Below are positions 1 through 61,796 of a stretch of 61,796 nucleotides of DNA, piece by piece. The notes under the pieces are model-generated. The model was not told where the DNA came from, searched no databases, and saw only the letters and a program-made list of their open reading frames with translations. The position numbers were made by a program, and so were the translations under genes. This DNA comes from Myxococcales bacterium. Its GTDB lineage: Bacteria; Myxococcota; B64-G9. Every line of letters starts with the position of its first letter. Within the stretch, counting starts at the first letter, position 1. The stretch covers positions 1 to 61,796 of the forward strand of contig JAAZNF010000010.1 in assembly GCA_012798435.1 (NCBI GenBank). Direction: 5' to 3'.

Positions 1-478
1 CCCGCAGGTACCCGCCGCGCCACCCGCGGCCCAGGCCCCGGCCAAGTTCCCCCTGCCGGCGCCCACGCGTCCGGCCGTTCCCGCCACCCGGCCCCCGGCC
101 CCGGTACCGCCTGCGCCCGCACCAGCGCCGGTCCCGGAGGCGCCGACCGCGCCGGCCGCCGCGGCTTCCATCCCGGGGTCGTACGCCGCCTGGCGCCCGC
201 CCTCGCAGACCCGCATCTACCGGCCACCCGCCCCCGAGGAAGTGCCCGCACCGGAGCCGAAACCCCGCACCGGTGTCACGGTCAGACCCCGCGTGGAGGC
301 CGCGCCGGCCCCGGCGCGCGAGTTGCCGCCCGAGGTGCTGGCCGCCCGCCGGCTGGCCGAGAAACCGGTGGCCAACACCGCCGGACCGACTATCTTCGGT
401 GAGGATCTCATCTCCGAGAAGAGCCTGGACGAGGTGATCCTGTCGTACCTGTCCGGCGAGGCCGACGAGAAGCGGTGA
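1..478 (+). CDS. C-terminal part of a Pro/Ala-rich protein (5' end outside window)
   Basis: The frame is open from base 2 to a TGA at 476-478, giving about 158 residues, and no start is seen, so the gene begins outside the window. The visible part is a low-complexity Pro/Ala-rich linker up to about residue 60, then a less biased stretch, ending in a compact acidic/hydrophobic tail that contains the string ISEKSLDEVILSYL near the stop. The linker looks like a flexible spacer; the tail looks like a short amphipathic helix and could be a docking peptide (inference). It lies 88 bases upstream of ftsE on the same strand. I cannot assign a function. Confidence 0.7.
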   Translation, partial: PQVPAAPPAAQAPAKFPLPAPTRPAVPATRPPAPVPPAPAPAPVPEAPTAPAAAASIPGSYAAWRPPSQTRIYRPPAPEEVPAPEPKPRTGVTVRPRVEAAPAPARELPPEVLAARRLAEKPVANTAGPTIFGEDLISEKSLDEVILSYLSGEADEKR

Positions 479-566
479 GGCCGACCGGCGGCAATACCTT
501 GGCCTGGACCATGCGCGCACTTCTTGCAGGGAATTTGCAGCGCGGCCGCGCGAGGGAGTGCCCGCC

Positions 567-1238
567 TTGATCCAGATGTACCACGTCTACATGAACTACG
601 GCCCCGACCAGCCGGTGCTGTACGACATCACGCTGCGCATCGGCAAGGCGGAGTTCGCCTTCGTCACCGGGCCCTCGGGCGCGGGCAAGACCTCGCTGCT
701 GCGGCTCATCTTCCTGGCCGAGCCTTGCGCCTCGGGTCAGATCCTGGTGGCCGGTGAAAACGTGGCCCGCCTGCCGGAATCGCGGCGCCACCTGGTGCGG
801 CGCAAGATCGGGGTGGTGTTCCAGGACTTCAAGTTGCTCCCGCTGCGAACGGTGGCCGAGAACGTGGCGGTGGGCCTGGAGGTGCTGGGCTGGCCCCGCC
901 GCCAGGTGCGCCGCCGGGTGGAGGAGATGTTGCGGCTGGTGGATCTGGAGCACAAGGCCCACGTGCTGCCGGCACGGCTTTCGGGCGGAGAGCAGCAGCG
1001 GGTGGCCATCGCCCGGGCCATGATCGGCGATCCGCCCATCCTGCTGGCCGACGAGCCCACCGGCAACCTGGACGCCGAGCTGTCGCTGCAGATCTACGAT
1101 CTCTTGGAGCGCATCAACGCGCGGGGCGCCACGGTAGTGGTGGCCACCCACGACCGCGCCTGGGTAGAGCGCACCCACCGCCGGGTCATCGCCCTGGAGC
1201 GAGGCCGGGTGGTCACCGGCGGCCTGCCCGCCGCCTGA
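567..1238 (+). CDS. ftsE: Cell division ATP-binding protein FtsE
   Basis: ABC-type ATPase of 223 residues that pairs with FtsX at the division site and powers activation of septal murein amidases through EnvC. Visible motifs are Walker A GPSGAGKT (residues 35-42), the signature LSGGEQQR, Walker B with [11 protein letters not shown], and a switch histidine in VVATHDR. I chose the TTG at 567: the protein then begins [12 protein letters not shown], as FtsE usually does, and GAGGGA lies about nine bases upstream. The in-frame GTG at 558 touches that Shine-Dalgarno and would add three residues. ftsX follows after 16 bases. Confidence 0.95.
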
Positions 1239-1254
1239 CACGCCGGGAGGAGCG

Positions 1255-2151
1255 TTGGCCCGCCTGTTCACCTTCCTGCGCCAGGCCCTGACCCACCTGC
1301 GGCGGAGCCCCTTGCTGGCCGGCGCCGCCCTGCTCACCATCGGGGTGGTGTTCTTGCTGCTTTCGGTGTTCGGCCTGCTGGGCTACAACCTGGCGCTGCT
1401 GGCGGAGTCGGTGGGCCAGAATCTGCAGGCCTCGGTGTTCTTCTCGGACACGGCCAGCGAGGCTGAGCGCGAGGCGGTGCGCGAGATCTTGCGACGATCG
1501 CCGCTGGTGGCCGGGTTCGAGGAGCTCACCCCGGCCCAGGCCATGGCGCGGTTCCGCTCACGTTTGGGCCCGGACCAGGCCATCCTGGAAGGCCTGGGGG
1601 AGGACTGGCTACCCGCCTCGCTCGAGATCCGCCTCACCGCGGCGGGGCGGGATCCGGCCGAGATGGAGCGGCTGGCGCAGGCGCTGCGCCTGCCCGGCGT
1701 GGAGGACGTGCAGCACGGTCAGGCCTGGCTGGAGCAGTTCGATCGTTTCCTGCGCGCGGCCCGCCTGGGGGCGCTGGCGGTGGGGTTGCTGGTGCTGCTG
1801 GCCGCCCTGGTCATCGTCTCCAACACCATCCGGCTGGCCGTGTACGATCGCCAGGACGAGATCGTCATCTTGAAGCTGGTGGGCGCCAGCGACGCCTTCG
1901 TGAAGGTGCCCTTCTACCTGGAGGGCCTGCTGCTGGGAAGCCTGGGCTCCCTGCTCGGCGTGGCGCTGGCATGGTTGCTCTCGGCCGTGGTGCAGCTCGA
2001 GCCGGGCTGGCTCCTGCCCGAAGGCCTCGGCGCGCTGGCGCTCGAGCCGCGCAACCTCCCCTGGGAGGGCTGGGTGGCGCTGCTGTGCGGCGGACCGGCG
2101 CTGGGAGTCATCGGGACCCGTCTCAGCCTGGGGAGGCACCTCCGGGTATGA
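1255..2151 (+). CDS. ftsX: Cell division protein FtsX (permease-like)
   Basis: Membrane partner of FtsE, 298 residues from a TTG start preceded by GGGAGGAGCG. One transmembrane helix lies at about residues 20-45, followed by a periplasmic domain of about 120 residues (the part that in the family contacts EnvC or other hydrolase regulators), then three helices in the C-terminal half, the usual FtsX topology. The stretch VIVSNTIRLAVYDRQDEI matches the conserved FtsX cytoplasmic loop region. Its stop overlaps the start of the EnvC-like gene as ATGA, so the three genes are probably translationally coupled. Confidence 0.93.
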   Translation: MARLFTFLRQALTHLRRSPLLAGAALLTIGVVFLLLSVFGLLGYNLALLAESVGQNLQASVFFSDTASEAEREAVREILRRSPLVAGFEELTPAQAMARFRSRLGPDQAILEGLGEDWLPASLEIRLTAAGRDPAEMERLAQALRLPGVEDVQHGQAWLEQFDRFLRAARLGALAVGLLVLLAALVIVSNTIRLAVYDRQDEIVILKLVGASDAFVKVPFYLEGLLLGSLGSLLGVALAWLLSAVVQLEPGWLLPEGLGALALEPRNLPWEGWVALLCGGPALGVIGTRLSLGRHLRV

Positions 2152-3290
2152 AGACGCGGGCTGCATGTCTTGCGCTGGCGCCTCTCATATGGGCGGCAAG
2201 TGGTTTTGCGGCGGACAACGCCCACCCGGTCCAGGAGGACCTCAGCGAGGTCAAACGCGACCTGGAACGCGAGCGGCGATTGCTGCAGGAACTGGAGCGG
2301 GAATCGGGCTCGGCCCTGCGCGTGGTCTCGCGCATCGAGGAGGACCTGGCGCGAGCCGAGCGGGAGGAGAAGGAGGCCCGGGCGGAACTGGCGCGCCTCG
2401 AGCAGGATCTCGAGGAGCACCGCGCCCAGCGCGACCGCGCCGAGGCCGAGCGCCGAAAGACACAGGAGCGGTTGCGGCAGCGTCTGCGCAGCCTGTACCG
2501 GCTGGGCGAGCTGGGCTGGCTGCGGCTGCTGTTCTCGGCCGAGTCCCTCTCCGACACGATGTGGCGCTACCGTCTGGCCTGGCAGATGGCCCGTAACGAT
2601 CGGCGCCTGGCGCAGGACCTCGCCCGTCGCTCCGCGGAGCTCATCCACGCCGACGAACGCATCGCCGCCCGACAAAACGAGGTGCGCGGCGCGGCCGCCG
2701 CGGTGGCGCGGCAGCGGGAGGCGGCCCTGCGCGCCCGGCGCGAGAAGGTCGAGCTGCTGCGCCTGGTTCGCAACCGGGAGGCCCTGCACCGCCAGGCGCT
2801 GCGCGATCTCACCGCGGCCCAGCAGCGCCTGCAGGAGGTGATGCAGGGCCTGTCCGGGCAGCCCGGCGCCGGCCGGGGCTTCGCCACCTGGAAGGGGCGC
2901 CTGCCGCCGCCGCTGGAGGGCGCGCGGGTGAAGGTGCCCTTCGGCCGGATCGTGGAGGAGCGCTTCAAGACCATCACCTTGCACCCGGGAGTGGACATCA
3001 CGGCGCCACGCGGGACCCCGGTGCGGGCGATCTACCCCGGGCGGGTGGCCTTCGCCGACCGGTTCGCCGGGTACGGCCTGCTGTGCATCCTCGACCACGG
3101 TGGTTCCTATTTCTCTCTGTACGCCCACCTCGACGAGCTCAAGGTGCGCGCGGGCGACACGCTGAAGCAGGGACAGGTCCTGGGCGCCGTCGGCGAGACC
3201 GGCTCCCTGGAAGGGCCGATGCTGTACTTCGAGATCCGACAGGGGGAGCGCGCGGTGAACCCCGAGGAGTGGGTGCGCTTCTCGCGCTAG
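2148..3290 (+). CDS. envC: EnvC-like murein hydrolase activator (coiled coil plus degenerate LytM domain)
   Basis: Exported protein of 380 residues. A signal peptide (about residues 1-22, ending near FAADNA) is followed by a long Arg/Glu-rich coiled coil (about 27-240) and a C-terminal M23/LytM domain (about 270-378). The first zinc motif HPGVD and the later YAHLD histidine are present, but the usual HxH before FEI is replaced by MLY (residues 358-360). Loss of zinc ligands is also typical of Escherichia coli EnvC, which activates amidases and does not cut murein itself. Position directly after ftsEX, with a 4-base overlap, supports the same role. Confidence 0.9.
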   Translation: MKTRAACLALAPLIWAASGFAADNAHPVQEDLSEVKRDLERERRLLQELERESGSALRVVSRIEEDLARAEREEKEARAELARLEQDLEEHRAQRDRAEAERRKTQERLRQRLRSLYRLGELGWLRLLFSAESLSDTMWRYRLAWQMARNDRRLAQDLARRSAELIHADERIAARQNEVRGAAAAVARQREAALRARREKVELLRLVRNREALHRQALRDLTAAQQRLQEVMQGLSGQPGAGRGFATWKGRLPPPLEGARVKVPFGRIVEERFKTITLHPGVDITAPRGTPVRAIYPGRVAFADRFAGYGLLCILDHGGSYFSLYAHLDELKVRAGDTLKQGQVLGAVGETGSLEGPMLYFEIRQGERAVNPEEWVRFSR

Positions 3291-3304
3291 CCCCACTGCC
3301 CGGC

Positions 3305-5520
<2,216 letters not shown>

Positions 5521-5524
<4 letters not shown>

Positions 5525-6699
5525 GTCGCTCCTTTGGAGAATGAGCGCGCGGCGGCCCGGGCCGCCTCGATCACCTCGAGCAGAGCCACCCCCTTCTCCG
5601 TGGCCAGCCGCCGGCAGTCCTCGAACTCGGGGGTCAGGCGCACCGTGTGGCCGAGATGCTCGGCCGCCTTGACGCGCACTTCGCCGAAGGGCGTTCGCAC
5701 CACGAACTGGCGGCGCGCCAAGCGGGTGCGCTCCACCGCCCGCCGCCGCAGGCCGATGGTGGTGGACTCGGTGAAGATCGCGGTCTCCAGGGCGGCCGCC
5801 CGCGCGGCGGGGCACAGCAGCGAAAGCACCACGCCGGGGCGGGACTTCTTCATGATCACCGGCTGCAGCCACACCTCCAGCGCGCCCTCCGCGTACAACC
5901 GATCCATCAGGTGCTCGAAGGCCTGCGGATTCATGTCGTCGATGTTCGCCTCGAGCAGCAGCTCTTCCTCGCTCGCGTCGCCGTCCGCCCCCCACAGCAA
6001 GCGCAGCAGGTTGGGACGGTCCGAAAGCGCGCGCGTCCCGGCACCGTATCCGATCTTCTGGACTCGCAGCTCGGGCGCGTCGGTGAAGCGCTGCACCTGG
6101 GTGGCCAGGATGGTGGCCCCGGTCGGCGTGGTCAACTCGCCCTCGACCTCGAGCTGGCGAAAGCGCACGCCGCGCAGCAGCTCCAGCGTGGCCGGGGCGG
6201 GCAACGGCAACACCCCGTGGCGGCTCTGCACCGTCCCCCGTCCGACCACGGGGGTCGAGGCGCTGATGATTTCCGGTCCGAGCACGTCCAGGGCCAGGGC
6301 GCAGCCGACGATGTCGGCGATGGAGTCGGCGGCGCCCACCTCGTGGAAGTGGATCCGCTCGGGGGTGGTGCCGTGCACCCGCGCCTCGGCCTCGGCCAGG
6401 CGCGCGAACATGGCTTCGGCCCGCTCTCGCGCGCCGGACGGCAGATCGGCGGACGACAGCAGGCGGCGGATGTCGGCCCAGGAGCGCTCGGCGCTCTCTT
6501 CGCCCGGCGCGTCCACCGAGAAGCGCAGCGCAGAAATGCCGCTGGGCGCGGCCGGCTCGACCCGCACGCCGACCTCGGCGAGCCCCATGGCGTCGAGCGC
6601 CTGCCGCAGGCGATCCAAGGAGAAGCCGAGCTGCACCAGGGCGCCCAGCATCATGTCGCCGGCGATGCCGGAGATCATGTCGAGGTGCAGCGTACTCAT
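5521..6699 (-). CDS. larC: LarC, nickel insertion protein for the nickel-pincer cofactor
   Basis: LarC inserts nickel into the pyridinium bis-thiocarboxylate mononucleotide to complete the cofactor of lactate racemase and related enzymes. The 392-residue protein begins with the family pattern LHLDMISGIAGDMMLGAL and carries the C-terminal signature EANIDDMNPQAFEHLM followed by MKKSRPGVVLS. It is one continuous reading frame, unlike species where LarC1 and LarC2 are joined by a programmed frameshift. It overlaps larB upstream and glgB downstream by four bases each. LarE, the sulfur donor of the pathway, is not in the window. Confidence 0.93.
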
Positions 6700-7460
6700 C
6701 CCGCCTCCTGCCGCCGCCCGTTGATCAGGGAGGCCGCGAATCCCGCGCCGAACCCGTTGTCGATGTTGACCACCAGCACCCCCGGGGCGCAGGCGTTCAA
6801 CATGGACAGCAGGGCGGCGAACCCCCCCAGCCCGGTGCCGTAACCCACGCTGGTGGGCACGGCGATCACCGGGCAACTGGTGAGGCCGGCCACCACCGAC
6901 GGCAGGGCCCCTTCCATCCCGGCCACCACCACGATCACCGCGGCCTGGCGCAGCCGCTCGGTGGCGGAGAGCAGCCGGTGCAGGCCGGCCACGCCCACGT
7001 CGACAAGCCGCTCCACCCGCTGCCCCATCAGTTCGGCGGTCACCGCGGCCTCCTCGGCCACCGGCAGATCGCCGGTGCCCGCGGCCACGATCAAGATGGT
7101 GCCCGCGCCGCCGGGCTCGATGGGGCGCGGGGCGAAGGCGAAGGCGCGCGAAGCGGGGTACGACTTCCCCCCGGGGAACCGTTCCTCGAGGCTGCGCGTG
7201 GCCTCGGGGGACAGGCGGGTGGCGAGCAACGGCCCGCCCTGGGCGACGATGCGCTCGGCGATGGCCAGGATCTGCTCGACGGTCTTTCCCTGGCCGAAGA
7301 TCACCTCGGGGAATCCCCCGCGCAGCGCGCGGTGGTGGTCCACCCGGGCGAAACCGAGGTCCTCGAAGGGGAGCAGGGCCAGGCGTTCCTGCGCCTGCTC
7401 CGGTGTGAGGCGGCCAGCGGCGACCTCGGTGAGCAGTTGTCGAAGGGCCTCGGGCCGCAT
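6696..7460 (-). CDS. larB: LarB, nickel-pincer cofactor biosynthesis carboxylase/hydrolase
   Basis: LarB carboxylates nicotinic acid adenine dinucleotide and splits off AMP to give the biscarboxylic mononucleotide precursor of the nickel-pincer cofactor. The 254-residue protein has the family N-terminal region (FEDLGFARVDHHRALR, GFPEVIFGQGKT) and a C-terminal PurE-like domain with AAGTGDLPVAEEA and ISCPVIAVPTSVGYG-like loops. The start is an ATG with GAGGAG upstream. It overlaps the cheA stop by one base and the larC start by four, so it is coupled to both. Confidence 0.93.
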   Translation of the reverse strand: MRPEALRQLLTEVAAGRLTPEQAQERLALLPFEDLGFARVDHHRALRGGFPEVIFGQGKTVEQILAIAERIVAQGGPLLATRLSPEATRSLEERFPGGKSYPASRAFAFAPRPIEPGGAGTILIVAAGTGDLPVAEEAAVTAELMGQRVERLVDVGVAGLHRLLSATERLRQAAVIVVVAGMEGALPSVVAGLTSCPVIAVPTSVGYGTGLGGFAALLSMLNACAPGVLVVNIDNGFGAGFAASLINGRRQEAG

Positions 7461-9379
7461 CAGGCTTCTCCTCGGGCGACAAAACGTTCCATGAGCTGAT
7501 CCGGATCCAGGATAAGCACCGGCCGGCCGTCCCCCAACACGGTGGTCCCGGCGAAGGGCCCGGCGCGCCGCAGCAGGCTGCCGGGCGGTTTCTGCACCAC
7601 CTCGCGGTGACCCGCCACCCGACTCACACCCAGCGCCAGCCGGCCCTGCTCACCGTCACCGATCACCACCGCCTCGCGCGACACCTCGAAGGAGGATTCC
7701 CGCAGCAGCGCGCTCAGGTCCTGGAAGGCGAAATCCGCGCCGGGCTCGCCAAGCCGCGCCTCTTGCCTGCGGACCGCGACATTCTCCTGTCGGAGCGGCA
7801 GGACCCGCAGCACCCGCGAGGCGGGCAGGGCCAGCAGGCGGCCCGCGCTCTCCACCAACAGCACTTGGAGCACGGCCAGGGTAAGCGGCAGATCGAGCAC
7901 GAAGGTCGTCCCCTCGCCGGGCCGCGAATGGACCGACACCCGGCCCCCCAGCCGCGTCAGGGTGGTGCGCACCACGTCCAACCCGACACCACGGCCGGAG
8001 ACCTCGCCGGCCACCTCGCGCGTGCTGAACCCCGGCGCGAAGACGAGTTCCAGCGCCCCGGCGGCCTCGAGCGGCTCGCCGGGGGGCACCAGGCCCAGGG
8101 ACCGGGCGCGCTCTAGCACCCGCGACGGATCGATGCCTCGCCCGTCGTCGCTCACCTCCATCAGCACGCGATCGTGGCGCCGGCGCACCGCGATGCGCAG
8201 CAGGCCTTCCTCCGGCTTGCCGCGAGCGCGCCGCTCCTCGGGCGGCTCGATCCCGTGGTCCAGTGCGTTGCGCAGAAGGTGCAAAAGCGGCGTGTCCAGC
8301 GCCTCCACCAGGGCCCGGTCGATGGGCACCTCGTGGCCCTCGATGGCGAAGCGCACCTTCTTGCCCCGGCTTCCCGCGATGTCCCGGCATACCCGCGGCA
8401 GCCGATCGGTGAGTAGGGACACCGGCACCAGCCGGACCTCCATGACCCGGTCATGCAGCCGGCGCACGATCTGGGACAGGGCCCGCACCGAACCCGAGAG
8501 CTCTCCGGAACCCAGGCGCTCGGACAGCTCCTCGAGGTGCGAACGCTGCGCCAGAAGCTCGCCGACCGCGTCCACGAAGAAGTCCAGCAGCTCGGCGCTC
8601 ACCCGAACGGTGGGTGCGGCCGGCGCCGGGTTTGGCGTCGAGGGCGCAGCCGGGGCCGGGGTCGGCACCGGGGGCTTCTCGTCGGCGGGCAGCCAGCGCA
8701 CCGCGGCGACGTCGGCCAGATCCAGGCGGCGCCGAAGCTCGGGCAATCCCTCGCGGCTCTCCAGCGAAAGGCGCAGCACCCGTCCGGGGAGGATCCCCTG
8801 CCGCAGCTCCTCCGGGGTGGGGGTGCAGCGCACCACCCGGCCGGCCTCCTGCAGCCGCCGGTACACCAGGAAGGCGCGGGCGGCCGGGAGCTGGCTGTCG
8901 GGCGAGATTTCCACCTCCACCTGGAGGCTGCGCAGCGCCTCCGAATCCGGCGCCTTCGGCTCCGGCGCGCCCCGTGCCGGCGCGGCGTGCCCATGGAGTC
9001 GGCCGATGGCCTGGAGCAGCTCTTCACCGGCAGGTTCGATGGCTCGATCCTCCGCCGCCTGGCCGAGCTGCTGGCGCAGCTGATCGAGGCCGCGCAGCAG
9101 CACCTCCACCACGTCTGCGCTCAAGGGCCGCTTCTCCTGGCGAAACGGGACCAGCAGGTCCTCCAGCCCGTGCGCCAGCGAGCTCAGGGGGCTGTAGCCC
9201 ATGGATCCGGCCATGCCCTTGATGGAGTGCAAGTGGCGAAAGGCCTCGTGCACGCGCTCGGCATCCGCGGGGTGCTGCTCGAGCGCCAGCAGATCCTTTT
9301 CCAGGTTGTCGAGGTGTTCGGCGGCCTCGCTCAGAAAGAGCGGCTTGTAGGCCGACATGTCCACGAGACGTGGCTCCAC
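7460..9379 (-). CDS. cheA: Chemotaxis-type histidine kinase CheA
   Basis: Kinase of a chemosensory array. The Hpt (P1) domain has the phospho-accepting His51 in HLHSIKG. A P2-like module spans about 140-235, and an Ala/Pro linker is followed by P3 dimerisation helices (about 265-330). The P4 ATPase has an N-box NALDHGI and G-boxes DDGRGI and GRGVGLD. The C-terminal P5 CheW-like domain ends near DPDQLMERF. The GTG at 9379 gives 639 residues; an ATG at 9358 (MSAYKPLFL) removes seven residues and is equally plausible, and neither has a strong Shine-Dalgarno. CheY, CheW and a transducer lie upstream; no CheB or CheR is in the window. Confidence 0.95.
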   Translation of the reverse strand: MEPRLVDMSAYKPLFLSEAAEHLDNLEKDLLALEQHPADAERVHEAFRHLHSIKGMAGSMGYSPLSSLAHGLEDLLVPFRQEKRPLSADVVEVLLRGLDQLRQQLGQAAEDRAIEPAGEELLQAIGRLHGHAAPARGAPEPKAPDSEALRSLQVEVEISPDSQLPAARAFLVYRRLQEAGRVVRCTPTPEELRQGILPGRVLRLSLESREGLPELRRRLDLADVAAVRWLPADEKPPVPTPAPAAPSTPNPAPAAPTVRVSAELLDFFVDAVGELLAQRSHLEELSERLGSGELSGSVRALSQIVRRLHDRVMEVRLVPVSLLTDRLPRVCRDIAGSRGKKVRFAIEGHEVPIDRALVEALDTPLLHLLRNALDHGIEPPEERRARGKPEEGLLRIAVRRRHDRVLMEVSDDGRGIDPSRVLERARSLGLVPPGEPLEAAGALELVFAPGFSTREVAGEVSGRGVGLDVVRTTLTRLGGRVSVHSRPGEGTTFVLDLPLTLAVLQVLLVESAGRLLALPASRVLRVLPLRQENVAVRRQEARLGEPGADFAFQDLSALLRESSFEVSREAVVIGDGEQGRLALGVSRVAGHREVVQKPPGSLLRRAGPFAGTTVLGDGRPVLILDPDQLMERFVARGEA

Positions 9380-9390
9380 ATCAAGGGCGA

Positions 9391-9762
9391 TCAGGCCCGG
9401 GTGGCCAGGGCCTTCTGCACCACCTGCAGCACGTTCTCCGGCCGGAAGGGCTTGACGATGAAGTCGGTGGCGCCAGCCTCGATGGCCTCGGTCACCAGGG
9501 ACTCTTGCCCCAGGGCGCTGCAGATGATCACCACGGCTCGGGGATCGGCCTTGCGGATCTCGCGGGTGGCCTCGATGCCGTTTTTAAAGGGCATGACGAT
9601 GTCCATGGAGATGAGATCGGGCCGCAGCTCCTGGTACTTCTCCACCGCCTCCACGCCGTTGGCGGCCTCGCCAGCGATCTCGTACCCGGCCCCCTGGAAG
9701 ATCTCCTTGAGGGTGTTGCGCATGAAAACCGCGTCGTCCACGATCATCACCCGGCTGGCCAT
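9391..9762 (-). CDS. cheY: CheY-like single-domain response regulator
   Basis: A 123-residue receiver domain with the acidic pocket Asp9-Asp10, phospho-accepting Asp54 in SMDIVMP, Ser82 at the switch position and Lys104 in VKPF. It lies between cheA (12 bases downstream) and cheW, so CheA is its likely phosphodonor. There is no output domain, so signalling would be by protein binding. The start ATG has AAGGAGGGCACC upstream, a strong Shine-Dalgarno. Confidence 0.95.
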   Translation of the reverse strand: MASRVMIVDDAVFMRNTLKEIFQGAGYEIAGEAANGVEAVEKYQELRPDLISMDIVMPFKNGIEATREIRKADPRAVVIICSALGQESLVTEAIEAGATDFIVKPFRPENVLQVVQKALATRA

Positions 9763-9808
9763 GGTGCCCTCCTTGCGCCGCCAGTGTATCCTCCGGCCCG
9801 CGCCCGAG

Positions 9809-10228
9809 TCAAACGCCCGCTGCTCGCAGCAACTCGTGAACCGTCAGCAGCTCGAGCAGCCGATCGCCGTGCCAGGCCCGCTGCCGGCCCTGCGAATTCG
9901 GCCCCTCGGGCCGCACACACTCCAGGCAGTCCACCCCATCCACCAGCAGGGCGGCGGGTTCACCGGCGAGGTCGATGTGGATGGCCTGCTCGCCGGTGGA
10001 GGGCGCCACGCCCAGGACGCCGTCCAGGCGCAGCACCGGGACCACGCGGCCGTGGTGGTTGAGGATGCCAGCCAGCCAGGCCGGCGACCCTGGCACCGCC
10101 ACGGGCGGCTGGTCCAGCCGTAGCACCTCGCCCACCTCGGTGAGCCGGATCCCAAAGCGTCCCCCGCCCAGGCGGAAGATCAGCACCCGGTCCTCTGGCC
10201 GCGCCTCGCTCGAACCGGAATCCGTCAC
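9809..10228 (-). CDS. cheW: CheW-like coupling protein
   Basis: A small CheW-fold protein of 139 residues that should bridge the transducer and CheA. The fold is shown by [20 protein letters not shown] near the start, the [19 protein letters not shown] strand-turn and the C-terminal helix VHELLRAAG. It begins with a GTG that overlaps the stop of the transducer gene (GTGA), so it is coupled to it. A gap of 46 bases separates it from cheY. Confidence 0.9.
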
Positions 10229-11373
10229 CGGGGGCCTCCCTCCGGTTCCTGCACGGCCGCCAGCGCCCCGGCCAGCCGCTGCAACGTCTCCACCAACCGA
10301 GTGATCTCGAACAAGTTTTCACTCTGCGCCTCGACCGCCTGCAACACGGCTGCCGAGGCGGAGAGGTTCTGGCCCGCCACCTGGGAGAGGTTCTCGAAGG
10401 CCTTGATGGTCTGCTCGGCGCCCGCCATCTGCTCCTGCGCCAGCCGGTTGATGATCTGTACCCGATCGCTGCCGGCGGTCACCGCGGCCACGATGTTCCG
10501 CAACGAGTCGGCGATGGCGTTCAGCTGATCACGGCCCTCGCCCAGCTGCCGCGTGCTCACCTGGGCGGCGGTGACGGCCTCGGCGCTCCCCTGGGCCACC
10601 TCCTCGACGATGCGGGCGATGCGCTCCGCCGAGCGCGAGGTGTTCTCGGCCAGGTGACGGATCTCCTCGGCCACCACCGCGAAACCCCGCCCGGCCTCGC
10701 CGGCCCGGGCCGCCTCGATGGTGGCGTTGATGGCCAAAAGGTGCGTCTGCTGGGCCACCTCGGTGATCACCCGCACGATGGCCCCAATCTCCTGGGTCCG
10801 CTCGCCGAACTCGACCATGCGGCGCGCGGTCTTCTCCACCTGCTCGAACACGCCCCGCATCTTGTCGAGGGCGGTGGTGGCCAACTGGCCGCCGGACAGG
10901 GCCACCCGGCTGGCCTCGGCCGAAGAGCGGGCCGCGTCCTCGGCCGCCCGCGAGGTGTGCGACATGCTGCGGGCCACCTCGGCCACCAGGGTGGAGGCCT
11001 TGCGCACCAGGTCGCCCTCCAGCTCGGCGCCGCCAGTGACGCGCTCCAGGCCGGCGGCGATCTCGCCGGCGGCGGCGTTCGCCCGGCGCGCCAGATCGTT
11101 CAGCTGTACGCAGCTCTCGCCCGCCTGGCGCCCCGTCTGCGCGGACGCCTGCCGCAGGCGCCCCACGTCCTGCACCAGCCGACGCCGCCCGAGGTCCGCC
11201 ACGGCGGCCAACCCCCCCGTGGCCAGCAGCAGCAGCCCGCACAGCAGCGCGGCCGGGACGGCCCCCTCCCCCGGCACCAGCCACAGGCACAGCAGCGCAC
11301 CCAGGATCGGGCCGGGGAGCAGCCACGGAAGCAATCGCAGGACGGTCAGGGCGCTCTCCTTTTTCTTTCCCAA
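10225..11373 (-). CDS. Methyl-accepting chemotaxis-type transducer without a sensor domain
   Basis: Transducer of about 382 residues from a TTG at 11373 (LGKKKES); the reading frame continues upstream over the receiver gene, but that extension is antisense-like coding overlap and is rejected. Two hydrophobic segments (about residues 13-30 and 36-57) form a hairpin with almost no loop, so there is no periplasmic ligand domain and no clear HAMP. A long coiled-coil signalling domain follows, with the hairpin tip [20 protein letters not shown] and [17 protein letters not shown]. It is cotranslated with cheW. The stimulus may be membrane state or an intracellular partner (inference). The start codon is uncertain. 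Confidence 0.85.
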
Positions 11374-11392
11374 ACGCAGCGGGACCGCCCCT

Positions 11393-11767
11393 TCAGCGGT
11401 TGAGCATGGCGTTGACGATGCGCAGCAGCTGGCTGGCGGTGAACGGCTTGGCCAAGAACACCGTTCCGCCGGAGCGGAACCCCTCGCGCATGGACTCGGA
11501 GTCGTCCCGCGCGGTGACGAACACCACCGGGGGCCGCACCCCCTTCTCGTTGCGCCGCACGCTGCGGGCCACCTCGAAACCATCGATGCCGGGCATCATG
11601 ATGTCCAGCAGGATGAGATCGTAGCTCTCCTGCTCGATCATGCGGATGGCCTCCGCCCCCTCGGTGGTGCGCGCCACCTCGAAGCCGGACTTCTCCAGGA
11701 TGCGCTGGATCATGAGCACGATGTCCGCGTCGTCGTCCACCACCAGAATGCGTTTCTTGTCTGGCAT
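11393..11767 (-). CDS. Single-domain response regulator
   Basis: Receiver-only protein of 124 residues, with acidic triad Asp11-Asp13, phospho-accepting Asp55 in LLDIMMP, a Thr in FVTARDD and Lys in LAKPF. It lies three bases after the PocR-domain kinase stop and before the transducer, so it is probably phosphorylated by that kinase. It could feed a signal into the chemosensory cluster or be a second output alongside the CheY-like protein encoded at 9391-9762. No DNA-binding or enzymatic output domain is present. Confidence 0.93.
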
Positions 11768-11770
11768 GCC

Positions 11771-13204
11771 TCACCCCTGGGTCGGACGCTCCACCGGGAG
11801 TACGAAACGGAACACGCTGCCCTTGCCCACCTCGCTCTCCACCTGGATGGTGCCCCCGTGGGCCTCCACGAAGCTCTTGGCGATGGCCAGGCCCAGCCCG
11901 GTGCCCCCGTACTCCCGGGTCGAGGAGCCGTCCACCTGGTAGAACGAGTCGAAGACGCGGTGCAGCTTGTCCTGCGGGATGCCGATGCCGGTGTCGCGGA
12001 CGGTGACCAGCACCACGGGTTCCTCGGTCTGGGCCAACGCCTCGGGCAGCCCGTCGGCGCCCGTCGGCTGGCGGCGCGGCAGGCGGGCGTTGACGAGCTC
12101 CAGCTCCACGCGGCCCCCCTTGCGGTTGAACTTGATGGCGTTGCCCAAGAGGTTCACCAGCACCTGGCGGATCTTGTCGCCGTCCGCCACCAGCGAGGGC
12201 AGGTTCTCGCCCACCCTCACCACCACCTCGACGGACTGCTTGCGGGCCATGGGGAGCACGGTGGTGACCGCGGCCCGCACGATCTCGCCCAGGTTGCAGT
12301 TCGAGAGGTTCAGACGCAAGTTGCCGGACTCCACCTTGGAGAAGTCCAGGATGCTGGTGATGAGCGAGAGCAGGTTCTCGCCCTTCTCCATGATGGTGCG
12401 CACGTAGTCGGTCTGCTCCGGCGACAGGGCGCCGGCCAGCCCCTCCAGCAGCATCTCGCTGTAGCCGATCACCGAGGTCAGCGGCGTGCGCAGCTCGTGC
12501 GACACGGTGGCCAGGAAGCTGGACTTGAGCCGGTCCAGCTCCTTGAGCCGCTCGAAGGACTCCTGCAGCACCCGGTTCTTGTCCTGCAGCTCGTTGTAGC
12601 TGGCGCTGACCGCCTCCACGTGCATGCGCGAGGTGAGCGCCTGCTTGTAGCCGGTGTGCACCATCACTTCGATCACCTGCGCCAGGTGCCGCACCACCTT
12701 CTGCGCCGCCGCCTGAGGAACCCGCCGCACCCGGAGTAGCAGCCGGGCCGCGATGTCCGGGTTGAACTTCTCTCCCATGGCCTCGGAGGAGAGAGCCAGC
12801 GGCCGGCCCTCGGCCGGCAGGTAGGGCCCGTACAGGATGCGGCCCATCAGATCGCCCTCGTACAGGATGGGCATGACCAGGTAGCGCAGGCCGGTGAAAC
12901 AGTCGTGCACCAGCGGCTGGGCGCCGGGCAGATCCATCTGACGCAGGGCGGTGACCTCGGCGGTGCAGCGGGACTTGCCGGCGGGGAAATTGAACAGGTA
13001 GGCGCAGTAGTCGGCCGACTCGCCCTTGGTGTCGATGAGCTTCTCCCCCGCCCGGTCCAGGATGCGGAAACCGATCTGGAACAGGTCGGCGTAGGAGTCG
13101 CACACCTCGCGGAACACCGCCACGTCCAGCAGCTCCGACAGCGAGAAGTTGCGCTGCAGTGCCGAGGACAGATCGCGGCCGCCGGCGGCGGGGAACGGGT
13201 TCAT
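11771..13204 (-). CDS. Histidine kinase with PocR-type sensory domain
   Basis: Soluble kinase of 477 residues with no membrane segment. Residues 25-190 resemble the PocR sensory domain, with three cysteines (Cys67, Cys80, Cys102) spaced as in YCAYL, SRC and HDCFTGL that could bind a metal or sense redox state. A coiled coil (about 200-228) leads to HisKA with phospho-accepting His236 in FLATVSHELRTPL, then an ATPase domain with NLLGNAIKF, DTGIGIP and GGTGLGLAI. The start ATG overlaps the mglA-like stop (ATGA). It is followed by a receiver and the chemosensory genes, so it is likely part of the same circuit. Confidence 0.9.
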   Translation of the reverse strand: MNPFPAAGGRDLSSALQRNFSLSELLDVAVFREVCDSYADLFQIGFRILDRAGEKLIDTKGESADYCAYLFNFPAGKSRCTAEVTALRQMDLPGAQPLVHDCFTGLRYLVMPILYEGDLMGRILYGPYLPAEGRPLALSSEAMGEKFNPDIAARLLLRVRRVPQAAAQKVVRHLAQVIEVMVHTGYKQALTSRMHVEAVSASYNELQDKNRVLQESFERLKELDRLKSSFLATVSHELRTPLTSVIGYSEMLLEGLAGALSPEQTDYVRTIMEKGENLLSLITSILDFSKVESGNLRLNLSNCNLGEIVRAAVTTVLPMARKQSVEVVVRVGENLPSLVADGDKIRQVLVNLLGNAIKFNRKGGRVELELVNARLPRRQPTGADGLPEALAQTEEPVVLVTVRDTGIGIPQDKLHRVFDSFYQVDGSSTREYGGTGLGLAIAKSFVEAHGGTIQVESEVGKGSVFRFVLPVERPTQG

Positions 13205-13896
13205 GGCGCAGACCTCCCCGGAGCCTGGTCCGCCATGCCCGCGGTGGGCGACAGGCGCAGCAAGCTGGTGATGAACTCCTCCTCCTCGATGTGTAGCTTG
13301 CTCGAGAGTCCGTGCCGGGCGTCCAGGGTGCGCCAGGTGAAGCGCAGCAAGCCGGCCAGCGTCTCCATCACGCCCTCGCCCCGGAGAGCCACCGCCTTGA
13401 ACACCGGCTCCCGGCCGCGCCGGGCCACCTCGTCGATCTCCTCGTCCGAGCGCACGTCGGGAAGATCGCGCTTGTTGAACTGGATGACCACCGGCAGCTC
13501 CTGTACGTTCAGCCCGTTCTGTTTGAGGTTGTGAGCCATGTCGCGCCAGGAGTCGTTGTTGGCCCGGGTCATGGACCGTTGGGAATCGGCCACGAACACG
13601 ATCCCGTCCGCGGCCTGCAACACCACCCGCCGCGTGGAGCTGTGCATGACCTGACCGGGGGCGGTGAATAGCTTGACCTTGACCGAGAAACCGGAGCGGC
13701 TGCGGAAGAACACCGGCATCAGGTCGAAGAACAGGGTGCGGTCGTCGGAGGTGTCCAGCACCATCAGCCGCCCGCGCACCGTGGGGTCCATCAGTTGGTG
13801 GATGGCCTGCAGGTTGGTGGTCTTCCCCGACAGGGCGGGGCCGTAGTAGACGATCTTGAGGGTGATTTCCCGCTGCTCGAGGTTGATCTGGACCAT
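13201..13896 (-). CDS. MglA-like Ras-superfamily GTPase
   Basis: GTPase of 231 residues closely patterned on MglA, the polarity switch of Myxococcus gliding and twitching motility. Seen are the P-loop GPALSGKT (19-26), DDRTLFFDLMP (switch I region), the switch II sequence TAPGQV followed by FVADSQ, and the base-specificity motif NKRDLP. As in MglA, switch II carries PGQ. A C-terminal extension of about 35 residues beyond the G domain is extra. No mglB (roadblock GAP) gene is nearby. It is cotranslated with the PocR kinase and lies 28 bases after hsp20. Confidence 0.92.
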   Translation of the reverse strand: MVQINLEQREITLKIVYYGPALSGKTTNLQAIHQLMDPTVRGRLMVLDTSDDRTLFFDLMPVFFRSRSGFSVKVKLFTAPGQVMHSSTRRVVLQAADGIVFVADSQRSMTRANNDSWRDMAHNLKQNGLNVQELPVVIQFNKRDLPDVRSDEEIDEVARRGREPVFKAVALRGEGVMETLAGLLRFTWRTLDARHGLSSKLHIEEEEFITSLLRLSPTAGMADQAPGRSAP

Positions 13897-13924
13897 GGCC
13901 CGATCCCGTCCGGACGCCGCCGGG

Positions 13925-14371
13925 TCACTCGATGGCCACCTTGCGCTTCTGGCCACGGCGCTCCCGGATGCGCGGCAGGCGCACCGAAAGAACGCCGGCC
14001 TGGAAGCGCGCCTTGAGGTTCTGCATGTCCCCGGCCCCGGGCAACTCCACCACCCGGCGGAAGGCGCCATAGGAGCGCTCCATGCACAGGTAGCGGGAAT
14101 CCGAGGGTGGCTGGGGTCGCGGTTTCCGCCCCTCGATGATCAAGATGTCGCGCAGGACCGACAACTCCAGGTCCTCGCGTCGCAGCCCGGGCAGCTCGAC
14201 CTCGATGACGATCTCTTCCGGGGTCTCGAACACGTCCACCGGAATGTCGGCGGCCAGCTCCACCGCCGCGCCCTCGTCGGAGTCGGAGTGGAAGAAATCC
14301 CGAAACAACCGGTCCATCTCGCGCCGCAAGAACAGCAGCCGCTCGATCGATTCCTTGGGAATGCTGGCCAT
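13925..14371 (-). CDS. Small heat shock protein, Hsp20/alpha-crystallin family
   Basis: ATP-independent holdase chaperone of 148 residues. The alpha-crystallin domain spans about 43-140 with VELPGLRREDLELSV, the strand sequence ERSYGAFRRVVELP and the conserved A-x-x-x-G-V-L motif in ARFQAGVLSV; the C-terminal tail RERRGQKRKVAIE is highly basic. The usual I-x-I tail motif is not evident. It starts at ATG 14371 with GGGAGAGG upstream, just after a well-formed promoter (14399-14427), and is the first gene of the minus-strand run leading into the GTPase and chemosensory genes. Confidence 0.93.
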   Translation of the reverse strand: MASIPKESIERLLFLRREMDRLFRDFFHSDSDEGAAVELAADIPVDVFETPEEIVIEVELPGLRREDLELSVLRDILIIEGRKPRPQPPSDSRYLCMERSYGAFRRVVELPGAGDMQNLKARFQAGVLSVRLPRIRERRGQKRKVAIE

Positions 14372-14398
14372 GGGTCGCCTCTCCCGTACTGAGGGGCG

Positions 14399-14427
14399 AA
14401 GATAACACCCCGCGCCACCGATGGCAA
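14399..14427 (-). promoter_or_regulatory. Sigma-70-type promoter for hsp20 and probably the genes downstream
   Basis: On the minus strand, -35 TTGCCA (14422-14427, five of six consensus bases) and -10 TATCTT (14399-14404, four of six) are separated by exactly 17 bases. It lies between the apgM stop and the hsp20 start and is the only recognisable promoter before the run of minus genes to 3305. Sequence match only. Confidence 0.6.
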
Positions 14428-14433
14428 AGGAAT

Positions 14434-15654
14434 TCAGGCCCCGAACTTGGCCAGCCGGCCGGCGTGGGCGAGCAGCAGCGCCATGAGCTCGCTGGCGCGA
14501 ATTCGCCCCAGACCGCCCCCGAGACAGGCGCTCTCGTGGAAGGCACGGGCCGCATCGCGCCGCACGTTCTGGCCCCGGATGAGCAGCGGCACCGGGTGGA
14601 AGGAGTGGCTGCGCATGGCGCAGGGGGTAGAGTGATCGCCGGTCACGCACAGCACCTCGGGCCGCAGCGCGACAAGGCGCGGCACCAGCCGGTCGAACTC
14701 CTCGATCACCTTGACCTTGGCGGCGAAGTTGCCGTCCTCTCCGGCGGAGTCGGTCTTCTTGACGTGCAGGAACAAGAAGTCGGTGCGGGGAAGCTCTCGT
14801 TCCACCAGCGCCACCTCTTGTTCCAGAGTGCTCTGGCCCTCCTCCACCACGCGCATGCCGGCCAGTCGCGCCACCCCCTTGTACATGGGGTAGGCGGCCA
14901 CGGCCGCGGCGCGCCAGCGGTACAGCTCGCAGAAGTTCGGTAGCGGCACGTAGAGATCGAAGCCACGCAGCATCACGAAGTTGGCGGCGGGCTCGTCGGC
15001 CAGGACGGTGCGGGCGCGCTCGATGAGGGCGTTGGCCAGGCGTGCGGCGCGTAAAGCCCTGGGCGAGGGCTCGGCCGCGGCGGGTTCGACCGGGAGCGGC
15101 GGCAGTCCCTCCTTCTGCGGATCGCTGTCCTTGAGCCCGGCCTCCAGCTCGGCCCCGCGGAACACTGCGGCGGCGCGGTACTCTTTGACGTGCTGGAACA
15201 GCACCCGCACTCCGTCGATGTCGCGAATGGCGCGGGCCAGGCGCTCGGTGACCCGCAGGCCCTCGGCGTCCGCGATCCGCCCCGCCCGTCGATCGCGGAT
15301 GCGGCCGTCCGGGCCGATGGTGGCGAAGTTGATGCGTGCGGCCAGGTCTCCGGCGGCGAACTCGAAGGCGGTGCCGGCAGTGTCCAGCACCCCCCGGCCG
15401 ATGGTGAAGCGCAGCGGATCGTAGCCGAACAGGGCGATGTGGGCCGGGCCGGAGCCCGGGGTGATGCCCGGCGCCACCGGATCGTGGAAGCCGCACACGC
15501 CTTCCTCGGCCAGCCGGTCGAGGTTGGGGGTCGCGGCCGCCTCCAGGGCGGTCTTTCCTTCGGGCCCGGGCAGATCGCCCAACCCGTCCAGGACCACCAG
15601 CACCACCTTGCTGGCGTTCTCCACCACCAACGAAGACAGGAAAGAAAGTTCCAT
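14434..15654 (-). CDS. apgM: 2,3-bisphosphoglycerate-independent phosphoglycerate mutase, archaeal type
   Basis: Interconverts 3- and 2-phosphoglycerate in glycolysis. The 406-residue length and motifs match the ApgM branch of the alkaline phosphatase superfamily: metal-binding VLVVLDGLGDLP near the N-terminus, GSGPAHIALFGYDP, a middle domain, then the C-terminal metal motifs KKTDSAGEDGN and VTGDHSTPC. ATG 15654 is preceded by GGGAGG; further in-frame codons upstream (to 15708) overlap the adjacent kinase stop and lack support. Enolase, the next glycolytic enzyme, lies about 39 kb away at 53665. Confidence 0.93.
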   Translation of the reverse strand: MELSFLSSLVVENASKVVLVVLDGLGDLPGPEGKTALEAAATPNLDRLAEEGVCGFHDPVAPGITPGSGPAHIALFGYDPLRFTIGRGVLDTAGTAFEFAAGDLAARINFATIGPDGRIRDRRAGRIADAEGLRVTERLARAIRDIDGVRVLFQHVKEYRAAAVFRGAELEAGLKDSDPQKEGLPPLPVEPAAAEPSPRALRAARLANALIERARTVLADEPAANFVMLRGFDLYVPLPNFCELYRWRAAAVAAYPMYKGVARLAGMRVVEEGQSTLEQEVALVERELPRTDFLFLHVKKTDSAGEDGNFAAKVKVIEEFDRLVPRLVALRPEVLCVTGDHSTPCAMRSHSFHPVPLLIRGQNVRRDAARAFHESACLGGGLGRIRASELMALLLAHAGRLAKFGA

Positions 15655-15679
15655 GAGACCTCCCATCCCCCGGGTCGCC

Positions 15680-15708
15680 AATATCTCCGAGACGCGGGCG
15701 GGAATCAA
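15680..15708 (-). promoter_or_regulatory. Possible promoter for apgM
   Basis: On the minus strand, -35 TTGATT (15703-15708) and -10 GATATT (15680-15685) are 17 bases apart, each matching four of six consensus bases, about 25 bases upstream of the apgM start. The -35 overlaps the stop of the preceding kinase gene. Moderate match only. Confidence 0.42.
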
Positions 15709-17027
15709 CCCGGGATCGGGCCTCGCCGCGCGCGATTCAACAACGCCTCGATCTCCCGCCGTCCGAACGGTTTGGGCAAGAATCCGTCCATGCCCGCCTC
15801 GCGGCAGGCGGCCTCTTGCTGCATGCCGCGCTCGGCCGACATCCCGAAAACCCCGGTGCGCTCGCCGCGCGCCTCGGCCTCGAACCGTCGCAGCTCGCGG
15901 GTCAGGGTCAGGCCGTCCATCTCCGGCAACCCGCAGTCCACCAGGGCCAGGTCGAACCCGCCGTCACGCAGGGCCTGCAGCGCCGCTCGGCCGTCGCTGG
16001 TCTCAACCACCTCACAACCCAGGTCGGTGAGGATGCGCGCCAACATGCGCCGGCCGACCGGATCGTCCTCCGCCACCAGCACCCGCCGCGCCGGGGGCTG
16101 GGATCCGACCTCGCCCTGGATGACGGCGACGCCTTCCAACCGCGGCTCCCCGGCCAGGCGCTCTCGCTGGACTTCGAGCAAGTGCTCGTCCCGGGCCAGC
16201 CGCAGGATCGCCTCCACGCCGGCCACCAGGGCCTGCCCGATACCTCGCGCTTCCCGGCCCAGCTCGCGGCGCCGTTCTGTCGATGGCTCGTCCTTGAGCA
16301 ACACCATGATCCCCAGGATGTGGTGCAGCGGCTCGCGGATCTCGCGGTTGAGCGAGGACAGGAAGCGGGTCTTGCTCTCCGACACCCCGCGGGCCTCGGC
16401 CAGAGCCGCCTCCTGGTCCCGCTCCGCCCGGGCGCAGATGGCGTGGTTGTAGGAGAACATCAGCGTGATGCCGACGAACGAGGTGAGCCAGGTCATGACG
16501 GTGTCGAACAAGCGCCAATCCTCCGGCGTCAAGAAGGGGAAGACCACGCCGTGCGCCTCGGCGCACCCCATCCAGCTCACGCCTCCCACCACCACCAGGG
16601 TCCACCACAGACCGCCGATGCCCGCCAATACCACCGCGCACACCGGCACCGCCAGCAGAAGCGACAGACTGGCCATGGTGAGCCCGCCGGAGTACGCCGT
16701 CGCGCTGAAGGCCGCGCCCACCATCGCCAGGCACATCAGGTGGGCCCACACCGAAAACCGCGTGGCCCGGCGCACCGCCACCATCACGCCGATGGTCGCG
16801 AGCAGCAGGCCGGCCTGCCACGCGGCCAGGGGCCAGGCGGCGTAGGCAATCTGGTTGACCAGCCAGAACAAAAGCAGCATGGCCAGGACCACGCCCCCCC
16901 AGTTGAGCAGGCGTACGCGCCGACGCGATTCGATGTCCAAGTCGCGTTCCGAGAGCGACAGAAAGCCGTCGATGCGCTCGAATACCAACGAAAGGCGCCG
17001 GCGACACCCCTGCATGAACCCGCTCAT
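15705..17027 (-). CDS. Degenerate membrane sensor kinase with receiver domain (no kinase core)
   Basis: Protein of 440 residues: about six transmembrane helices (about 45-200), a HisKA-like helix, and a C-terminal receiver (about 310-435). The helix reads FLSSLNREIREPLHHILG, so the phospho-accepting His of the usual SHE/D motif is Arg228. Only about 75 residues separate this helix from the receiver and none resemble N, G1 or G2 boxes, so the ATPase domain is absent. The receiver keeps its acidic pair (AEDD), Asp in LVDCGLPEMDG and Lys in LPKPF. The membrane region resembles that of the next gene upstream, which it overlaps as ATGA. It is probably a signalling adaptor or phosphate sink for its paralogue. 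Confidence 0.85.
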   Translation of the reverse strand: MSGFMQGCRRRLSLVFERIDGFLSLSERDLDIESRRRVRLLNWGGVVLAMLLLFWLVNQIAYAAWPLAAWQAGLLLATIGVMVAVRRATRFSVWAHLMCLAMVGAAFSATAYSGGLTMASLSLLLAVPVCAVVLAGIGGLWWTLVVVGGVSWMGCAEAHGVVFPFLTPEDWRLFDTVMTWLTSFVGITLMFSYNHAICARAERDQEAALAEARGVSESKTRFLSSLNREIREPLHHILGIMVLLKDEPSTERRRELGREARGIGQALVAGVEAILRLARDEHLLEVQRERLAGEPRLEGVAVIQGEVGSQPPARRVLVAEDDPVGRRMLARILTDLGCEVVETSDGRAALQALRDGGFDLALVDCGLPEMDGLTLTRELRRFEAEARGERTGVFGMSAERGMQQEAACREAGMDGFLPKPFGRREIEALLNRARRGPIPG

Positions 17028-18739
17028 GCCGCGCCTCCGCGGGGTCGGAAGCGGAGCAGCACCTCGTGCAGGTCCGCGCCCTGGAACGGCTTGACCAACA
17101 CACCGGCCATCCCCAGCCGCTCCCGGAGCGACTCGTCCGTGTACGCCGTGTGAGCGGTCATGGCCACCACGGGCGGCAGGCGGGCGATCGCTCCGCTCGC
17201 CACGAGCTCGCGCATGCGCCGGGTGGCCTCGACGCCGTCCATGACGGGCATCTGGATGTCTATGAGCACCACATCGAACGCCTCGCGCTGGAGCGCCTCC
17301 ACCGCCGCTTTCCCGTCGCCCACCGCCATGACCCGGCACCCCAGCCGCTCCAGCATGAGCACGGTGAGCCGGCGGTTGGTCTCGTCGTCCTCGGCCAGCA
17401 GCACCCCCATCCCGGCCAGATCCGATTCGACCGCCGCCACGACGGGCGGCGGCTCGGGCGGCCGCGTCAGCGGCGGGAGAGCCAAGGAGAAGTAGAAGCG
17501 GCTGCCGCGGCCCGGCGCGGACTCGGCTTGCAGCCGTCCGCCCATCGCCTCCACCAGGCGTTGGCTGATGGCCAGGCCCAGGCCGGCCCCCTGCTGGCGG
17601 CTCGCCTCCGGCCCGGCCTGGTAGTACGGAAGGAAGACCTTGGCGAGCTCGGCCGGTTCGATGCCCACGCCGTCGTCATGCACCTCGAAGCGCAGCCGCT
17701 CGCCCGCGGCGTCCGTCCCCTCCCGCTCGACCCGGATCTCCACCCGGCCGTTCTCGGTGAACTTGATGGCGTTCCCCGCCAGGTTGAGCAGCACCTGCTG
17801 CAACCGGCCGGCGTCCCCCCGCACCCAGGCCGGCACCTCCGGCGCCACGCGACCCAGCAGGCGGTTCCCCCGGTCGGCGGCCCGGGCGGACAGGACCTCG
17901 AGCACCTGCTCGACGCTCCGCGCCGGCGAGAACGGCTCCCGGCGCAGCTCGATCGCGCCGGACTCCGCTCGCGACAGGTCCAGCAGGTCATCCAGGATGT
18001 GCAGGAGCATGCGCGAGGTGGTCTGGGCCTGGGTGGCCTGGGCCTTTCGGGTGACGGAATCGTCCTCCACCTCCATCATCTCCATCAAACCCAGCAACGA
18101 GTGCAGGGGCGTGCGCACATCGTGGCTCACCCGGGCCGCGAACTCCGCCTTGGCGGCCGCCGCCCGCTCGGCCACCTCGCGCGCCGCGCGAAGCTCATGG
18201 CTGGCGCTCTGGTAGGCCCGCTCGTAGGTCCAGGCCAGAAAGGCGATGACCAGCAGGCTGGTGACCCAGGTGAGCGCCGCGTCCAGCGCGCGCTGCTCCG
18301 GCGGGATGAGGTTGGGGAAGGCAAAGCCGCCGTGATGGAGAAGCGCCATGGCGCCCACGCACAGCAAGGTCGGCAACACCCACCACAGGCCGCGCCGTTC
18401 GCACATGCTGAGCGCGCCCACCGGGATGGTGATGAATAGGCAGGCGTTCGTGCCGGCCAGACCGCCACCGATGAATGCGCCGACGGCAATGACCAGGAGC
18501 AGCATGGCGGTCATGAGAAAGCCCGTTCGGTCCAGCCCCAGCCGCTCCCGGTAGCGAAGCAGTACGATCGCCAGCGCCGACACCGCCGCGAAGAACAGCG
18601 CCACGCCAAGGTTGCCGTAGAAGAGCTGGCCCACCACCCACGTGCCGCTGGAGATGACGAGCACCAGAGCGGCGGGCAGGAACAACCGGCGCCGGCGCTG
18701 GCTCAATCCGCCGCTGGATCCGGCAATCGCTTGTGCCAT
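17024..18739 (-). CDS. Membrane-bound hybrid histidine kinase
   Basis: Hybrid kinase of 571 residues from ATG 18739; a GTG at 18757 would add six. About six transmembrane helices (20-190) have no sizeable periplasmic loop, so it may sense within or at the membrane. HisKA has the phospho-accepting His in FAARVSHDVRTPLHSLLG. The ATPase domain shows NLAGNAIKF, DDGVGIEP and GAGLGLAIS. A C-terminal receiver has Asp in VLIDIQMPVMDG and Lys in LVKPF. It overlaps the degenerate paralogue downstream. No separate response regulator with an output domain is adjacent, so its final target is unknown. Confidence 0.9.
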   Translation of the reverse strand: MAQAIAGSSGGLSQRRRRLFLPAALVLVISSGTWVVGQLFYGNLGVALFFAAVSALAIVLLRYRERLGLDRTGFLMTAMLLLVIAVGAFIGGGLAGTNACLFITIPVGALSMCERRGLWWVLPTLLCVGAMALLHHGGFAFPNLIPPEQRALDAALTWVTSLLVIAFLAWTYERAYQSASHELRAAREVAERAAAAKAEFAARVSHDVRTPLHSLLGLMEMMEVEDDSVTRKAQATQAQTTSRMLLHILDDLLDLSRAESGAIELRREPFSPARSVEQVLEVLSARAADRGNRLLGRVAPEVPAWVRGDAGRLQQVLLNLAGNAIKFTENGRVEIRVEREGTDAAGERLRFEVHDDGVGIEPAELAKVFLPYYQAGPEASRQQGAGLGLAISQRLVEAMGGRLQAESAPGRGSRFYFSLALPPLTRPPEPPPVVAAVESDLAGMGVLLAEDDETNRRLTVLMLERLGCRVMAVGDGKAAVEALQREAFDVVLIDIQMPVMDGVEATRRMRELVASGAIARLPPVVAMTAHTAYTDESLRERLGMAGVLVKPFQGADLHEVLLRFRPRGGAA

Positions 18740-18819
18740 GGCAGGCTCGATCACCACTCACCCCGCGAAACAAGACGTGTACCAGATGCCGGGGCCGGCG
18801 ACAATCCCCTTCAGGCCAC

Positions 18820-18848
18820 TTGCCTTTTTTCCGGCTCTTCTCCATCAT
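18820..18848 (+). promoter_or_regulatory. Possible promoter for the FHA gene
   Basis: -35 TTGCCT (18820-18825) runs into a T-tract; -10 CATCAT (18843-18848, four of six) follows after 17 bases. Transcription would begin at about 18855, next to the second in-frame ATG at 18856, which would give a leaderless mRNA. There is no Shine-Dalgarno before either ATG. Confidence 0.4.
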
Positions 18849-20142
18849 GCGCGGCATGCGAGTGGCGCGCTTTCCTCCCGGCGAGATCGTGCTGGCCGGC
18901 CGGCCCTTCGGCGAGAGCCTCTTTTCCGAGGTGGACCGGTTGTTGGCCCAGGGGTATTGCCCCGAGGGCCGCCTGGAGATCGAGACCGAGGAGAAGCGCC
19001 TCACCTGCCTGGTGCACCGCTCCTTGCCCCACCTGGGGGGCCTGCAGGAAGAGGACGTCTTCTCCCCGGTGTGGCTCAAGGACTTCCCAGTGCGGGCGCG
19101 GCAGATGTTGGGAGCCGTGTGCACGCTGCAACGCACCGACCCGGTCCAGGTCTTGCTGGCGGCCATCCACTTCCGCTCCCGGCCGGAGGTACAGGCCACC
19201 ACCGAGCTCCTCGACTTGGCGCACGTGTTGTCGGTGCTGGAGCGCGAGGGCCAGGACGCGGCGCTGGCGCTGGAGCGCGCCGGCGCCCGCACGCTGCTGT
19301 TCCTCCAGAAGGGCAAGCCCGCCCGGGTGTACTTCGCGGACCCCGCCACCGCCCCGGCCCAGGGCGCGGTGACGGATCGCTTCCTGGCCCACGTGTACGA
19401 CCCCGCGGCGCCGCCCGGCCGGGTGGAGGTGTGGAAGAGCCTCAACATCGCGCCCGACCCCGACGCGGGGACCTCGTTGTCGCTGCTGGCCGAGGCCGCC
19501 CGGCCGCCCCCGCCGGCCACGGTGCTGGTGCGGCTGGGGGGCCGGGTGGTGTTGCAGCGGCCGTTCATGCCGCCGGCCATGACGGTGGGCCGCGATCCGG
19601 TGTGCGAGATCCCGCTCGACAACCTGTCGGTGAGCCGCCGGCATGCCCGCATCTGCTGGGAGAAGGGCCGGTTCGTGGTGGAGGACCTCGGTTCGGCCAA
19701 CGGCACCACGCGCAACGGCGAGCCGGTCCAGCGCGCCCCGCTCGATAAAAACGATCGCGTGGGCGTGGGCAAGTTCGAGCTGTCCCTGGCGGAGGCCGCG
19801 GACACCGTCTCCCCCGACGCCACCATGCACCTGATGCCCCGAGCCGCGGGCGAGGTGCGCCTGGTCGGCGACGGGGTGTCGATTCCGCTTGCGCGCCAGC
19901 TCTCCATCGGCCGCTCCGCCAGCGCCGACGTGCAGGCCCGCGGCTGGCGGGTGCGCCCGTTCCACGCGCTGATCCTGGAAGAGGGGCCGGGCGTGTTCCG
20001 CCTGCGCTGCACCGGCGGGCCGGTTCAACTCAACGGGCGGCGGGTGAAGGAGTCCTTGCTGCGGCCGCGCGACGTGCTGGTGGTGGGACGCTCGCGTTTC
20101 ACCGTCCAGGCCGCCTTCGACGGCGAGGACACCCAGGGGTAG
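18847..20142 (+). CDS. FHA-domain protein (one canonical and one degenerate FHA)
   Basis: Protein of 431 residues (423 if the ATG at 18856 is used). The first 220 residues are of unknown type. A canonical phosphothreonine-binding FHA domain covers about 245-320: TVGRDPVCEIPL, the key SVSRRHARI and GSANGTTRNG. A second FHA-like repeat at about 345-425 has LSIGRSASADV and QLNGRRVKES but lacks the SRRH motif (it has RPFHALI), so it may not bind phosphopeptide. No signal peptide or membrane helix. It is divergent from the hybrid kinase and convergent, with four bases between, with the lipoprotein gene. It suggests Ser/Thr phosphorylation signalling, though no such kinase gene is in the window. 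Confidence 0.85.
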   Translation: MRGMRVARFPPGEIVLAGRPFGESLFSEVDRLLAQGYCPEGRLEIETEEKRLTCLVHRSLPHLGGLQEEDVFSPVWLKDFPVRARQMLGAVCTLQRTDPVQVLLAAIHFRSRPEVQATTELLDLAHVLSVLEREGQDAALALERAGARTLLFLQKGKPARVYFADPATAPAQGAVTDRFLAHVYDPAAPPGRVEVWKSLNIAPDPDAGTSLSLLAEAARPPPPATVLVRLGGRVVLQRPFMPPAMTVGRDPVCEIPLDNLSVSRRHARICWEKGRFVVEDLGSANGTTRNGEPVQRAPLDKNDRVGVGKFELSLAEAADTVSPDATMHLMPRAAGEVRLVGDGVSIPLARQLSIGRSASADVQARGWRVRPFHALILEEGPGVFRLRCTGGPVQLNGRRVKESLLRPRDVLVVGRSRFTVQAAFDGEDTQG

Positions 20143-20146
20143 CGGG

Positions 20147-21328
20147 CTACCAGCGGCGGACCCGGCGTTTCTTGCCCTTCGGCGCTGGCTTCTCGGGTTT
20201 GGGCTTCGTCGGCGGCTCCTCGGCCTCCACCTTGGGCGCGGGCGGCGGGGCCTTCTTCCCGGTCAGGCGCTGGAGCAACTTCTCGGCGCGCTTCGCCTCC
20301 GAGGCACAGTGGCGCGCCAGCCAGTCGACGGCATGTTTCTGTCCCTGCAAGGGCACGACGTACTTGGCCAGGGCCGGCTCCTCTCGCAGCGCCTGCTCCA
20401 GGGTCTCCTGACAGCGCCGGTAGGTCTCCACCACCGGGGCGATCAGGCGGGAGGCCTGGGCCGGGTCGCGCTGGGTGGTGGCCAGCGACGCCTGCCGCAC
20501 CGCCATGGGGAGGGCCTCCTCGGTGAGCTCCAGGACCCGCCCGCGCCGTGCCGTCTTGGCCAGGCGCTCGGCCGCGGCGGCCTGCTCCCGCGCGACTTCC
20601 TCCGACAGCGCCTTCCACTCCGGCTCGTCACGGAAGTCGCCCTGCACCGCCAGGGCCTCTTTCAGGGCGGCGAGGCCCTTCTCGGCGTCCGCGCGCGCTG
20701 CTACGTCGCGCGGCTTCGCTTCCAGGGTTTGAAGCTGCTTCGCCAGACCGCTGCGGTGCGGCTCGATCTCCTGGCGCACCGCCTGGATGCGCTCCAGCCG
20801 CGCCGGGCGCTCGAGCAGGTGCCGCAGCTCCGAGAGCGCCTGCGGCGCCGTGTCGAGGTTGACCTTGAGCGCGGTGAAGTCGTCGCGTTTCTCGAGCATC
20901 GGCTGGCAGCGGCCGAACTGGGCCTGAGCCTCCTCCAGGCGGCGCTCGGCCTCGCGCGGCTCGCGCGCGCGCACCGTCTCGAAGAACCGCTCCAGCAGGA
21001 TGCTCACCGACTCGTAGCACAGCAGCGAGGCGGCCTCCTCCAGCGAGGCCGAGAGCTCGCCCAGCTCCGGGTAGGCGGAGAGCAAGGCCCGGTTGTCGTC
21101 GAAGGTCTCCCGGCCTTCGGCGTACTCCTTGGCCGCCCGCTCCAGATCCTTTTTCTTGAGCTCGGCCCGCATGGCGCGCAGGTGGGACTCGATGCGTCCG
21201 ACGCAACCCTGCACCTCGTCCACGTCGATGTCGCCCGAGTACCGTTTGGGGCAGCCGGCGCCGCCTGCGGCCAGCAGGATGGCCAGGCACGAACCGGCGG
21301 CGCCACCCAGGATCGTCGACCGCTTCAC
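20147..21328 (-). CDS. Predicted lipoprotein with long helical domain
   Basis: Protein of 393 residues from a GTG preceded by GGGAGGAACG. The N-terminus is a signal peptide ending in GGAGC (cysteine at about residue 26), a loose lipobox. Residues 35-350 are Glu/Arg/Ala-rich and helical with scattered cysteines, perhaps a helical bundle or TPR-like structure. The tail is Pro/Lys-rich and ends GKKRRVRRW, which is strongly basic and could bind polyanions such as lipopolysaccharide or peptidoglycan polymers (inference). The start overlaps the M20 hydrolase stop (GTGA). Family not recognised. Confidence 0.75.
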   Translation of the reverse strand: MKRSTILGGAAGSCLAILLAAGGAGCPKRYSGDIDVDEVQGCVGRIESHLRAMRAELKKKDLERAAKEYAEGRETFDDNRALLSAYPELGELSASLEEAASLLCYESVSILLERFFETVRAREPREAERRLEEAQAQFGRCQPMLEKRDDFTALKVNLDTAPQALSELRHLLERPARLERIQAVRQEIEPHRSGLAKQLQTLEAKPRDVAARADAEKGLAALKEALAVQGDFRDEPEWKALSEEVAREQAAAAERLAKTARRGRVLELTEEALPMAVRQASLATTQRDPAQASRLIAPVVETYRRCQETLEQALREEPALAKYVVPLQGQKHAVDWLARHCASEAKRAEKLLQRLTGKKAPPPAPKVEAEEPPTKPKPEKPAPKGKKRRVRRW

Positions 21329-22497
21329 CGTTCCTCCCGCGTGTCCAGGCAGTCCAGCACCAGCCCGGCGAACATGCGCATCCCCACCGCCGGGGCCTCG
21401 TCCCCGAAGTCGAAGCGCGGGCTGTGCAGGCCCTCGGTGCCGCCGGTCCCCAACCCGAAGAGGCAGCCGGGCACCCCTCCCTGCTCGGCCAGGAAGAAGG
21501 CGAAGTCCTCGCCCCCCATGGAGTTCTCGGCGCCCTCGCGCACCGCCGACGCGCCCAGCACGGCGCGGCCCACCCGCCGCACCCGCTCCAGCATGCGGCT
21601 GTCGTTCTTCACCCGCGGCGTGCTCTCGCCCCAAGAGAACTCGGCGCGCAGCCCGAAGGCCTCCGGGATCTTGCGGCACAACGCCTCCATCGCCTGCATC
21701 AGCCGCGAGCGCACCGCCGGTTCGCGCGTGCGCAGCGTCCCCCGCAGCTCCGCCCGCTCGGGGATGACGTTGCGCCGCTCACCGGCGCGCAGGGCCCCCA
21801 CCGTGACCACCGCCTTCTCGAAAGGCGCCGCCCGCCGCCCCACCAGCGTGTGCAGCGCCGCCACCAGGTGACAGGCGGCCGGCAGCGGATCCAGGGCCAG
21901 GTGCGGTCCGGCCGCGTGGCCTCCCTGGCCGACGATCGCCGCGTCGAAGGCGTCGCAGGCGGCGTTCGGCACCTCCTCGACCTCGATGCTGCCGACCGGC
22001 AGGCAGGGCTTGGCGTGGAGCGCGAACACCGCCTCCACCGGGGGATCGGCCAGCGCCCCGGCCTCGACCAGCCGCCGCGCGCCGCCGCCCTCCTCCTCGG
22101 CCGGCTGAAGGATGAACTTCACCCGCCCGGGGAGCGGCCCCGCCCGCGCCAGCAGTTCGGCCGCTCCCAGCAGCACGGCCACGTGCCCGTCGTGGCCGCA
22201 GGCGTGCATCCAACCCGGCGTCTGGGAGGCGTAGGGCAGCCCCGTCTGCTCGGCGATGGGCAAGCCGTCCATGTCCGCGCGCAGGGCCACTACCGGCCCG
22301 ACCTCTCCCAGCAAGCCCACCACGCCGGTGCCGGCCACGCCCTCGCGCACGTGCAGCCCTAGCCGCCGCAACCACCCGGCCGCGCGGGCGGCGGTGCGGT
22401 GCTCGGCGAAACCCGGCTCGGGGTGGCGGTGCAGCTCCCGGCGCAGCTGCCGCACCCGCTCGAGCAGCTCGGCGGTGACCTCGGGTACGCGCGCCAT
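21325..22497 (-). CDS. M20 family amidohydrolase (hippurate hydrolase / AbgB type)
   Basis: Zinc-dependent amidohydrolase of 390 residues, likely cytoplasmic, cleaving N-acyl amino acids or similar amides. Metal and catalytic motifs are ADMDGLP, HACGHDGH, the catalytic Glu pair in QPAEEEGGG, a His in VFALHAKP, and C-terminal MGGEDFAFF. A dimerisation insert sits at about 180-290. Exact substrate cannot be told from sequence. It lies one base after the stop of the large kinase gene and overlaps the lipoprotein gene, so the three are probably cotranscribed. Confidence 0.9.
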   Translation of the reverse strand: MARVPEVTAELLERVRQLRRELHRHPEPGFAEHRTAARAAGWLRRLGLHVREGVAGTGVVGLLGEVGPVVALRADMDGLPIAEQTGLPYASQTPGWMHACGHDGHVAVLLGAAELLARAGPLPGRVKFILQPAEEEGGGARRLVEAGALADPPVEAVFALHAKPCLPVGSIEVEEVPNAACDAFDAAIVGQGGHAAGPHLALDPLPAACHLVAALHTLVGRRAAPFEKAVVTVGALRAGERRNVIPERAELRGTLRTREPAVRSRLMQAMEALCRKIPEAFGLRAEFSWGESTPRVKNDSRMLERVRRVGRAVLGASAVREGAENSMGGEDFAFFLAEQGGVPGCLFGLGTGGTEGLHSPRFDFGDEAPAVGMRMFAGLVLDCLDTREER

Positions 22498-22498
22498 G

Positions 22499-24994
22499 TC
22501 AGCTCTCCGGGGCTGGCGGCCTGCCGGGCAAATGGATCTCGAATCGCGCGCCGTGGCTGACCCCCGGCAAGGGCGACACCACCGCGATCTTGCCGCCGTG
22601 GGCCTCGACCACCATGCGGCAGAAGGCCAGGCCCAGCCCGGTGCCGCGCAGCGGCCCCAGCGAGCGGCGCTCCACCGGCGCGAAGCGCTCGAAGATCCGC
22701 TGCTGGTACTCCGGCGCGATGACCGGCCCGTGGTTGGACACGCCCAGGCACAGCTCGCCGTCGCCCGGACCGCCATTGGAGACGGCGTCGAGGATCACCT
22801 GGCTCTGGCGCGGGGCGAACTTGATGGAGTTGCTGAGCAGGTTCACCAGCACCCGCCCCATCATGCCGCGATCCATCCCCCAGGTCAGATCCGGCAGCCG
22901 CACCTCGAAGGCCACCTCGCGGGAGCGCGCCAATAGACGCACCCGCTCGACGCACTCCTCTGCCAGGGCGGGCAGCGATACGACCTCGCGGTTGAGCTCC
23001 AGCCGTCCGCTCTCCATGCGCGTGACGTCCAGCAGGTTCTGGGTGAGATCCAGCATGTCCCGGCAGGTGTGCCCGATCACGTTCAGAGTGTGGCGCACCG
23101 ACTCCGGCAGCTTCTCGAGCTCCTCGCTCTCCACGAACTCCAGCCCCATCATGATGGTGGCCAGCGGGTTCTTGAGGTCGTGCACCACCATGCCGGTGAG
23201 GACCTCCTTGAGCTCGTCGAGCCGTTGCAGCTTGAGGTATTGCTCGGCCAGCCGGTCGTTGGCCTCGGCCAGCTCCCGGGTGCGCTCGAAGATCTTCTGC
23301 TCCAGGTTCGCGTTGAGCTCCCGGATGGTCTGGAAGGCCAGCGAGTTCTCGAAGGCCACCGTGGTCTGGTTGGCCACCGCCGAGAGGAACCGGAGGTCGT
23401 CGTCGGAGAACGTCGCGCCCGAGGCGCGCGGCCCGAGCGCGACCAGTCCCAGCAGCCGCTGTCCCCCTTGCAGGGGCACCAGCGCCGCGGCGCCGGAGAG
23501 CTCTCCCGGGAGGGCCGAGGAGGCCCGCGCCGGGCCGTCGAGGGCGAGCGTGCGCACCACCCCGTCATCCAGCGTCATCGCGCCCTCCCGCCGGGGAAAC
23601 ACCTGCCGCAACGCCAGATCCTCTCCCGTGCGCACGAACACCCTCATCCAGTGCACCGGCATGACCCGGGCCACCAGCCCGTCGAGGTGCGCGAGCAGCC
23701 GGTCGATGTCCACCGTGCGGCTGAGCTGCTGGCTGTATTCGATGAGCGCGGCGCGCTGATCGACCTGCTCGCGGTAGAACAGCCTGTCGACCAGCCGCTG
23801 GGTGACCTGGCGTAGCGGCGCGAAGAGCGCGGCCAGGAGCAGCGCCACGATCACCCGCACCCCCACCCACTCCTCGCCCCACACGCTGATCACCACCCAG
23901 TCGCCCAGGGCCACCAGCAACAGGTAGGCCAGCACCACGAAGACCGTGAGGGCGAAGTACACCAGCGAGCGGTTGATGATGAGGTCCACGTCCAGGAAGC
24001 GGTGCCGCACCACCGCCACCCCCACCGCCACGCAGGCAAGACACACGAGGAGGTAGGTGATCTCCTCCGGCAGGATGGGCCGGGCCCCCAGCCCGCGCGG
24101 AAGCTCGAACAGCAGCACGTGCGGCGCGATGCCGGTCAGGGTGCCCCAGAAGATCCACTTGAGGCGCTGGCGCGACTCGGCCCGCCGGGCGGAAAAGTAG
24201 TTGCGCGCCAGGAAGGCGATGCACATTAGCAGGTACAGGCCGAGGTAGATGCGCAGCATCACGAACAGGCGCGTGTTGATGCCGATGACGGCCGGGTCGA
24301 GCGTGCGGCGCGCCAGGATCTGGGAGACCATCAGGCCGCCGGCCAGCGCCAGCGCCGGCAGGTACAGCAGCAGGACACGCCAGCGCCGGGGGCCGCTGCG
24401 CTCGGGGAAGATCACGACGAAGTGGGTCAGGAAGGCCACGGTGAACGGGTACAGGCCGTTGGAGAGCAGGTTGGAGACAAACATCCCGAACGGCAGGCCC
24501 AGCGAGTTCTCGGGGTAGTAGACGAACATCACCGCGGTGAGCGACCCGAGCGCCGAGGAGAAAAGGATGGTGTGGAGGTCGGCGGCCCCCTTGATCACCA
24601 CGAACAGGCTCACCAGCCACAGCAGGAATGAAACCAGCGTATTGATGACCAGCAGCCGGCCGGTGATGGAGCGCGCGAGCTCCAAGCGCAGCATCAGGCG
24701 CTGGCCCTGCCGCTCGACCTGGACGTCCACGTGCTGGCCCACGCGGAAGCCGTCCAGCACGAAGGCCAGCATCTCGCCGTTGTCGACAGGGACGCCCGCG
24801 ACGGCCCGGATGCGATCCCCTCTGCGCCACCCGTCATCCTCCGCAGGGCCGTCCTCGAGGATCAGCAACCCGTCCGCGTCCCCCAGCGTGACGGGCAGCC
24901 GGGGCTGTTCCGTGGGCAGCGCCACGGTTCCCAGCACCCCAGCCATCAGGGCGAGTCCCAGGAAGACGAGCAACGCCTTCTTTGCGGTGATCAC
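22499..24994 (-). CDS. Multi-pass histidine kinase with N-terminal PDZ-like and GAF domains
   Basis: Kinase of 831 residues from GTG 24994. An N-terminal helix (8-26) anchors a PDZ-like domain (about 33-108, with GWRRGDRIRAVAGVPV). About eight further transmembrane helices (115-405) follow, then a GAF-like domain (about 425-570), a coiled coil, HisKA with VVHDLKNPLATIM, and an ATPase domain with NLLSNSIKF and GTGLGLAF. No receiver or response regulator gene is adjacent. A PDZ-7TM kinase layout suggests sensing of an envelope peptide or protein state (inference). The gene is divergent from the rplM promoter. Confidence 0.88.
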   Translation of the reverse strand: MITAKKALLVFLGLALMAGVLGTVALPTEQPRLPVTLGDADGLLILEDGPAEDDGWRRGDRIRAVAGVPVDNGEMLAFVLDGFRVGQHVDVQVERQGQRLMLRLELARSITGRLLVINTLVSFLLWLVSLFVVIKGAADLHTILFSSALGSLTAVMFVYYPENSLGLPFGMFVSNLLSNGLYPFTVAFLTHFVVIFPERSGPRRWRVLLLYLPALALAGGLMVSQILARRTLDPAVIGINTRLFVMLRIYLGLYLLMCIAFLARNYFSARRAESRQRLKWIFWGTLTGIAPHVLLFELPRGLGARPILPEEITYLLVCLACVAVGVAVVRHRFLDVDLIINRSLVYFALTVFVVLAYLLLVALGDWVVISVWGEEWVGVRVIVALLLAALFAPLRQVTQRLVDRLFYREQVDQRAALIEYSQQLSRTVDIDRLLAHLDGLVARVMPVHWMRVFVRTGEDLALRQVFPRREGAMTLDDGVVRTLALDGPARASSALPGELSGAAALVPLQGGQRLLGLVALGPRASGATFSDDDLRFLSAVANQTTVAFENSLAFQTIRELNANLEQKIFERTRELAEANDRLAEQYLKLQRLDELKEVLTGMVVHDLKNPLATIMMGLEFVESEELEKLPESVRHTLNVIGHTCRDMLDLTQNLLDVTRMESGRLELNREVVSLPALAEECVERVRLLARSREVAFEVRLPDLTWGMDRGMMGRVLVNLLSNSIKFAPRQSQVILDAVSNGGPGDGELCLGVSNHGPVIAPEYQQRIFERFAPVERRSLGPLRGTGLGLAFCRMVVEAHGGKIAVVSPLPGVSHGARFEIHLPGRPPAPES

Positions 24995-25087
24995 GAGGCG
25001 TGAGACTATCGTGCCGGCCGGGTGAGGTCAATTTTCCAGGTCTTTCGGTGCCGGGCTCGATGTTTCCCTGCCGCACTCAAATTGTGC

Positions 25088-25116
25088 TTGACTTTTCGGT
25101 CGTTTGCCATTATCAG
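25088..25116 (+). promoter_or_regulatory. Promoter of rplM-rpsI
   Basis: -35 TTGACT (25088-25093, five of six) and -10 TATCAG (25111-25116, four of six) are 17 bases apart. The surrounding 25060-25120 stretch is AT-rich compared with the genes on both sides. The start of rplM lies about 55 bases downstream of the -10, leaving a leader long enough for control, but no clear ribosomal-protein binding structure was recognised in it. Confidence 0.65.
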
Positions 25117-25172
25117 ATCGCACCCTGCCGGCCTGGTCCGGCCAGATGCGGCTCCGAGCAAAGGAAGACGTC

Positions 25173-25610
25173 ATGAAGACCAAGTTTCTTTCGCAATCCG
25201 AGATCAAGCCCCGTTGGCAGGTCCTGGACGCCAAGGGGCAGGTCCTGGGGCGGCTGGCCAGCGAGATCGCGCAGGCGCTCAAGGGCAAGAACAGCCCGGG
25301 CTACACCCCGAACGCGGACGGAGGCGACTTCGTGGTGGTGATCAACGCGAAACTCATCCGCCTCACCGGCCGCAAGATGGAAAAGAAGATGTACTACGAC
25401 TACAGCGGCTACCCCGGCGGGCTGAAGGAGCGCACGGCCGAGGAGCTTCACGCCAAGCACCCCACCGAGCTGCTGCGCCGGGCGGTGAAGGGCATGTTGC
25501 CCCACGGGCCGTTGGGCTACCGCATGCTGCGCAAGCTCAAGATCTACGAGGGCGCCGAGCACCCGCACGCGGCCCAGAAGCCCGAGGCCCGCGCCTCCAA
25601 GGAGAAGTAA
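25173..25610 (+). CDS. rplM: 50S ribosomal protein L13
   Basis: Ribosomal protein L13 of 145 residues. Family features are WQVLDAKGQVLGRLASEIA near the start, GDFVVVINA, LTGRKMEKKMYY, and the C-terminal region RAVKGMLPHGPLGYRMLRKL followed by YEGAEHPHAAQKP. ATG 25173 is preceded by AAAGGAAGACGTC; an earlier in-frame codon at 25104 lies within the promoter and is rejected. rpsI follows after three bases, the common bacterial L13-S9 order. Confidence 0.98.
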   Translation: MKTKFLSQSEIKPRWQVLDAKGQVLGRLASEIAQALKGKNSPGYTPNADGGDFVVVINAKLIRLTGRKMEKKMYYDYSGYPGGLKERTAEELHAKHPTELLRRAVKGMLPHGPLGYRMLRKLKIYEGAEHPHAAQKPEARASKEK

Positions 25611-25613
25611 CCC

Positions 25614-26012
25614 ATGAGCGAAGTCCAGAAATGGTACGCCACCGGCAAGCGCAAGAACGCCATCGCCCGGGTGTGGATCCAGCCCGGCGCCGGTACGGTC
25701 ACGGTCAACGACCGGAGCTGGGATGACTACTTCGGCGGGCTGCAGCAGCTGCGCCTGATCATCTCCGAGCCGCTGGAGATCACCAGCCAGCAGGGCAAGA
25801 TCGACGTGCGGGTGAACGTGCGCGGCGGCGGCCTGTCCGGGCAGGCGGACGCCATCCGCCACGGCCTGGCCCGCGCCCTGCAGCGCATGGACACGCAGCT
25901 CCGGCCGGTGCTCAAGAAGGCCGGCCTGCTCACCCGCGACTCGCGCATCGTGGAGCGCAAGAAGTACGGCCGCCCCGGCGCCCGCAAGCGCTTCCAGTAC
26001 TCCAAGCGCTAA
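25614..26012 (+). CDS. rpsI: 30S ribosomal protein S9
   Basis: Ribosomal protein S9 of 132 residues, with the usual start [15 protein letters not shown], the central [20 protein letters not shown] motif and the C-terminal tail ending FQYSKR, whose last Arg reaches the P-site tRNA in known structures. It is coupled to rplM three bases upstream. No obvious rho-independent terminator follows. Confidence 0.98.
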
Positions 26013-26317
26013 GCACCCGGCCCGCCCGCCGCTACTGGTCTTCTCGTCTCAAATCTTTGATGGGGGGAGCTGTATGGGGTTCCTCCATCCAATACATCTC
26101 GTGCCACCTCGTGGGTGCATCTCGCGGTCGACACACGGGGAGCGCCTTACGGCAGGACCCGAGGCCTCCAATCGAGCCTATTTCGCAAGAGACCAGGTCA
26201 GCCCCAGACCGCGATGCCCGAAGAGCAAGCGCGGCCTGGCGTGAGCGCCTTGTCCATTACTCTATCGGGATGAGGGCGCGACCGACCGGACCGCCACCTG
26301 TCTGGCTCGTGACCCGC
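26013..26317. other. Gene-free stretch between rpsI and purQ
   Basis: About 305 bases between two convergent units, visibly less GC-rich than the genes around it. I found no tRNA, no strong hairpin with a T-run, and no believable coding frame. A plus-strand frame that opens at 26057 only continues as the antisense shadow of purQ. A small inverted repeat CCAC/GTGG sits near 26102. It may serve as the meeting zone for two transcripts. Confidence 0.6.
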
Positions 26318-27124
26318 TCAGCGCAGCGCCGAGACGGCGTTCCGGAAGATGCGCAACCCCGCGCCCTCCTCGGGGAGGTCGGGCAGGCGGGTCCAGCGCG
26401 GGTGGTGGGTGCGGTGCAGGAAGCACTCGGGGTGGGGCATGAGCCCGAAGATCCTGCCGCTCTCGTCGCACAGTCCGGCGGCCCCGTCCGGGGAGCCGTT
26501 GGGGTTGGCGGGGTACTCCTCGGTGGGCCGTCCCGTGGCGGGGTCGAGGTAGCGTAGCGGCACGAGATTACGCAGGCCGAGGTCCTCGAGCACGCCGGGC
26601 GCGGCCAGCAGCTTCCCCTCGCCGTGCCGGACCGGAAGCTCCAGCCGCTCGATGCCGCGGGTGAACACGCACGGGCTCTTGGGATCGCAGGCCATGGCCA
26701 CCCAGCGGTCCTCGAAGCGCCCCGAGTCGTTGAAGGTGAGCGTCACGCGCTGTTCGAGCCGGCGCGGCTCGGGCAGCAGGCCGAGCTTCACCATGAGTTG
26801 GAAGCCGTTGCAGATGCCGAGTACGAGCGTGTCGCGGGACACGAACTCGCCGAGGTCGTCGAGCAGGCGCCGCTCGGAGCCCGCGATGCGGGCGCGCCGG
26901 TAGCGGTTGGCGGCCGCCCGGGCCGAGCCCAGGTCGTCGCCGTCCATGAAGCCACCCGGCAGCAGCAGGAAGTTGTAATCCCCGAGGCGCGCCTCGCCGG
27001 CCAGAAGGTCCCAGATGGGGACGATGTCGGCGCGCTCGGCGCCCGCCGAGAGACAGGCGAAGGCGGTCTCGCGCTCGCAGTTGGTGCCGTTGCCCGCGAC
27101 CACCAAGGCTCTCACACTGGCCAT
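26318..27124 (-). CDS. purQ: Phosphoribosylformylglycinamidine synthase glutaminase subunit PurQ
   Basis: Class I glutamine amidotransferase of 268 residues that supplies ammonia to PurL in purine synthesis. The start VRALVVAGNGTNCERE, LLLPGGFMDGDD, the nucleophile Cys in GICNGFQLMVKLG and the catalytic His/Glu in FGLMPHPECF are all present. It is somewhat longer than Bacillus-type PurQ. ATG 27124 has GGAGGCAACA upstream, and the gene lies 20 bases after the purL stop, so both would be made from one message. Confidence 0.95.
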   Translation of the reverse strand: MASVRALVVAGNGTNCERETAFACLSAGAERADIVPIWDLLAGEARLGDYNFLLLPGGFMDGDDLGSARAAANRYRRARIAGSERRLLDDLGEFVSRDTLVLGICNGFQLMVKLGLLPEPRRLEQRVTLTFNDSGRFEDRWVAMACDPKSPCVFTRGIERLELPVRHGEGKLLAAPGVLEDLGLRNLVPLRYLDPATGRPTEEYPANPNGSPDGAAGLCDESGRIFGLMPHPECFLHRTHHPRWTRLPDLPEEGAGLRIFRNAVSALR

Positions 27125-27144
27125 TGTTGCCTCCGCTCTTGCCG

Positions 27145-30114
27145 CTAGAAGTCCAGCGGGCGCAGCCAGCTCTGCCGCAACGCCTCGACCGGCTCGTCGA
27201 GCACCACGCCGCCCGCCAAACCCCGGATGACGAGCCGGGGAGCGGCCGTGACCTCGCCCACCCGTTGCGCCGGCTGGCCCCGCATGTGACGCGAAAAGTC
27301 CTCCAGCCGTTCCGGCGGCACCGTGACCACGAACCGGCCGGGCGTCTCGGAGTACAGAAGCTCGGTGTCGCCCATGTCTCCCTGGCGCGGCGCGCGCGTG
27401 AGGTCCGCCACCATCCCCAGGTCACCGGCGAAGGCGCTCTCGGCCAGGGCCACCGCCAGGCCGCCGTCCGAGCAGTCGTGGCACGAGGCCACGCAGCCGT
27501 CCTGGATGGCCCGGTACAGCGCCCGGTACAGCGAAAGTTGCGCTTCCGTCTGGACCCGCGGGAGAAAGCCTCCGCGCGCGCCCAGGTGCGCCTGGAGCTC
27601 GGAGCCCAGCAGCTCGTCGCGGGTCGTTCCCAGGACGAACAGCGTGTGCCCCGGCGCCTTGGCGTCCATGGACACCGCCCGGCGCGCGTCGGGCATGAGC
27701 CCCAGCACCGAGAACAGCAGCGTGGGCGGGATGGAGATGCGCCGGCCATCGATCACGGCGTCGTTCTTCATGCTGTCCTTGCCCGAGATGAGCGGGACGC
27801 CGTAGGCCAGGCACACCCGCCGCAGGCCCCGGCCGGCGCGCACGAGTTGGCCGGCCTTGCGGTCGCCGTCGGGGTTGGAGTCGCTCTGCACCGGGTCGCA
27901 CCAGCAGAAGTTGTCCAGGCCGGCCAGGCGGTCCGGGTCGGCGCCGACGGCCACCGCGTTGCGCACGCCCTCGTCCACCGCGCACTCGGCCATGACCCCG
28001 GCGTCGAAGTCGGACAGGCGCGGGCAGATGCCATGGGCCACCGCCACCGCCTGGAAGGAGTCGAGCAGCGGCCGGAACACCGCCGCGTCGGCCGGCCCGT
28101 CGTCGCGCGCGCCCACCAGGGGTTTTTGCACCGTGCCGGCCTGCACCTCGTGATCGTACTGGCGCACCCAGTAGGCCTTGGAGCAGATGTTGAGCCGCCC
28201 CAACATCTGATGCAAAAGCTCTCCCTGGGGCCGCGCCGGCGCCCGCCAGGGACCCTGGCGCGGTGGCACGAAGCGCGCCAAAAGATCGAGACGCGGCAAG
28301 CCGTCGTGCAGAAAGTCCATGGGCAGCAGCGCCACCACCCGGCCGTGATCGCTCACCTCGAACAGGCCGCTCTCGTCGAAGCAGCCCAGGTCGGTGGCCT
28401 CCACCTGGTAGCGGCGGGCCAGCGCGAGCAGGCGCGGGAGCTTGTCCGGCGGCACCGCCAGCGTCATGCGCTCCTGGGCCTCGGAGAGCAGGATCTCCCA
28501 GGGCGCCAGGCCGGGGTACTTGAGCGGGGCGTGCGTGAGGTCCAGGCGGCAGCCGCCGGCCTCGCGGGCCATCTCCCCCACCGAAGAGGACAGCCCGCCG
28601 GCGCCGTCGTCGGTGAGCGAGTGGTACAGCCCCTCGTCGCGCGCCCGCAGCAGAAAGTCGGACAGGCGCTTCTGGGTGATGGGGTCCCCGATCTGCACCG
28701 CGCTCACCGGGGAATTCTGGTGCAACTCCTCGCTGCTGAAGGTGGCGCCGTGGATGCCGTCCTTGCCGATGCGGCCCCCGGCCATCACGATGCGATCGCC
28801 CGGGCGGGCGCGTTTCTCATGGCCCGGCCGCCCGTGGAGCCGCGCCGGCAGGAGCCCGGCCGTGCCGCAGAACACCAGCGGCTTGCCCAGGTAGCGCTCG
28901 TCGAACACCAGCGAGCCGTTGACGGTGGGGATGCCGCTCTTGTTGCCGCCGTGCTCCACCCCCTCGCGCACGCCCTCCAGGATGCGGCGCGGATGCAGCA
29001 GGCCGCGCGGCACCGGCTCGTCGCGGAAGGGGCTGGCGAAGCAGAACACGTCGGTGTTGAAGATCAGGCGCGCCCCCTGCCCGGTCCCCAGCGGATCGCG
29101 GTTCACCCCCACGATGCCGGTGAGCGCGCCGCCGTAGGGATCGAGCGCCGAGGGGCTGTTGTGGGTCTCCACCTTGAACACCAGGCTCCACTCGTCGGTG
29201 AAACGGATCACCCCGGCGTTGTCCGAGAACACCGACAGGCACAGGTCGGCCGGGCCGCGGGCCGCGCGCACCTCCCGGGTGGTGCCGCGGATGCACTCCT
29301 CGAACAGCGAGTCCACCGTCTCCTCCGGCGCGTCCCCTTCGCGGTAGCGGATGCGGGCATTGAAGATCTTGTGTTTGCAGTGCTCGGACCAGGTCTGGGC
29401 CAGGCACTCCAGCTCCACGTCGGTGGGGTCCATGGGCAGGCCACGCTGGCGCCGCAAGGCCCGAAACTCCTCGCCGCGAAAGAAGTCGCGGATGGCGCGC
29501 ATCTCGGCAAGCGAGAGCGCCAGCACCCGCTCGCGGCTGAGGGCGACCAGGGATTCGTCGCTCCGTTCCAGCGAGATGGTTTGCACCTCGGGCCGCGGGC
29601 CGAGCTCCACCCGCGGCAGGTTGGGCGGAAAGCCGCGCCGGGCGACCTCGTCGCCCGACAGCACCGAGATGTTCTGGATCAGCGCGTTCGCGAGAAGTTC
29701 GCGCCCGATGCGCTCGGCCTGCTCGCGCGAGAGCGGGCCCCACAATAGATAATGCCGCGAGGTGTACACCGCGGCGCCCTCGGGGAGCGGCCGGTCCAGG
29801 TAGAGCGCCAGGGCCTCGCGGGCGGTGCGGCCCACGTTGTCGGTGACGCCGGGGCGATAGGACACCGCCACCGCGAAGTCGCAACCCAGGCCCAGCGGCC
29901 GATCGACCGCCGCCTCCTGGGACACCGGGTCTTGAAAACATTCCCGGGCCAGGCCTTCGAGCTCCTCGCGCGAGAGCGCCGCGTCCACCGTGAACACGTC
30001 CACGCAGCGCACCCGCTCCACCGGAATGAGGAGCTCCTGGCGGATGCGGCGCGTCAGCCGCTCACCCGGGGCGTCGCGAACCTCAAGTCGACATGCCACC
30101 TCGATCCGGCCCAT
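27145..30114 (-). CDS. purL: PurS-PurL fusion, phosphoribosylformylglycinamidine synthase
   Basis: Converts FGAR to FGAM with ATP and ammonia from PurQ. At 989 residues it is longer than Bacillus PurL and shorter than the Escherichia coli three-domain enzyme: residues 1-185 look like two PurS-like repeats fused before the synthase. Synthase motifs include TWSEHCKHK, VFKVETHNSPSALDPYGGA, the ATP-site GGRIGKDGIHGATFSS and the second half GVPLISGKDSMKN. ATG 30114 follows GGAGGTGGAC. The long in-frame extension upstream to 30555 has no support and overlaps the promoter region. Confidence 0.95.
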   Translation of the reverse strand: MGRIEVACRLEVRDAPGERLTRRIRQELLIPVERVRCVDVFTVDAALSREELEGLARECFQDPVSQEAAVDRPLGLGCDFAVAVSYRPGVTDNVGRTAREALALYLDRPLPEGAAVYTSRHYLLWGPLSREQAERIGRELLANALIQNISVLSGDEVARRGFPPNLPRVELGPRPEVQTISLERSDESLVALSRERVLALSLAEMRAIRDFFRGEEFRALRRQRGLPMDPTDVELECLAQTWSEHCKHKIFNARIRYREGDAPEETVDSLFEECIRGTTREVRAARGPADLCLSVFSDNAGVIRFTDEWSLVFKVETHNSPSALDPYGGALTGIVGVNRDPLGTGQGARLIFNTDVFCFASPFRDEPVPRGLLHPRRILEGVREGVEHGGNKSGIPTVNGSLVFDERYLGKPLVFCGTAGLLPARLHGRPGHEKRARPGDRIVMAGGRIGKDGIHGATFSSEELHQNSPVSAVQIGDPITQKRLSDFLLRARDEGLYHSLTDDGAGGLSSSVGEMAREAGGCRLDLTHAPLKYPGLAPWEILLSEAQERMTLAVPPDKLPRLLALARRYQVEATDLGCFDESGLFEVSDHGRVVALLPMDFLHDGLPRLDLLARFVPPRQGPWRAPARPQGELLHQMLGRLNICSKAYWVRQYDHEVQAGTVQKPLVGARDDGPADAAVFRPLLDSFQAVAVAHGICPRLSDFDAGVMAECAVDEGVRNAVAVGADPDRLAGLDNFCWCDPVQSDSNPDGDRKAGQLVRAGRGLRRVCLAYGVPLISGKDSMKNDAVIDGRRISIPPTLLFSVLGLMPDARRAVSMDAKAPGHTLFVLGTTRDELLGSELQAHLGARGGFLPRVQTEAQLSLYRALYRAIQDGCVASCHDCSDGGLAVALAESAFAGDLGMVADLTRAPRQGDMGDTELLYSETPGRFVVTVPPERLEDFSRHMRGQPAQRVGEVTAAPRLVIRGLAGGVVLDEPVEALRQSWLRPLDF

Positions 30115-30144
30115 GTCCACCTCCGCGCACGGCGTGCCGGGGGG

Positions 30145-30173
30145 ACAATCCCAAATGGAGCCGTGTCTGTCAA
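30145..30173 (-). promoter_or_regulatory. Probable promoter of purSL-purQ
   Basis: On the minus strand a perfect -35 TTGACA (30168-30173) is followed after 17 bases by GATTGT (30145-30150, three of six), about 30 bases before the purL start. No purine riboswitch-like fold was recognised between it and the start. Confidence 0.5.
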
Positions 30174-30226
30174 TCGCCCGATTGGATGCAAACAAAGTCA
30201 ACAGTCGCCTTGGAGCCTTACAGTAC

Positions 30227-30257
30227 TTGACTTTTTTTTTTTCGACACGGCGACAAT
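30227..30257 (+). promoter_or_regulatory. Possible promoter of the 995-residue lipoprotein gene
   Basis: -35 TTGACT (30227-30232) runs into a block of eleven T bases; GACAAT (30252-30257, four of six) follows with a long 19-base spacer. The gene starts about 50 bases further on. The local region is far more AT-rich than the purL side. Confidence 0.42.
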
Positions 30258-30309
30258 TCTCCAAGTCGAGCAACAAGATGGCGGGTTGGTGAACTCGAAG
30301 GGAGGGCAC

Positions 30310-33297
30310 ATGCGGAAAAACGAACAGGCTTCCAATGGCTACCCATATGATATGCGCAGGAGAAGAACGAGGTTCCGGTTCATCGTCCTCACTGTGCTGA
30401 TGCTCTCTGCCTGCACTTTTAGCTCGCTTATCCCCAGAAGCTGCATGACCAGCGGCTGCGCGGCAGACTGTGCCGGTGGCATGAAAGGTTGCGACTGCGG
30501 TTGCGTCAACGTATCGACGCCCGGACAGACCGGAAGCGCCGAGTACAGAATCCATTTGCCTTACACGGTATCCGACCTTCTCACCCAGCTTGCCTGGTAT
30601 GACTCGGCTTCCTCGGAAGAGTTCGGCGTGGACTTGCTCACCGGGATCTCCGACTCGATCTCCATGACATACGGGAGGACCAATCAGCCATTCCTCGATT
30701 GCATGGCGGGGATCGATCTGTTTATCCCGGCGCTGGCTGCCTGCCGGCCGCTCTCGCCAGACCTCACCCCCTACCAGGCCTGCCTACAGGGGCAGGTCGG
30801 CGCTGATCCGGAGTCGCTGGAGAGCATCCTCTATTGCAGGGATGCCTATGAGAGCGCACCCAGGAGCCTGTTCGACGACTGCCTGGTCAGCGGGGAGCGG
30901 TGCCTGCTCGGGCCGGCGGAGGCCAACATCATCTGGCCATGGGTGGACGTCTGGCGGGTCAGCCATCCGGACAACTTCCCGCGGGGCCTGGTGATTGGCT
31001 ATCAGGGAGACACGTCCCCGGCGCTCCTGGTGCTCAAGTACCACAACAAGGTCGTCAAGAATCTGCTCTCGAATAGCGTCCTCGGGGTCGTGCCCGAGAC
31101 GTTCGCCTTGCTCCGATCACTGCTGCCCGCCCGGGAGGACATGACCTACATCAGCATGAACGTGGACCCCATCCCCCTCGACATCCAGGTGGATGTCGGC
31201 GCCTGCGGGGGGCAACTACTGCACGAGACCATGTACGTCAAGGGCATGAGCTTCTGGCTTGGCAAGACCGAGATCAAACCAGGAGCGAGCTTCGTGCTGG
31301 CGGGCAGGCCGATTGGGATGGATCTGGACGAGGGAGATCTCGCCTTCGACTACGACCAGGATCCCGAGCCGGCCGAGACGAACCACCTCGTTGGACTGCG
31401 GCTCCGGGTGGACAAGCTGGAGTTCAACCTGCGGGTGGAGGGGGATCAGAGCGGAGAGTTCACCTGCACGGCGCAGGCCGACGTGCTCCTGGATCTGCGG
31501 ACCGGCATCGACTCCGGGGCCATGACCCTCTCCCCGGTCCGGACCAGGGTCTACTGGCGAACCACCGAGTGCCACGGCTGGGATCTGATCGACACAGGGA
31601 TCATGACGGACCAGGTCAAGAAGTCCCTCCAGGCGGTGTTCATCCAGACGCCGCGGATCTCGATCGAGTTCGAGGAGCGGCTGGTCCGAAAGGCACTCTC
31701 CTTTGTTCCCGATGAGAACAACAAGCGGAACCTGGTCTTCTCAGCCGAGCCGCTTTCCAAGCACTTCCTGAACCTGGCGGTCGAGGCGCGCGGGTACCTG
31801 GTGGAGAGTCACGATGGCTGGATCCGCCCGTACCTGACGGTCCGGGAGCACGCATCTGACACCGATCCAGGCAAGATCGTCTTTGAAGGCCAGATCGCGA
31901 ATGGCGCCAGCGGGGTCGTTGTGCCGTCCGCGTTTCTGAGCGGCAGCTCCGGATCGGAATTCAGCCTGGAAGTCACCTCGGCCTGCATCGGCTGTGCGAT
32001 CCCGGAGCCCGAGTTGCCGAATCTTACCTTCCCCTACGATACCTTGCCGCGCGACGTGACAGAACTCATGGATCCGCCACAGCTCGATTGGATCTTCCCC
32101 AGGATCATCGAGGAACCGGTTCCAGGCATCACCATCCATGCCGGACCGCCCGCGAGCATGCTCGAGCCTCCCAACGCGATCCACGAGTGGGGGCTTCGGT
32201 ATCCGGCGGATCTGTCTTGGATCGACCAGAACGTCAGCCCAATGCCGGTGGGAGCGGCTCAACTGGTCGGGGTGGACACCGCCTGGCCCTCGGACCCAAA
32301 CACCATCTTCTCGAACCGGAGGGTTGCCTACGTGACCCTGGCGATGGCGATCAACGGCCAGGTGCTCCGGTTGCCGTTCTACGTCACGGTCCTGCCCTTC
32401 TTCTACTCATACTTGCCGGGCATCGAAACCACCCTCCAGCCGATCTACTACAGCCTGCCGCCGAACCTGCGAAGCGATTTGGAGGATCTCGCCTGGGCGA
32501 GGCCCATCCTGCGGCTGATCAACCTCCTGAAGACACCCTTCTTCCTCGACGAGGTGTTCCGGACCTGCGGCCCGGAGATCCTCAAGGTCTATCCCGGCCT
32601 GATGCAGAAGGACTTCCAGTTGGTCGGCGAGGAGCTTGAGATCCTCGCGTCGACGGGGGTCATGTTCCGGCACGACGCCGACGGGCAGGAGTACTGGGCC
32701 TTCGACTCCCCGCGGTTCGTGGGGCCCGGCGGGATGGTGATCGTGGCCTCGGGCACTTGCCAGAACGCCTCGATCCGGTTCAAGGTCAGGCAAGTCCCGA
32801 CGCTGAGCATCAAGGCCAGACCTGCGGCGCGGACCTACCTGGAAAACCTCTACCACCCGTCCGATGATCTGAGCCCGGCCACGGCGTCGATGTTGTACGC
32901 CCGGCAGGATCCGCCGGGGCGGAACTTCGAGGGGATGATCGAGCTGCCGGCGGTGACGGTGTCCGTGGCCGGCGCCGACCCGACCAAGGCCATCAGGATG
33001 GACAATTGGATGTACGACGCCTGGGACCAAGAGCGCGAGAAGAAGTTCGAGTTCGGGATCCTCGGGGACCGGAACCAGGTCGTGCTCAGCTATCCACAGG
33101 GCGTTGGGTTGCTGCCGAAGGAGCTACGACGGCTTGACATCAACGAGATCAGGCTCGTAAACGGTGTTGACGTCTATAGGGCCGACAACCCGGATCTCAT
33201 TCGACAGGTCATGTCTAGCGGCTTTGACTACATTGAGCCTGATAACAGTCCTTACATTGACGTCGGAGTGCTCATGACGATGAAGCAGCAACCGTAG
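30310..33297 (+). CDS. Large predicted lipoprotein of unknown family
   Basis: Protein of 995 residues starting at ATG 30310 (GAAGGGAGGGCAC upstream). A basic N-region and hydrophobic core end in the lipobox LSAC at about residue 35, so it should be a lipoprotein; a second ATG at 30352 would give a more usual signal length but lacks a Shine-Dalgarno. The mature N-terminus is Cys-rich (CMTSGCAADCAGG, GCDCGCVNV). The rest is a mix of beta-rich stretches with no repeat or catalytic motif I recognise; further Cys pairs occur, for example CIGC at about 561. It is convergent with the Cys-rich YD-like gene, 14 bases apart, inside the lower-GC segment. Confidence 0.8.
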   Translation: MRKNEQASNGYPYDMRRRRTRFRFIVLTVLMLSACTFSSLIPRSCMTSGCAADCAGGMKGCDCGCVNVSTPGQTGSAEYRIHLPYTVSDLLTQLAWYDSASSEEFGVDLLTGISDSISMTYGRTNQPFLDCMAGIDLFIPALAACRPLSPDLTPYQACLQGQVGADPESLESILYCRDAYESAPRSLFDDCLVSGERCLLGPAEANIIWPWVDVWRVSHPDNFPRGLVIGYQGDTSPALLVLKYHNKVVKNLLSNSVLGVVPETFALLRSLLPAREDMTYISMNVDPIPLDIQVDVGACGGQLLHETMYVKGMSFWLGKTEIKPGASFVLAGRPIGMDLDEGDLAFDYDQDPEPAETNHLVGLRLRVDKLEFNLRVEGDQSGEFTCTAQADVLLDLRTGIDSGAMTLSPVRTRVYWRTTECHGWDLIDTGIMTDQVKKSLQAVFIQTPRISIEFEERLVRKALSFVPDENNKRNLVFSAEPLSKHFLNLAVEARGYLVESHDGWIRPYLTVREHASDTDPGKIVFEGQIANGASGVVVPSAFLSGSSGSEFSLEVTSACIGCAIPEPELPNLTFPYDTLPRDVTELMDPPQLDWIFPRIIEEPVPGITIHAGPPASMLEPPNAIHEWGLRYPADLSWIDQNVSPMPVGAAQLVGVDTAWPSDPNTIFSNRRVAYVTLAMAINGQVLRLPFYVTVLPFFYSYLPGIETTLQPIYYSLPPNLRSDLEDLAWARPILRLINLLKTPFFLDEVFRTCGPEILKVYPGLMQKDFQLVGEELEILASTGVMFRHDADGQEYWAFDSPRFVGPGGMVIVASGTCQNASIRFKVRQVPTLSIKARPAARTYLENLYHPSDDLSPATASMLYARQDPPGRNFEGMIELPAVTVSVAGADPTKAIRMDNWMYDAWDQEREKKFEFGILGDRNQVVLSYPQGVGLLPKELRRLDINEIRLVNGVDVYRADNPDLIRQVMSSGFDYIEPDNSPYIDVGVLMTMKQQP

Positions 33298-33311
33298 GAA
33301 GACGACACAGA

Positions 33312-34463
33312 CTACTGCCAGCAGGAGTAGTCGTAGATCCCGATGATCTCGTAGCCCTTCTCTGTCGATCCGATCCGACGCCAATTCGTCAAGAAGTTAC
33401 AGTGACCGTCATTCGTATAGTCGATGGAGAAGTCTACCACCTGATTGGTCCAGTTCTGGTACCGGACCAGGCAACCGAATTCGTAGGTAAACTCCTTCCT
33501 TCGATCAATCGTTCCATCGGGTCCCCGGTCACCATGATCGAAATCATCAAAGACCAGTTGACCGGCTTCGTTGTAGGTCTTGATCTCGCGAAAATCAATG
33601 GGGAACGAAGTCCACATCCAGTTATAGTCAATCGTTGTAGTCCTGTCCGTGTAACTGTATGTGTACTGCTGATCAAGTTCTCCGTTGCCGTCGTAGACAG
33701 ATTCCACATGGAGTTTGTCTGAATCGGGGTAGTATTCGTAGGTCCAGATGAGCCCCGGATCAGGTTTGTTGTCTTTATAGGCATCGACCCTGATCTTCCT
33801 GCCCAGGGCATCATAGGTGTATTTCTTCGTCGAAGTCCACGGCGGATCGTCATCCAGTTGTTCCAAGACCTCGGTCTCCAGCTGATCATCCGGGTAGTAC
33901 GTGTAGGTCACGCGCTGATAGAGGCCAAGGTAGTAGTCGTAGCTCTCGAACGTGTGCCGCAGGCCGTCCGGGTAGTAGGTATAGGCATACCTCGTCTCCC
34001 AGAACCCGTCGCAGTTCAGATCGATGGTCCATTCGATGAGAGACTCTTGGTCATTGTACGTATAGCGCTCTTCGTAGTCGCAGGTGGGATCACCGGTCAC
34101 GTCTCTTCGAAAATCGTCCTCCCAGTACCTGCACGGTCCCGGGAACTTCCTCGGGTAGTTGACGCAGGTCCCCGCATGGCAGATGTCCTCGCCAGAGCAG
34201 CCGGCGCCGCACGTCCCTCCGCATCGATCATCTCCGCACTCCCGCCCATCGCAAGTCACGAAGCAGCAGGTGCCATCATCGAGGCAGATCGATCCATTGA
34301 GGCACTCGCCGCAGGAGCCTCCGCAGCCGTCGTCACCACAGTAGCGCCCGTCGCAGGCCGGCTTGCAAGGGTTTCCTCCCCACAGGCTACATCCGTGGCC
34401 AACAGGAGATATTGCGAGCCACATCAGCGCGGAGACCAACCTTCGACCGACCACTTGCTTCAC
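33312..34463 (-). CDS. Secreted Cys-rich protein with YD/RHS-like repeats
   Basis: Exported protein of 383 residues; GTG 34463 is preceded by AAGGGGGG at good spacing, so it is preferred to the GTG at 34484. A signal peptide leads to two cysteine modules in tandem (CDGRYCGDDGCGGSCG and CDGRECGDDRCGGTCG, each with a following C-x-x-G-x-C part). The body from about residue 130 has repeated Tyr-rich strands (YTYYPDG, YTYDALGRKIR, YTYSYTDRT) like YD repeats of RHS shells, but is far too short to form a toxin cage and has no toxin domain. Codon use is AT-richer than in the rest of the window. Function unknown; surface binding is one possibility. Confidence 0.8.
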   Translation of the reverse strand: MKQVVGRRLVSALMWLAISPVGHGCSLWGGNPCKPACDGRYCGDDGCGGSCGECLNGSICLDDGTCCFVTCDGRECGDDRCGGTCGAGCSGEDICHAGTCVNYPRKFPGPCRYWEDDFRRDVTGDPTCDYEERYTYNDQESLIEWTIDLNCDGFWETRYAYTYYPDGLRHTFESYDYYLGLYQRVTYTYYPDDQLETEVLEQLDDDPPWTSTKKYTYDALGRKIRVDAYKDNKPDPGLIWTYEYYPDSDKLHVESVYDGNGELDQQYTYSYTDRTTTIDYNWMWTSFPIDFREIKTYNEAGQLVFDDFDHGDRGPDGTIDRRKEFTYEFGCLVRYQNWTNQVVDFSIDYTNDGHCNFLTNWRRIGSTEKGYEIIGIYDYSCWQ

Positions 34464-34494
34464 TTCTTTCCCCCCTTCTCGCACAACACGGAAG

Positions 34495-34524
34495 ATTCTA
34501 CTGGCGCCCTAAAAAAATCGTCAA
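34495..34524 (-). promoter_or_regulatory. Promoter of the Cys-rich YD-like gene
   Basis: On the minus strand -35 TTGACG (34519-34524, five of six) and -10 TAGAAT (34495-34500, five of six) are 18 bases apart, with a T-tract directly after the -35. It lies about 30 bases before the start and well after the end of the TPR gene transcription unit upstream. Confidence 0.65.
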
Positions 34525-34620
34525 GTCGGGCTCGAAGTCGATAGAAGGTCGTTGTGGTGCACAGAGGGATATCTTGCTTGCCTCTTTCGGTTCGATGGTC
34601 TCTGGGGTATTATAAAGGCC

Positions 34621-36057
34621 TCAGCGGAAGCGGATGACCTCGGGGCCCTTGGGTTTGGCCGGCCCCTTGGGCTTGGGCTTGCCGCCCTGGTTGCGGCGGG
34701 CGTCGAGGATCTTGGCCTTGAGCTCGAGCAGGGCCGGGTCCTCGGGGGAGGTGGCCAGCGCCTCCTCGACCGCGGCCAGCGCCTTCTCGAAGTCCTTGCG
34801 CTGCAGGTAGATCTGCCCCTTCACACGCAGCATCTCCAGGTCCACCACCCCCTTGGCCAACTGTTCGTCGATGTAGCGCAGCGCGGTGTCGAGGTTGGTG
34901 TTCCCTTCCGTGTACAGGGTCACCAGCAGGCGCTTGGCCTCCAGGTCCTGCGGTTTCAGCATCACCACCATCTCCAGCTCGGAGGTGGCCTCCATCACCC
35001 GTTTCTTGGCCCGGTACAGGCGGGCCAGCTCCAGGCGCGGCTCCACCAGTTCGGGGTCGAGCTCGCAGGCGTGCTTGAAACGCTTGATGGCCTCCTCGGT
35101 GTCGTCCTGGCGGGCGTAGATCTTGCCCAGAGCCACGTGGGCCGCCACCAGGGTGGGCTGGGCGGTGATGGCGGTCTCCACCTCGGTCATGCCCTTCTCG
35201 TGGTCCCCGGCCCCGGAGAGCGCCAGTCCGAGCCCCACCCGCGCCTCGAGGCGGTTCTGGTTCTTGGCCAGCACCTCGCGAAAACGTTGGGCCGCGTCCT
35301 CGAACCGCCCCAGCTCCAGGTAGGCCCGGCCCAGCTCGACCAGCGCATCGGCGTTGTCGGCCTGCACCCCCAGGGCGTTCTCGAACTCCCGCGCCGCGGC
35401 CTCGAACTTGTTGCCGCGCATCAGGTGGCGCCCCAGCGTCAGGCGCACCGCGAAGTTGCCCGGCTCCATGGCGGCCGCCTCCTGGAGTTTCAAGAGCGCC
35501 TGCTGCTCCTTGCCCTCCTTGAGCATCACGTCCGCCTGCAGGGTCACGATCTCCACGTCGTTCGGCACCAGCTCGCGCAGCTTGCGCAGGGTGCGCTCGG
35601 CGTCCTCGAACTGCTCACCCTGGATGTAGATCTCGGTGAGCTTCTTGTACACCTCCACGTTGCCGGGGTCCTTGGCCAGCACCTTGCGCAGGTGCTCGAT
35701 GGCCGCCTCGCGGTTGCCCTTGCGGGCGAACAGCATCCCGATCTGCAGCGCCGGCTCGATGTCGTCCGGCAGCAGGTCCGCGGCCCGGCCGATGGTCATG
35801 ATGGCCTGGCCCTCGTCGCCGGCCTGCGCCTGCGCCATCCCCTGCTGCATCAGGTACTGGCCGTTCTTCGGCTGCAGGCGCGCGGCGCGCCCGAAGGCTT
35901 CGGCCGCCTCGGCGAATTTGCCCTGCTTGAGCAGGGCCTGCCCCTGCGCGGCCGCCTCCTGGGCCTGCTCGGCGGGGGGCTTCTCGCAGGCCGCCAACGC
36001 TGACCAGAGAAAAACGCAGGCCGCGAGCGAAGAAAGTCTCAGGGTACCGTTTGCCAT
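34621..36057 (-). CDS. TPR-repeat lipoprotein
   Basis: Protein of 478 residues from ATG 36057 with the strong Shine-Dalgarno GGAGGTGATC. The signal peptide ends in the lipobox LAAC (cysteine at about 24). About twelve tetratricopeptide repeats fill residues 30-455, as shown by recurring A-x-x-x-G and P-x-x-A patterns (GKFAEAAEAFGRA, GNREAAIEHLRK, GRFEDAAQRFRE). The tail is Lys/Pro/Gly-rich and ends VIRFR. It is probably an envelope scaffold for protein assembly. It has its own promoter and no coupled partner. Confidence 0.9.
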   Translation of the reverse strand: MANGTLRLSSLAACVFLWSALAACEKPPAEQAQEAAAQGQALLKQGKFAEAAEAFGRAARLQPKNGQYLMQQGMAQAQAGDEGQAIMTIGRAADLLPDDIEPALQIGMLFARKGNREAAIEHLRKVLAKDPGNVEVYKKLTEIYIQGEQFEDAERTLRKLRELVPNDVEIVTLQADVMLKEGKEQQALLKLQEAAAMEPGNFAVRLTLGRHLMRGNKFEAAAREFENALGVQADNADALVELGRAYLELGRFEDAAQRFREVLAKNQNRLEARVGLGLALSGAGDHEKGMTEVETAITAQPTLVAAHVALGKIYARQDDTEEAIKRFKHACELDPELVEPRLELARLYRAKKRVMEATSELEMVVMLKPQDLEAKRLLVTLYTEGNTNLDTALRYIDEQLAKGVVDLEMLRVKGQIYLQRKDFEKALAAVEEALATSPEDPALLELKAKILDARRNQGGKPKPKGPAKPKGPEVIRFR

Positions 36058-36083
36058 GATCACCTCCGCCGGATGGATGAGAT

Positions 36084-36112
36084 CGTATATCAACCCCTCG
36101 CACCCGGGTCAA
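36084..36112 (-). promoter_or_regulatory. Promoter of the TPR lipoprotein gene
   Basis: On the minus strand -35 TTGACC (36107-36112, five of six) and -10 TATACG (36084-36089, four of six) are exactly 17 bases apart, about 27 bases before the start codon. Confidence 0.65.
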
Positions 36113-36200
36113 CGCGCGGGCCGAACATGCGCAACTGATTGCGGAGGAAAGCAAAGTATGCTGGTATGCCCCCCATGGAAAAGCACACGGAGGATGGGCC

Positions 36201-37259
36201 ATGAAATGGGCGTTGGCGTTGGGCGCGTCGTGCTGGCTGGGTTGTGGCGGGTCCGAGGTCACCGATCGCTGCCAGAACAAGGTGTGCGACGAGCCCCCCG
36301 CGGACTTCTGCCGCAACGAGAGCGTGCTGGCCGAGTACGCCGGCACCGGGACCTGCGACCCCAAGACCGGTGAGTGCCAGTACCAGAGTACGGACCGCAC
36401 CTGCGCCCAGGGCTGCGCGGACGGTGCCTGCCGCGGCGAGAGCCAGACCGTCTTCGGCTACATCGCCATCTTCGAGGCCGAGGTGATGTGGTTCGCCGGC
36501 TCCGACTGGTTCAAAGGGGTCGGCGCCTACTTCGCCGACCAGCCTTCGTACTACCGCTACCTCCCCCACCAGCTCGAGTGGTTCTGCACCGAGGCGGCTT
36601 CAGCCGGGTCTTGCCGGCTGTACTCTCCCTGCGCCCGGGTCGTGGTGCGCTACGACCAGTGCGACCCGCGCTGCGGCGAAGACCAGTGGTGCGATAACCA
36701 GAGCGCGACCTGCCAGCCACTGCCGCGGCACTACGACGTGGGCGAAATCTCCGTCTCGGGCACGCACGCGGCGATCTCGCTGCCGCCCGATGCCATGGAT
36801 CGGTACGCGCTGGCCTCGCCTCCGGCGGACCTGTTCGACGCCGGGGCCACCATCCAGGCCAGCGCACCGGGCGGGGCGCTCGGGGCCATCTCGCTCTCGG
36901 CCCCGGGGGTGGCGCCGCTCTCGGCCGACGCGCAGGTCGAGCTCCTGGCGGGCAGCGCGGCCCGCTTCCGCTGGCAGAGCACTGGCGACGGGAGCCGGGT
37001 GCGGCTCATCCTCCTCGGCGGCCTCCACGACCCCGCGCCACCGGTGGGGATCTCGTGCGACGCCGAGGATTCGGCCGGCGAGCTGGAGATCCCGGCCGCG
37101 CTGGTGGACGGCTTCCGGCAGCGCACCCTGGTCATCCAGAAGCCCTCCTACGCCATGCGCTACCAGCGCGCCGCCCAGACCGCGGGCGCTGGGGAGATCG
37201 AATTGATGGTCGGCTCGGTGAAAGACGTGCATGTGTGCCTCTCCGCAGGCTGCCGCTAG
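36201..37259 (+). CDS. Predicted lipoprotein with Cys-rich N-terminal module
   Basis: Protein of 352 residues with GGAGGATGGGCC before the ATG. A short signal peptide has the lipobox WLGC (Cys15). Residues 20-78 are a cysteine module (VCDEPPADFC, GTCDPKTGECQY, CAQGCADGACRG) of a type common in secreted proteins of Myxococcota-like genomes. A second Cys cluster follows (about 130-175), then a beta-rich C-terminal domain of about 175 residues that ends in a CLSAGCR tail. No enzymatic motif. It precedes the porin gene by about 58 bases on the same strand. Confidence 0.8.
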   Translation: MKWALALGASCWLGCGGSEVTDRCQNKVCDEPPADFCRNESVLAEYAGTGTCDPKTGECQYQSTDRTCAQGCADGACRGESQTVFGYIAIFEAEVMWFAGSDWFKGVGAYFADQPSYYRYLPHQLEWFCTEAASAGSCRLYSPCARVVVRYDQCDPRCGEDQWCDNQSATCQPLPRHYDVGEISVSGTHAAISLPPDAMDRYALASPPADLFDAGATIQASAPGGALGAISLSAPGVAPLSADAQVELLAGSAARFRWQSTGDGSRVRLILLGGLHDPAPPVGISCDAEDSAGELEIPAALVDGFRQRTLVIQKPSYAMRYQRAAQTAGAGEIELMVGSVKDVHVCLSAGCR

Positions 37260-37317
37260 GATCCTCACCGCGCGCACGCGAGGCCGCGGCCAGCGGCCAC
37301 GTCAGATGGGAGGAATC

Positions 37318-38478
37318 TTGAACCGTCTGCTGGCACTCGTAACCACCGTGATGTCGCTCGCGCCAGCCCCCGCCGAGGCCGGCGAGGTGAGGGTGCGCGG
37401 CAAGCTCCAGACCCGCCTGGAGCTCATCGACCAGTCCACCCTGGATCGCGACCGCGCCGGCTGGACGCACTACCTGGACATCCCGCGGGCCCGGCTGGAC
37501 GTGCGCTGGGATCCTTCCAATCGCCTGCGCCTGGTGTTCGAGCTGGACGCGGCGGACGGCTTTTTGGCCGCGGGCAACGGCGGAAACGGCGGCTTCGCCA
37601 TCGACCAGATGCTCAAGGACTGCTACGGCGAGTTCCGCCTGGGGAAGAAGTTCTTCCTGCGAGCGGGGCACTTCAAGAAGCCGTTCTCGCGCCTGCGCCT
37701 CCGCTCGCCCTGGGATCTGCTCGTCCCCGAGCGCGGCCTGCTCGATCAGACCTTCGTGGGCAACCTCCACCTCGGCGACCTGGCCGGCAGCGGAAGCTTG
37801 CAACACGCCGGCGGCTACGGCGACCGGGACCTCGGCGTCATGGCCGGCGGGCGGCTGAAGTCGCTCATGGATCTGCGCTGGTCGCTGGGGTACTTCAACG
37901 CGCTCGACTTCCTGTCGGGCCGAGAGAGCGGCCACCGCGACGTGGTGGCCAGGCTCGAGATCCGGCCCATCCGCTGGCTGAGCCTGGCCCTGAGCGCGAG
38001 CGCCAAGCGCTTCTCCGTAGCGGCCAGCCGGCAGGACTTCTGGGTGGCCATGCTGGGCGCCGACGCCGAGATCAGCGCGGGCGGTTTCACCTTGCAGCTC
38101 GAGGCGGGCTACGGGGACAACCCGGTGCTGTACAACCGCGCCCCGGCGGGCCAGGCCGACTTCCACCTGGGGGGTGGCAAGTTCGTGGGCGGCCACGCCA
38201 CCGTCGCCTACCGGATCGAGATCGGTCCGGATCTCTGGCTCACCCCGGCCGTGATGGGCGAGGTCCTGGAACCCACCACTGCCGTCAGCGGCGAGGGGTA
38301 CCGGCTGGCGGCGGCGCTGAACCTGGACTTCGCCGCCGGCCCGCGCCTGGTCCTCTACGGCGAGACCACGCTGGGGGACCCGCGCAGCGTGTCCTACGCC
38401 GATCACTCCACCGAGGCGCAAGAGGAGCCGCTGTACTTTCCGACCCGGGCGGGGCTCCAGCTCAACCTGATCTTCTGA
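37318..38478 (+). CDS. Outer-membrane porin, OprO/OprP-like
   Basis: Predicted beta-barrel of 386 residues. I chose TTG 37318 because GGGAGGAATC stands right before it and the product then begins with a clean signal peptide (MNRLLALVTTVMSLAPAPAEA). An ATG at 37306 would put the Shine-Dalgarno inside the gene. Amphipathic strands alternate through the protein, which ends LQLNLIF with a C-terminal Phe as needed for BAM recognition. KFFLRAGHFKKPFSRLRL and RARLDVRWDPS are typical of phosphate- or pyrophosphate-selective porins; selectivity itself cannot be read. It is followed by the CotH/VTC operon, which is of interest if polyphosphate is the common theme. Confidence 0.82.
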   Translation: MNRLLALVTTVMSLAPAPAEAGEVRVRGKLQTRLELIDQSTLDRDRAGWTHYLDIPRARLDVRWDPSNRLRLVFELDAADGFLAAGNGGNGGFAIDQMLKDCYGEFRLGKKFFLRAGHFKKPFSRLRLRSPWDLLVPERGLLDQTFVGNLHLGDLAGSGSLQHAGGYGDRDLGVMAGGRLKSLMDLRWSLGYFNALDFLSGRESGHRDVVARLEIRPIRWLSLALSASAKRFSVAASRQDFWVAMLGADAEISAGGFTLQLEAGYGDNPVLYNRAPAGQADFHLGGGKFVGGHATVAYRIEIGPDLWLTPAVMGEVLEPTTAVSGEGYRLAAALNLDFAAGPRLVLYGETTLGDPRSVSYADHSTEAQEEPLYFPTRAGLQLNLIF

Positions 38479-38694
38479 GGTGGTAGTGAACCCCTCTGCA
38501 ACACCCTTTCGGCACGTCCCCACCACTTTCGGCGCGGCCGGCCGCGGGGCCACGGGAGCCAGCGCGGGCGGGCGCGCGTTCTGTGGTATGGCGTTGGACC
38601 ACTTTGGGGGTTTTTCGCCTGTCCACCACCGAGCACTGGCGGACGTCGAACGCGCCGGCATGTCTCCTTGGCGCTGGCGTGAGAAATCATCGTG

Positions 38695-41472
38695 ATGCTG
38701 CGCCGCGTGTACCGAATGCGCCCGCTGTCGGCGCTGCTCATCTGCCTGCCGGGGGTGCTGTTCGCCCTGTGGTACGCCTGGCGCGCCCACGCCTCCCTGA
38801 GCGCCTTCCGCGCGCTGGTGCCAGGTCCCGCGCCTGGTATCGAGGACTTTCAGCTATGGCTGCACGACACCCTGCGCGCCGACGTGCGCCGCCTGTTGCA
38901 GCCCGACCCACCGGAGCCGCCCCGGTTGCCCCAAATCCATTTGCTGTTCGACAACGCCGAGCTGGACCGACTGGAGGCGTCGCTGGCCGTCCCCCGGGGC
39001 CGTCCCTACGTGTCGGCCCTCCTCGAACACGACGGCCAGCGCCACCCGGTGATGGTGCGCGCGCGCGGCGAGCGCGGCTTCCGCCTCAACCCCAAGCGGC
39101 CGGTGAAGGTGCAGCTCGAGCGCGGCCAGCTCGTTTTGGGATGTCGGGTGTTCAGCCTCGTGGCCGAGTCGTCGCCCCGCCTGGGCGCCGAGGAGGTGGC
39201 GCAGGACCTGGCGGCCTCGCTGGGGCTGCTCACCGTGCGCCATGCCTTCGTGCGGGTGCGGCACAACGGCGCGGACCGGGGGGTGATGCGCCTCACCCCG
39301 CAGGTCGGCGAGGAGCTGCTGCGCGCGAGCGACCGCTACCCGGGGAGTCTGTACTCCGGCAACCTCGATCCCGACGACCCGCGAGATCTGTGGCGCGAGA
39401 GCGGCGCCTGGAAGAAGGTCGTCTGGCGCGTCCCCGAGGAGCAGAAGGACAAGAGCGAACTCGAGCACCTGCTCGATCGTGTGGCGCGCGCCAGCCACCG
39501 CGAGTTCGCCGCCTTCGCCCGCCGGGAGCTCGACCTCGAGCGCTTCGCCGCCCTGGAGGCGCTGGAGATGGCCCTCGGCATCCCCAACCGGGACGCCCGG
39601 CGCAACCACAAGCTCTACTTTGATCCCTTTCGCGGCCGGTTCGAGCCCGTGGCCAGCGCGTTGCGGGGCTTCCAGCGCCCGAGCGGGCGGGTGTCCCCGG
39701 CTGATCCGCTGCGGCTGCGGCTTGCGCTGCTCCCGGAGTACAACGAGCTGCGCGGCCGCATCCTGTGGCGGCTGCTCTCGGGGCCAGCCAGCGTAAGCGA
39801 GGTGCGCCGCCGCTGGACGGAAAAGGTGACCAGCCTGCTCCCCGATCTCCTCTCCGACCCGGTGTGGCGCGCCTCCGACCAGTTGCCGCCGCTCCCCGGC
39901 GGGACCGACAAGATCCTGCGCCCCATGGACGTGTACCGACTGGGGCTGGCCCTCGACAACGCCCTGGTGACGCTGGCCGAGCGCCACGCCACGCTCGTCG
40001 CCGAGCTCTCGGTGAACCCCTTGTCCCTGGAACCGCCCGGGCCGCTGCAAGCCGGCCGCTTCCCGGTGCGCCTGTGGGTGGAGGGGCCGGCAGGGATCGA
40101 GCTGCGCTCGTTTTCCGCCGAGTGGCCCGACGGTTGTGCCGGACGCATGCAGGTGTGGTACCGGGGGCGCCCGCTCGGGCCCGAGGCCGCCGGCGGCGAC
40201 TTTCTGCTGGATGAGCCGCTCACGCTCCTGCCGGGCGCCGAGTTCGCCCAGCGCCGGGGCGCACCGGCCGATGCGTCGGGGCTGATCCCCCGCCCCCGGC
40301 CCGCCGAGTACGACTTCGAGGTGCGCGCGGACTGCCTCCCGGCCAGGCTGTGGGCCGAGGGCCGGCATGGATTCACCCAGGGCCGGATCCGCTCCCGCGA
40401 GCATGCGGCGGTAGCGCCACTCTCCTGGGCCCAGGTGGATGATGTCCCCCGCTTCGCCGCCGGAACGTCCTCGGTCCACCCGGCCGCGCTGACCCTCCCC
40501 GCGGCCGAGACGGTGTCGCTGGGCCCGGGCGTGGTGGAGCTGCCCGAGGGCAAGGTGTTCGAACCGCACCAGCGCGTCACCATCGCGCCCGGCACCACGC
40601 TGCGTCTGGGGCGCGAGGCGTCGCTGGTGTTTTTGGGCCCGCTCTCCGCCCGCGGCACCCCGTCGCGGCCCATCCGCGTCGAACCGCTCGACGCCTCGCC
40701 GTTCGGCGGGGTGATCGTCCAGGGCCCGGCCGCGGCCGGTTCCCGGCTGGAGCAGGTGCGCATCTCCGGCGGGTCGCGCGCACGGTACAACCTGGGCTAC
40801 TACTCTGGCATGTTGAACGTCCACGACACCCGCGACGTGACGCTGCGCCAGATCGAGATCACCTCCGACCGTGTGGCGCCGGACCTGCTGCACGGGGCCT
40901 ACCTCGAAGCACTCGTCATCGACGGTGGCCGCTTCGCGGGGGCGGCGCGGGACGCCATCGACCTGGAGTTCGTGTCCGGCGAGCTGCGCGGCCTCGACAT
41001 CCGCGACAGCGGCGACGAGTGCCTGGACCTCATGGGCGCCAAGCTCTCCCTGGCCGACAGCCTGCTCGTCGGCTGCGGCGGGAACGCGCTGTCCGCCGGC
41101 GAGAAGAGCCGGGTGCGGGTGCAAGATAGCCTGCTCTCGCGCTCGCGCGTGGGCTTGCTCGCCAAGAACGCCTCGCGGGTAGAGCTTGCGGACAGCCTGA
41201 TTTTCGAAAACCGCACCGGCATCCGCGTGAACCGCCGCGACATTTGGTACACGGGCGCAAGCCGGATCGCCGCCGAGACGCTCTACCTGGTGGGCCACGA
41301 GGAGGAGATCGACCTGGACAAACCCTCGGCCGAGGTGCTGGACCTCGGCCGGGTGGAGCGGCACCTGCCGGCGCACGGGCTGACCCGCCTGCGGTACGAC
41401 GTGCTGGGCCTCGGGTCGTGGAACGAACTTCCCGCCCGTCTGGGGAACGCCGGTCCGGGAGGCGCGCCATGA
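38695..41472 (+). CDS. CotH-like protein (probable pseudokinase) with C-terminal parallel beta-helix
   Basis: Protein of 925 residues from ATG 38695 (GTG 38692 adds one). One N-terminal membrane helix (about 9-27). A CotH-type kinase fold covers about 75-460: VRARGERGFRLNPKRPVKVQL corresponds to the ATP-Lys segment, and PNRDARRNHKLYFDP to the catalytic-loop region. The following segment, in active CotH a W-D-x-D motif that binds metal, here reads RFEPVASALRGF with no Asp, so catalysis is doubtful. About 590-900 is a right-handed beta-helix-like repeat region (LSLADSLLVGCGG, VRVQDSLLSRS, VELADSLIFENR). It overlaps the next gene as ATGA. Confidence 0.82.
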   Translation: MLRRVYRMRPLSALLICLPGVLFALWYAWRAHASLSAFRALVPGPAPGIEDFQLWLHDTLRADVRRLLQPDPPEPPRLPQIHLLFDNAELDRLEASLAVPRGRPYVSALLEHDGQRHPVMVRARGERGFRLNPKRPVKVQLERGQLVLGCRVFSLVAESSPRLGAEEVAQDLAASLGLLTVRHAFVRVRHNGADRGVMRLTPQVGEELLRASDRYPGSLYSGNLDPDDPRDLWRESGAWKKVVWRVPEEQKDKSELEHLLDRVARASHREFAAFARRELDLERFAALEALEMALGIPNRDARRNHKLYFDPFRGRFEPVASALRGFQRPSGRVSPADPLRLRLALLPEYNELRGRILWRLLSGPASVSEVRRRWTEKVTSLLPDLLSDPVWRASDQLPPLPGGTDKILRPMDVYRLGLALDNALVTLAERHATLVAELSVNPLSLEPPGPLQAGRFPVRLWVEGPAGIELRSFSAEWPDGCAGRMQVWYRGRPLGPEAAGGDFLLDEPLTLLPGAEFAQRRGAPADASGLIPRPRPAEYDFEVRADCLPARLWAEGRHGFTQGRIRSREHAAVAPLSWAQVDDVPRFAAGTSSVHPAALTLPAAETVSLGPGVVELPEGKVFEPHQRVTIAPGTTLRLGREASLVFLGPLSARGTPSRPIRVEPLDASPFGGVIVQGPAAAGSRLEQVRISGGSRARYNLGYYSGMLNVHDTRDVTLRQIEITSDRVAPDLLHGAYLEALVIDGGRFAGAARDAIDLEFVSGELRGLDIRDSGDECLDLMGAKLSLADSLLVGCGGNALSAGEKSRVRVQDSLLSRSRVGLLAKNASRVELADSLIFENRTGIRVNRRDIWYTGASRIAAETLYLVGHEEEIDLDKPSAEVLDLGRVERHLPAHGLTRLRYDVLGLGSWNELPARLGNAGPGGAP

Positions 41473-42029
41473 AGCCCGCCCCGGGACGCCTGCCCAGCCT
41501 GGGCTTCGTGGCGGTGATCCTGGTCTACGCCGCCGTGGCCGGTTTCTTCGCCTGGGGCGCCGCCACGCCGCCGCTGGACCGGATCTTCCGGGTGACGCAA
41601 GCCCTGCGCGGGAACGACCGGATGCGCTTGGGTGCCGACGTGCGCGCACTCCTGTTGCGGGAACTACGGGACCACCTCGCGCTGCGTCAAGCATTGCTGG
41701 GAGAGGACGGCATCGGCATCCTGAGCGCCCACCAAGGAGGCTGGCTGGCCACGCCGACGGCCTGGCTGCTGCGCTTCCCCGACTCCGAGCGAGTGCGGGC
41801 GCTGCGGCTCGAGGTTCACACCGCGCCCGAGCACCTGCCCTTCACCCTCACCGTGCGCGGCCCGACCTTCCGCAAGCGAACCACCGTGTCCGTGCCGGGC
41901 GCCATCGAGATCGCGCTGCCGCCACCGGGCCCCGAACCGGAGATCATCGAGGTGCGCCTGGGCGGAAAGCGCTTCGCGCCCGACCCGTCGGAGCTGGCGG
42001 TGCGGCTTTCTTTCGAGGAGGGCCCGTGA
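41469..42029 (+). CDS. Small membrane-anchored protein of the CotH-VTC operon
   Basis: Protein of 186 residues whose ATG overlaps the CotH stop and whose stop overlaps the VTC start (GTGA), so it is translated between them. One N-terminal membrane helix (about 11-30) is followed by a helical region with MRLGADVRALLLRELRDHL and a C-terminal beta-rich domain (about 115-184) rich in alternating hydrophobic residues. No family recognised. Given its strict coupling it is likely a structural partner of CotH or the VTC protein at the outer face of the inner membrane. Confidence 0.82.
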   Translation: MKPAPGRLPSLGFVAVILVYAAVAGFFAWGAATPPLDRIFRVTQALRGNDRMRLGADVRALLLRELRDHLALRQALLGEDGIGILSAHQGGWLATPTAWLLRFPDSERVRALRLEVHTAPEHLPFTLTVRGPTFRKRTTVSVPGAIEIALPPPGPEPEIIEVRLGGKRFAPDPSELAVRLSFEEGP

Positions 42030-42826
42030 GCGGCGACACCATCCGGCGCTTCAACCGCTACGAGCTCAAGTACCTGCTGCCGGCCCAGCGGGCGCCAGCG
42101 GTCATGGAGGATCTGGCCTCCATGGTCCGGCCCGACGAGCACGGCGGCGCGCGCGGCTACCGCGTGGTGTCGCTGTACTTCGACAGCCCCGGCCTCGACA
42201 TGTACCGGGCGAAAATCGACGGGCTCAAGTTCCGCCGCAAGCTGCGACTGCGGGTGTATCCCGACGAGCGGGATCGGGTGTCGCGCGGCATGGTGGAGAT
42301 CAAGCAACGCATCAACCGTACGGTGCAGAAGCGGCGCATCGAGCTGCCGCTTGCGACGGCCGAGGCCCTGTGCCGCGGCGAGGCGCCGCCGGATACGCTC
42401 GACGAGCTGGACGAGCAGGTGGTGGGCGAGGTGCGCTACCTGGTGGCCGCCATGCACCTCGGCCCGGCCTGCGTGGTGTCCTACTGGCGGCGGGCATTCG
42501 TGGGCGGGCGTTACGACCTGGGCCTGCGTGTCACCTTCGACACCTTGCTGCGCGCGCGGGTGGCGCCGCTCTCGGTGCGCGCGGGCTGGGGCGGGAGCCT
42601 GTTCCTGCCACCCGACTGGTGCGTCATGGAGGTCAAGGTCAACGACAGCGTGCCCGACTGGGTGGTGTCCTGGCTGGCCCGCCACGACTGCCAGCTGCAC
42701 CGGGTGAGCAAGTACTGCGCCGGCCTGCGTCACGCCCGCCGGCAGCGGATCGAGGTGCTGCCCGGCCCCGGGCGACCCTGGGCGGTACAGGAGAATATCC
42801 TAGGAGGAGCGACATGTCCGAACTGA
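42026..42826 (+). CDS. VTC-domain protein (polyphosphate polymerase-like)
   Basis: Triphosphate-tunnel protein of 266 residues in the VTC family, whose eukaryotic member Vtc4 makes polyphosphate from ATP. The basic tunnel residues are visible: RYELKYLLP, YFDSPGLDMYR, KFRRKLRLRVY, MVEIKQRINRTVQKRR, VSYWRRAFVG, a metal-binding Glu in VMEVKVND and the C-terminal SKYCAGL motif, so it looks catalytically intact. No membrane segment. GTG start with GAGGAGG upstream. Its end overlaps the DUF4956 gene by 13 bases. Product could be polyphosphate or a phosphate chain on another acceptor. Confidence 0.88.
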   Translation: MSGDTIRRFNRYELKYLLPAQRAPAVMEDLASMVRPDEHGGARGYRVVSLYFDSPGLDMYRAKIDGLKFRRKLRLRVYPDERDRVSRGMVEIKQRINRTVQKRRIELPLATAEALCRGEAPPDTLDELDEQVVGEVRYLVAAMHLGPACVVSYWRRAFVGGRYDLGLRVTFDTLLRARVAPLSVRAGWGGSLFLPPDWCVMEVKVNDSVPDWVVSWLARHDCQLHRVSKYCAGLRHARRQRIEVLPGPGRPWAVQENILGGATCPN

Positions 42827-43509
42827 TGCGGGAGCTGGAACGCTTCAAGGATCAGAGTGGCATCTTCTCGCTGATGGACATCGCGCTGGCGCTGCTGCTC
42901 GCCTTCGTCCTCATGCTTTTCATCGCCTGGGTGTACCGCTACACCCACCGCGGGGTGTCCTACTCCCAGTCCTCGGTGCACAACCTGGTGCTGCTGGGGA
43001 CGGTGGTGGCGCTCATCATGCTTATCGTGGGCTCCAACATCGCGCGCGCCTTCGCGCTGATCGGGGCGCTCTCCATCATCCGCTTCCGCAACGCCGTCAA
43101 GGAGCCGCGCGACGTGGGCTTCATCTTCCTGGCGCTGGCGGTGGGCATGGCGGTGGGCACGCGCTTTTACTTGCTGGCGGCCTTCGCCACGGTGATGATC
43201 TCGGCCTTCGTAGTGGTGCTGTACAAGTTCAACCTGTTCGCCAAGGAGGTGCGCGAGCGCATCCTGCGGGTGCAGTTCGCCGCCGCGGCCGACCCCGAGC
43301 GGGAGCTGGCCGAGACCTTCCGCGAGTTCCTCGAGCAGTACGCCGCCATCGCCGCCGAGAGTGTGGCCGGGGGGGAGCTGCAGGAGGTGGTGTTCTCGGT
43401 GGTGCTCAAGCGCCGCGTCAAACCCGAGCAGCTCATCGAGGCGGTGCGAAAGAAGAACGGCGGCCACAAGGTGGCCCTCATCCTGGGCCAACAGGAAGTC
43501 GACATCTGA
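42814..43509 (+). CDS. DUF4956 family membrane protein
   Basis: Protein of 231 residues with TAGGAGGAGCGAC before the ATG, a strong ribosome site that lies inside the VTC gene. Four transmembrane helices (about 25-45, 60-77, 88-110, 115-138) contain the family signature ARAFALIGALSIIRFRNAVKE followed by PRDVGFIFLALAVGMA. A cytoplasmic C-terminal domain of about 80 residues follows. DUF4956 genes are often seen beside VTC-domain and CotH genes. A plausible role is a membrane channel or anchor for the VTC enzyme (inference). Confidence 0.88.
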   Translation: MSELMRELERFKDQSGIFSLMDIALALLLAFVLMLFIAWVYRYTHRGVSYSQSSVHNLVLLGTVVALIMLIVGSNIARAFALIGALSIIRFRNAVKEPRDVGFIFLALAVGMAVGTRFYLLAAFATVMISAFVVVLYKFNLFAKEVRERILRVQFAAAADPERELAETFREFLEQYAAIAAESVAGGELQEVVFSVVLKRRVKPEQLIEAVRKKNGGHKVALILGQQEVDI

Positions 43510-43577
43510 GCATCGCCTCGTCTTTTCTCTGGATAACTTCGAACAACAGTCTGCGCTGTCCCTTCGCTCGGCTGCCC

Positions 43578-44687
43578 TCAGGCGGGCTCGGCCAGGTCGG
43601 ACTCGTGACGGCGGAAGAACTCCACCAATTGCGGCAGGTACGAGGGGAAGGGCGGGCAGGTCACGCCGCTCCCGGCCAGCGCCGACCGCGCGCGCGCATC
43701 GTCGTAGCGCACCCGGTACAGGACGTGCCCCAGCATCGCAAACGGCATGCCCAGGCGTTCCGCCGCCGCCGAGGCGATCTGCCGTAGCGGGGGCAGCATG
43801 AGCAGGCGCACGCTGCGGCGCACCGGCCGGCGCAGGATGGGCCCGGTGAGCCCGAAGGCCCGCAGCGAACGCTCGTAGAACTCGCGGTACGACAGCGGGT
43901 ACGGATCCACCAGGTGGAAGGCGCTGTGCGGCGGGGCGGCCATGAGATGCGTCATGGCTGCGGCCAGGTAGTCCACCGGCACCAGCGGGAAAAACAGGTC
44001 CTCCTCGCGCATGGAGATAAGCGGCAGGCGGGCGGCCAACGGCAACCGGGCCAGGCGCGAGAGCGCCCGGAACAGGTAGTACGCCCCGTCGAGCTTGTCC
44101 GCCTCGCCGGTCTGCGAGTGGCCCACCACCACGCCGGGCCGGAACACCCGCCAGGGCAGGCCGGACTGGCGCACGACCTTCTCCGACTCGAACTTGCTCT
44201 TGCCGTAGGCGTGGAAAAAGCCCTGGCCCCGGTCCAGCTCGTCCTCGCCGAACGTCCCCTCGGCATCGCCGGACACCGCGATGGAGCTCACCAGGTGGAA
44301 GGCGCGCAAGTGATGCAGGCCGGCGGCCAGCTCCAGCACCCGGCGCGTCCCGTCCACGTTGACCGCGCGGGCCTCCTCCTCGCCCATGGACAAGCGGTAG
44401 GCCGCCGCCAGGTGCAGCACCTGGTGCGCCTCGTCCCGCAGCCGGGCGCGGGCGTTCTCGTCGAGGCCGAGATCCGGCCGCGTGACGTCCCCCGCGACAA
44501 TCGTGGGGCGCGCCAGCTCCGGGGGCCAGGCGGCCAGGCGCGCCTCGAGCCGCGACCGCGAAGAGGAGCGGCACAGCAGGATGAGCCGCCGCCCGCGCCG
44601 GGCCAGCGCCTGGGTCACGAACCGCCCGATGAAGCCGCTGCCGCCGGTGACGAACACCGCGCCGTCTGCCGTCGCCTCCACGCTCAC
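43578..44687 (-). CDS. NAD(P)-dependent extended SDR, thioester-reductase/epimerase type
   Basis: Protein of 369 residues starting at a GTG that overlaps the stop of the sugar dehydrogenase gene (GTGA). The Rossmann motif TGGSGFIGRF lies near the N-terminus; the catalytic Ser region is HLVSSIAVSG and the Tyr/Lys pair is in YGKSK. The spacing and sequences NVDGTRRVLELA and FRPGVVVGHSQTGEADKLDG resemble the NAD-binding domain of carboxylate/fatty acyl reductases (NAD_binding_4) more than UDP-glucose epimerases. Substrate unknown; the neighbour suggests cell-envelope sugar or lipid chemistry. Confidence 0.85.
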   Translation of the reverse strand: MSVEATADGAVFVTGGSGFIGRFVTQALARRGRRLILLCRSSSRSRLEARLAAWPPELARPTIVAGDVTRPDLGLDENARARLRDEAHQVLHLAAAYRLSMGEEEARAVNVDGTRRVLELAAGLHHLRAFHLVSSIAVSGDAEGTFGEDELDRGQGFFHAYGKSKFESEKVVRQSGLPWRVFRPGVVVGHSQTGEADKLDGAYYLFRALSRLARLPLAARLPLISMREEDLFFPLVPVDYLAAAMTHLMAAPPHSAFHLVDPYPLSYREFYERSLRAFGLTGPILRRPVRRSVRLLMLPPLRQIASAAAERLGMPFAMLGHVLYRVRYDDARARSALAGSGVTCPPFPSYLPQLVEFFRRHESDLAEPA

Positions 44688-46336
44688 CTCCGCGTTCTCC
44701 TCGCCAGCACCTCGTCCTTGAGGCGCTTGATGTGCCCGCGGCCCAACGCCTTGACCTCGCAGCCAAGCTCGAAGTAGGCGCGGATGTCGTCGTCGCTCAG
44801 GATGCCGAAGCAGTCGATCACCGCCAGCGGCCCGCCGGCCCACTCCACCACCTGCCGCGGCGGAAGCGACAGGTACGGCCTGTGGGGCACCGCCAGGACC
44901 ACCGCCTCCACCCCCGAAAGCGCCCGCGCCAGATCCTTCTGCACTCGCACCTGTTTGAGCTTCTCCTGGTTATGGAAGAAGCGCGCCCAGCTCCAGCCCG
45001 GCTCGGGGTAGTCGTCCTGCAGCTCCAGCTCGTACCAGTGGTCCACGTAGGGATCGTGCACCCGCATCTCGGCGCCCATCTCGGAGAGCTTGCGCAAAAG
45101 GAGCTCCGAGCCGCTGTAGCGGGTGTCGCCCACGTCCTGGCGGTAGCTGGCGCCGCACAAGAGCACCTCGGCTCCGGCGATGTGCCGGCTCATGTTGCGC
45201 AAGGCGTCGCGCACCAGCTCGGCCGCGTGCAGGGCGCGGGTGTCGTTGATGTCCACCGCGGTCGGGGAGATGCGGAACACCCGGTCGCCGTCCTCGAACC
45301 CCAGCAGGTGCTGGTAGGCCCAGTAGCCCAGCCCGGCGTCCTTGGGCAGGCAGTAGCCGCCGATGCCCGGGCCGGGGAAGATGATGTTGTCGTGGGTGGG
45401 CCGCACCCGGATGGCCTGGATCACCTTGACCAGATCCACCCCGTTGCGCTCGGCGAACAGGCTCCATTCGTTGAGGAAGGCCAGGAGGGTGGCCCGGTAG
45501 GAGTTCTCCACGATCTTGGTGGTCTCGCTCTCGATGGGCCGGTCCATCACCGTGAGCGGGAAGCGCTCGGTGTGGATCACCTCGCGCAGGAATTTTTCCA
45601 CCCGGCGGCGCGACTCCGGGTTGCAGCCGGCGCACACCCGCCAGAAGTCGCGGATGGAGGCCACGTACTCCTTGCCGGGCATCACCCGCTCGAAACTGTG
45701 GGCCAGCAGGGGCTCGCTCCGGATGCCGCGGGCGGCGAAGGCGCGCTTCAGCAGCGGCCAGGCCACGAACTCGGTGGTGCCCGGGGCCACCGTGGTCTCG
45801 ATCAGGGTCAGGCACTCGGGGCGGATCTTTTCCCCGATGGTGCGAATGGTGGCCTCCAGCGCGGCCATCTCCACCGTCCCCTCGCGCATGGCCCCCAGGC
45901 GCGGCTTGCGAAAGTCGCACTGCACGTCCACGATGACGCAGTCGGCGAGCGAGAGGCAGTCGGGGTTGAAGGTGGCGGTGAGGGTGCGCTTCTCCAGCAC
46001 CACGCGCCGGATCATGGGGTCGACGTCCGGGTCCTCGGCCTTCACCGGGGAGACGCCGCGGTTGAGCATTGGGATCTTCCAGAAGCTCCGCGTGCTGGGG
46101 CGCTGGCAGCCGATGACGAACTTGCTGCTCTTGCCGGTCTTGGGGTCGACGGTATCGGCCACGATGGCGGCCATCACCGCGCCCACGAAGCCCAGGCCCA
46201 TCACCACCACTATCTCCTGGCCCGCAGCGCGGGCCTCGGCGACGAGCCGCTGCAAACGTTCGAGCTCGGCGGGGTACTCGGACGGGGCCGGCAACGCGAA
46301 GCGCTCGCCGTCGGGACTGGTGGCGTAGTCGCTCAT
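44684..46336 (-). CDS. UDP-glucose/GDP-mannose dehydrogenase family protein
   Basis: NAD-dependent sugar-nucleotide dehydrogenase of 550 residues. An N-terminal Rossmann domain has VVVMGLGFVGAVMA, the central domain has IESETTKIVENSYRATLLAF, and the catalytic Cys lies in GPGIGGYCLPKDAG. The C-terminal UDP-binding domain shows LLCGASYRQDVGDTRYSG. It is longer than usual (about 440), with an extra N-terminal stretch and inserts around residues 65-110. ATG 46336 has AGGAGATACCC upstream. Likely makes a uronic-acid nucleotide for polysaccharide. Confidence 0.9.
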   Translation of the reverse strand: MSDYATSPDGERFALPAPSEYPAELERLQRLVAEARAAGQEIVVVMGLGFVGAVMAAIVADTVDPKTGKSSKFVIGCQRPSTRSFWKIPMLNRGVSPVKAEDPDVDPMIRRVVLEKRTLTATFNPDCLSLADCVIVDVQCDFRKPRLGAMREGTVEMAALEATIRTIGEKIRPECLTLIETTVAPGTTEFVAWPLLKRAFAARGIRSEPLLAHSFERVMPGKEYVASIRDFWRVCAGCNPESRRRVEKFLREVIHTERFPLTVMDRPIESETTKIVENSYRATLLAFLNEWSLFAERNGVDLVKVIQAIRVRPTHDNIIFPGPGIGGYCLPKDAGLGYWAYQHLLGFEDGDRVFRISPTAVDINDTRALHAAELVRDALRNMSRHIAGAEVLLCGASYRQDVGDTRYSGSELLLRKLSEMGAEMRVHDPYVDHWYELELQDDYPEPGWSWARFFHNQEKLKQVRVQKDLARALSGVEAVVLAVPHRPYLSLPPRQVVEWAGGPLAVIDCFGILSDDDIRAYFELGCEVKALGRGHIKRLKDEVLARRTRR

Positions 46337-46345
46337 GGGTATCTC

Positions 46346-47542
46346 CTAGAACCTCGCGCCTAGCAGGATCTGGCCGCCGCCGCGGGGGTCGGGTGCGAAC
46401 TGCAAGTGGAAGGCGCCGGCCGCGGGCGGGGCCGGCATCTCGGCCGGCGGCTCCAGCCCCAGCTCCCGCGCCAACGAGCGATTGGCCTCGCGGATCAGCG
46501 TCTCGGCCTCCTCCCGGCTGATGAGGTGCTCGGCGGGGTACGGCCCCCCGGCCAGATCGGCCCGCGGGCCGTAGGTGAGCCACAGCACCAGGCCCACCAC
46601 GCCGGCCGCCAGCCCCACCCCCGACACCACCCCGGCCGCGGTGAGCCCGTCGTCAGAACCCGTCTTGAACAGCGGCATGGCCACGCCGGCCGCCACGAAT
46701 CCACCCAGGGTGAGCCCGATGCCCACGTTGCGGATGGTCTTCATGGTGGAGATGTCGCCCTGCATGCGCTGCACCAGATCGGTGCGGCCCGCCCGCTCCG
46801 CCAGGGACAGCTCCCCCACCGGCTGGTCCTCGCCGGTGACGATCATCCAGTCGCGGTGCACCAGCGCCGGGGCCACCTCGAAGCTCACCGCGGAATGCCG
46901 GCCCACCAGCGCGATGGCCCCCCCGCCGCGCTGGATCTCCAGCCGGCCCGCCAGGCGCAGGGCGCGCCGCGCGTACTCATCGCGCACGTCCAGGACCGGG
47001 GCCGACGGTTGGCCATCCCCGCTCTCGGGCTGGGCCACCGGCGCCACGGGGGGCGGCGGCGCAGGCGGTGGCGCGGGCGGCGGCTGCAGGCCGGGAGGTA
47101 GGGCACCGAGGCGCACCACCCGGTCGAGGCGCAGCGTGCCCTGAACGTCCACCAGGGTCAGGGCACAGTCATAGGCCTCGACGGTGCGGATGACCATGAG
47201 GTGCAGCACCGCCTCCACCCCGAGCTTGGCGGCGATTTCCCCGAGCGCTGCCGGCTCCAGGCGGTACTCGACACCCACCGTCTCACGGACCTTGGCCGGG
47301 GGCACCACCCGCAAGCCTTCCCGGCCGCCGAGCGCCTTGAGGACCTCTCCCTCCAGGCCCGAGAGATCCTCGTTGGTGCCGGTGGCCTCGAGGGGAAGCA
47401 GCGCCAGCGAGCCGACATTTCCCGTCGCCTCGGCAAGGGCCGTCTGCAGCGGCGCCAGGTCCGGGGAGCCCTCGGCTCCCGCCTCGCCGGCCAGCGCCAG
47501 CGCAGGACTCGCCAGGAAAAGCAGCAACCCGCAGGTCTTCAT
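46346..47542 (-). CDS. Exported protein with Pro-rich linker and membrane hairpin
   Basis: Protein of 398 residues. Signal peptide (about 1-19). A TolB-N/LpoB-like alpha/beta region at about 30-145 (VGSLALLPLEATG, LGVEAVLHLMVIRTV) precedes a Pro/Ala linker (about 150-175). Then come a beta-rich stretch and a hydrophobic pair (about 275-330) that could be one or two membrane helices. The last 60 residues end LQFAPDPRGGGQILLGARF, a strand-like C-terminus. It lies nine bases before the sugar dehydrogenase gene. I do not recognise a family with certainty. Confidence 0.75.
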   Translation of the reverse strand: MKTCGLLLFLASPALALAGEAGAEGSPDLAPLQTALAEATGNVGSLALLPLEATGTNEDLSGLEGEVLKALGGREGLRVVPPAKVRETVGVEYRLEPAALGEIAAKLGVEAVLHLMVIRTVEAYDCALTLVDVQGTLRLDRVVRLGALPPGLQPPPAPPPAPPPPVAPVAQPESGDGQPSAPVLDVRDEYARRALRLAGRLEIQRGGGAIALVGRHSAVSFEVAPALVHRDWMIVTGEDQPVGELSLAERAGRTDLVQRMQGDISTMKTIRNVGIGLTLGGFVAAGVAMPLFKTGSDDGLTAAGVVSGVGLAAGVVGLVLWLTYGPRADLAGGPYPAEHLISREEAETLIREANRSLARELGLEPPAEMPAPPAAGAFHLQFAPDPRGGGQILLGARF

Positions 47543-47599
47543 GTCGCCCGCCTTTCTCCAGACGGCGTCATCCTAGCGCCGGACGGGCACGGCCACAAG

Positions 47600-48409
47600 T
47601 CAGCCCAGCCCCCGGTCCTCCAGGTCCTCCTCCGAGAGCCCGAGCCGGTGGCCCACCTCGTGCAGCACAGTCTTGCGGATCTCCGCGGTGAGCTCCTCCC
47701 GGCTGCGGGCGAAGCGTTCCAGGTTCTTCTGGTACAGCACGATCTCGCCCGGCCACTGGCTCCCCGGATCCAGCAGCGACTCCTCGCGCAACGAGTGCCC
47801 GCGGAACATCCCCAGGATCTCGGGGCTGAGCGGCGGGTCGGCCGCGCGCAGATCGTTTTCGGCCGGGTAGGGTTCGACCAGCACCGGGGTGTTCTCGAGC
47901 GCCCGGCGCACCGGTTCGGGAAGCTCCCGTAGCGCCTCCTCCACGCAGGCGTCGAAATCGGCCTGCGGCATCTCGATGGGCAGGTGGTAGCTCTCCGGCA
48001 GGAGCAGCACCGCCCGCTCGAGGTGGCGGCGGGCCGAGCGCTCCTTGCCGCGGCGCTCGTCCAGGATCGACAGCACCCAGTGCACCTCCGCCAGGTCGCC
48101 TTGCGCGGCGTTGGCCCGGCGCATGATGCCGTCGGCCTCCGCGAGCTTGGCCTGTTCGAACAGCGCAAGCCCGAGCCCCGACAGGATCAGGCCATCCCCG
48201 GGCAGCAGCCGATCGGCCTCGCGGTAGGCGCCCTCGGCCCGAGCCGGCTCGCCGAGATCGAGCAGGGCCTCCCCGCGCAGGTAGTGGGCGTCGGGGTTCT
48301 CGGGGTCGAGGCGCGCGGCGGCCTCGGCGCTCTCCAGCGCCGCCTCGGGGTCGCCAGCCGAGAGCGCCTCCTCGGCCTCGGTGAGCCTTTTCTCCACGCC
48401 GCTTGCCAT
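47600..48409 (-). CDS. TPR protein with C-terminal zincin-type metallopeptidase domain
   Basis: Protein of 269 residues from ATG 48409; an in-frame TTG at 48448 lies in the promoter. TPR-like repeats fill about 1-125, then a zincin domain similar to the small MPN-unrelated metallopeptidase family (Zincin_1): PEPVRRALENTPVLVEPYP and the active-site KTVLHEVGHRLGLSEEDLE, giving HExxH with a downstream Glu/Asp ligand. No signal peptide, so cytoplasmic. No Shine-Dalgarno is present and the putative promoter would begin transcription about three bases before the ATG. Confidence 0.88.
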   Translation of the reverse strand: MASGVEKRLTEAEEALSAGDPEAALESAEAAARLDPENPDAHYLRGEALLDLGEPARAEGAYREADRLLPGDGLILSGLGLALFEQAKLAEADGIMRRANAAQGDLAEVHWVLSILDERRGKERSARRHLERAVLLLPESYHLPIEMPQADFDACVEEALRELPEPVRRALENTPVLVEPYPAENDLRAADPPLSPEILGMFRGHSLREESLLDPGSQWPGEIVLYQKNLERFARSREELTAEIRKTVLHEVGHRLGLSEEDLEDRGLG

Positions 48410-48418
48410 CGCGCCGGG

Positions 48419-48448
48419 AGTGTAGAAACATCCCCGTGGCCGGGTCAA
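48419..48448 (-). promoter_or_regulatory. Possible promoter of the TPR-metallopeptidase gene
   Basis: On the minus strand -35 TTGACC (48443-48448, five of six) and -10 TACACT (48419-48424, four of six) are 18 bases apart. Predicted transcription start is near 48412, three bases before the ATG at 48409, so the mRNA would be almost leaderless. Confidence 0.45.
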
Positions 48449-48462
48449 ATCGGGAGGATGTC

Positions 48463-48906
48463 ATGCGCGCCTTCGCGGTCCTGATGTTGTGCGTGTCGTT
48501 CGGCGCTGCCGCCGCCCCGCCCGCCGGTGAGCCGGTCACCGCGCGCCAGGTGGCCTACCGGCTGCTGCGCTCGCTGTCGCACGGCGACCTGGCGCAGGCG
48601 CGCGAGCTCGCCTTGAGCGGCGAGGAGTTTCGCGCCCTGTCCCGGCGCGCGCAGTCGGCCGCGGACTACCAGAAGACCCGGGACGCCTTCCTCGACAGCG
48701 TCGCCCACGATCTGCGGGCAGGGCTCGTCTTCCGTGACGCCGAGGTGGTCGACTGCCTGGTGCTGCCCGAGAGCGACAAGAACCACCGCCTGGTGCTGGC
48801 GGTGGTGTACGCCCATTTTTTCATGCCGGACGGCAAGCCACTCGAACACCCGCTGGCGTTGACCTTCGTGCAGGCGGGCGAGGGCTGGAAGCTTCTGGTG
48901 CGTTAG
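48463..48906 (+). CDS. Small exported protein of unknown function
   Basis: Protein of 147 residues with GGGAGGATGTC before the ATG. A signal peptide ends near GAAAAPPAG (about residue 20). The mature part is alpha/beta with a hydrophobic core (LVLAVVYAHFFMP) and resembles the general shape of NTF2-like or DUF4864-type proteins: a start ARQVAYRLLRSLSHGDLAQARELAL, strands, and a final LALTFVQAGEGWKLLVR. One cysteine. It lies 13 bases before coaBC and may share its message. Confidence 0.75.
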   Translation: MRAFAVLMLCVSFGAAAAPPAGEPVTARQVAYRLLRSLSHGDLAQARELALSGEEFRALSRRAQSAADYQKTRDAFLDSVAHDLRAGLVFRDAEVVDCLVLPESDKNHRLVLAVVYAHFFMPDGKPLEHPLALTFVQAGEGWKLLVR

Positions 48907-48919
48907 ATTAGAGGACGAC

Positions 48920-50137
48920 ATGCACAAACTCGAAGATCGCACCGTGGTCCTGGGCGTCAGCGGCGGCATCGCCGCCTACCGCGCCTGCGAGCTGTGCCGG
49001 CTGCTGGTCAAGGAGGGTGCCCGGGTGGCGGTGGTCATGACCGAACCAGCCGCGCGCCTGGTCGGTCCGGCCACCTTCCAGGCTCTCAGCGGCCGGCCGG
49101 TGGAGGTGGGCTGGGGCGGCGCCTCTTCGGCCGCTGGCATGGAGCACATCGACCTCGGCCGCGACGCGGACGCGATCGTCGTGGCCCCGGCCACGGCCAA
49201 CACCCTGGCCAAGATCCGGCTGGGCCTGGCCGACAACCTGCTCACCTCATCGGTACTGGCCAGCCGCTGCCCGCTGGTGCTGGCCCCGGCCATGAACACC
49301 CGCATGTGGGAGAACCCGGCCACCCGCGAGAACCTGGCCTGGCTGCACACGCAAGCAAGGGTCTGGCTGGTGGGGCCGGACCAGGGCCCGCTCGCCTGCG
49401 GCGAGGAGGGGGCCGGGCGCATGGCCGAGCCCGCCGCCATCCTGGAGGCGGTGTGCGCCGCGCTGCGGCCGGCCGACCTGGCCGGGGCGCGCCTGCTGGT
49501 CAGCGCCGGGCCCACTCGCGAGGCCATCGACCCGGTGCGCTACCTCTCCAACCGCAGCAGCGGAAAGATGGGGTATGCCCTGGCCGCGGCCGCGGCCCGC
49601 CGCGGGGCGAAGGTGGTGCTGGTGAGCGGTCCCACCGCGCTCCCCGTTCCGCCCGGCGTGGAGCACGTGCCGGTATCCTGCGCCGCCGAGATGGCCCGCG
49701 AAGTGAAGAGCCGCGCCGGGCGCTGCGACGCGCTGCTGATGGCGGCAGCGGTGGCCGACTTCACCGTGGCCCGGCCGGCACGCGCCAAGCTCAAGAAGGA
49801 TCGCGTCCAGGGTCCGCTGCGCCTCACCCTGGTCCCCACCGAGGACATCCTGGCATCGCTGGGCCGCGCGCGCCGGGGACGGCGGCCGTTGCTGGTCGGG
49901 TTCGCCGCCGAGACCGGCGACCCGGTGCCGGCGGCGAAGAGCAAGCTCGAAAAAAAGCGCCTCGACCTGGTGGTGGCCAACGACGTGAGCGAGGCGGGGG
50001 CGGGCTTCGAGGTGGACACCAACCACCTCTACCTGGTGGAGAAGGACGGCGTGCGCGAGATCCCCCCTGCCTCCAAGGAGGCTTGCGCCGAGCGCATCCT
50101 CGACCGGCTGGCCGAGCGGCTCAAGACCAGGCGCTGA
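48920..50137 (+). CDS. coaBC: Bifunctional phosphopantothenoylcysteine decarboxylase / phosphopantothenate-cysteine ligase
   Basis: Two steps of coenzyme A synthesis in one protein of 405 residues. The N-terminal flavoprotein decarboxylase (CoaC, about 1-185) shows GVSGGIAAYRACEL, the active His in MEHIDLGRDAD, PAMNTRMWENPAT and the catalytic Cys in LACGEEGAGRMAE. The C-terminal CTP-dependent ligase (CoaB) has SAGPTREAIDPVRYLSNRSS with GKMGYALA, AAVADFTV and the active Lys in KLKK, then FAAETGD and LDLVVANDV. Length and motif order are standard. Confidence 0.97.
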   Translation: MHKLEDRTVVLGVSGGIAAYRACELCRLLVKEGARVAVVMTEPAARLVGPATFQALSGRPVEVGWGGASSAAGMEHIDLGRDADAIVVAPATANTLAKIRLGLADNLLTSSVLASRCPLVLAPAMNTRMWENPATRENLAWLHTQARVWLVGPDQGPLACGEEGAGRMAEPAAILEAVCAALRPADLAGARLLVSAGPTREAIDPVRYLSNRSSGKMGYALAAAAARRGAKVVLVSGPTALPVPPGVEHVPVSCAAEMAREVKSRAGRCDALLMAAAVADFTVARPARAKLKKDRVQGPLRLTLVPTEDILASLGRARRGRRPLLVGFAAETGDPVPAAKSKLEKKRLDLVVANDVSEAGAGFEVDTNHLYLVEKDGVREIPPASKEACAERILDRLAERLKTRR

Positions 50138-50215
50138 GCCCCGTTTTTCAGCTTGAAGTTGACACGGAAAACCAAGGAGAAAACCTTCAGGATACAAACC
50201 GGAGAGACAGGTAAC

Positions 50216-50246
50216 AGTCCGGCACATCGCGGACACGAACCGGACT
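50216..50246 (+). terminator. Possible hairpin terminator after coaBC
   Basis: AGTCCGG (50216-50222) pairs perfectly with CCGGACT (50240-50246) around a 17-base loop, and a short T run (about 50259-50262) comes 12 bases later. The loop is long and the T run short, so termination is only a possibility. Confidence 0.3.
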
Positions 50247-50319
50247 ATTCCTGAACAGCTTTTCACCCACCTAGCCCCCGCCCACAGCAACCCCAGCAAC
50301 CCAGCAACCGGTGCCACCC

Positions 50320-50351
50320 GCCCCGGAATTGCCCCGGAATTCCCCGGAATT
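50320..50351. repeat. Three tandem copies of (G)CCCCGGAATT
   Basis: Three units (50320-50330, 50331-50341, 50342-50351) with a period of 11 bases; the third lacks the leading G. The period is close to one helical turn of DNA, so the units would face the same side of the helix, as binding sites for one protein might. Each carries GGAATT/AATTCC. Confidence 0.7.
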
Positions 50352-50418
50352 AGTTATTAATCAATGGATTACGTCATGGACTGGTGGCTTGTGACACCGG
50401 AACCGGCGGGTGGCGCGC

Positions 50419-50871
50419 CTACTCCTTGTTGCAATCCCCGGTGCCGACGCAGCTCAGTTTGCACTCCTTGTCCTTGTCTTTTTCCGGATCCTCGATCTTG
50501 GGGCAATCCTTGAGGGTGCAGTCGCCGGCGCCCATGCAGCTCAAACTGCAGCCGCCGCCGGGGCAGGAGACGGTGGTGTTGCCGGCGCCCATGGCCTTGA
50601 CCGCGCACTGGCCGGCCTTGCAGTCCACCTTGCCGTTGCCCGAGCCCATGAGGCTCGCCTTGCAGCCGCCGGCGTCGCACTTGAGCGAGCAGTTGCCGGC
50701 GCCCTTGCAGGAGACCTCGCAGCCCTTGCCGGTGCACACGAAGTCGCAGTTCGCGACCCCGACGCAGGAGCAGTCCTTGCCGGGATCGCACTTCTTGTCG
50801 GCAGCCCAGACCAGCGAAGCCGCCACAGCCACCAGGGCCAGCGCCACAACCAGCATCGTCGCTCTTTTCAA
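50419..50871 (-). CDS. Small exported protein made of 19-residue cysteine repeats
   Basis: Protein of 150 residues from TTG 50871, with a near-perfect Shine-Dalgarno AGGAGGTGACCC. A signal peptide ends at about residue 23 (WAAD). The mature chain of about 127 residues has 20 cysteines. Residues 46-121 are four exact-length 19-residue repeats of the form C-x4-C-x3-X-x-G-x-G-(N/D)-X-x3; flanking stretches 28-45 and 123-150 are two looser copies. X at positions 10 and 16 is Cys in both or in neither. Gly spacing suggests a narrow beta-solenoid held by disulfides. No known family assigned. Confidence 0.85.
   Translation of the reverse strand: MKRATMLVVALALVAVAASLVWAADKKCDPGKDCSCVGVANCDFVCTGKGCEVSCKGAGNCSLKCDAGGCKASLMGSGNGKVDCKAGQCAVKAMGAGNTTVSCPGGGCSLSCMGAGDCTLKDCPKIEDPEKDKDKECKLSCVGTGDCNKE
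50509..50736 (-). repeat. DNA encoding four tandem 57-base (19-residue) repeats
   Basis: Four in-phase units of 57 bases inside the Cys-repeat gene, encoding residues 46-64, 65-83, 84-102 and 103-121. Protein spacing is exact while the DNA has diverged, so the array is old or under selection at protein level. Confidence 0.8.
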
Positions 50872-50918
50872 GGGTCACCTCCTGATTCGCCGAGTTCGGC
50901 GGGGTGTAGGTCCGGGGC

Positions 50919-50947
50919 ATCCTGGAGTTTTTGCCGGCGCTTGTCAA
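50919..50947 (-). promoter_or_regulatory. Possible promoter of the Cys-repeat gene
   Basis: On the minus strand a perfect -35 TTGACA (50942-50947) is followed after 17 bases by CAGGAT (50919-50924, three of six), about 48 bases before the start. Confidence 0.45.
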
Positions 50948-50984
50948 CAGGGCTGGCGCCACGCCCAAGGAACCCCGCCTCGCC

Positions 50985-51013
50985 TTGACACGTCTACAGG
51001 GGAAGCGGAGAAT
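50985..51013 (+). promoter_or_regulatory. Promoter of the AgmX/PglI-domain operon
   Basis: Perfect -35 TTGACA (50985-50990) and -10 GAGAAT (51008-51013, four of six) with a 17-base spacer, about 30 bases before the ATG at 51043. It is divergent from the promoter of the Cys-repeat gene. Confidence 0.65.
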
Positions 51014-51042
51014 CGCGCCGGAGAAACGACCCAAGGACGCTC

Positions 51043-52425
51043 ATGCCCAACGCCTACCTTCGCTGCGCTTTGGTGTGGCAGAACACGCTCCTCGAAGAGC
51101 ACATGTTCGCCCCGCCGGCGCGGGTGAAGGTCGGGGACCGGGCCGGCACCACCTTCGCCATCTCCGCGCCAGGACTGGGGAAATCGCACCTCCTGTTCGA
51201 TCACGGCCGGGGCGGGTGCCGGCTGTTCCTCAAGGACGGCATCCTGGGCCGGCTGCGAATCGCGGGTCGCATCCGCGAGGTGGAGGAGATGCTGCGCGAC
51301 CCGGAGCTCGGACGGAGCAAGGACGGCAGCGCGGTGTGCGATCTCGCCGAGGGCGACGGCGGGGTGCTGGTCTTCGGCCAGGCGGGCCTGCTGTTCCAGT
51401 TCGTGCGCGAGCTCGGCGAGGTGGAGCGCTCGCGCCTCTCTGCCACCGCCGGCACGGATTCCTTCATGAACCGGGTGTTCGGGGCGGTGCTGGGCGTGGT
51501 GCTGCTGTTTTCCTTCGCCTCGCGGCTGTTCGCCAGCGCGCCTCAGAGCTTCACCGTGGAGCAGCTCCCCGATCGCATCGTCTCTTACGTCATCGAGGAT
51601 CCCGAGGCGGCCCGCAACTTCCGCGAGGAGCTGGACCGCCGGCGCGAGGAACAGAAGAAAGAGTTACGCCAGGCCGCCGTTGAGCAGAACCGTCCGGAGC
51701 GGGCCCGTCCCCGCCCCGGCCCCGAGGAAGACGCCGAGGAGAAGCGCATCCGCGAGCGGGTGACCGGCAAGGGCGTGGTGGGCGCCATCACCGTGGCCCG
51801 GCGCCAGAACGCCGCGCTCAAGAAGATCTTCGAGGAGGGCGGGCTCGACATGAGCCTCGGCTCGGCCCTGTCGGCCCTCGACCGCGGCGCCGCCACCGCC
51901 CGGGTGATCGGCTCCTCGGGCAAGAACGGCGAGCTGGCCGCTCCCGGCTCGGCCCTGCTGGAGCGCTCCGGCGTCGCCAACCCCATGGGCGAGGGCGCCG
52001 CGCCGGCCACCGGCCTCACGGGCCGGCGCGCGGGAGGCGGGGTGCCCCTCCCGGACCGGCGCGAGGCCGAGGTGGTCATCGCGGCCCCGGCCGCCGCCGG
52101 CGCCACCGTGACCGGCGGGGTGCTGGACAAGAAGGACATCTACGACGTGGTCATGCGAAACAAGGGCGCCATCCGCTACTGCTACGAGTCCCAGCTCATG
52201 CGCTTCCCCACCCTGCGCGGCCAGGTCGTCGTGGACTTCATCATCGAGCCGAACGGCTCCGTGCAGACCGCCAGCGTGCCCACCAACACCCTGTCGCAGG
52301 CCGAGGCCAAGGAGGCCGTGGCCAGCTGCCTGATCCGCCAGATCCGGCGCTGGATCTTCCCCAAGCCCCAGGGCGGCAAGGTGCGAGTGATCTGGCCCTT
52401 CACCTACGGGAGGGCCCGCGGATGA
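51043..52425 (+). CDS. AgmX/PglI C-terminal domain envelope protein
   Basis: Protein of 460 residues with AAGGACGCTC before the ATG. Residues 1-135 form an FHA-like or beta-rich cytoplasmic domain of unknown ligand, a single membrane helix lies at about 147-166, a charged linker follows, and a C-terminal TonB-like domain (about 360-455) has VMRNKGAIRYCYESQLMRF, RGQVVVDFIIEPNGSVQ and CLIRQIRRWIFPKPQGG. This domain occurs in Myxococcus gliding and envelope proteins such as AgmX. It probably spans the periplasm and may transmit energy or signal to outer-membrane partners. It overlaps the next gene as ATGA. Confidence 0.88.
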   Translation: MPNAYLRCALVWQNTLLEEHMFAPPARVKVGDRAGTTFAISAPGLGKSHLLFDHGRGGCRLFLKDGILGRLRIAGRIREVEEMLRDPELGRSKDGSAVCDLAEGDGGVLVFGQAGLLFQFVRELGEVERSRLSATAGTDSFMNRVFGAVLGVVLLFSFASRLFASAPQSFTVEQLPDRIVSYVIEDPEAARNFREELDRRREEQKKELRQAAVEQNRPERARPRPGPEEDAEEKRIRERVTGKGVVGAITVARRQNAALKKIFEEGGLDMSLGSALSALDRGAATARVIGSSGKNGELAAPGSALLERSGVANPMGEGAAPATGLTGRRAGGGVPLPDRREAEVVIAAPAAAGATVTGGVLDKKDIYDVVMRNKGAIRYCYESQLMRFPTLRGQVVVDFIIEPNGSVQTASVPTNTLSQAEAKEAVASCLIRQIRRWIFPKPQGGKVRVIWPFTYGRARG

Positions 52426-53033
52426 GGCTGGCCGCATGCTGCGCCATCGCCTTCGCCGCGCTCGCCGGCTGCCGGGCCGAGCGCTACTATGGCCCCTTCG
52501 CGCTCTCGGTGCCCGGGGCCGCCCGCGAGCACACCGTGTGGCGCACCTTCCGCCTGCCCCTCGGCGACGAAGCGCGCGCGCGGGACGAGCGCCGGGCGCG
52601 CTGCGAGCAGGAGGAGCCCGATCGCGCCGTACCCTGCGTGTGCGACTATCCCACCCTGCGAGTGAACACCTACGCGGTGCGAGTGGACTACCGGCTCCTC
52701 CACCGGCGCGGCGCCACCACCTACGCCACGGTGTGGCTGGGCCGCGAGGTCGAACCTCCGCTTCCGGAGCAGCTCCCCGACGCGCCCCAGGTGGAGGTGC
52801 TGGGCGAGCACCTGCACCGTCTGGAGGCGCTCGACGAGACCACGGACAGCTTCCAGGAGTCGGAGGTGGCCGATGCCGGCCTGAGTTTCTCCTTCGAGGA
52901 GTACCCCGACTGCCCCGGCACCTCCGTCTACCGCCCGGGCCCGACCGAGTTCTGGATCGGGCTCAGCCTGCCCGCGGAAGACGACGCCGAGCTTTCGCTG
53001 GACTTTTCGGTCCGCGTGCGGGAAAACCGCTGA
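52422..53033 (+). CDS. Predicted lipoprotein of the AgmX operon
   Basis: Protein of 203 residues whose ATG overlaps the AgmX-like stop. Signal peptide with lipobox LAGC (Cys17). The mature part has a few Cys residues (RRARCEQEE, VPCVCDYP, PDCPGTS) and a beta-rich core (VNTYAVRVDYRLL, TTYATVWLGREVE) ending LSLDFSVRVRENR, an immunoglobulin-like pattern. No known family. Tight coupling suggests an outer-membrane or periplasmic partner of the AgmX-like protein. Confidence 0.8.
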   Translation: MRLAACCAIAFAALAGCRAERYYGPFALSVPGAAREHTVWRTFRLPLGDEARARDERRARCEQEEPDRAVPCVCDYPTLRVNTYAVRVDYRLLHRRGATTYATVWLGREVEPPLPEQLPDAPQVEVLGEHLHRLEALDETTDSFQESEVADAGLSFSFEEYPDCPGTSVYRPGPTEFWIGLSLPAEDDAELSLDFSVRVRENR

Positions 53034-53034
53034 C

Positions 53035-53661
53035 ATGGATCGTCTGCGGTTTGCCCTGGTACGACGAGCGGCGACGGCTCGCCCGTTCGCCGTGGCGGCG
53101 GCCCTGGGCCTTTCGCTGCTGCTCCAGCTCCCGTGCCACGGGGCCGAACCGGAATGCCCGCCGCTCCAGCCGGGCTTCCCCCGCGGGCTCCAGGTGCGCA
53201 CCGCCATCGGGACCGGCTTCTTCCTGGGCGAGGTGGGCCGCTACAGCCGACCGGGGCTGAGCGTCGTCCTGGCCGCGGACTACGAGATCTTCTCCTTCCT
53301 GGCGGTGGAGGCCGAGTACCGCCTGGGCCTCAACGCCACCGCCCAACCCGAGCCCCCGGCGCCGGGGAACTTCACCACCCAGGCGGCCACCGCCGGGCTC
53401 CGGCTCGCGCTGCCGCTTTCGCGCTTCGACCTCTTTCTCCGAGGCGGGGTGGGTCTCTTGTGGTCTGGGCCCGACATCCTGGTGCGAGTCAGTGACTTCG
53501 ACGCCAGCGTGCGGCTCGGGTGGACGGGGGGGCTCGGCGTGCTGTACCACACCCCGCGCCCACGCCTGTTCGTGGGGCTCGACGCCTCCTGCCTGGGAGG
53601 CGTGGGATTCCCCGGCTACTATTTTTCGGTGAATGTCTTCCTGGGCGCGACGCTGCTGTGA
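53035..53661 (+). CDS. Outer-membrane beta-barrel protein
   Basis: Protein of 208 residues one base after the lipoprotein stop. A long N-region precedes a signal sequence (about 20-36, ending CHGAE). Amphipathic strands recur (VRTAIGTGFFLGEVG, LSVVLAADYEIFSFLAVEAEY, LRLALPLSRFDLFLRGGVG), and the end FSVNVFLGATLL is a barrel-like C-terminus. It is likely a small eight-stranded OmpA-type barrel. With its two upstream neighbours it forms an inner-membrane, lipoprotein and outer-membrane set. Confidence 0.8.
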   Translation: MDRLRFALVRRAATARPFAVAAALGLSLLLQLPCHGAEPECPPLQPGFPRGLQVRTAIGTGFFLGEVGRYSRPGLSVVLAADYEIFSFLAVEAEYRLGLNATAQPEPPAPGNFTTQAATAGLRLALPLSRFDLFLRGGVGLLWSGPDILVRVSDFDASVRLGWTGGLGVLYHTPRPRLFVGLDASCLGGVGFPGYYFSVNVFLGATLL

Positions 53662-53664
53662 GCG

Positions 53665-55009
<1,345 letters not shown>

Positions 55010-55069
55010 CGAGATTGTGGTACAGGTGCCCGAGGTCCCGGACAACCCCTCTCGGGGAGGAGGCCGCGC

Positions 55070-55852
55070 ATGAACCTTCCGCTGTGTCTTCTGGTGGCGG
55101 GGCTGTGGCAGGCGCCGGCCGCGTCCGCGCCGGACGGCGGCGTTGACGCTTCGAGCCAGTCTCCGGCGGACCCCGAGGTCCCGGCCCCGCCGCCCATCGA
55201 GCAGGCGTTGCGCCAGTGCCGCGAGGCGCTACGGGCGGGGCTGTTCGAGCGCGCGCTCTCGGAGTGCAACGCCGCCCTGCGCCTCGATCCCAATCGAGTG
55301 GAGGCCATGCTGACGAAGACCCGCGCCCTGCTGGCCCTGGGGGACGGGCGTTCGGCGCTGGCGCCGGCGCGCATGGCCACCTCGCTGGCCCCAGACAGCG
55401 CCGAGGCTTTCTTGCTGCTCGGGCAGGCCTACCTGCACGATCTCAACCAGGACTACCCGCGCGCCGAGGAGGCGCTGCGCAAGGCCGCCGAGCTGGATCC
55501 GGTAAGCCGCGATGTGCGGCTGGCGCTGGCCAAGGCCCTCTCCTTCCAGAAACGGGTGGAGGAGGCGATCGCCGAGCTACGCCTGGCCCACGAACGGCAC
55601 CCCGACGACACGGCGGTGATGGTGAAACTCGCCGAGAGCTACTACGTGCTGCGCAAGCTGGACCTGGCGGAGCGGTACATCCAAGAGGCCCTGGAGAAGA
55701 ACCCGGCCGACCCCGACGCCCTACGGGTGCAGGAGCAGGTGCGCTCGCGCCAGAGTTACAACTTCTGGGTGATCCTCCTCGCGGCCATCATCATCCCCTC
55801 TCTGTGGTTCGGGATCCGCTGGCTCAAGCGGGGGCGGGTGGTCAAGGAGTAG
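55070..55852 (+). CDS. TPR protein with C-terminal membrane anchor
   Basis: Protein of 260 residues from ATG 55070, with GGGGAGGAGG upstream. A signal-like N-terminus (1-20) is followed by a Pro/Ala linker, then about five TPR repeats (about 43-222: FERALSECNAALRLDPN, GDGRSALAPARMATSLAPD, KRVEEAIAELRLAHERHPD, RKLDLAERYIQEALEKNP). A C-terminal membrane helix (about 232-250: WVILLAAIIIPSLWF) is followed by a basic tail, so the TPR part is probably periplasmic and held at the inner membrane. It is three bases from the next gene. Confidence 0.85.
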   Translation: MNLPLCLLVAGLWQAPAASAPDGGVDASSQSPADPEVPAPPPIEQALRQCREALRAGLFERALSECNAALRLDPNRVEAMLTKTRALLALGDGRSALAPARMATSLAPDSAEAFLLLGQAYLHDLNQDYPRAEEALRKAAELDPVSRDVRLALAKALSFQKRVEEAIAELRLAHERHPDDTAVMVKLAESYYVLRKLDLAERYIQEALEKNPADPDALRVQEQVRSRQSYNFWVILLAAIIIPSLWFGIRWLKRGRVVKE

Positions 55853-55855
55853 CGC

Positions 55856-56629
55856 ATGCCCCGCGCCGCTCTGCTCCCGCGCCTCGGATTCATCCTGACG
55901 GCGCTTCTCCCGGCCGGCGGGCGCGCCGAGGCTCCGCAACCGGCGGAAGCCCTGCGGGCCCGCATCGAGGCCTGGAAGGACCGCACCACCCTCCAGCGCT
56001 TCCCGGTCGAGCGGGTGGAGATCCTCCGCGACGATGCGGCGACACCCGCCCGGGCCCGGATCACCCTCTCGGCGGGGACGGAGCTCGGCCGGATGATCGC
56101 CCCGCTGCGGTTGCACCTCGACCTCAAGCTCGATCCGGCCGGCCAGCTTCCGCCGAACGGCCACGCCGAGGCGAGCCGCTTGCTCGAAGAGGGCCGCCGC
56201 CTGCTGCGCCGCGTCGAGTACAGCGAGGTGGCCCTGCGCTTTTTGGAGAGATTCGCGCCGGTGCGCGCCGAGCTGCACCTGGACGCGCTCTCGCCGCCGC
56301 GGCTGCGCCTGTTCGGCACCTCCACCGCCGACGGGGAGCTCAACGCCCACCTGGAGTACGCCGGGCCGTCCGCTGTGCTGCGTTCGTACCGGGTGCCGGG
56401 CATCGCCGAGATCCCGGTGCGGCGCGAGATCCTGCGTTTCGCCGAGATCCTCACGGCACGCCACCCCAAATGCCGCGCCCGCTGGGTGTGGGCCCAGCGC
56501 CTGTCCGAGGACGGGGCGCCGGGCGGGACCACCTGGCAGGTGACAGCCACGCTCGACGGCCCCTCCTGCCCACCGGACCTCACCGTGGTGCTGAAACCCG
56601 ATGGCTCCGTCGAGCCGGACGCTTCCTAG
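55856..56629 (+). CDS. Exported protein of unknown function
   Basis: Protein of 257 residues three bases after the TPR gene. Signal peptide about 1-24 (ALLPAGGRAEA). The mature chain is a mix of helices and strands with no cysteine-rich module and only two cysteines (about 203 and 238). AGTELGRMIAPLRLHLDLKLD and YRVPGIAEIPVRREILRFAEILTARH are the least biased stretches. No family recognised. It is convergent with the FabG-like gene. Confidence 0.7.
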   Translation: MPRAALLPRLGFILTALLPAGGRAEAPQPAEALRARIEAWKDRTTLQRFPVERVEILRDDAATPARARITLSAGTELGRMIAPLRLHLDLKLDPAGQLPPNGHAEASRLLEEGRRLLRRVEYSEVALRFLERFAPVRAELHLDALSPPRLRLFGTSTADGELNAHLEYAGPSAVLRSYRVPGIAEIPVRREILRFAEILTARHPKCRARWVWAQRLSEDGAPGGTTWQVTATLDGPSCPPDLTVVLKPDGSVEPDAS

Positions 56630-56636
56630 GGGGCCG

Positions 56637-57392
56637 TCAGCCGCACAGGAAGCCCCCGTCCACGGAAAGCACCGCCCCGGTGACGTAGGCCGCCGCGTCC
56701 GAGCACAAGAAGGCCACCGCCTCGGCCACCTCCTCCGGCGTGCCCAGGCGGCGCAGGCCGAGCCGCCCGGCGATCTCGCCGCCGGCGCGCTGCCGCAGTC
56801 TCGCCGTCATGTCGGTCTCGATGAACCCCGGCGCCACCGCGTTCACCCGCACGCCGCGCTCGCCGACCTCGGCGGCCAGGGAGTGGGTGAAGGCCTCGAG
56901 GAAGGCCTTGCTGCCCGCGTAGGCCGCGCTCCCCGGCTGCGGTTGCCGCGCCAGGGCCGAGGAAAAATTTACGATGCAGCCTGCGCGCTGCTTCAGCATG
57001 GGCCGCAGCGCCGCGCGGCACAGGCGCACCGGCCCCAGGATGTTCGTCGCGACCAGCGTCGCGAGCGCCGGATCGCGAAGGCCCACCAGCAGCCCCTCCG
57101 GCGCCACGCCCGCGTTGTTGACCAGGATGTCCAGCCGGCCGAAGCGCTGCAGACACGCCGCCACCAGCTGGTCGGCGGCATCTTCCGCTCCCACGTCGAC
57201 GAGGAGCGTCTCCGCCTCGGCGCCTTGCTCGCGGCAGCGCGCGGCCGTCCGCGCGAGCTCGTCCTGCCGCTCGCGCGCGACCAGCACCAGCCGCACGCCC
57301 TCCCGCGAAAGCCGCAGCGCCACCGCCCGGCCGATGCCGCGCGAGGCCCCGGTGACAATGCCCGCCCGGTCCATCCGTTCCTGGCCGCTCAT
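56637..57392 (-). CDS. 3-oxoacyl-ACP reductase, FabG-like SDR
   Basis: NADPH-dependent short-chain dehydrogenase of 251 residues. The cofactor motif is TGASRGIGRAVALRL, the NNAG motif is LVNNAGVAPEG, and the catalytic Ser, Tyr and Lys are in IVNFSSALA and AAYAGSKAFLEAF. PGFIETDM and the C-terminal VTGAVLSVDGGFLCG are typical of FabG. No other fatty acid synthesis gene is near, so it may serve another 3-oxoacyl substrate such as polyhydroxyalkanoate precursors. ATG 57392 has AAGGAGAACGC upstream. Confidence 0.92.
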   Translation of the reverse strand: MSGQERMDRAGIVTGASRGIGRAVALRLSREGVRLVLVARERQDELARTAARCREQGAEAETLLVDVGAEDAADQLVAACLQRFGRLDILVNNAGVAPEGLLVGLRDPALATLVATNILGPVRLCRAALRPMLKQRAGCIVNFSSALARQPQPGSAAYAGSKAFLEAFTHSLAAEVGERGVRVNAVAPGFIETDMTARLRQRAGGEIAGRLGLRRLGTPEEVAEAVAFLCSDAAAYVTGAVLSVDGGFLCG

Positions 57393-57440
57393 GCGTTCTC
57401 CTTCCCGGCGCCGGCGCTGGAGCGCCCGAGGCCGAACGGC

Positions 57441-57469
57441 ATTATTTACTCGGGCGGCAAGATGTGCAA
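57441..57469 (-). promoter_or_regulatory. Promoter of the FabG-like gene
   Basis: On the minus strand -35 TTGCAC (57464-57469, four of six) and -10 AATAAT (57441-57446, five of six) are exactly 17 bases apart, about 48 bases before the start. Confidence 0.6.
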
Positions 57470-57573
57470 CTGTGCGCGCCAAGCGCCGAGGGAGCGGTCC
57501 GGTGGACGACGCCACTTCGCACATCGACGGACAGTCATCAGAAACCAGGCGCCCTCCGCGGTGCTGTTGGGAG

Positions 57574-57619
57574 GCGCGACCGACCCCGGGGCCACGCGAG
57601 CCAGCGGGGTCGGTCGCGC
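57574..57619 (+). promoter_or_regulatory. Strong 15-bp hairpin in the glutamine synthetase leader
   Basis: GCGCGACCGACCCCG (57574-57588) pairs perfectly with 57605-57619 around a 16-base loop. It ends about 70 bases before the glutamine synthetase start. No T-run follows, so it is not a simple terminator. It could be an attenuator element, a protein-binding RNA, or a palindromic operator in DNA. Confidence 0.7.
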
Positions 57620-57660
57620 GCTGCGAGTCCTGGCCTGAAGCATGACCGAATTACTCGCCT

Positions 57661-57675
57661 GCGGCCGAAGGCCGC
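57661..57675 (+). promoter_or_regulatory. GNA-type hairpin directly before the glutamine synthetase ribosome site
   Basis: GCGGCC (57661-57666) pairs with GGCCGC (57670-57675) around the three-base loop GAA. The Shine-Dalgarno AAGGAGGAG begins about two bases later (57678), so the hairpin could stack next to or hinder ribosome loading. Confidence 0.6.
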
Positions 57676-57688
57676 GCAAGGAGGAGCC

Positions 57689-59128
57689 GTGAGCGAGATC
57701 CGGATCAAGAACTTCAAGGAGATCCCCTACGAGGAGTTGGAGGAGCTCAACCTGGAGGCCAAGCGGCGCATGCTCTCCCGCGAGGACCCGGGCGCGCTGG
57801 AGGAGCACTACCTGCGCTACCTCACCGACGAGCGGGCGCTGAAGGCGGTGACGGTGGCCTTCTCCGACCTCGAGGGGCGCTTCCACATGCTGGACTACGA
57901 CAAGAAGTTCCTGATGCGCTCCCACCACAGCCTGACCTTCGATGGCTCGAGCATCCGCGGCTTCGCGGCGCAGGCGGAGAGCGATCTTCGGCTGCGGCCG
58001 GACTGGGCCTCGTTCCGTTGGCTGCCCAGCGACGTGTTCGGCCCCGGCAAGGTGCTGGTGTTCGGACAGGTGTTCGGCCTCAACGACCGCCCCTACCCGG
58101 CCGATATGCGCAACCGCCTGCGGGAGGTCAACGACGCACTGCTGCGCGAGCGCGGCCTCTCCACCAACCTGGCGGTGGAGATCGAGGGCTTCCTCTTCAC
58201 CGGCATTGACGCCGAGCAGCGCTACACCTCGCGCGAGGGGTTCCAGTTCGTCTCCGAGGGCGGCTACTTCAACTCGTTGCCCATGGCGCCGCTCAAGATC
58301 TTCATCGATCGCTTCGCCGAGGCCCAGCGAGCGCTGGGCTTCGAGAACGAGAAGGATCACCCCGAGGTGGCCCCGGCCCAGTTCGAGCTGAACTACGGCC
58401 ACACCGACGCGCTGGTGGCCTGCGATCAGATCCAGCTGTACAAGCTCTTGGCGCGCCAGATCGCCGCCCACATGGGCTGCACCGCCTCGTTCCTGCCCAA
58501 GCCGCTCACCGGGGTGAACGGCAGCGGCATGCACGTCAACCTGTCGCTGTCGCAGGACGGGCGCAACCTGTTCTTCGACAGCACGGGCCAGGACCACCTG
58601 TCGCAGCTCGCCTGGGGGGTGGTGGACCGCATCCTATCCTCAGCGCTGGACCTGTGTCTGGTGTTCAACTCCAGCGTGAACGCCTACCGCCGGCTGGACC
58701 CGCGCTTCGAGGCCCCCAACGAGATCCGCGCCTCGGCGGTCGACCGCTCGGCCATGGTCCGCATCCCGGCGGCCAACGAGAAGAGCGCCCGCATCGAGGT
58801 GCGCTCGGTGGGGCCGGACGCCAACCCCTACCTGACGGCGCTGGCCTTGCTTCGGACCGGCCTGGAGGGCCCCTGCTGCATCGAGGGCGCCGCGGACCGC
58901 GCCTCGCGGGAGCGCAAGCTGCCCGACAACATCCAGCGGGCCATCGATCTCTTCCGCCAGAGCCGCTGGGTCGCCGAATTCCTGGGCGCCGAGCACCAGC
59001 GCCGCTACGCCGAGCTGAAGCAGGCGGCGGCCGACCGCTGCCCGCGCAACCTGGGTGGCATCATCAAGACCGGCGAGATCCTGTTCCACCACGAGGTCAC
59101 CAACCAGCATCTGTGGAACGCCTTTTAG
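57689..59128 (+). CDS. glnA: Glutamine synthetase family protein
   Basis: ATP-dependent ligase of 479 residues from GTG 57689 (AAGGAGGAGCC upstream). Residues typical of active GS I are present: Asp in AFSDLEGRF, TFDGSSIRGF, metal Glu in AVEIEGFLF and APAQFELNYG, NGSGMHVNLS, NAYRRLDPRFEAPNEIR and RIEVRSVGPDANPYL. After GLEG the sequence departs from Escherichia coli GlnA: the NLY adenylylation loop is not found, and the C-terminus ends GEILFHHEVTNQHLWNAF. It may be a glutamine synthetase not controlled by GlnE, or a related gamma-glutamyl ligase. Confidence 0.9.
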   Translation: MSEIRIKNFKEIPYEELEELNLEAKRRMLSREDPGALEEHYLRYLTDERALKAVTVAFSDLEGRFHMLDYDKKFLMRSHHSLTFDGSSIRGFAAQAESDLRLRPDWASFRWLPSDVFGPGKVLVFGQVFGLNDRPYPADMRNRLREVNDALLRERGLSTNLAVEIEGFLFTGIDAEQRYTSREGFQFVSEGGYFNSLPMAPLKIFIDRFAEAQRALGFENEKDHPEVAPAQFELNYGHTDALVACDQIQLYKLLARQIAAHMGCTASFLPKPLTGVNGSGMHVNLSLSQDGRNLFFDSTGQDHLSQLAWGVVDRILSSALDLCLVFNSSVNAYRRLDPRFEAPNEIRASAVDRSAMVRIPAANEKSARIEVRSVGPDANPYLTALALLRTGLEGPCCIEGAADRASRERKLPDNIQRAIDLFRQSRWVAEFLGAEHQRRYAELKQAAADRCPRNLGGIIKTGEILFHHEVTNQHLWNAF

Positions 59129-60789
59129 GGCTTGACCTGGATGGCGATCTCGACGTCGGTGGGGATCTTGGACAGGCGGGCCAGGGCCTTCGAGAGCTCC
59201 GGCGGCATGCGGCCCATCTCCTCGATGATCGCGCCGGCGGCGGCGTAGTCGCCGGTGGCCTCGATGGTGAGCAGGCGCTCGGCGAGCTCCCGCAGCGCCG
59301 CGCGCATCTTCTCCACGTCCACCCGGGTCTTGCCGGTGCGCGGGTCGAAGATAAGCGCCTTCTTGGCGCGTAAAAAGTTCCACTGGATCACGTTGGCCTG
59401 GCCGTGGGCCTCGCCGGCGCCGAAGCGGATGGCGCGGTACAGGCTGGCCACCTGGGTCAGGTAGGCCGGTGCCTCCATCTTCTTGTCGATGAGGCCCCGC
59501 TCCATGAAGAAGCGCAGGTTGTACAATCCCAGCACGTCGGCCTTGCACTCCTCGATAGCCGCGTAGCGGTCCTTGAGAGATTCGCGCACCGAGACCGCGC
59601 TCGCCTTGCCGTCGGCCATCACGAAGTTGGCGCCCAGCGGGTGGGCCAGCTCGTGCAGCAAGGTGTGCTGGAAGAAGGCCTCGAAGCGCACCAGCGCAAA
59701 CTGCCGCCGGTCGATGAGGACCTTGGCGATGGGCAGCAGGATGGTGTCGAACTTGCCCTTGGCCACGTTGCGGAACATCAGGGTCTTGGCGCCCTTCTGC
59801 TCGCGCACCCGCTCGTCGTTGGGCAAGGAGGCGGCGATGGACTTGACGCCCGCGTTGGCGCCGCCGCTCGCCTGCACCACGTCGTACACCCCGATGGGCG
59901 AGGCCGCGCCCACCTGCTGCTTCTTGAAACCGTCGGCCACCGGCAGGTTGCGCTCGAGCTCCAGCGCGAGTTCCTGGAAGGAAGCCAGCTTGCGCGTCGC
60001 CTCCACGTCGGCCAGCAGCACCAGACCCTCGTAGCTCGCCTTGGCGCCGAACAGCCCGTCGTCGTAGGTCTCGTAGGGCGCCACCACCACGTCGATGGCG
60101 CTGTCGCGCACGTCCAGCCAGGCCATGTCCGACTCGAAGTAGTCATCGGAGCGCAAGGCGGCCGCCCGCAGCGAGAGGAAGCGCGCCAGCGACTCGTTGC
60201 GGGTGAGCGCCGCCGCCTCCTCCAGCACCTGGGCCAGGCGCTCGACGGTCTCCGGGTACGCCTGGTGGTAGGGCAGCGCGGCGAAGCCGTCCCCGGCGCG
60301 CTGGACCACACTGAAGCTTCCCAGGATCTCGGCGCGCCGCTCCGGCCGATCGGCCAGCCACTTCTCCAGCTCCTCGCGGGTGAGGTCGTAGGGGTAGAAA
60401 CCCGCGCCGGCGAACTTCTTCCCCTGCGCCCCGAAGAAGGCCCGGTCGTCGTCGGTGCGGTCGTAGCGGCCGTAGTGGATGGTGAGCAGGCGGATGAGTT
60501 CCTTGGGCACCACGAAGTTCTTGGTCTCGTCCAGCACCGCCCGTCCCTCGGGCGTGTTCTGTCGCCAGAAGATGTCGTCCACCAGCGGGCCGATCTCCAG
60601 CAGCTTTCGCAGGGCGGCCTGCTCGGATGGCGGCAGCCGCTTGATGTTTACCACGGCCGAGAACTTGCCGAACTTCGCCGAGCGGGCGGCCAGATCGCGC
60701 ACGTCGAAGTTGGGATCGTCTTCGGCGAACGCCGTGAATGCGACCAGCAACGCCACGCACAGCAGGGAAAGAATGAGCGGCATCCTCAT
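59125..60789 (-). CDS. M49-like (dipeptidyl-peptidase III-type) zinc peptidase
   Basis: Exported protein of 554 residues with GGGAGGAGTC before the ATG. Signal peptide about 1-22 (FTAFAEDD). The C-terminal half has the zinc site LLHELAHPLG (about 379-387) and a downstream Glu motif IEECKADVLGLYNL (about 408-422), which matches the EECRAE motif of M49. M49 enzymes usually have the longer HExxGH; here the motif is HELAH. Substrate-domain residues ANVIQWNFL and RYDRTDDDRAFFGA also fit the family. It is convergent with the glutamine synthetase gene, with stop codons overlapping. Confidence 0.85.
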   Translation of the reverse strand: MRMPLILSLLCVALLVAFTAFAEDDPNFDVRDLAARSAKFGKFSAVVNIKRLPPSEQAALRKLLEIGPLVDDIFWRQNTPEGRAVLDETKNFVVPKELIRLLTIHYGRYDRTDDDRAFFGAQGKKFAGAGFYPYDLTREELEKWLADRPERRAEILGSFSVVQRAGDGFAALPYHQAYPETVERLAQVLEEAAALTRNESLARFLSLRAAALRSDDYFESDMAWLDVRDSAIDVVVAPYETYDDGLFGAKASYEGLVLLADVEATRKLASFQELALELERNLPVADGFKKQQVGAASPIGVYDVVQASGGANAGVKSIAASLPNDERVREQKGAKTLMFRNVAKGKFDTILLPIAKVLIDRRQFALVRFEAFFQHTLLHELAHPLGANFVMADGKASAVSVRESLKDRYAAIEECKADVLGLYNLRFFMERGLIDKKMEAPAYLTQVASLYRAIRFGAGEAHGQANVIQWNFLRAKKALIFDPRTGKTRVDVEKMRAALRELAERLLTIEATGDYAAAGAIIEEMGRMPPELSKALARLSKIPTDVEIAIQVKP

Positions 60790-60805
60790 GACTCCTCCCG
60801 AATGC

Positions 60806-61399
60806 TCACCGCTTGCCGGCCACCTGTCGGTAGCGGAAGCACTGCACCAGGTGATCGTTGACCATGCCCGTCGCCTGCATGTGGGCGTAGACGATGGTCG
60901 AACCCATGAACGAAAAACCCCGCCGCTTCATGTCGGCGGCGATGCGGTCCGACTCGGGCGAACGTGCCGGCAGGTCTTCTAGCTTCCGGATGGAATGCCG
61001 GATGGGACGCCCGTCCACAAACCCCCAGATGTAGCGTGCGAAGGAGCCAAACTCCTCGCGCACCGCGAGAAACGCCCGGGCGTTCTTCACAACGGATTGT
61101 ATTTTCGCGCGATTTCGGATGATGCCGGGGTCGGCGCACAGGCGCGCGACGTCCTTTGCCCCGAAGCGCGCGACGGCCACGGGATCGAAGGCCGCGAAGG
61201 CCCGCCGGAAATTCTCCCGCTTCCGCAGCACGATGGCCCAGCTCAGGCCCGCCTGCATCGACTCCAACACCAGGAATTCGAACAATCTTTCATCATCGTG
61301 GACGGGCACCCCCCACTCGGTGTCGTGGTAGGCCACCATGAGCGGATCGGGTGTCTTCTTCCCCAGGCACCAACCGCAGCGAACCGGTTCTCGCGGCAT
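60806..61399 (-). CDS. tag: DNA-3-methyladenine glycosylase I
   Basis: Base-excision repair enzyme that removes 3-methyladenine. The 197-residue protein has zinc ligands in RCGWC, YHDTEWG and NDHLVQCF, the family helix FEFLVLESMQAGLSWAIVL with KRENFRRAF, and GFSFMGSTIVYAHMQATG near the C-terminus. ATG 61399 lacks a Shine-Dalgarno, but a -10 element 7 bases upstream would start transcription exactly at this A. A longer frame to 61435 would cover that promoter. It lies 16 bases before the M49-like gene. Confidence 0.93.
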   Translation of the reverse strand: MPREPVRCGWCLGKKTPDPLMVAYHDTEWGVPVHDDERLFEFLVLESMQAGLSWAIVLRKRENFRRAFAAFDPVAVARFGAKDVARLCADPGIIRNRAKIQSVVKNARAFLAVREEFGSFARYIWGFVDGRPIRHSIRKLEDLPARSPESDRIAADMKRRGFSFMGSTIVYAHMQATGMVNDHLVQCFRYRQVAGKR

Positions 61400-61405
61400 G
61401 GGCAG

Positions 61406-61435
61406 AGGATAGGCCCAGAAAGAGGGGAAGTTCAA
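61406..61435 (-). promoter_or_regulatory. Possible leaderless promoter of tag
   Basis: On the minus strand -35 TTGAAC (61430-61435) and -10 TATCCT (61406-61411), each four of six, are 18 bases apart. The expected transcription start coincides with the A of the tag ATG. Confidence 0.45.
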
Positions 61436-61553
61436 GGCGAAAAGCCGGCATCAGGCAGTTGACCGATTGGAGGAATTTCGCCGCCTGTGACATACTTGGA
61501 CTTGCAGGAGTTGTTCCATCCACCTTCCACCTTCACTTTTTCGGAGGTGCCCC

Positions 61554-61796
61554 ATGTCGCGATCGAAGATCGGGCGGTGGCTGCGGGGCTCCCGCGGCGC
61601 GGGCAAGACCGAGTACATCATCATCGTGGTGCTCATCGCCATCTCCTCCATCCTTGTCGTCATGTTCTTCGGCGACAACATCCGGGCCCTCTTCGGCGCC
61701 GAGGCCAACGCCCTCGCCGGCAACGAGCAGGTCCAGGTGGCCACCAAAGACGCCAAGATCCCCTGCCACTACAACCTGAAAGGCGGCGTGGACTGC
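61554..61796 (+). CDS. Flp-type pilin-like protein (3' end outside window)
   Basis: Eighty-one codons without a stop, from an ATG with GGAGGT upstream. A basic leader is followed by a prepilin-type cleavage pattern G-x4-E-Y (residues 15-21: GAGKTEY) and a hydrophobic helix (YIIIVVLIAISSILVVMFF), then FGDNIRALFGAEANAL. This is the layout of Flp/Tad pilins, which are cut by a TadV/FppA-type peptidase and assembled by a Tad machine. The continuing region beyond about residue 58 (DAKIPCHYNL, GGVDC) is an extra C-terminal domain absent from short Flp pilins. No other tad gene is visible because the window ends. Confidence 0.75.
   Translation, partial: MSRSKIGRWLRGSRGAGKTEYIIIVVLIAISSILVVMFFGDNIRALFGAEANALAGNEQVQVATKDAKIPCHYNLKGGVDC

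Follow-up and report, generated by a model that had tools for sequence, protein, structure and literature searches.

Few pseudokinase partners of histidine kinases are known, and most of them retain parts of the catalytic core. DivL, for example, carries Tyr in place of the His, keeps an ATPase-like domain and has no receiver. Two other systems are of particular interest as precedents for the locus described here. The first is RetS, which receives phosphate from the His of GacS on its second receiver (mechanism 1; PMC5992135), can draw on HExxT, the transmitter phosphatase motif (mechanism 2; PMC5992135), and has a DHp that replaces one GacS DHp to yield a DHp heterodimer (mechanism 3; PMC12148439). 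The second is FasB/FasC, a six-TM kinase pair from one locus, in which FasC still functions as a partner without its ATPase domain (PMC12675982). When the literature was searched for natural proteins in which HisKA is joined to a receiver and the ATPase domain is missing, no direct match emerged.

The pair of genes that concerns us lies on the minus strand of a 61,796-nucleotide stretch of DNA from a Myxococcales bacterium, which we call the window. The first gene, P2 (17024-18739; 571 aa), encodes a complete membrane hybrid histidine kinase with about six TM helices, followed by HisKA, HATPase and a receiver (Pfam HisKA 50.7, HATPase_c 102.6 and Response_reg 81.9 bits); its H-box, SHDVRTPL, has the His, and the three domains expected of a hybrid histidine kinase thus occur in one protein. 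The second, P1 (15705-17027; minus strand; 440 aa), has a degenerate DHp, an intact receiver and no HATPase domain. An earlier note on this DNA had the coordinates of both genes, their motifs and the number of the critical residue right, and its description of two proteins with about six helices, matching landmarks and a C-terminal receiver holds: the two proteins align at the landmarks GLWWTL/GLWWVL and FPFLTPEDWRLFDTVMTW/FPNLIPPEQRALDAALTW, and both carry Response_reg.

P1 is best described from its N-terminus onwards. Residues 1-205 (16413-17027, minus strand) form the N-terminal and membrane module, with about six TM helices by hydropathy; this part has no Pfam family, and it is homologous to P2 and to other family members. 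The DHp region, residues 169-293 (16149-16523, minus strand), is delimited by a structure model and by a HisKA match over residues 219-282 that falls just below the Pfam cut-off (24.9 vs 26.9 bits, E 2.1e-5), and the receiver occupies residues 313-440 (15708-16091, minus strand; Response_reg, 80.7 bits). Nothing else in P1 was matched by Pfam, and no HATPase was found even at E<=10, so that the hidden ATPase domain for which the earlier note had wanted a profile search is absent; moreover, the gap between DHp and receiver, about 30 residues (roughly 283-312), is too short to accommodate one, in keeping with the claim that P1 runs from the HisKA helix straight into its receiver. Among the NCBIfam matches listed for P1, the best stretch is always within the receiver; some hybrid-kinase models match over another stretch as well.

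Position 228, where the 11 other aligned family members have His, is Arg in P1 (NREIREPL), just as had been reported, and, in addition to what the earlier note saw, the Thr of the HExxT motif is replaced by Glu232, a Glu unique to P1 in a 12-row alignment, so that the motif reads REIRE; E229, R231 and P233 of the H-box are retained in the same alignment. Compared with a hybrid histidine kinase, P1 therefore has neither HATPase_c nor the phospho-acceptor His and does have the receiver residues, the full set of which (the acidic pair E320/D321, the phospho-Asp D364, S397 and K419) bears out the view that its receiver pocket is intact. P1 is unable to autophosphorylate.

An AlphaFold2 model of P1, built with the 12-row alignment, in which ten relatives accompany P1 and P2, reached a mean pLDDT of 81.8; a single-sequence model was poor (pLDDT 49.8) and was set aside. 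Membrane helices were modelled at 32-61, 65-85, 91-111, 118-158 and from 169 onwards, mostly at pLDDT 80-96, and the last of them is continuous with DHp helix 1 in a single helix spanning 169-246. DHp helix 2 follows at 251-293 (the hairpin has pLDDT of about 58-82), residues 293-310 are disordered, and the receiver fold is complete at pLDDT of about 90. The matches listed in a search of solved structures all cover the receiver and none the membrane module, the best being GacS D1 (Z 21.8, 126 aligned, rmsd 1.6).

Could P1 simply be a decaying, functionless duplicate on its way to being lost? It has lost a whole domain as well as two catalytic motifs, its branch in the family tree is long, and searches of 58 relatives and 195 phylum genomes turned up no orthologue, either of the pair or of P1 alone, the genus of the window being represented among them by no other genome. 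Against this stand 440 open codons with coding-type codon-position G+C in every domain, linker included (GC3 0.91 and GC2 0.45 in the degenerate DHp itself), a pattern that, though not a test of selection, argues against long neutral decay. The receiver active site is intact, the lost segment ends close to the domain boundaries, where the linker is flexible, and the start of P1 is coupled to P2: the ATGA overlap claimed in the earlier note is found at 17024-17027 on the minus strand (P1 ATG 17027-17025, P2 TGA 17026-17024), and GGAGG, resembling a ribosome-binding site, lies six bases ahead of the ATG, within P2. We regard decay as improbable.

How the two genes are related to one another is less straightforward. 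Across the 5.0-Mb assembly, just three loci match the membrane and DHp region of P1 over most of its length, namely P1, P2 and one on contig C129, and since two of these are neighbours their adjacency is not a matter of chance. The nearest relative in the same genome of both the membrane/DHp part and the receiver of P1 is P2, with which it shares 28-29% protein identity. Kinases of two other genomes are nevertheless better matches to P1 (G002, E 6.8e-31; G008, E 6.4e-27) than P2 is (E 5.4e-22), and a tree that holds P1 and P2 together has a p-AU of 0.26, so their sisterhood is neither supported nor rejected. The earlier description of the two as tandem paralogues is right; given this identity and a tree without proof of sisterhood, direct duplication of one from the other is not established. 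Nor is it likely that we are looking at an assembly artefact, in which tandem paralogues were collapsed and the ATPase domain of P1 dropped along the way. The source is a 129-contig draft of a single genome, which is where such errors might be expected, but 28-29% identity is too distant for collapse, the P1 junction is in frame, and the substitutions of His and Thr are independent of the deletion; we give this explanation very little credence.

The same figures bear on a more serious competitor, in which P1 pairs with itself as an independent membrane receptor, in effect a membrane-tethered response regulator that P2 or some other kinase phosphorylates in trans on its receiver, with no mixed dimer. 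Mixed P1:P2 dimers are not guaranteed, because the membrane and DHp parts are so distant from P2 and closer to single kinases of other genomes; a P1 homodimer could be equally conceivable. The receiver has its full pocket and fold, and many kinases of the same genome, with 51 HisKA among the matches listed, could supply the phosphate. The gene overlap with P2, however, favours a shared complex, and a DHp with no catalytic role is still predicted to form a hairpin. All told, we consider this account rather unlikely, though worth keeping in view.

Comparison with other genomes puts the reduced form of P1 in context. Ten full-length relatives were identified (G000 C129, G001, G002, G004, two in G005, G008, G025, G042 and G044), a count that leaves out a fragment cut off by a contig end in G006 and, in G007, a gene split between frames. 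Nine are complete single-gene hybrid kinases, none of the ten lacks the ATPase domain, and the tenth, in G025, has the membrane part, DHp and ATPase domain with no receiver match; this protein (L053 1731-3260, plus strand; G025:C215) displays a domain loss opposite in kind to that of P1. In the stretches read around the relatives, no second member of the membrane family adjoins any of them, and no shared neighbour gene indicates the same locus as in the window. Only five other genomes of the 195 from the phylum (G001, G002, G004, G006 and G008) matched the membrane part at E<=1e-8, and none of the 195 gave a DHp-plus-receiver match without an ATPase domain at E<=1e-22, a threshold that weaker cases may escape. 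The pair that the earlier note had hoped to see in further genomes thus did not recur among the 195. Peptide patterns in wider genome contigs returned receiver-end matches only, and viral contigs held no orthologue of P1 or of the pair. Two of the family members deserve a further word. One (L049 2142-4331, minus strand; G005:C143) has an extra C-terminal stretch with AHSLKGSA that looks like a phosphotransfer (HPt) domain, which suggests that kinases of this family may be able to feed phosphorelays; the other, the split gene of G007 (L051 5917-7732, minus strand; G007:C188), runs over two overlapping frames, whether through a true frameshift or an error in sequencing.

Our favoured explanation, held tentatively and at a little under an even chance, casts P1 as a pseudokinase that acts as an accessory subunit of P2. 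In its favour are the domain anatomy, the intact receiver, the gene overlap with its GGAGG, the coding-type G+C, the standing of P2 as nearest relative within the genome, the recurrence of non-autonomous HisKA proteins in the family (see below) and the precedents of RetS/GacS and FasB/FasC; the long branch of P1, its unsettled sisterhood with P2 and the occurrence of the pair in a single genome among those searched count against it. In broader terms, P1 is probably a helper of, or a brake on, its neighbour. What it could still do is sense by way of its membrane part, dimerise and accept phosphate. The membrane and DHp helices would bring P1 and P2 together, and the receiver of P1 would accept phosphoryl groups from the His of P2, acting as a sink or second branch in the manner of RetS mechanism 1. 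By taking the place of one P2 protomer, P1 might also lower or retune P2 autophosphorylation, as in mechanism 3. Action as a transmitter phosphatase (mechanism 2) is probably beyond it, since the HExxT motif has been lost. The suggestion in the earlier note that P1 heterodimerises with the active kinase and offers it a second receiver is supported in part: its anatomical basis holds, and by analogy with the known pairs both heterodimerisation and phosphotransfer between P1 and P2 are plausible. In the receiver tree, a supported branch (96/97) leaves P1 and P2 together on one side, a placement that, viewed through the idea of 'phylogenetic promiscuity' (PMC8175716), would mildly favour cross-talk between them.

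Two variations on this theme can be distinguished. P1 may be chiefly dominant-negative, its mixed dimers blocking trans-autophosphorylation of P2 by mechanism 3 and its receiver being secondary. The DHp-DHp contact of RetS and GacS offers a precedent (PMC12148439), and the dimer helices have indeed been retained while the His, the Thr and the ATPase domain have gone; on the other hand, such a protein would have no need of a preserved receiver pocket, and the idea presumes that P2 phosphorylates itself in trans, when cis and trans are both possible. We think this improbable, if somewhat less so than decay. The bolder proposal makes P1 and P2 an obligate heterodimer whose translation is coupled and which would have two receivers but a single phospho-His and a single ATPase engine. 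The second receiver would then be a branch or sink in its own right, and a second signal would be sensed by the additional membrane module. It is doubtful that matters go so far; if they did, the pair would be a natural asymmetric hybrid kinase.

A gene of the 2,3-bisphosphoglycerate-independent phosphoglycerate mutase family (14434-15654, minus strand; Pfam) comes next after P1 with a gap of 50 bases, and co-directional genes for an Hsp20, a small GTPase-like protein, a PocR-domain histidine kinase and a single receiver follow at 11396-14377 (minus strand; Pfam). It is possible that this co-directional run (11396-15654) is an operon, in which case the pair would be linked with another kinase and another receiver. 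A gene for an FHA-domain protein lies nearby in divergent orientation, and no gene adjoining the pair was recognised as encoding a DNA-binding response regulator.

P1 is not the only HisKA protein of this kind in its genome, where five of the 51 HisKA among the matches listed have no downstream HATPase match; of these five, one sits at a contig end and another (C49:2956-3060) has an HATPase-like tail by eye. A REC-PAS-PAS-HisKA protein (L062 2436-3989, minus strand; G000:C49:59935-61488) has its phospho-His and no ATPase domain, and the long frame that comes next overlaps its gene by ATGA and contains HisKA and HATPase matches. The PAS-HisKA tail is found at 56-70% identity in all eight other family genomes (L074-L081); these orthologues end 75-77 residues past the His, and the conserved C-terminus, SYVGGQRIVDLDRSSEPE-like, is shared by 9/9 family genomes. 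A long open frame begins no more than about 60 bases from the stop in eight of these genomes (in the ninth, G002, the contig ends), and HisKA and HATPase matches lie downstream at G001 C25, G003 C240 and G004 C452. On comparative grounds this protein is a candidate conserved ATPase-less partner, and a better supported one than P1; its conservation upstream of a long frame makes non-autonomous HisKA proteins a lasting theme in the family. The same genome also encodes a V4R-HisKA-REC protein on C33 (L063 1521-3092, minus strand) that retains the His and passes directly from HisKA to the receiver with no ATPase domain; its relatives in G003, G004 and G006 sit within longer open frames.

How, then, does P1 compare with the systems already described? 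RetS of Pseudomonas aeruginosa is likewise a membrane hybrid kinase relative that does not autophosphorylate and has kept DHp and receiver (PMC5992135, PMC12148439), and it acts on its partner GacS through a receiver sink and a DHp heterodimer, both of which we propose, by analogy, for P1. RetS, however, retains a degenerate ATPase domain and an H-box with HExxT, neither of which is present in P1, whose ATPase domain, H-box His and Thr are all gone; it has two receivers and a periplasmic ligand-binding domain where P1 has a single receiver and some six TM helices, and, unlike RetS, P1 stands in tandem with its presumed partner. FasB and FasC of group A Streptococcus resemble P2 and P1 as six-TM kinase-like proteins from one locus; they heterodimerise, and one is a proposed pseudokinase whose ATPase domain is dispensable (PMC12675982). 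Two genes for proteins of about six TM helices at one locus, one without the ATPase domain, are exactly what we see here, but FasC retains a required His and has no receiver, whereas P1 has R228 at that position of the DHp and has kept its receiver. The frameshift pseudokinase of ChrS in Corynebacterium glutamicum, which also has no working ATPase domain, alters signalling by its paralogue and requires its DHp to do so; unlike P1, it is a laboratory-evolved truncation with no receiver, its His is dispensable, and no heterodimer of the truncated form was detected (PMC9491836). DivL, the Caulobacter pseudo-histidine kinase, modulates a hybrid kinase (PMC4211667), as proposed for P1.

The pair is real, and it is a stripped-down variant of known kinase-pseudokinase pairs, known from one genome; the strategy of giving a kinase a helper is already familiar, and the form that it takes in P1 is unusually reduced. 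Cut down to a membrane module, dimer helices and a receiver, and with the phosphatase route missing by sequence so that sink and dimer poisoning alone are left, P1 would allow genetics to separate the three RetS-like mechanisms.

Follow-up and report, generated by a model that had tools for sequence, protein, structure and literature searches.

Gene organization of the locus

The window, a stretch of 61,796 nucleotides from a Myxococcales bacterium (JAAZNF010000010.1, assembly GCA_012798435.1), carries a compact operon of four genes, which encode a CotH-family protein (pseudo-CotH), a small membrane-anchored protein, a VTC-type triphosphate tunnel enzyme and a DUF4956 membrane protein (Table 1). 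The genes are joined by overlaps of ATGA (CotH/small protein), GTGA (small protein/VTC) and 13 bases (VTC/DUF4956), at the positions reported in a first-pass annotation of this DNA. The start of pseudo-CotH is the ATG at 38695, with a GTG at 38692 as a possible alternative. Since the same operon, with the same lost Asp in CotH, is present in ten other Myxococcota loci, the arrangement goes beyond chance. The whole genome contains six CotH genes, one VTC gene and one DUF4956 gene; the latter two are those in the window, and the operon itself has no second CotH.

The porin gene directly upstream is probably part of the system. Homologs of this Porin_O_P-like protein adjoin VTC in relatives of two arrangements, some of the matches being weak and the porins of L091 and L067 having no Pfam confirmation. 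Just downstream of the operon, a convergent NAD-dependent reductase/epimerase-like gene and a UDP-glucose/GDP-mannose dehydrogenase gene (43578-46336, minus strand) are possible surface-sugar genes.

Table 1. Position of the operon genes, their parts and the upstream genes in the window
Feature	Position	Strand	Evidence or remark
Cys-rich lipoprotein-like gene	36201..37259	+	Upstream of operon; membership uncertain
Porin_O_P-like outer-membrane porin	37306..38478	+	Pfam E=9.5e-6; directly upstream of operon
Pseudo-CotH	38695..41472	+	ORF, Pfam CotH, AF2 model, Foldseek to 5jda, hydropathy
Pseudo-CotH, N-terminal membrane anchor	about residues 8-31		Hydropathy
Pseudo-CotH, CotH-fold domain	about residues 76-440		Followed by beta-sandwich linker
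Pseudo-CotH, retained catalytic-loop segment Asp300-Ala-Arg-Arg-Asn304	39592..39606	+	Family alignment
Pseudo-CotH, codon GCG (Ala322) at the place of the metal-binding Asp	39658..39660	+	Equivalent of B. subtilis D251
Pseudo-CotH, parallel beta-helix	40495..41394, about residues 601-900	+	AF2 model, Foldseek, column conservation
Small membrane-anchored protein	41469..42029	+	ORF, hydropathy; extracytoplasmic beta-rich domain
VTC-type triphosphate tunnel enzyme	42026..42826	+	Pfam PF09359, E=1.3e-37
DUF4956 membrane protein	42814..43509	+	Pfam PF16316, E=1.3e-16; hydropathy

Fold and catalytic residues of pseudo-CotH

Pseudo-CotH is a member of the CotH family (PF08757) by descent, as found with Pfam, a profile of its clade and Foldseek. 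The Pfam match (E=1.2e-8) is above the cut-off and covers only the first 204 of the 322 profile positions, while the clade profile matches 5jd9 with E=1.4e-27. The AlphaFold (AF2) model, built on a shallow alignment of 11 sequences, has a mean pLDDT of 81.9 and a pTM of 0.79, and its top Foldseek match is the B. cereus CotH 5jda (TM 0.82 by target length, rmsd 3.4), followed by beta-helices of the glycan enzymes GH87, AlgG, AlgE4 and PL6. The first-pass annotation had proposed that CotH is fused to a parallel beta-helix and that a predicted structure be compared with a solved CotH: both the fusion and the retention of the CotH fold are backed by these results. The likeness to the glycan-handling beta-helices of GH87, AlgG and PL6 makes binding of a polymer or glycan by this part of the modeled protein plausible.

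The metal-Asp segment of the window protein reads EPVASALRGF, so that the ASALRGF noticed earlier at this motif was seen again, with alanine as residue 322. The Trp preceding the lost Asp is replaced by Ser, the HWH loop common to its relatives reads GFR, and Asp392, also common to them, is missing. The alignment combined CotHs of Myxococcota relatives, mostly metagenome assemblies and some of them fragmented, with others taken from VTC/DUF4956 loci across many phyla. At the metal position, Asp is present in 66 of the 70 ordinary CotHs with a residue there and in 7/7 sister beta-helix fusions of other lineages (Planctomycetota, Pseudomonadota, Desulfocapsaceae and other deltaproteobacterial genomes), but in none of 11 CotH/beta-helix fusions of the clade to which the window copy belongs, where Ser, Asn or Ala is found. 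This clade is monophyletic (100/100), with the Asp-keeping fusions as its sister (96/90). The survey of VTC-DUF4956 loci for CotH with and without the Asp motif, suggested from one sequence, thus places the loss across a Myxococcota clade and not in one genome. One further, truncated member (L072:3-2345) carries GAC, and so Asp, at this site, in EPIARDFRAF with Arg for the preceding Trp, either by reversion or by retention; with this member counted, Asn occurs there in three members and Asp in one.

A second acid has disappeared from the same clade: Glu at position 202 is found in 59/73 ordinary CotHs and in 6/7 sister fusions, but only in 1/11 clade members. The remaining motifs, described earlier as an ATP-Lys region and an N-R-D...H region, are indeed kept, with the Lys-containing loop, Asn304 and Asp300 all retained and the 'H' being His305, after Asn304. 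Asp300 is present in 10/11 members in a second alignment, and since an indel shifts the HMM columns for the catalytic Asp in the beta-helix fusions, the register of Asp300 and Asn304 is that of the family alignment, not of a structure. Compared with the CotH spore-coat kinase (5jda/5jd9), the window protein therefore shares the fold, the Lys loop and the Asp (D228) and Asn of the catalytic loop, but lacks the metal Asp and the conserved Glu, and it has a membrane anchor, a beta-helix fusion and a VTC-DUF4956 operon. In B. subtilis CotH, the D228Q and D251A variants are both catalytically inactive (PMC7821199), and in the 5jd9 sequence the two Asps stand 23 residues apart, which fits D228 and D251 being the positions discussed here.

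Judged from these residues, the window CotH is very probably kinase-dead, and so is its clade. We also considered that the clade is still enzymatic, through a substitute metal ligand or another chemistry (AMPylation, metal-independent nucleotide binding), like atypical kinases once thought dead. The retained Lys loop, Asp300 and Asn304 would be expected of such an enzyme, the metal position is Asn in three members and Asp in one, and acids at residues 291 and 384 were gained in the clade and are universal there; distant acids such as these might conceivably take over from the missing acid. However, no clade-wide acid was found in the alignment at or beside the lost metal position, two family-conserved acids (202 and 322) were lost together, the window copy is also without the HWH loop and Asp392, and the D251A change inactivates CotH. 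We consider continued catalysis unlikely. The first-pass impression that this CotH looks catalytically dead is accordingly strengthened by the clade-wide loss of the metal Asp and of Glu202, and is weakened to the extent that residue 291 or 384 may supply a ligand.

Neither decay nor sequencing error is accepted as an explanation for the missing Asp, because the codons are clean in 11 loci and the reading frames are open, with the exception of one stop reported in G004. The constraint on the protein was followed in columns with at least 90% conservation among ten relatives. Of these, the window copy keeps 63/79 in the CotH domain and 44/47 in the beta-helix, a difference that would suit a CotH domain reduced to a passive relic under relaxed constraint, in which only the anchor and a polymer-binding or -modifying beta-helix matter. 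Against this, the other clade members keep 85-96% of the conserved CotH-domain columns, the domain is well folded in the AF2 model and the loss is confined to specific acids, and we find the relic explanation improbable. The fold match to a solved CotH and the 79 conserved domain columns instead argue for a conserved pseudokinase clade and not for a decayed gene; by these columns, the window copy is the most altered member of a clade that appears to be maintained.

Two other CotH groups were observed. A separate CotH/beta-helix fusion family (L081:10103-12652 and L082:7361-10024), with the gene order DUF4956-CotH-VTC, has degenerate catalytic residues in a pattern unlike that of the window's clade. 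A second CotH group (L090, L094, and L099 and L102 on contigs C36 and C100 of the window's own genome) has PWGxD instead of PWDxD, possibly another non-canonical metal site.

Topology of the operon products and related gene sets

The VTC protein, described in the first-pass annotation as an intact-looking tunnel enzyme, keeps its tunnel Lys, Arg and Glu residues. Invariant in an alignment with its relatives are E13, K15, R70, K72, R74, R76, E91, K93, R155, R168, E202, K204, S228 and K229. The family profile matches yeast Vtc4 (3g3q, E=5.5e-14), with which the window protein shares the domain and the tunnel residues, but it has no SPX or membrane domain. Hydropathy revealed no hydrophobic membrane segment or export signal in VTC, which is predicted to be cytosolic, and four hydrophobic segments followed by a soluble C-terminal region in DUF4956, which may be the membrane partner of VTC. 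A single hydrophobic segment is found at the N-terminus of each of pseudo-CotH and the small protein, and the four Arg ahead of that of pseudo-CotH place the bulk of this protein outside the cytoplasm. The small protein is found in the Myxococcota pseudo-CotH operons with enough contig. It has no Pfam family, and a fold could not be assigned, since Foldseek of its model gave only chance matches (TM about 0.2). A further kind of Myxococcota locus has a gene for a thymidylate-kinase-like protein (L091:10242-11951; PF02223, 5e-27) between VTC and DUF4956.

This topology bears on the model put forward in the first-pass annotation, in which a surface polymer is held by the beta-helix of CotH and receives phosphate chains that VTC builds or attaches, with DUF4956 as the membrane port. 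The tight operon, a beta-helix of the glycan-handling type and the Pel-linked CotH-VTC-DUF4956 sets (PMC7112168, PMC12345266) agree with it. However, with VTC in the cytosol without an export signal and with CotH and the small protein outside, VTC could add chains to a polymer bound by the beta-helix only after prior export of polyphosphate, and a link of VTC products to a glycan would be hypothetical. Direct building is not borne out in the form proposed, and the model as a whole seems doubtful to us.

In Gram-positives, pel loci come with genes of the CotH, VTC-type and DUF4956 families (PMC7112168). When CotH was deleted in S. intermedius, Pel and aggregation both fell; loss of DUF4956 lowered aggregation and raised Pel, and no effect was reported for deletion of the VTC gene (PMC12345266). 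The CotH and DUF4956 results agree with the scaffold or regulator reading set out below, and the VTC result speaks against it. The same three families thus form one operon in both cases, and the Gram-positive set is tied to a surface polymer; the Myxococcota set differs in its extra small anchored protein and porin, in the beta-helix fusion and in the lost metal site of CotH. Pfam recognized no pel genes among the immediate neighbors in the window. The gene order CotH-polyphosphate polymerase-DUF4956 has been stated to be absent outside pel loci (PMC12345266); in contrast, we found the order CotH-VTC-DUF4956 in many phyla, a comparison made on gene order alone. No description of a CotH pseudokinase was found in a search of the open-access literature. 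While CotH-VTC-DUF4956 sets beside Pel loci are already published, the dead clade and its links to the porin and to the PPDK_N proteins presented below appear to be new.

Kinase-competent CotH, PPDK_N proteins and proposed role

A kinase-competent CotH lies upstream of pseudo-CotH, in the same cluster, in three lineages (L063, L066 and L067/L105). At least one other CotH is present in 9/10 pseudo-CotH genomes searched, as well as in the window's own genome; none was found in the remaining one (G042, 86% complete). The clusters of L066, L067 and L068 also encode a secreted lipoprotein-like PPDK_N protein (dikinase ATP-grasp), and in the window's own genome a PPDK_N lipoprotein, a porin and a kinase-competent CotH form a trio on contig C53 (L101, 2577-7555). 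Proximity was counted across the phylum with a distance limit of 10 kb: PPDK_N proteins of this type were near VTC in 11 of 69 cases (0.24 expected) and near a non-pseudo CotH in 10 of 23 (0.28 expected), counts that are not independent draws because the genomes are related. The window gene at 36201 was discarded as a PPDK_N homolog, as it has only a 57-aa Cys-rich stretch in common with the C53 PPDK_N lipoprotein. Pairs of PPDK_N and CotH genes recur in G001, G003, G004, G006, G007 and G008. The competent CotH, the PPDK_N lipoprotein and the porin accompanying this system are additions to the first-pass annotation.

From the gene order, the acid loss, the fold, the hydropathy-based topology, the VTC residues and these associations, we infer all function, and our preferred reading has a probability of about 0.5: pseudo-CotH would be a conserved pseudokinase of the CotH family, held in the inner membrane by its anchor with its bulk in the periplasm, and would serve an envelope phosphate module as scaffold or regulator, phosphotransfer being performed by a separate CotH. 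Cytosolic VTC would polymerize phosphate from ATP, presumably yielding polyphosphate, and DUF4956 would be its membrane partner and might serve for export. Pseudo-CotH, having presumably lost phosphotransfer (positions 322 and 202) but not its fold, would together with the small anchored protein hold a ligand, be it nucleotide, phosphate or polymer, at the outer face, and its beta-helix may bind glycan and so tie the module to a surface polymer. The real phosphotransfer would be performed by the separate kinase-competent CotH and possibly also by the secreted PPDK_N protein. The ATP- or phosphate-binding scaffold suggested in the earlier annotation is reasonable, since the fold persists along with the other ATP-site motifs, though the scaffold role itself goes a step beyond these motifs. 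A comparison in mode of work only is offered by the Fam20A/Fam20C pair: Fam20A is described as a secretory pseudokinase that activates its active paralog (PMC5413348, PMC4421793), and pseudo-CotH would likewise be an extracytoplasmic pseudokinase of kinase fold with an active paralog at hand.

The module might, more speculatively, be the core of a phosphoryl supply for the envelope, in which VTC and DUF4956 export polyphosphate to feed extracytoplasmic ATP-using proteins (the competent CotH and PPDK_N), with pseudo-CotH in control and the porin as the exit through the outer membrane. We hold this to be a long shot, but if true it would explain the source of the phosphate donor used by secreted bacterial kinases. 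Through the repeated association of the system with a competent CotH, a secreted ATP-grasp protein and a Porin_O_P-like porin, this question can be tested directly. A clade that has given up the kinase site and still keeps the protein and its operon also provides a natural experiment for telling the scaffold role of CotH apart from its catalytic role. Upstream of the competent CotH and pseudo-CotH of L063, an arylsulfotransferase-like lipoprotein is encoded (1272-2819).
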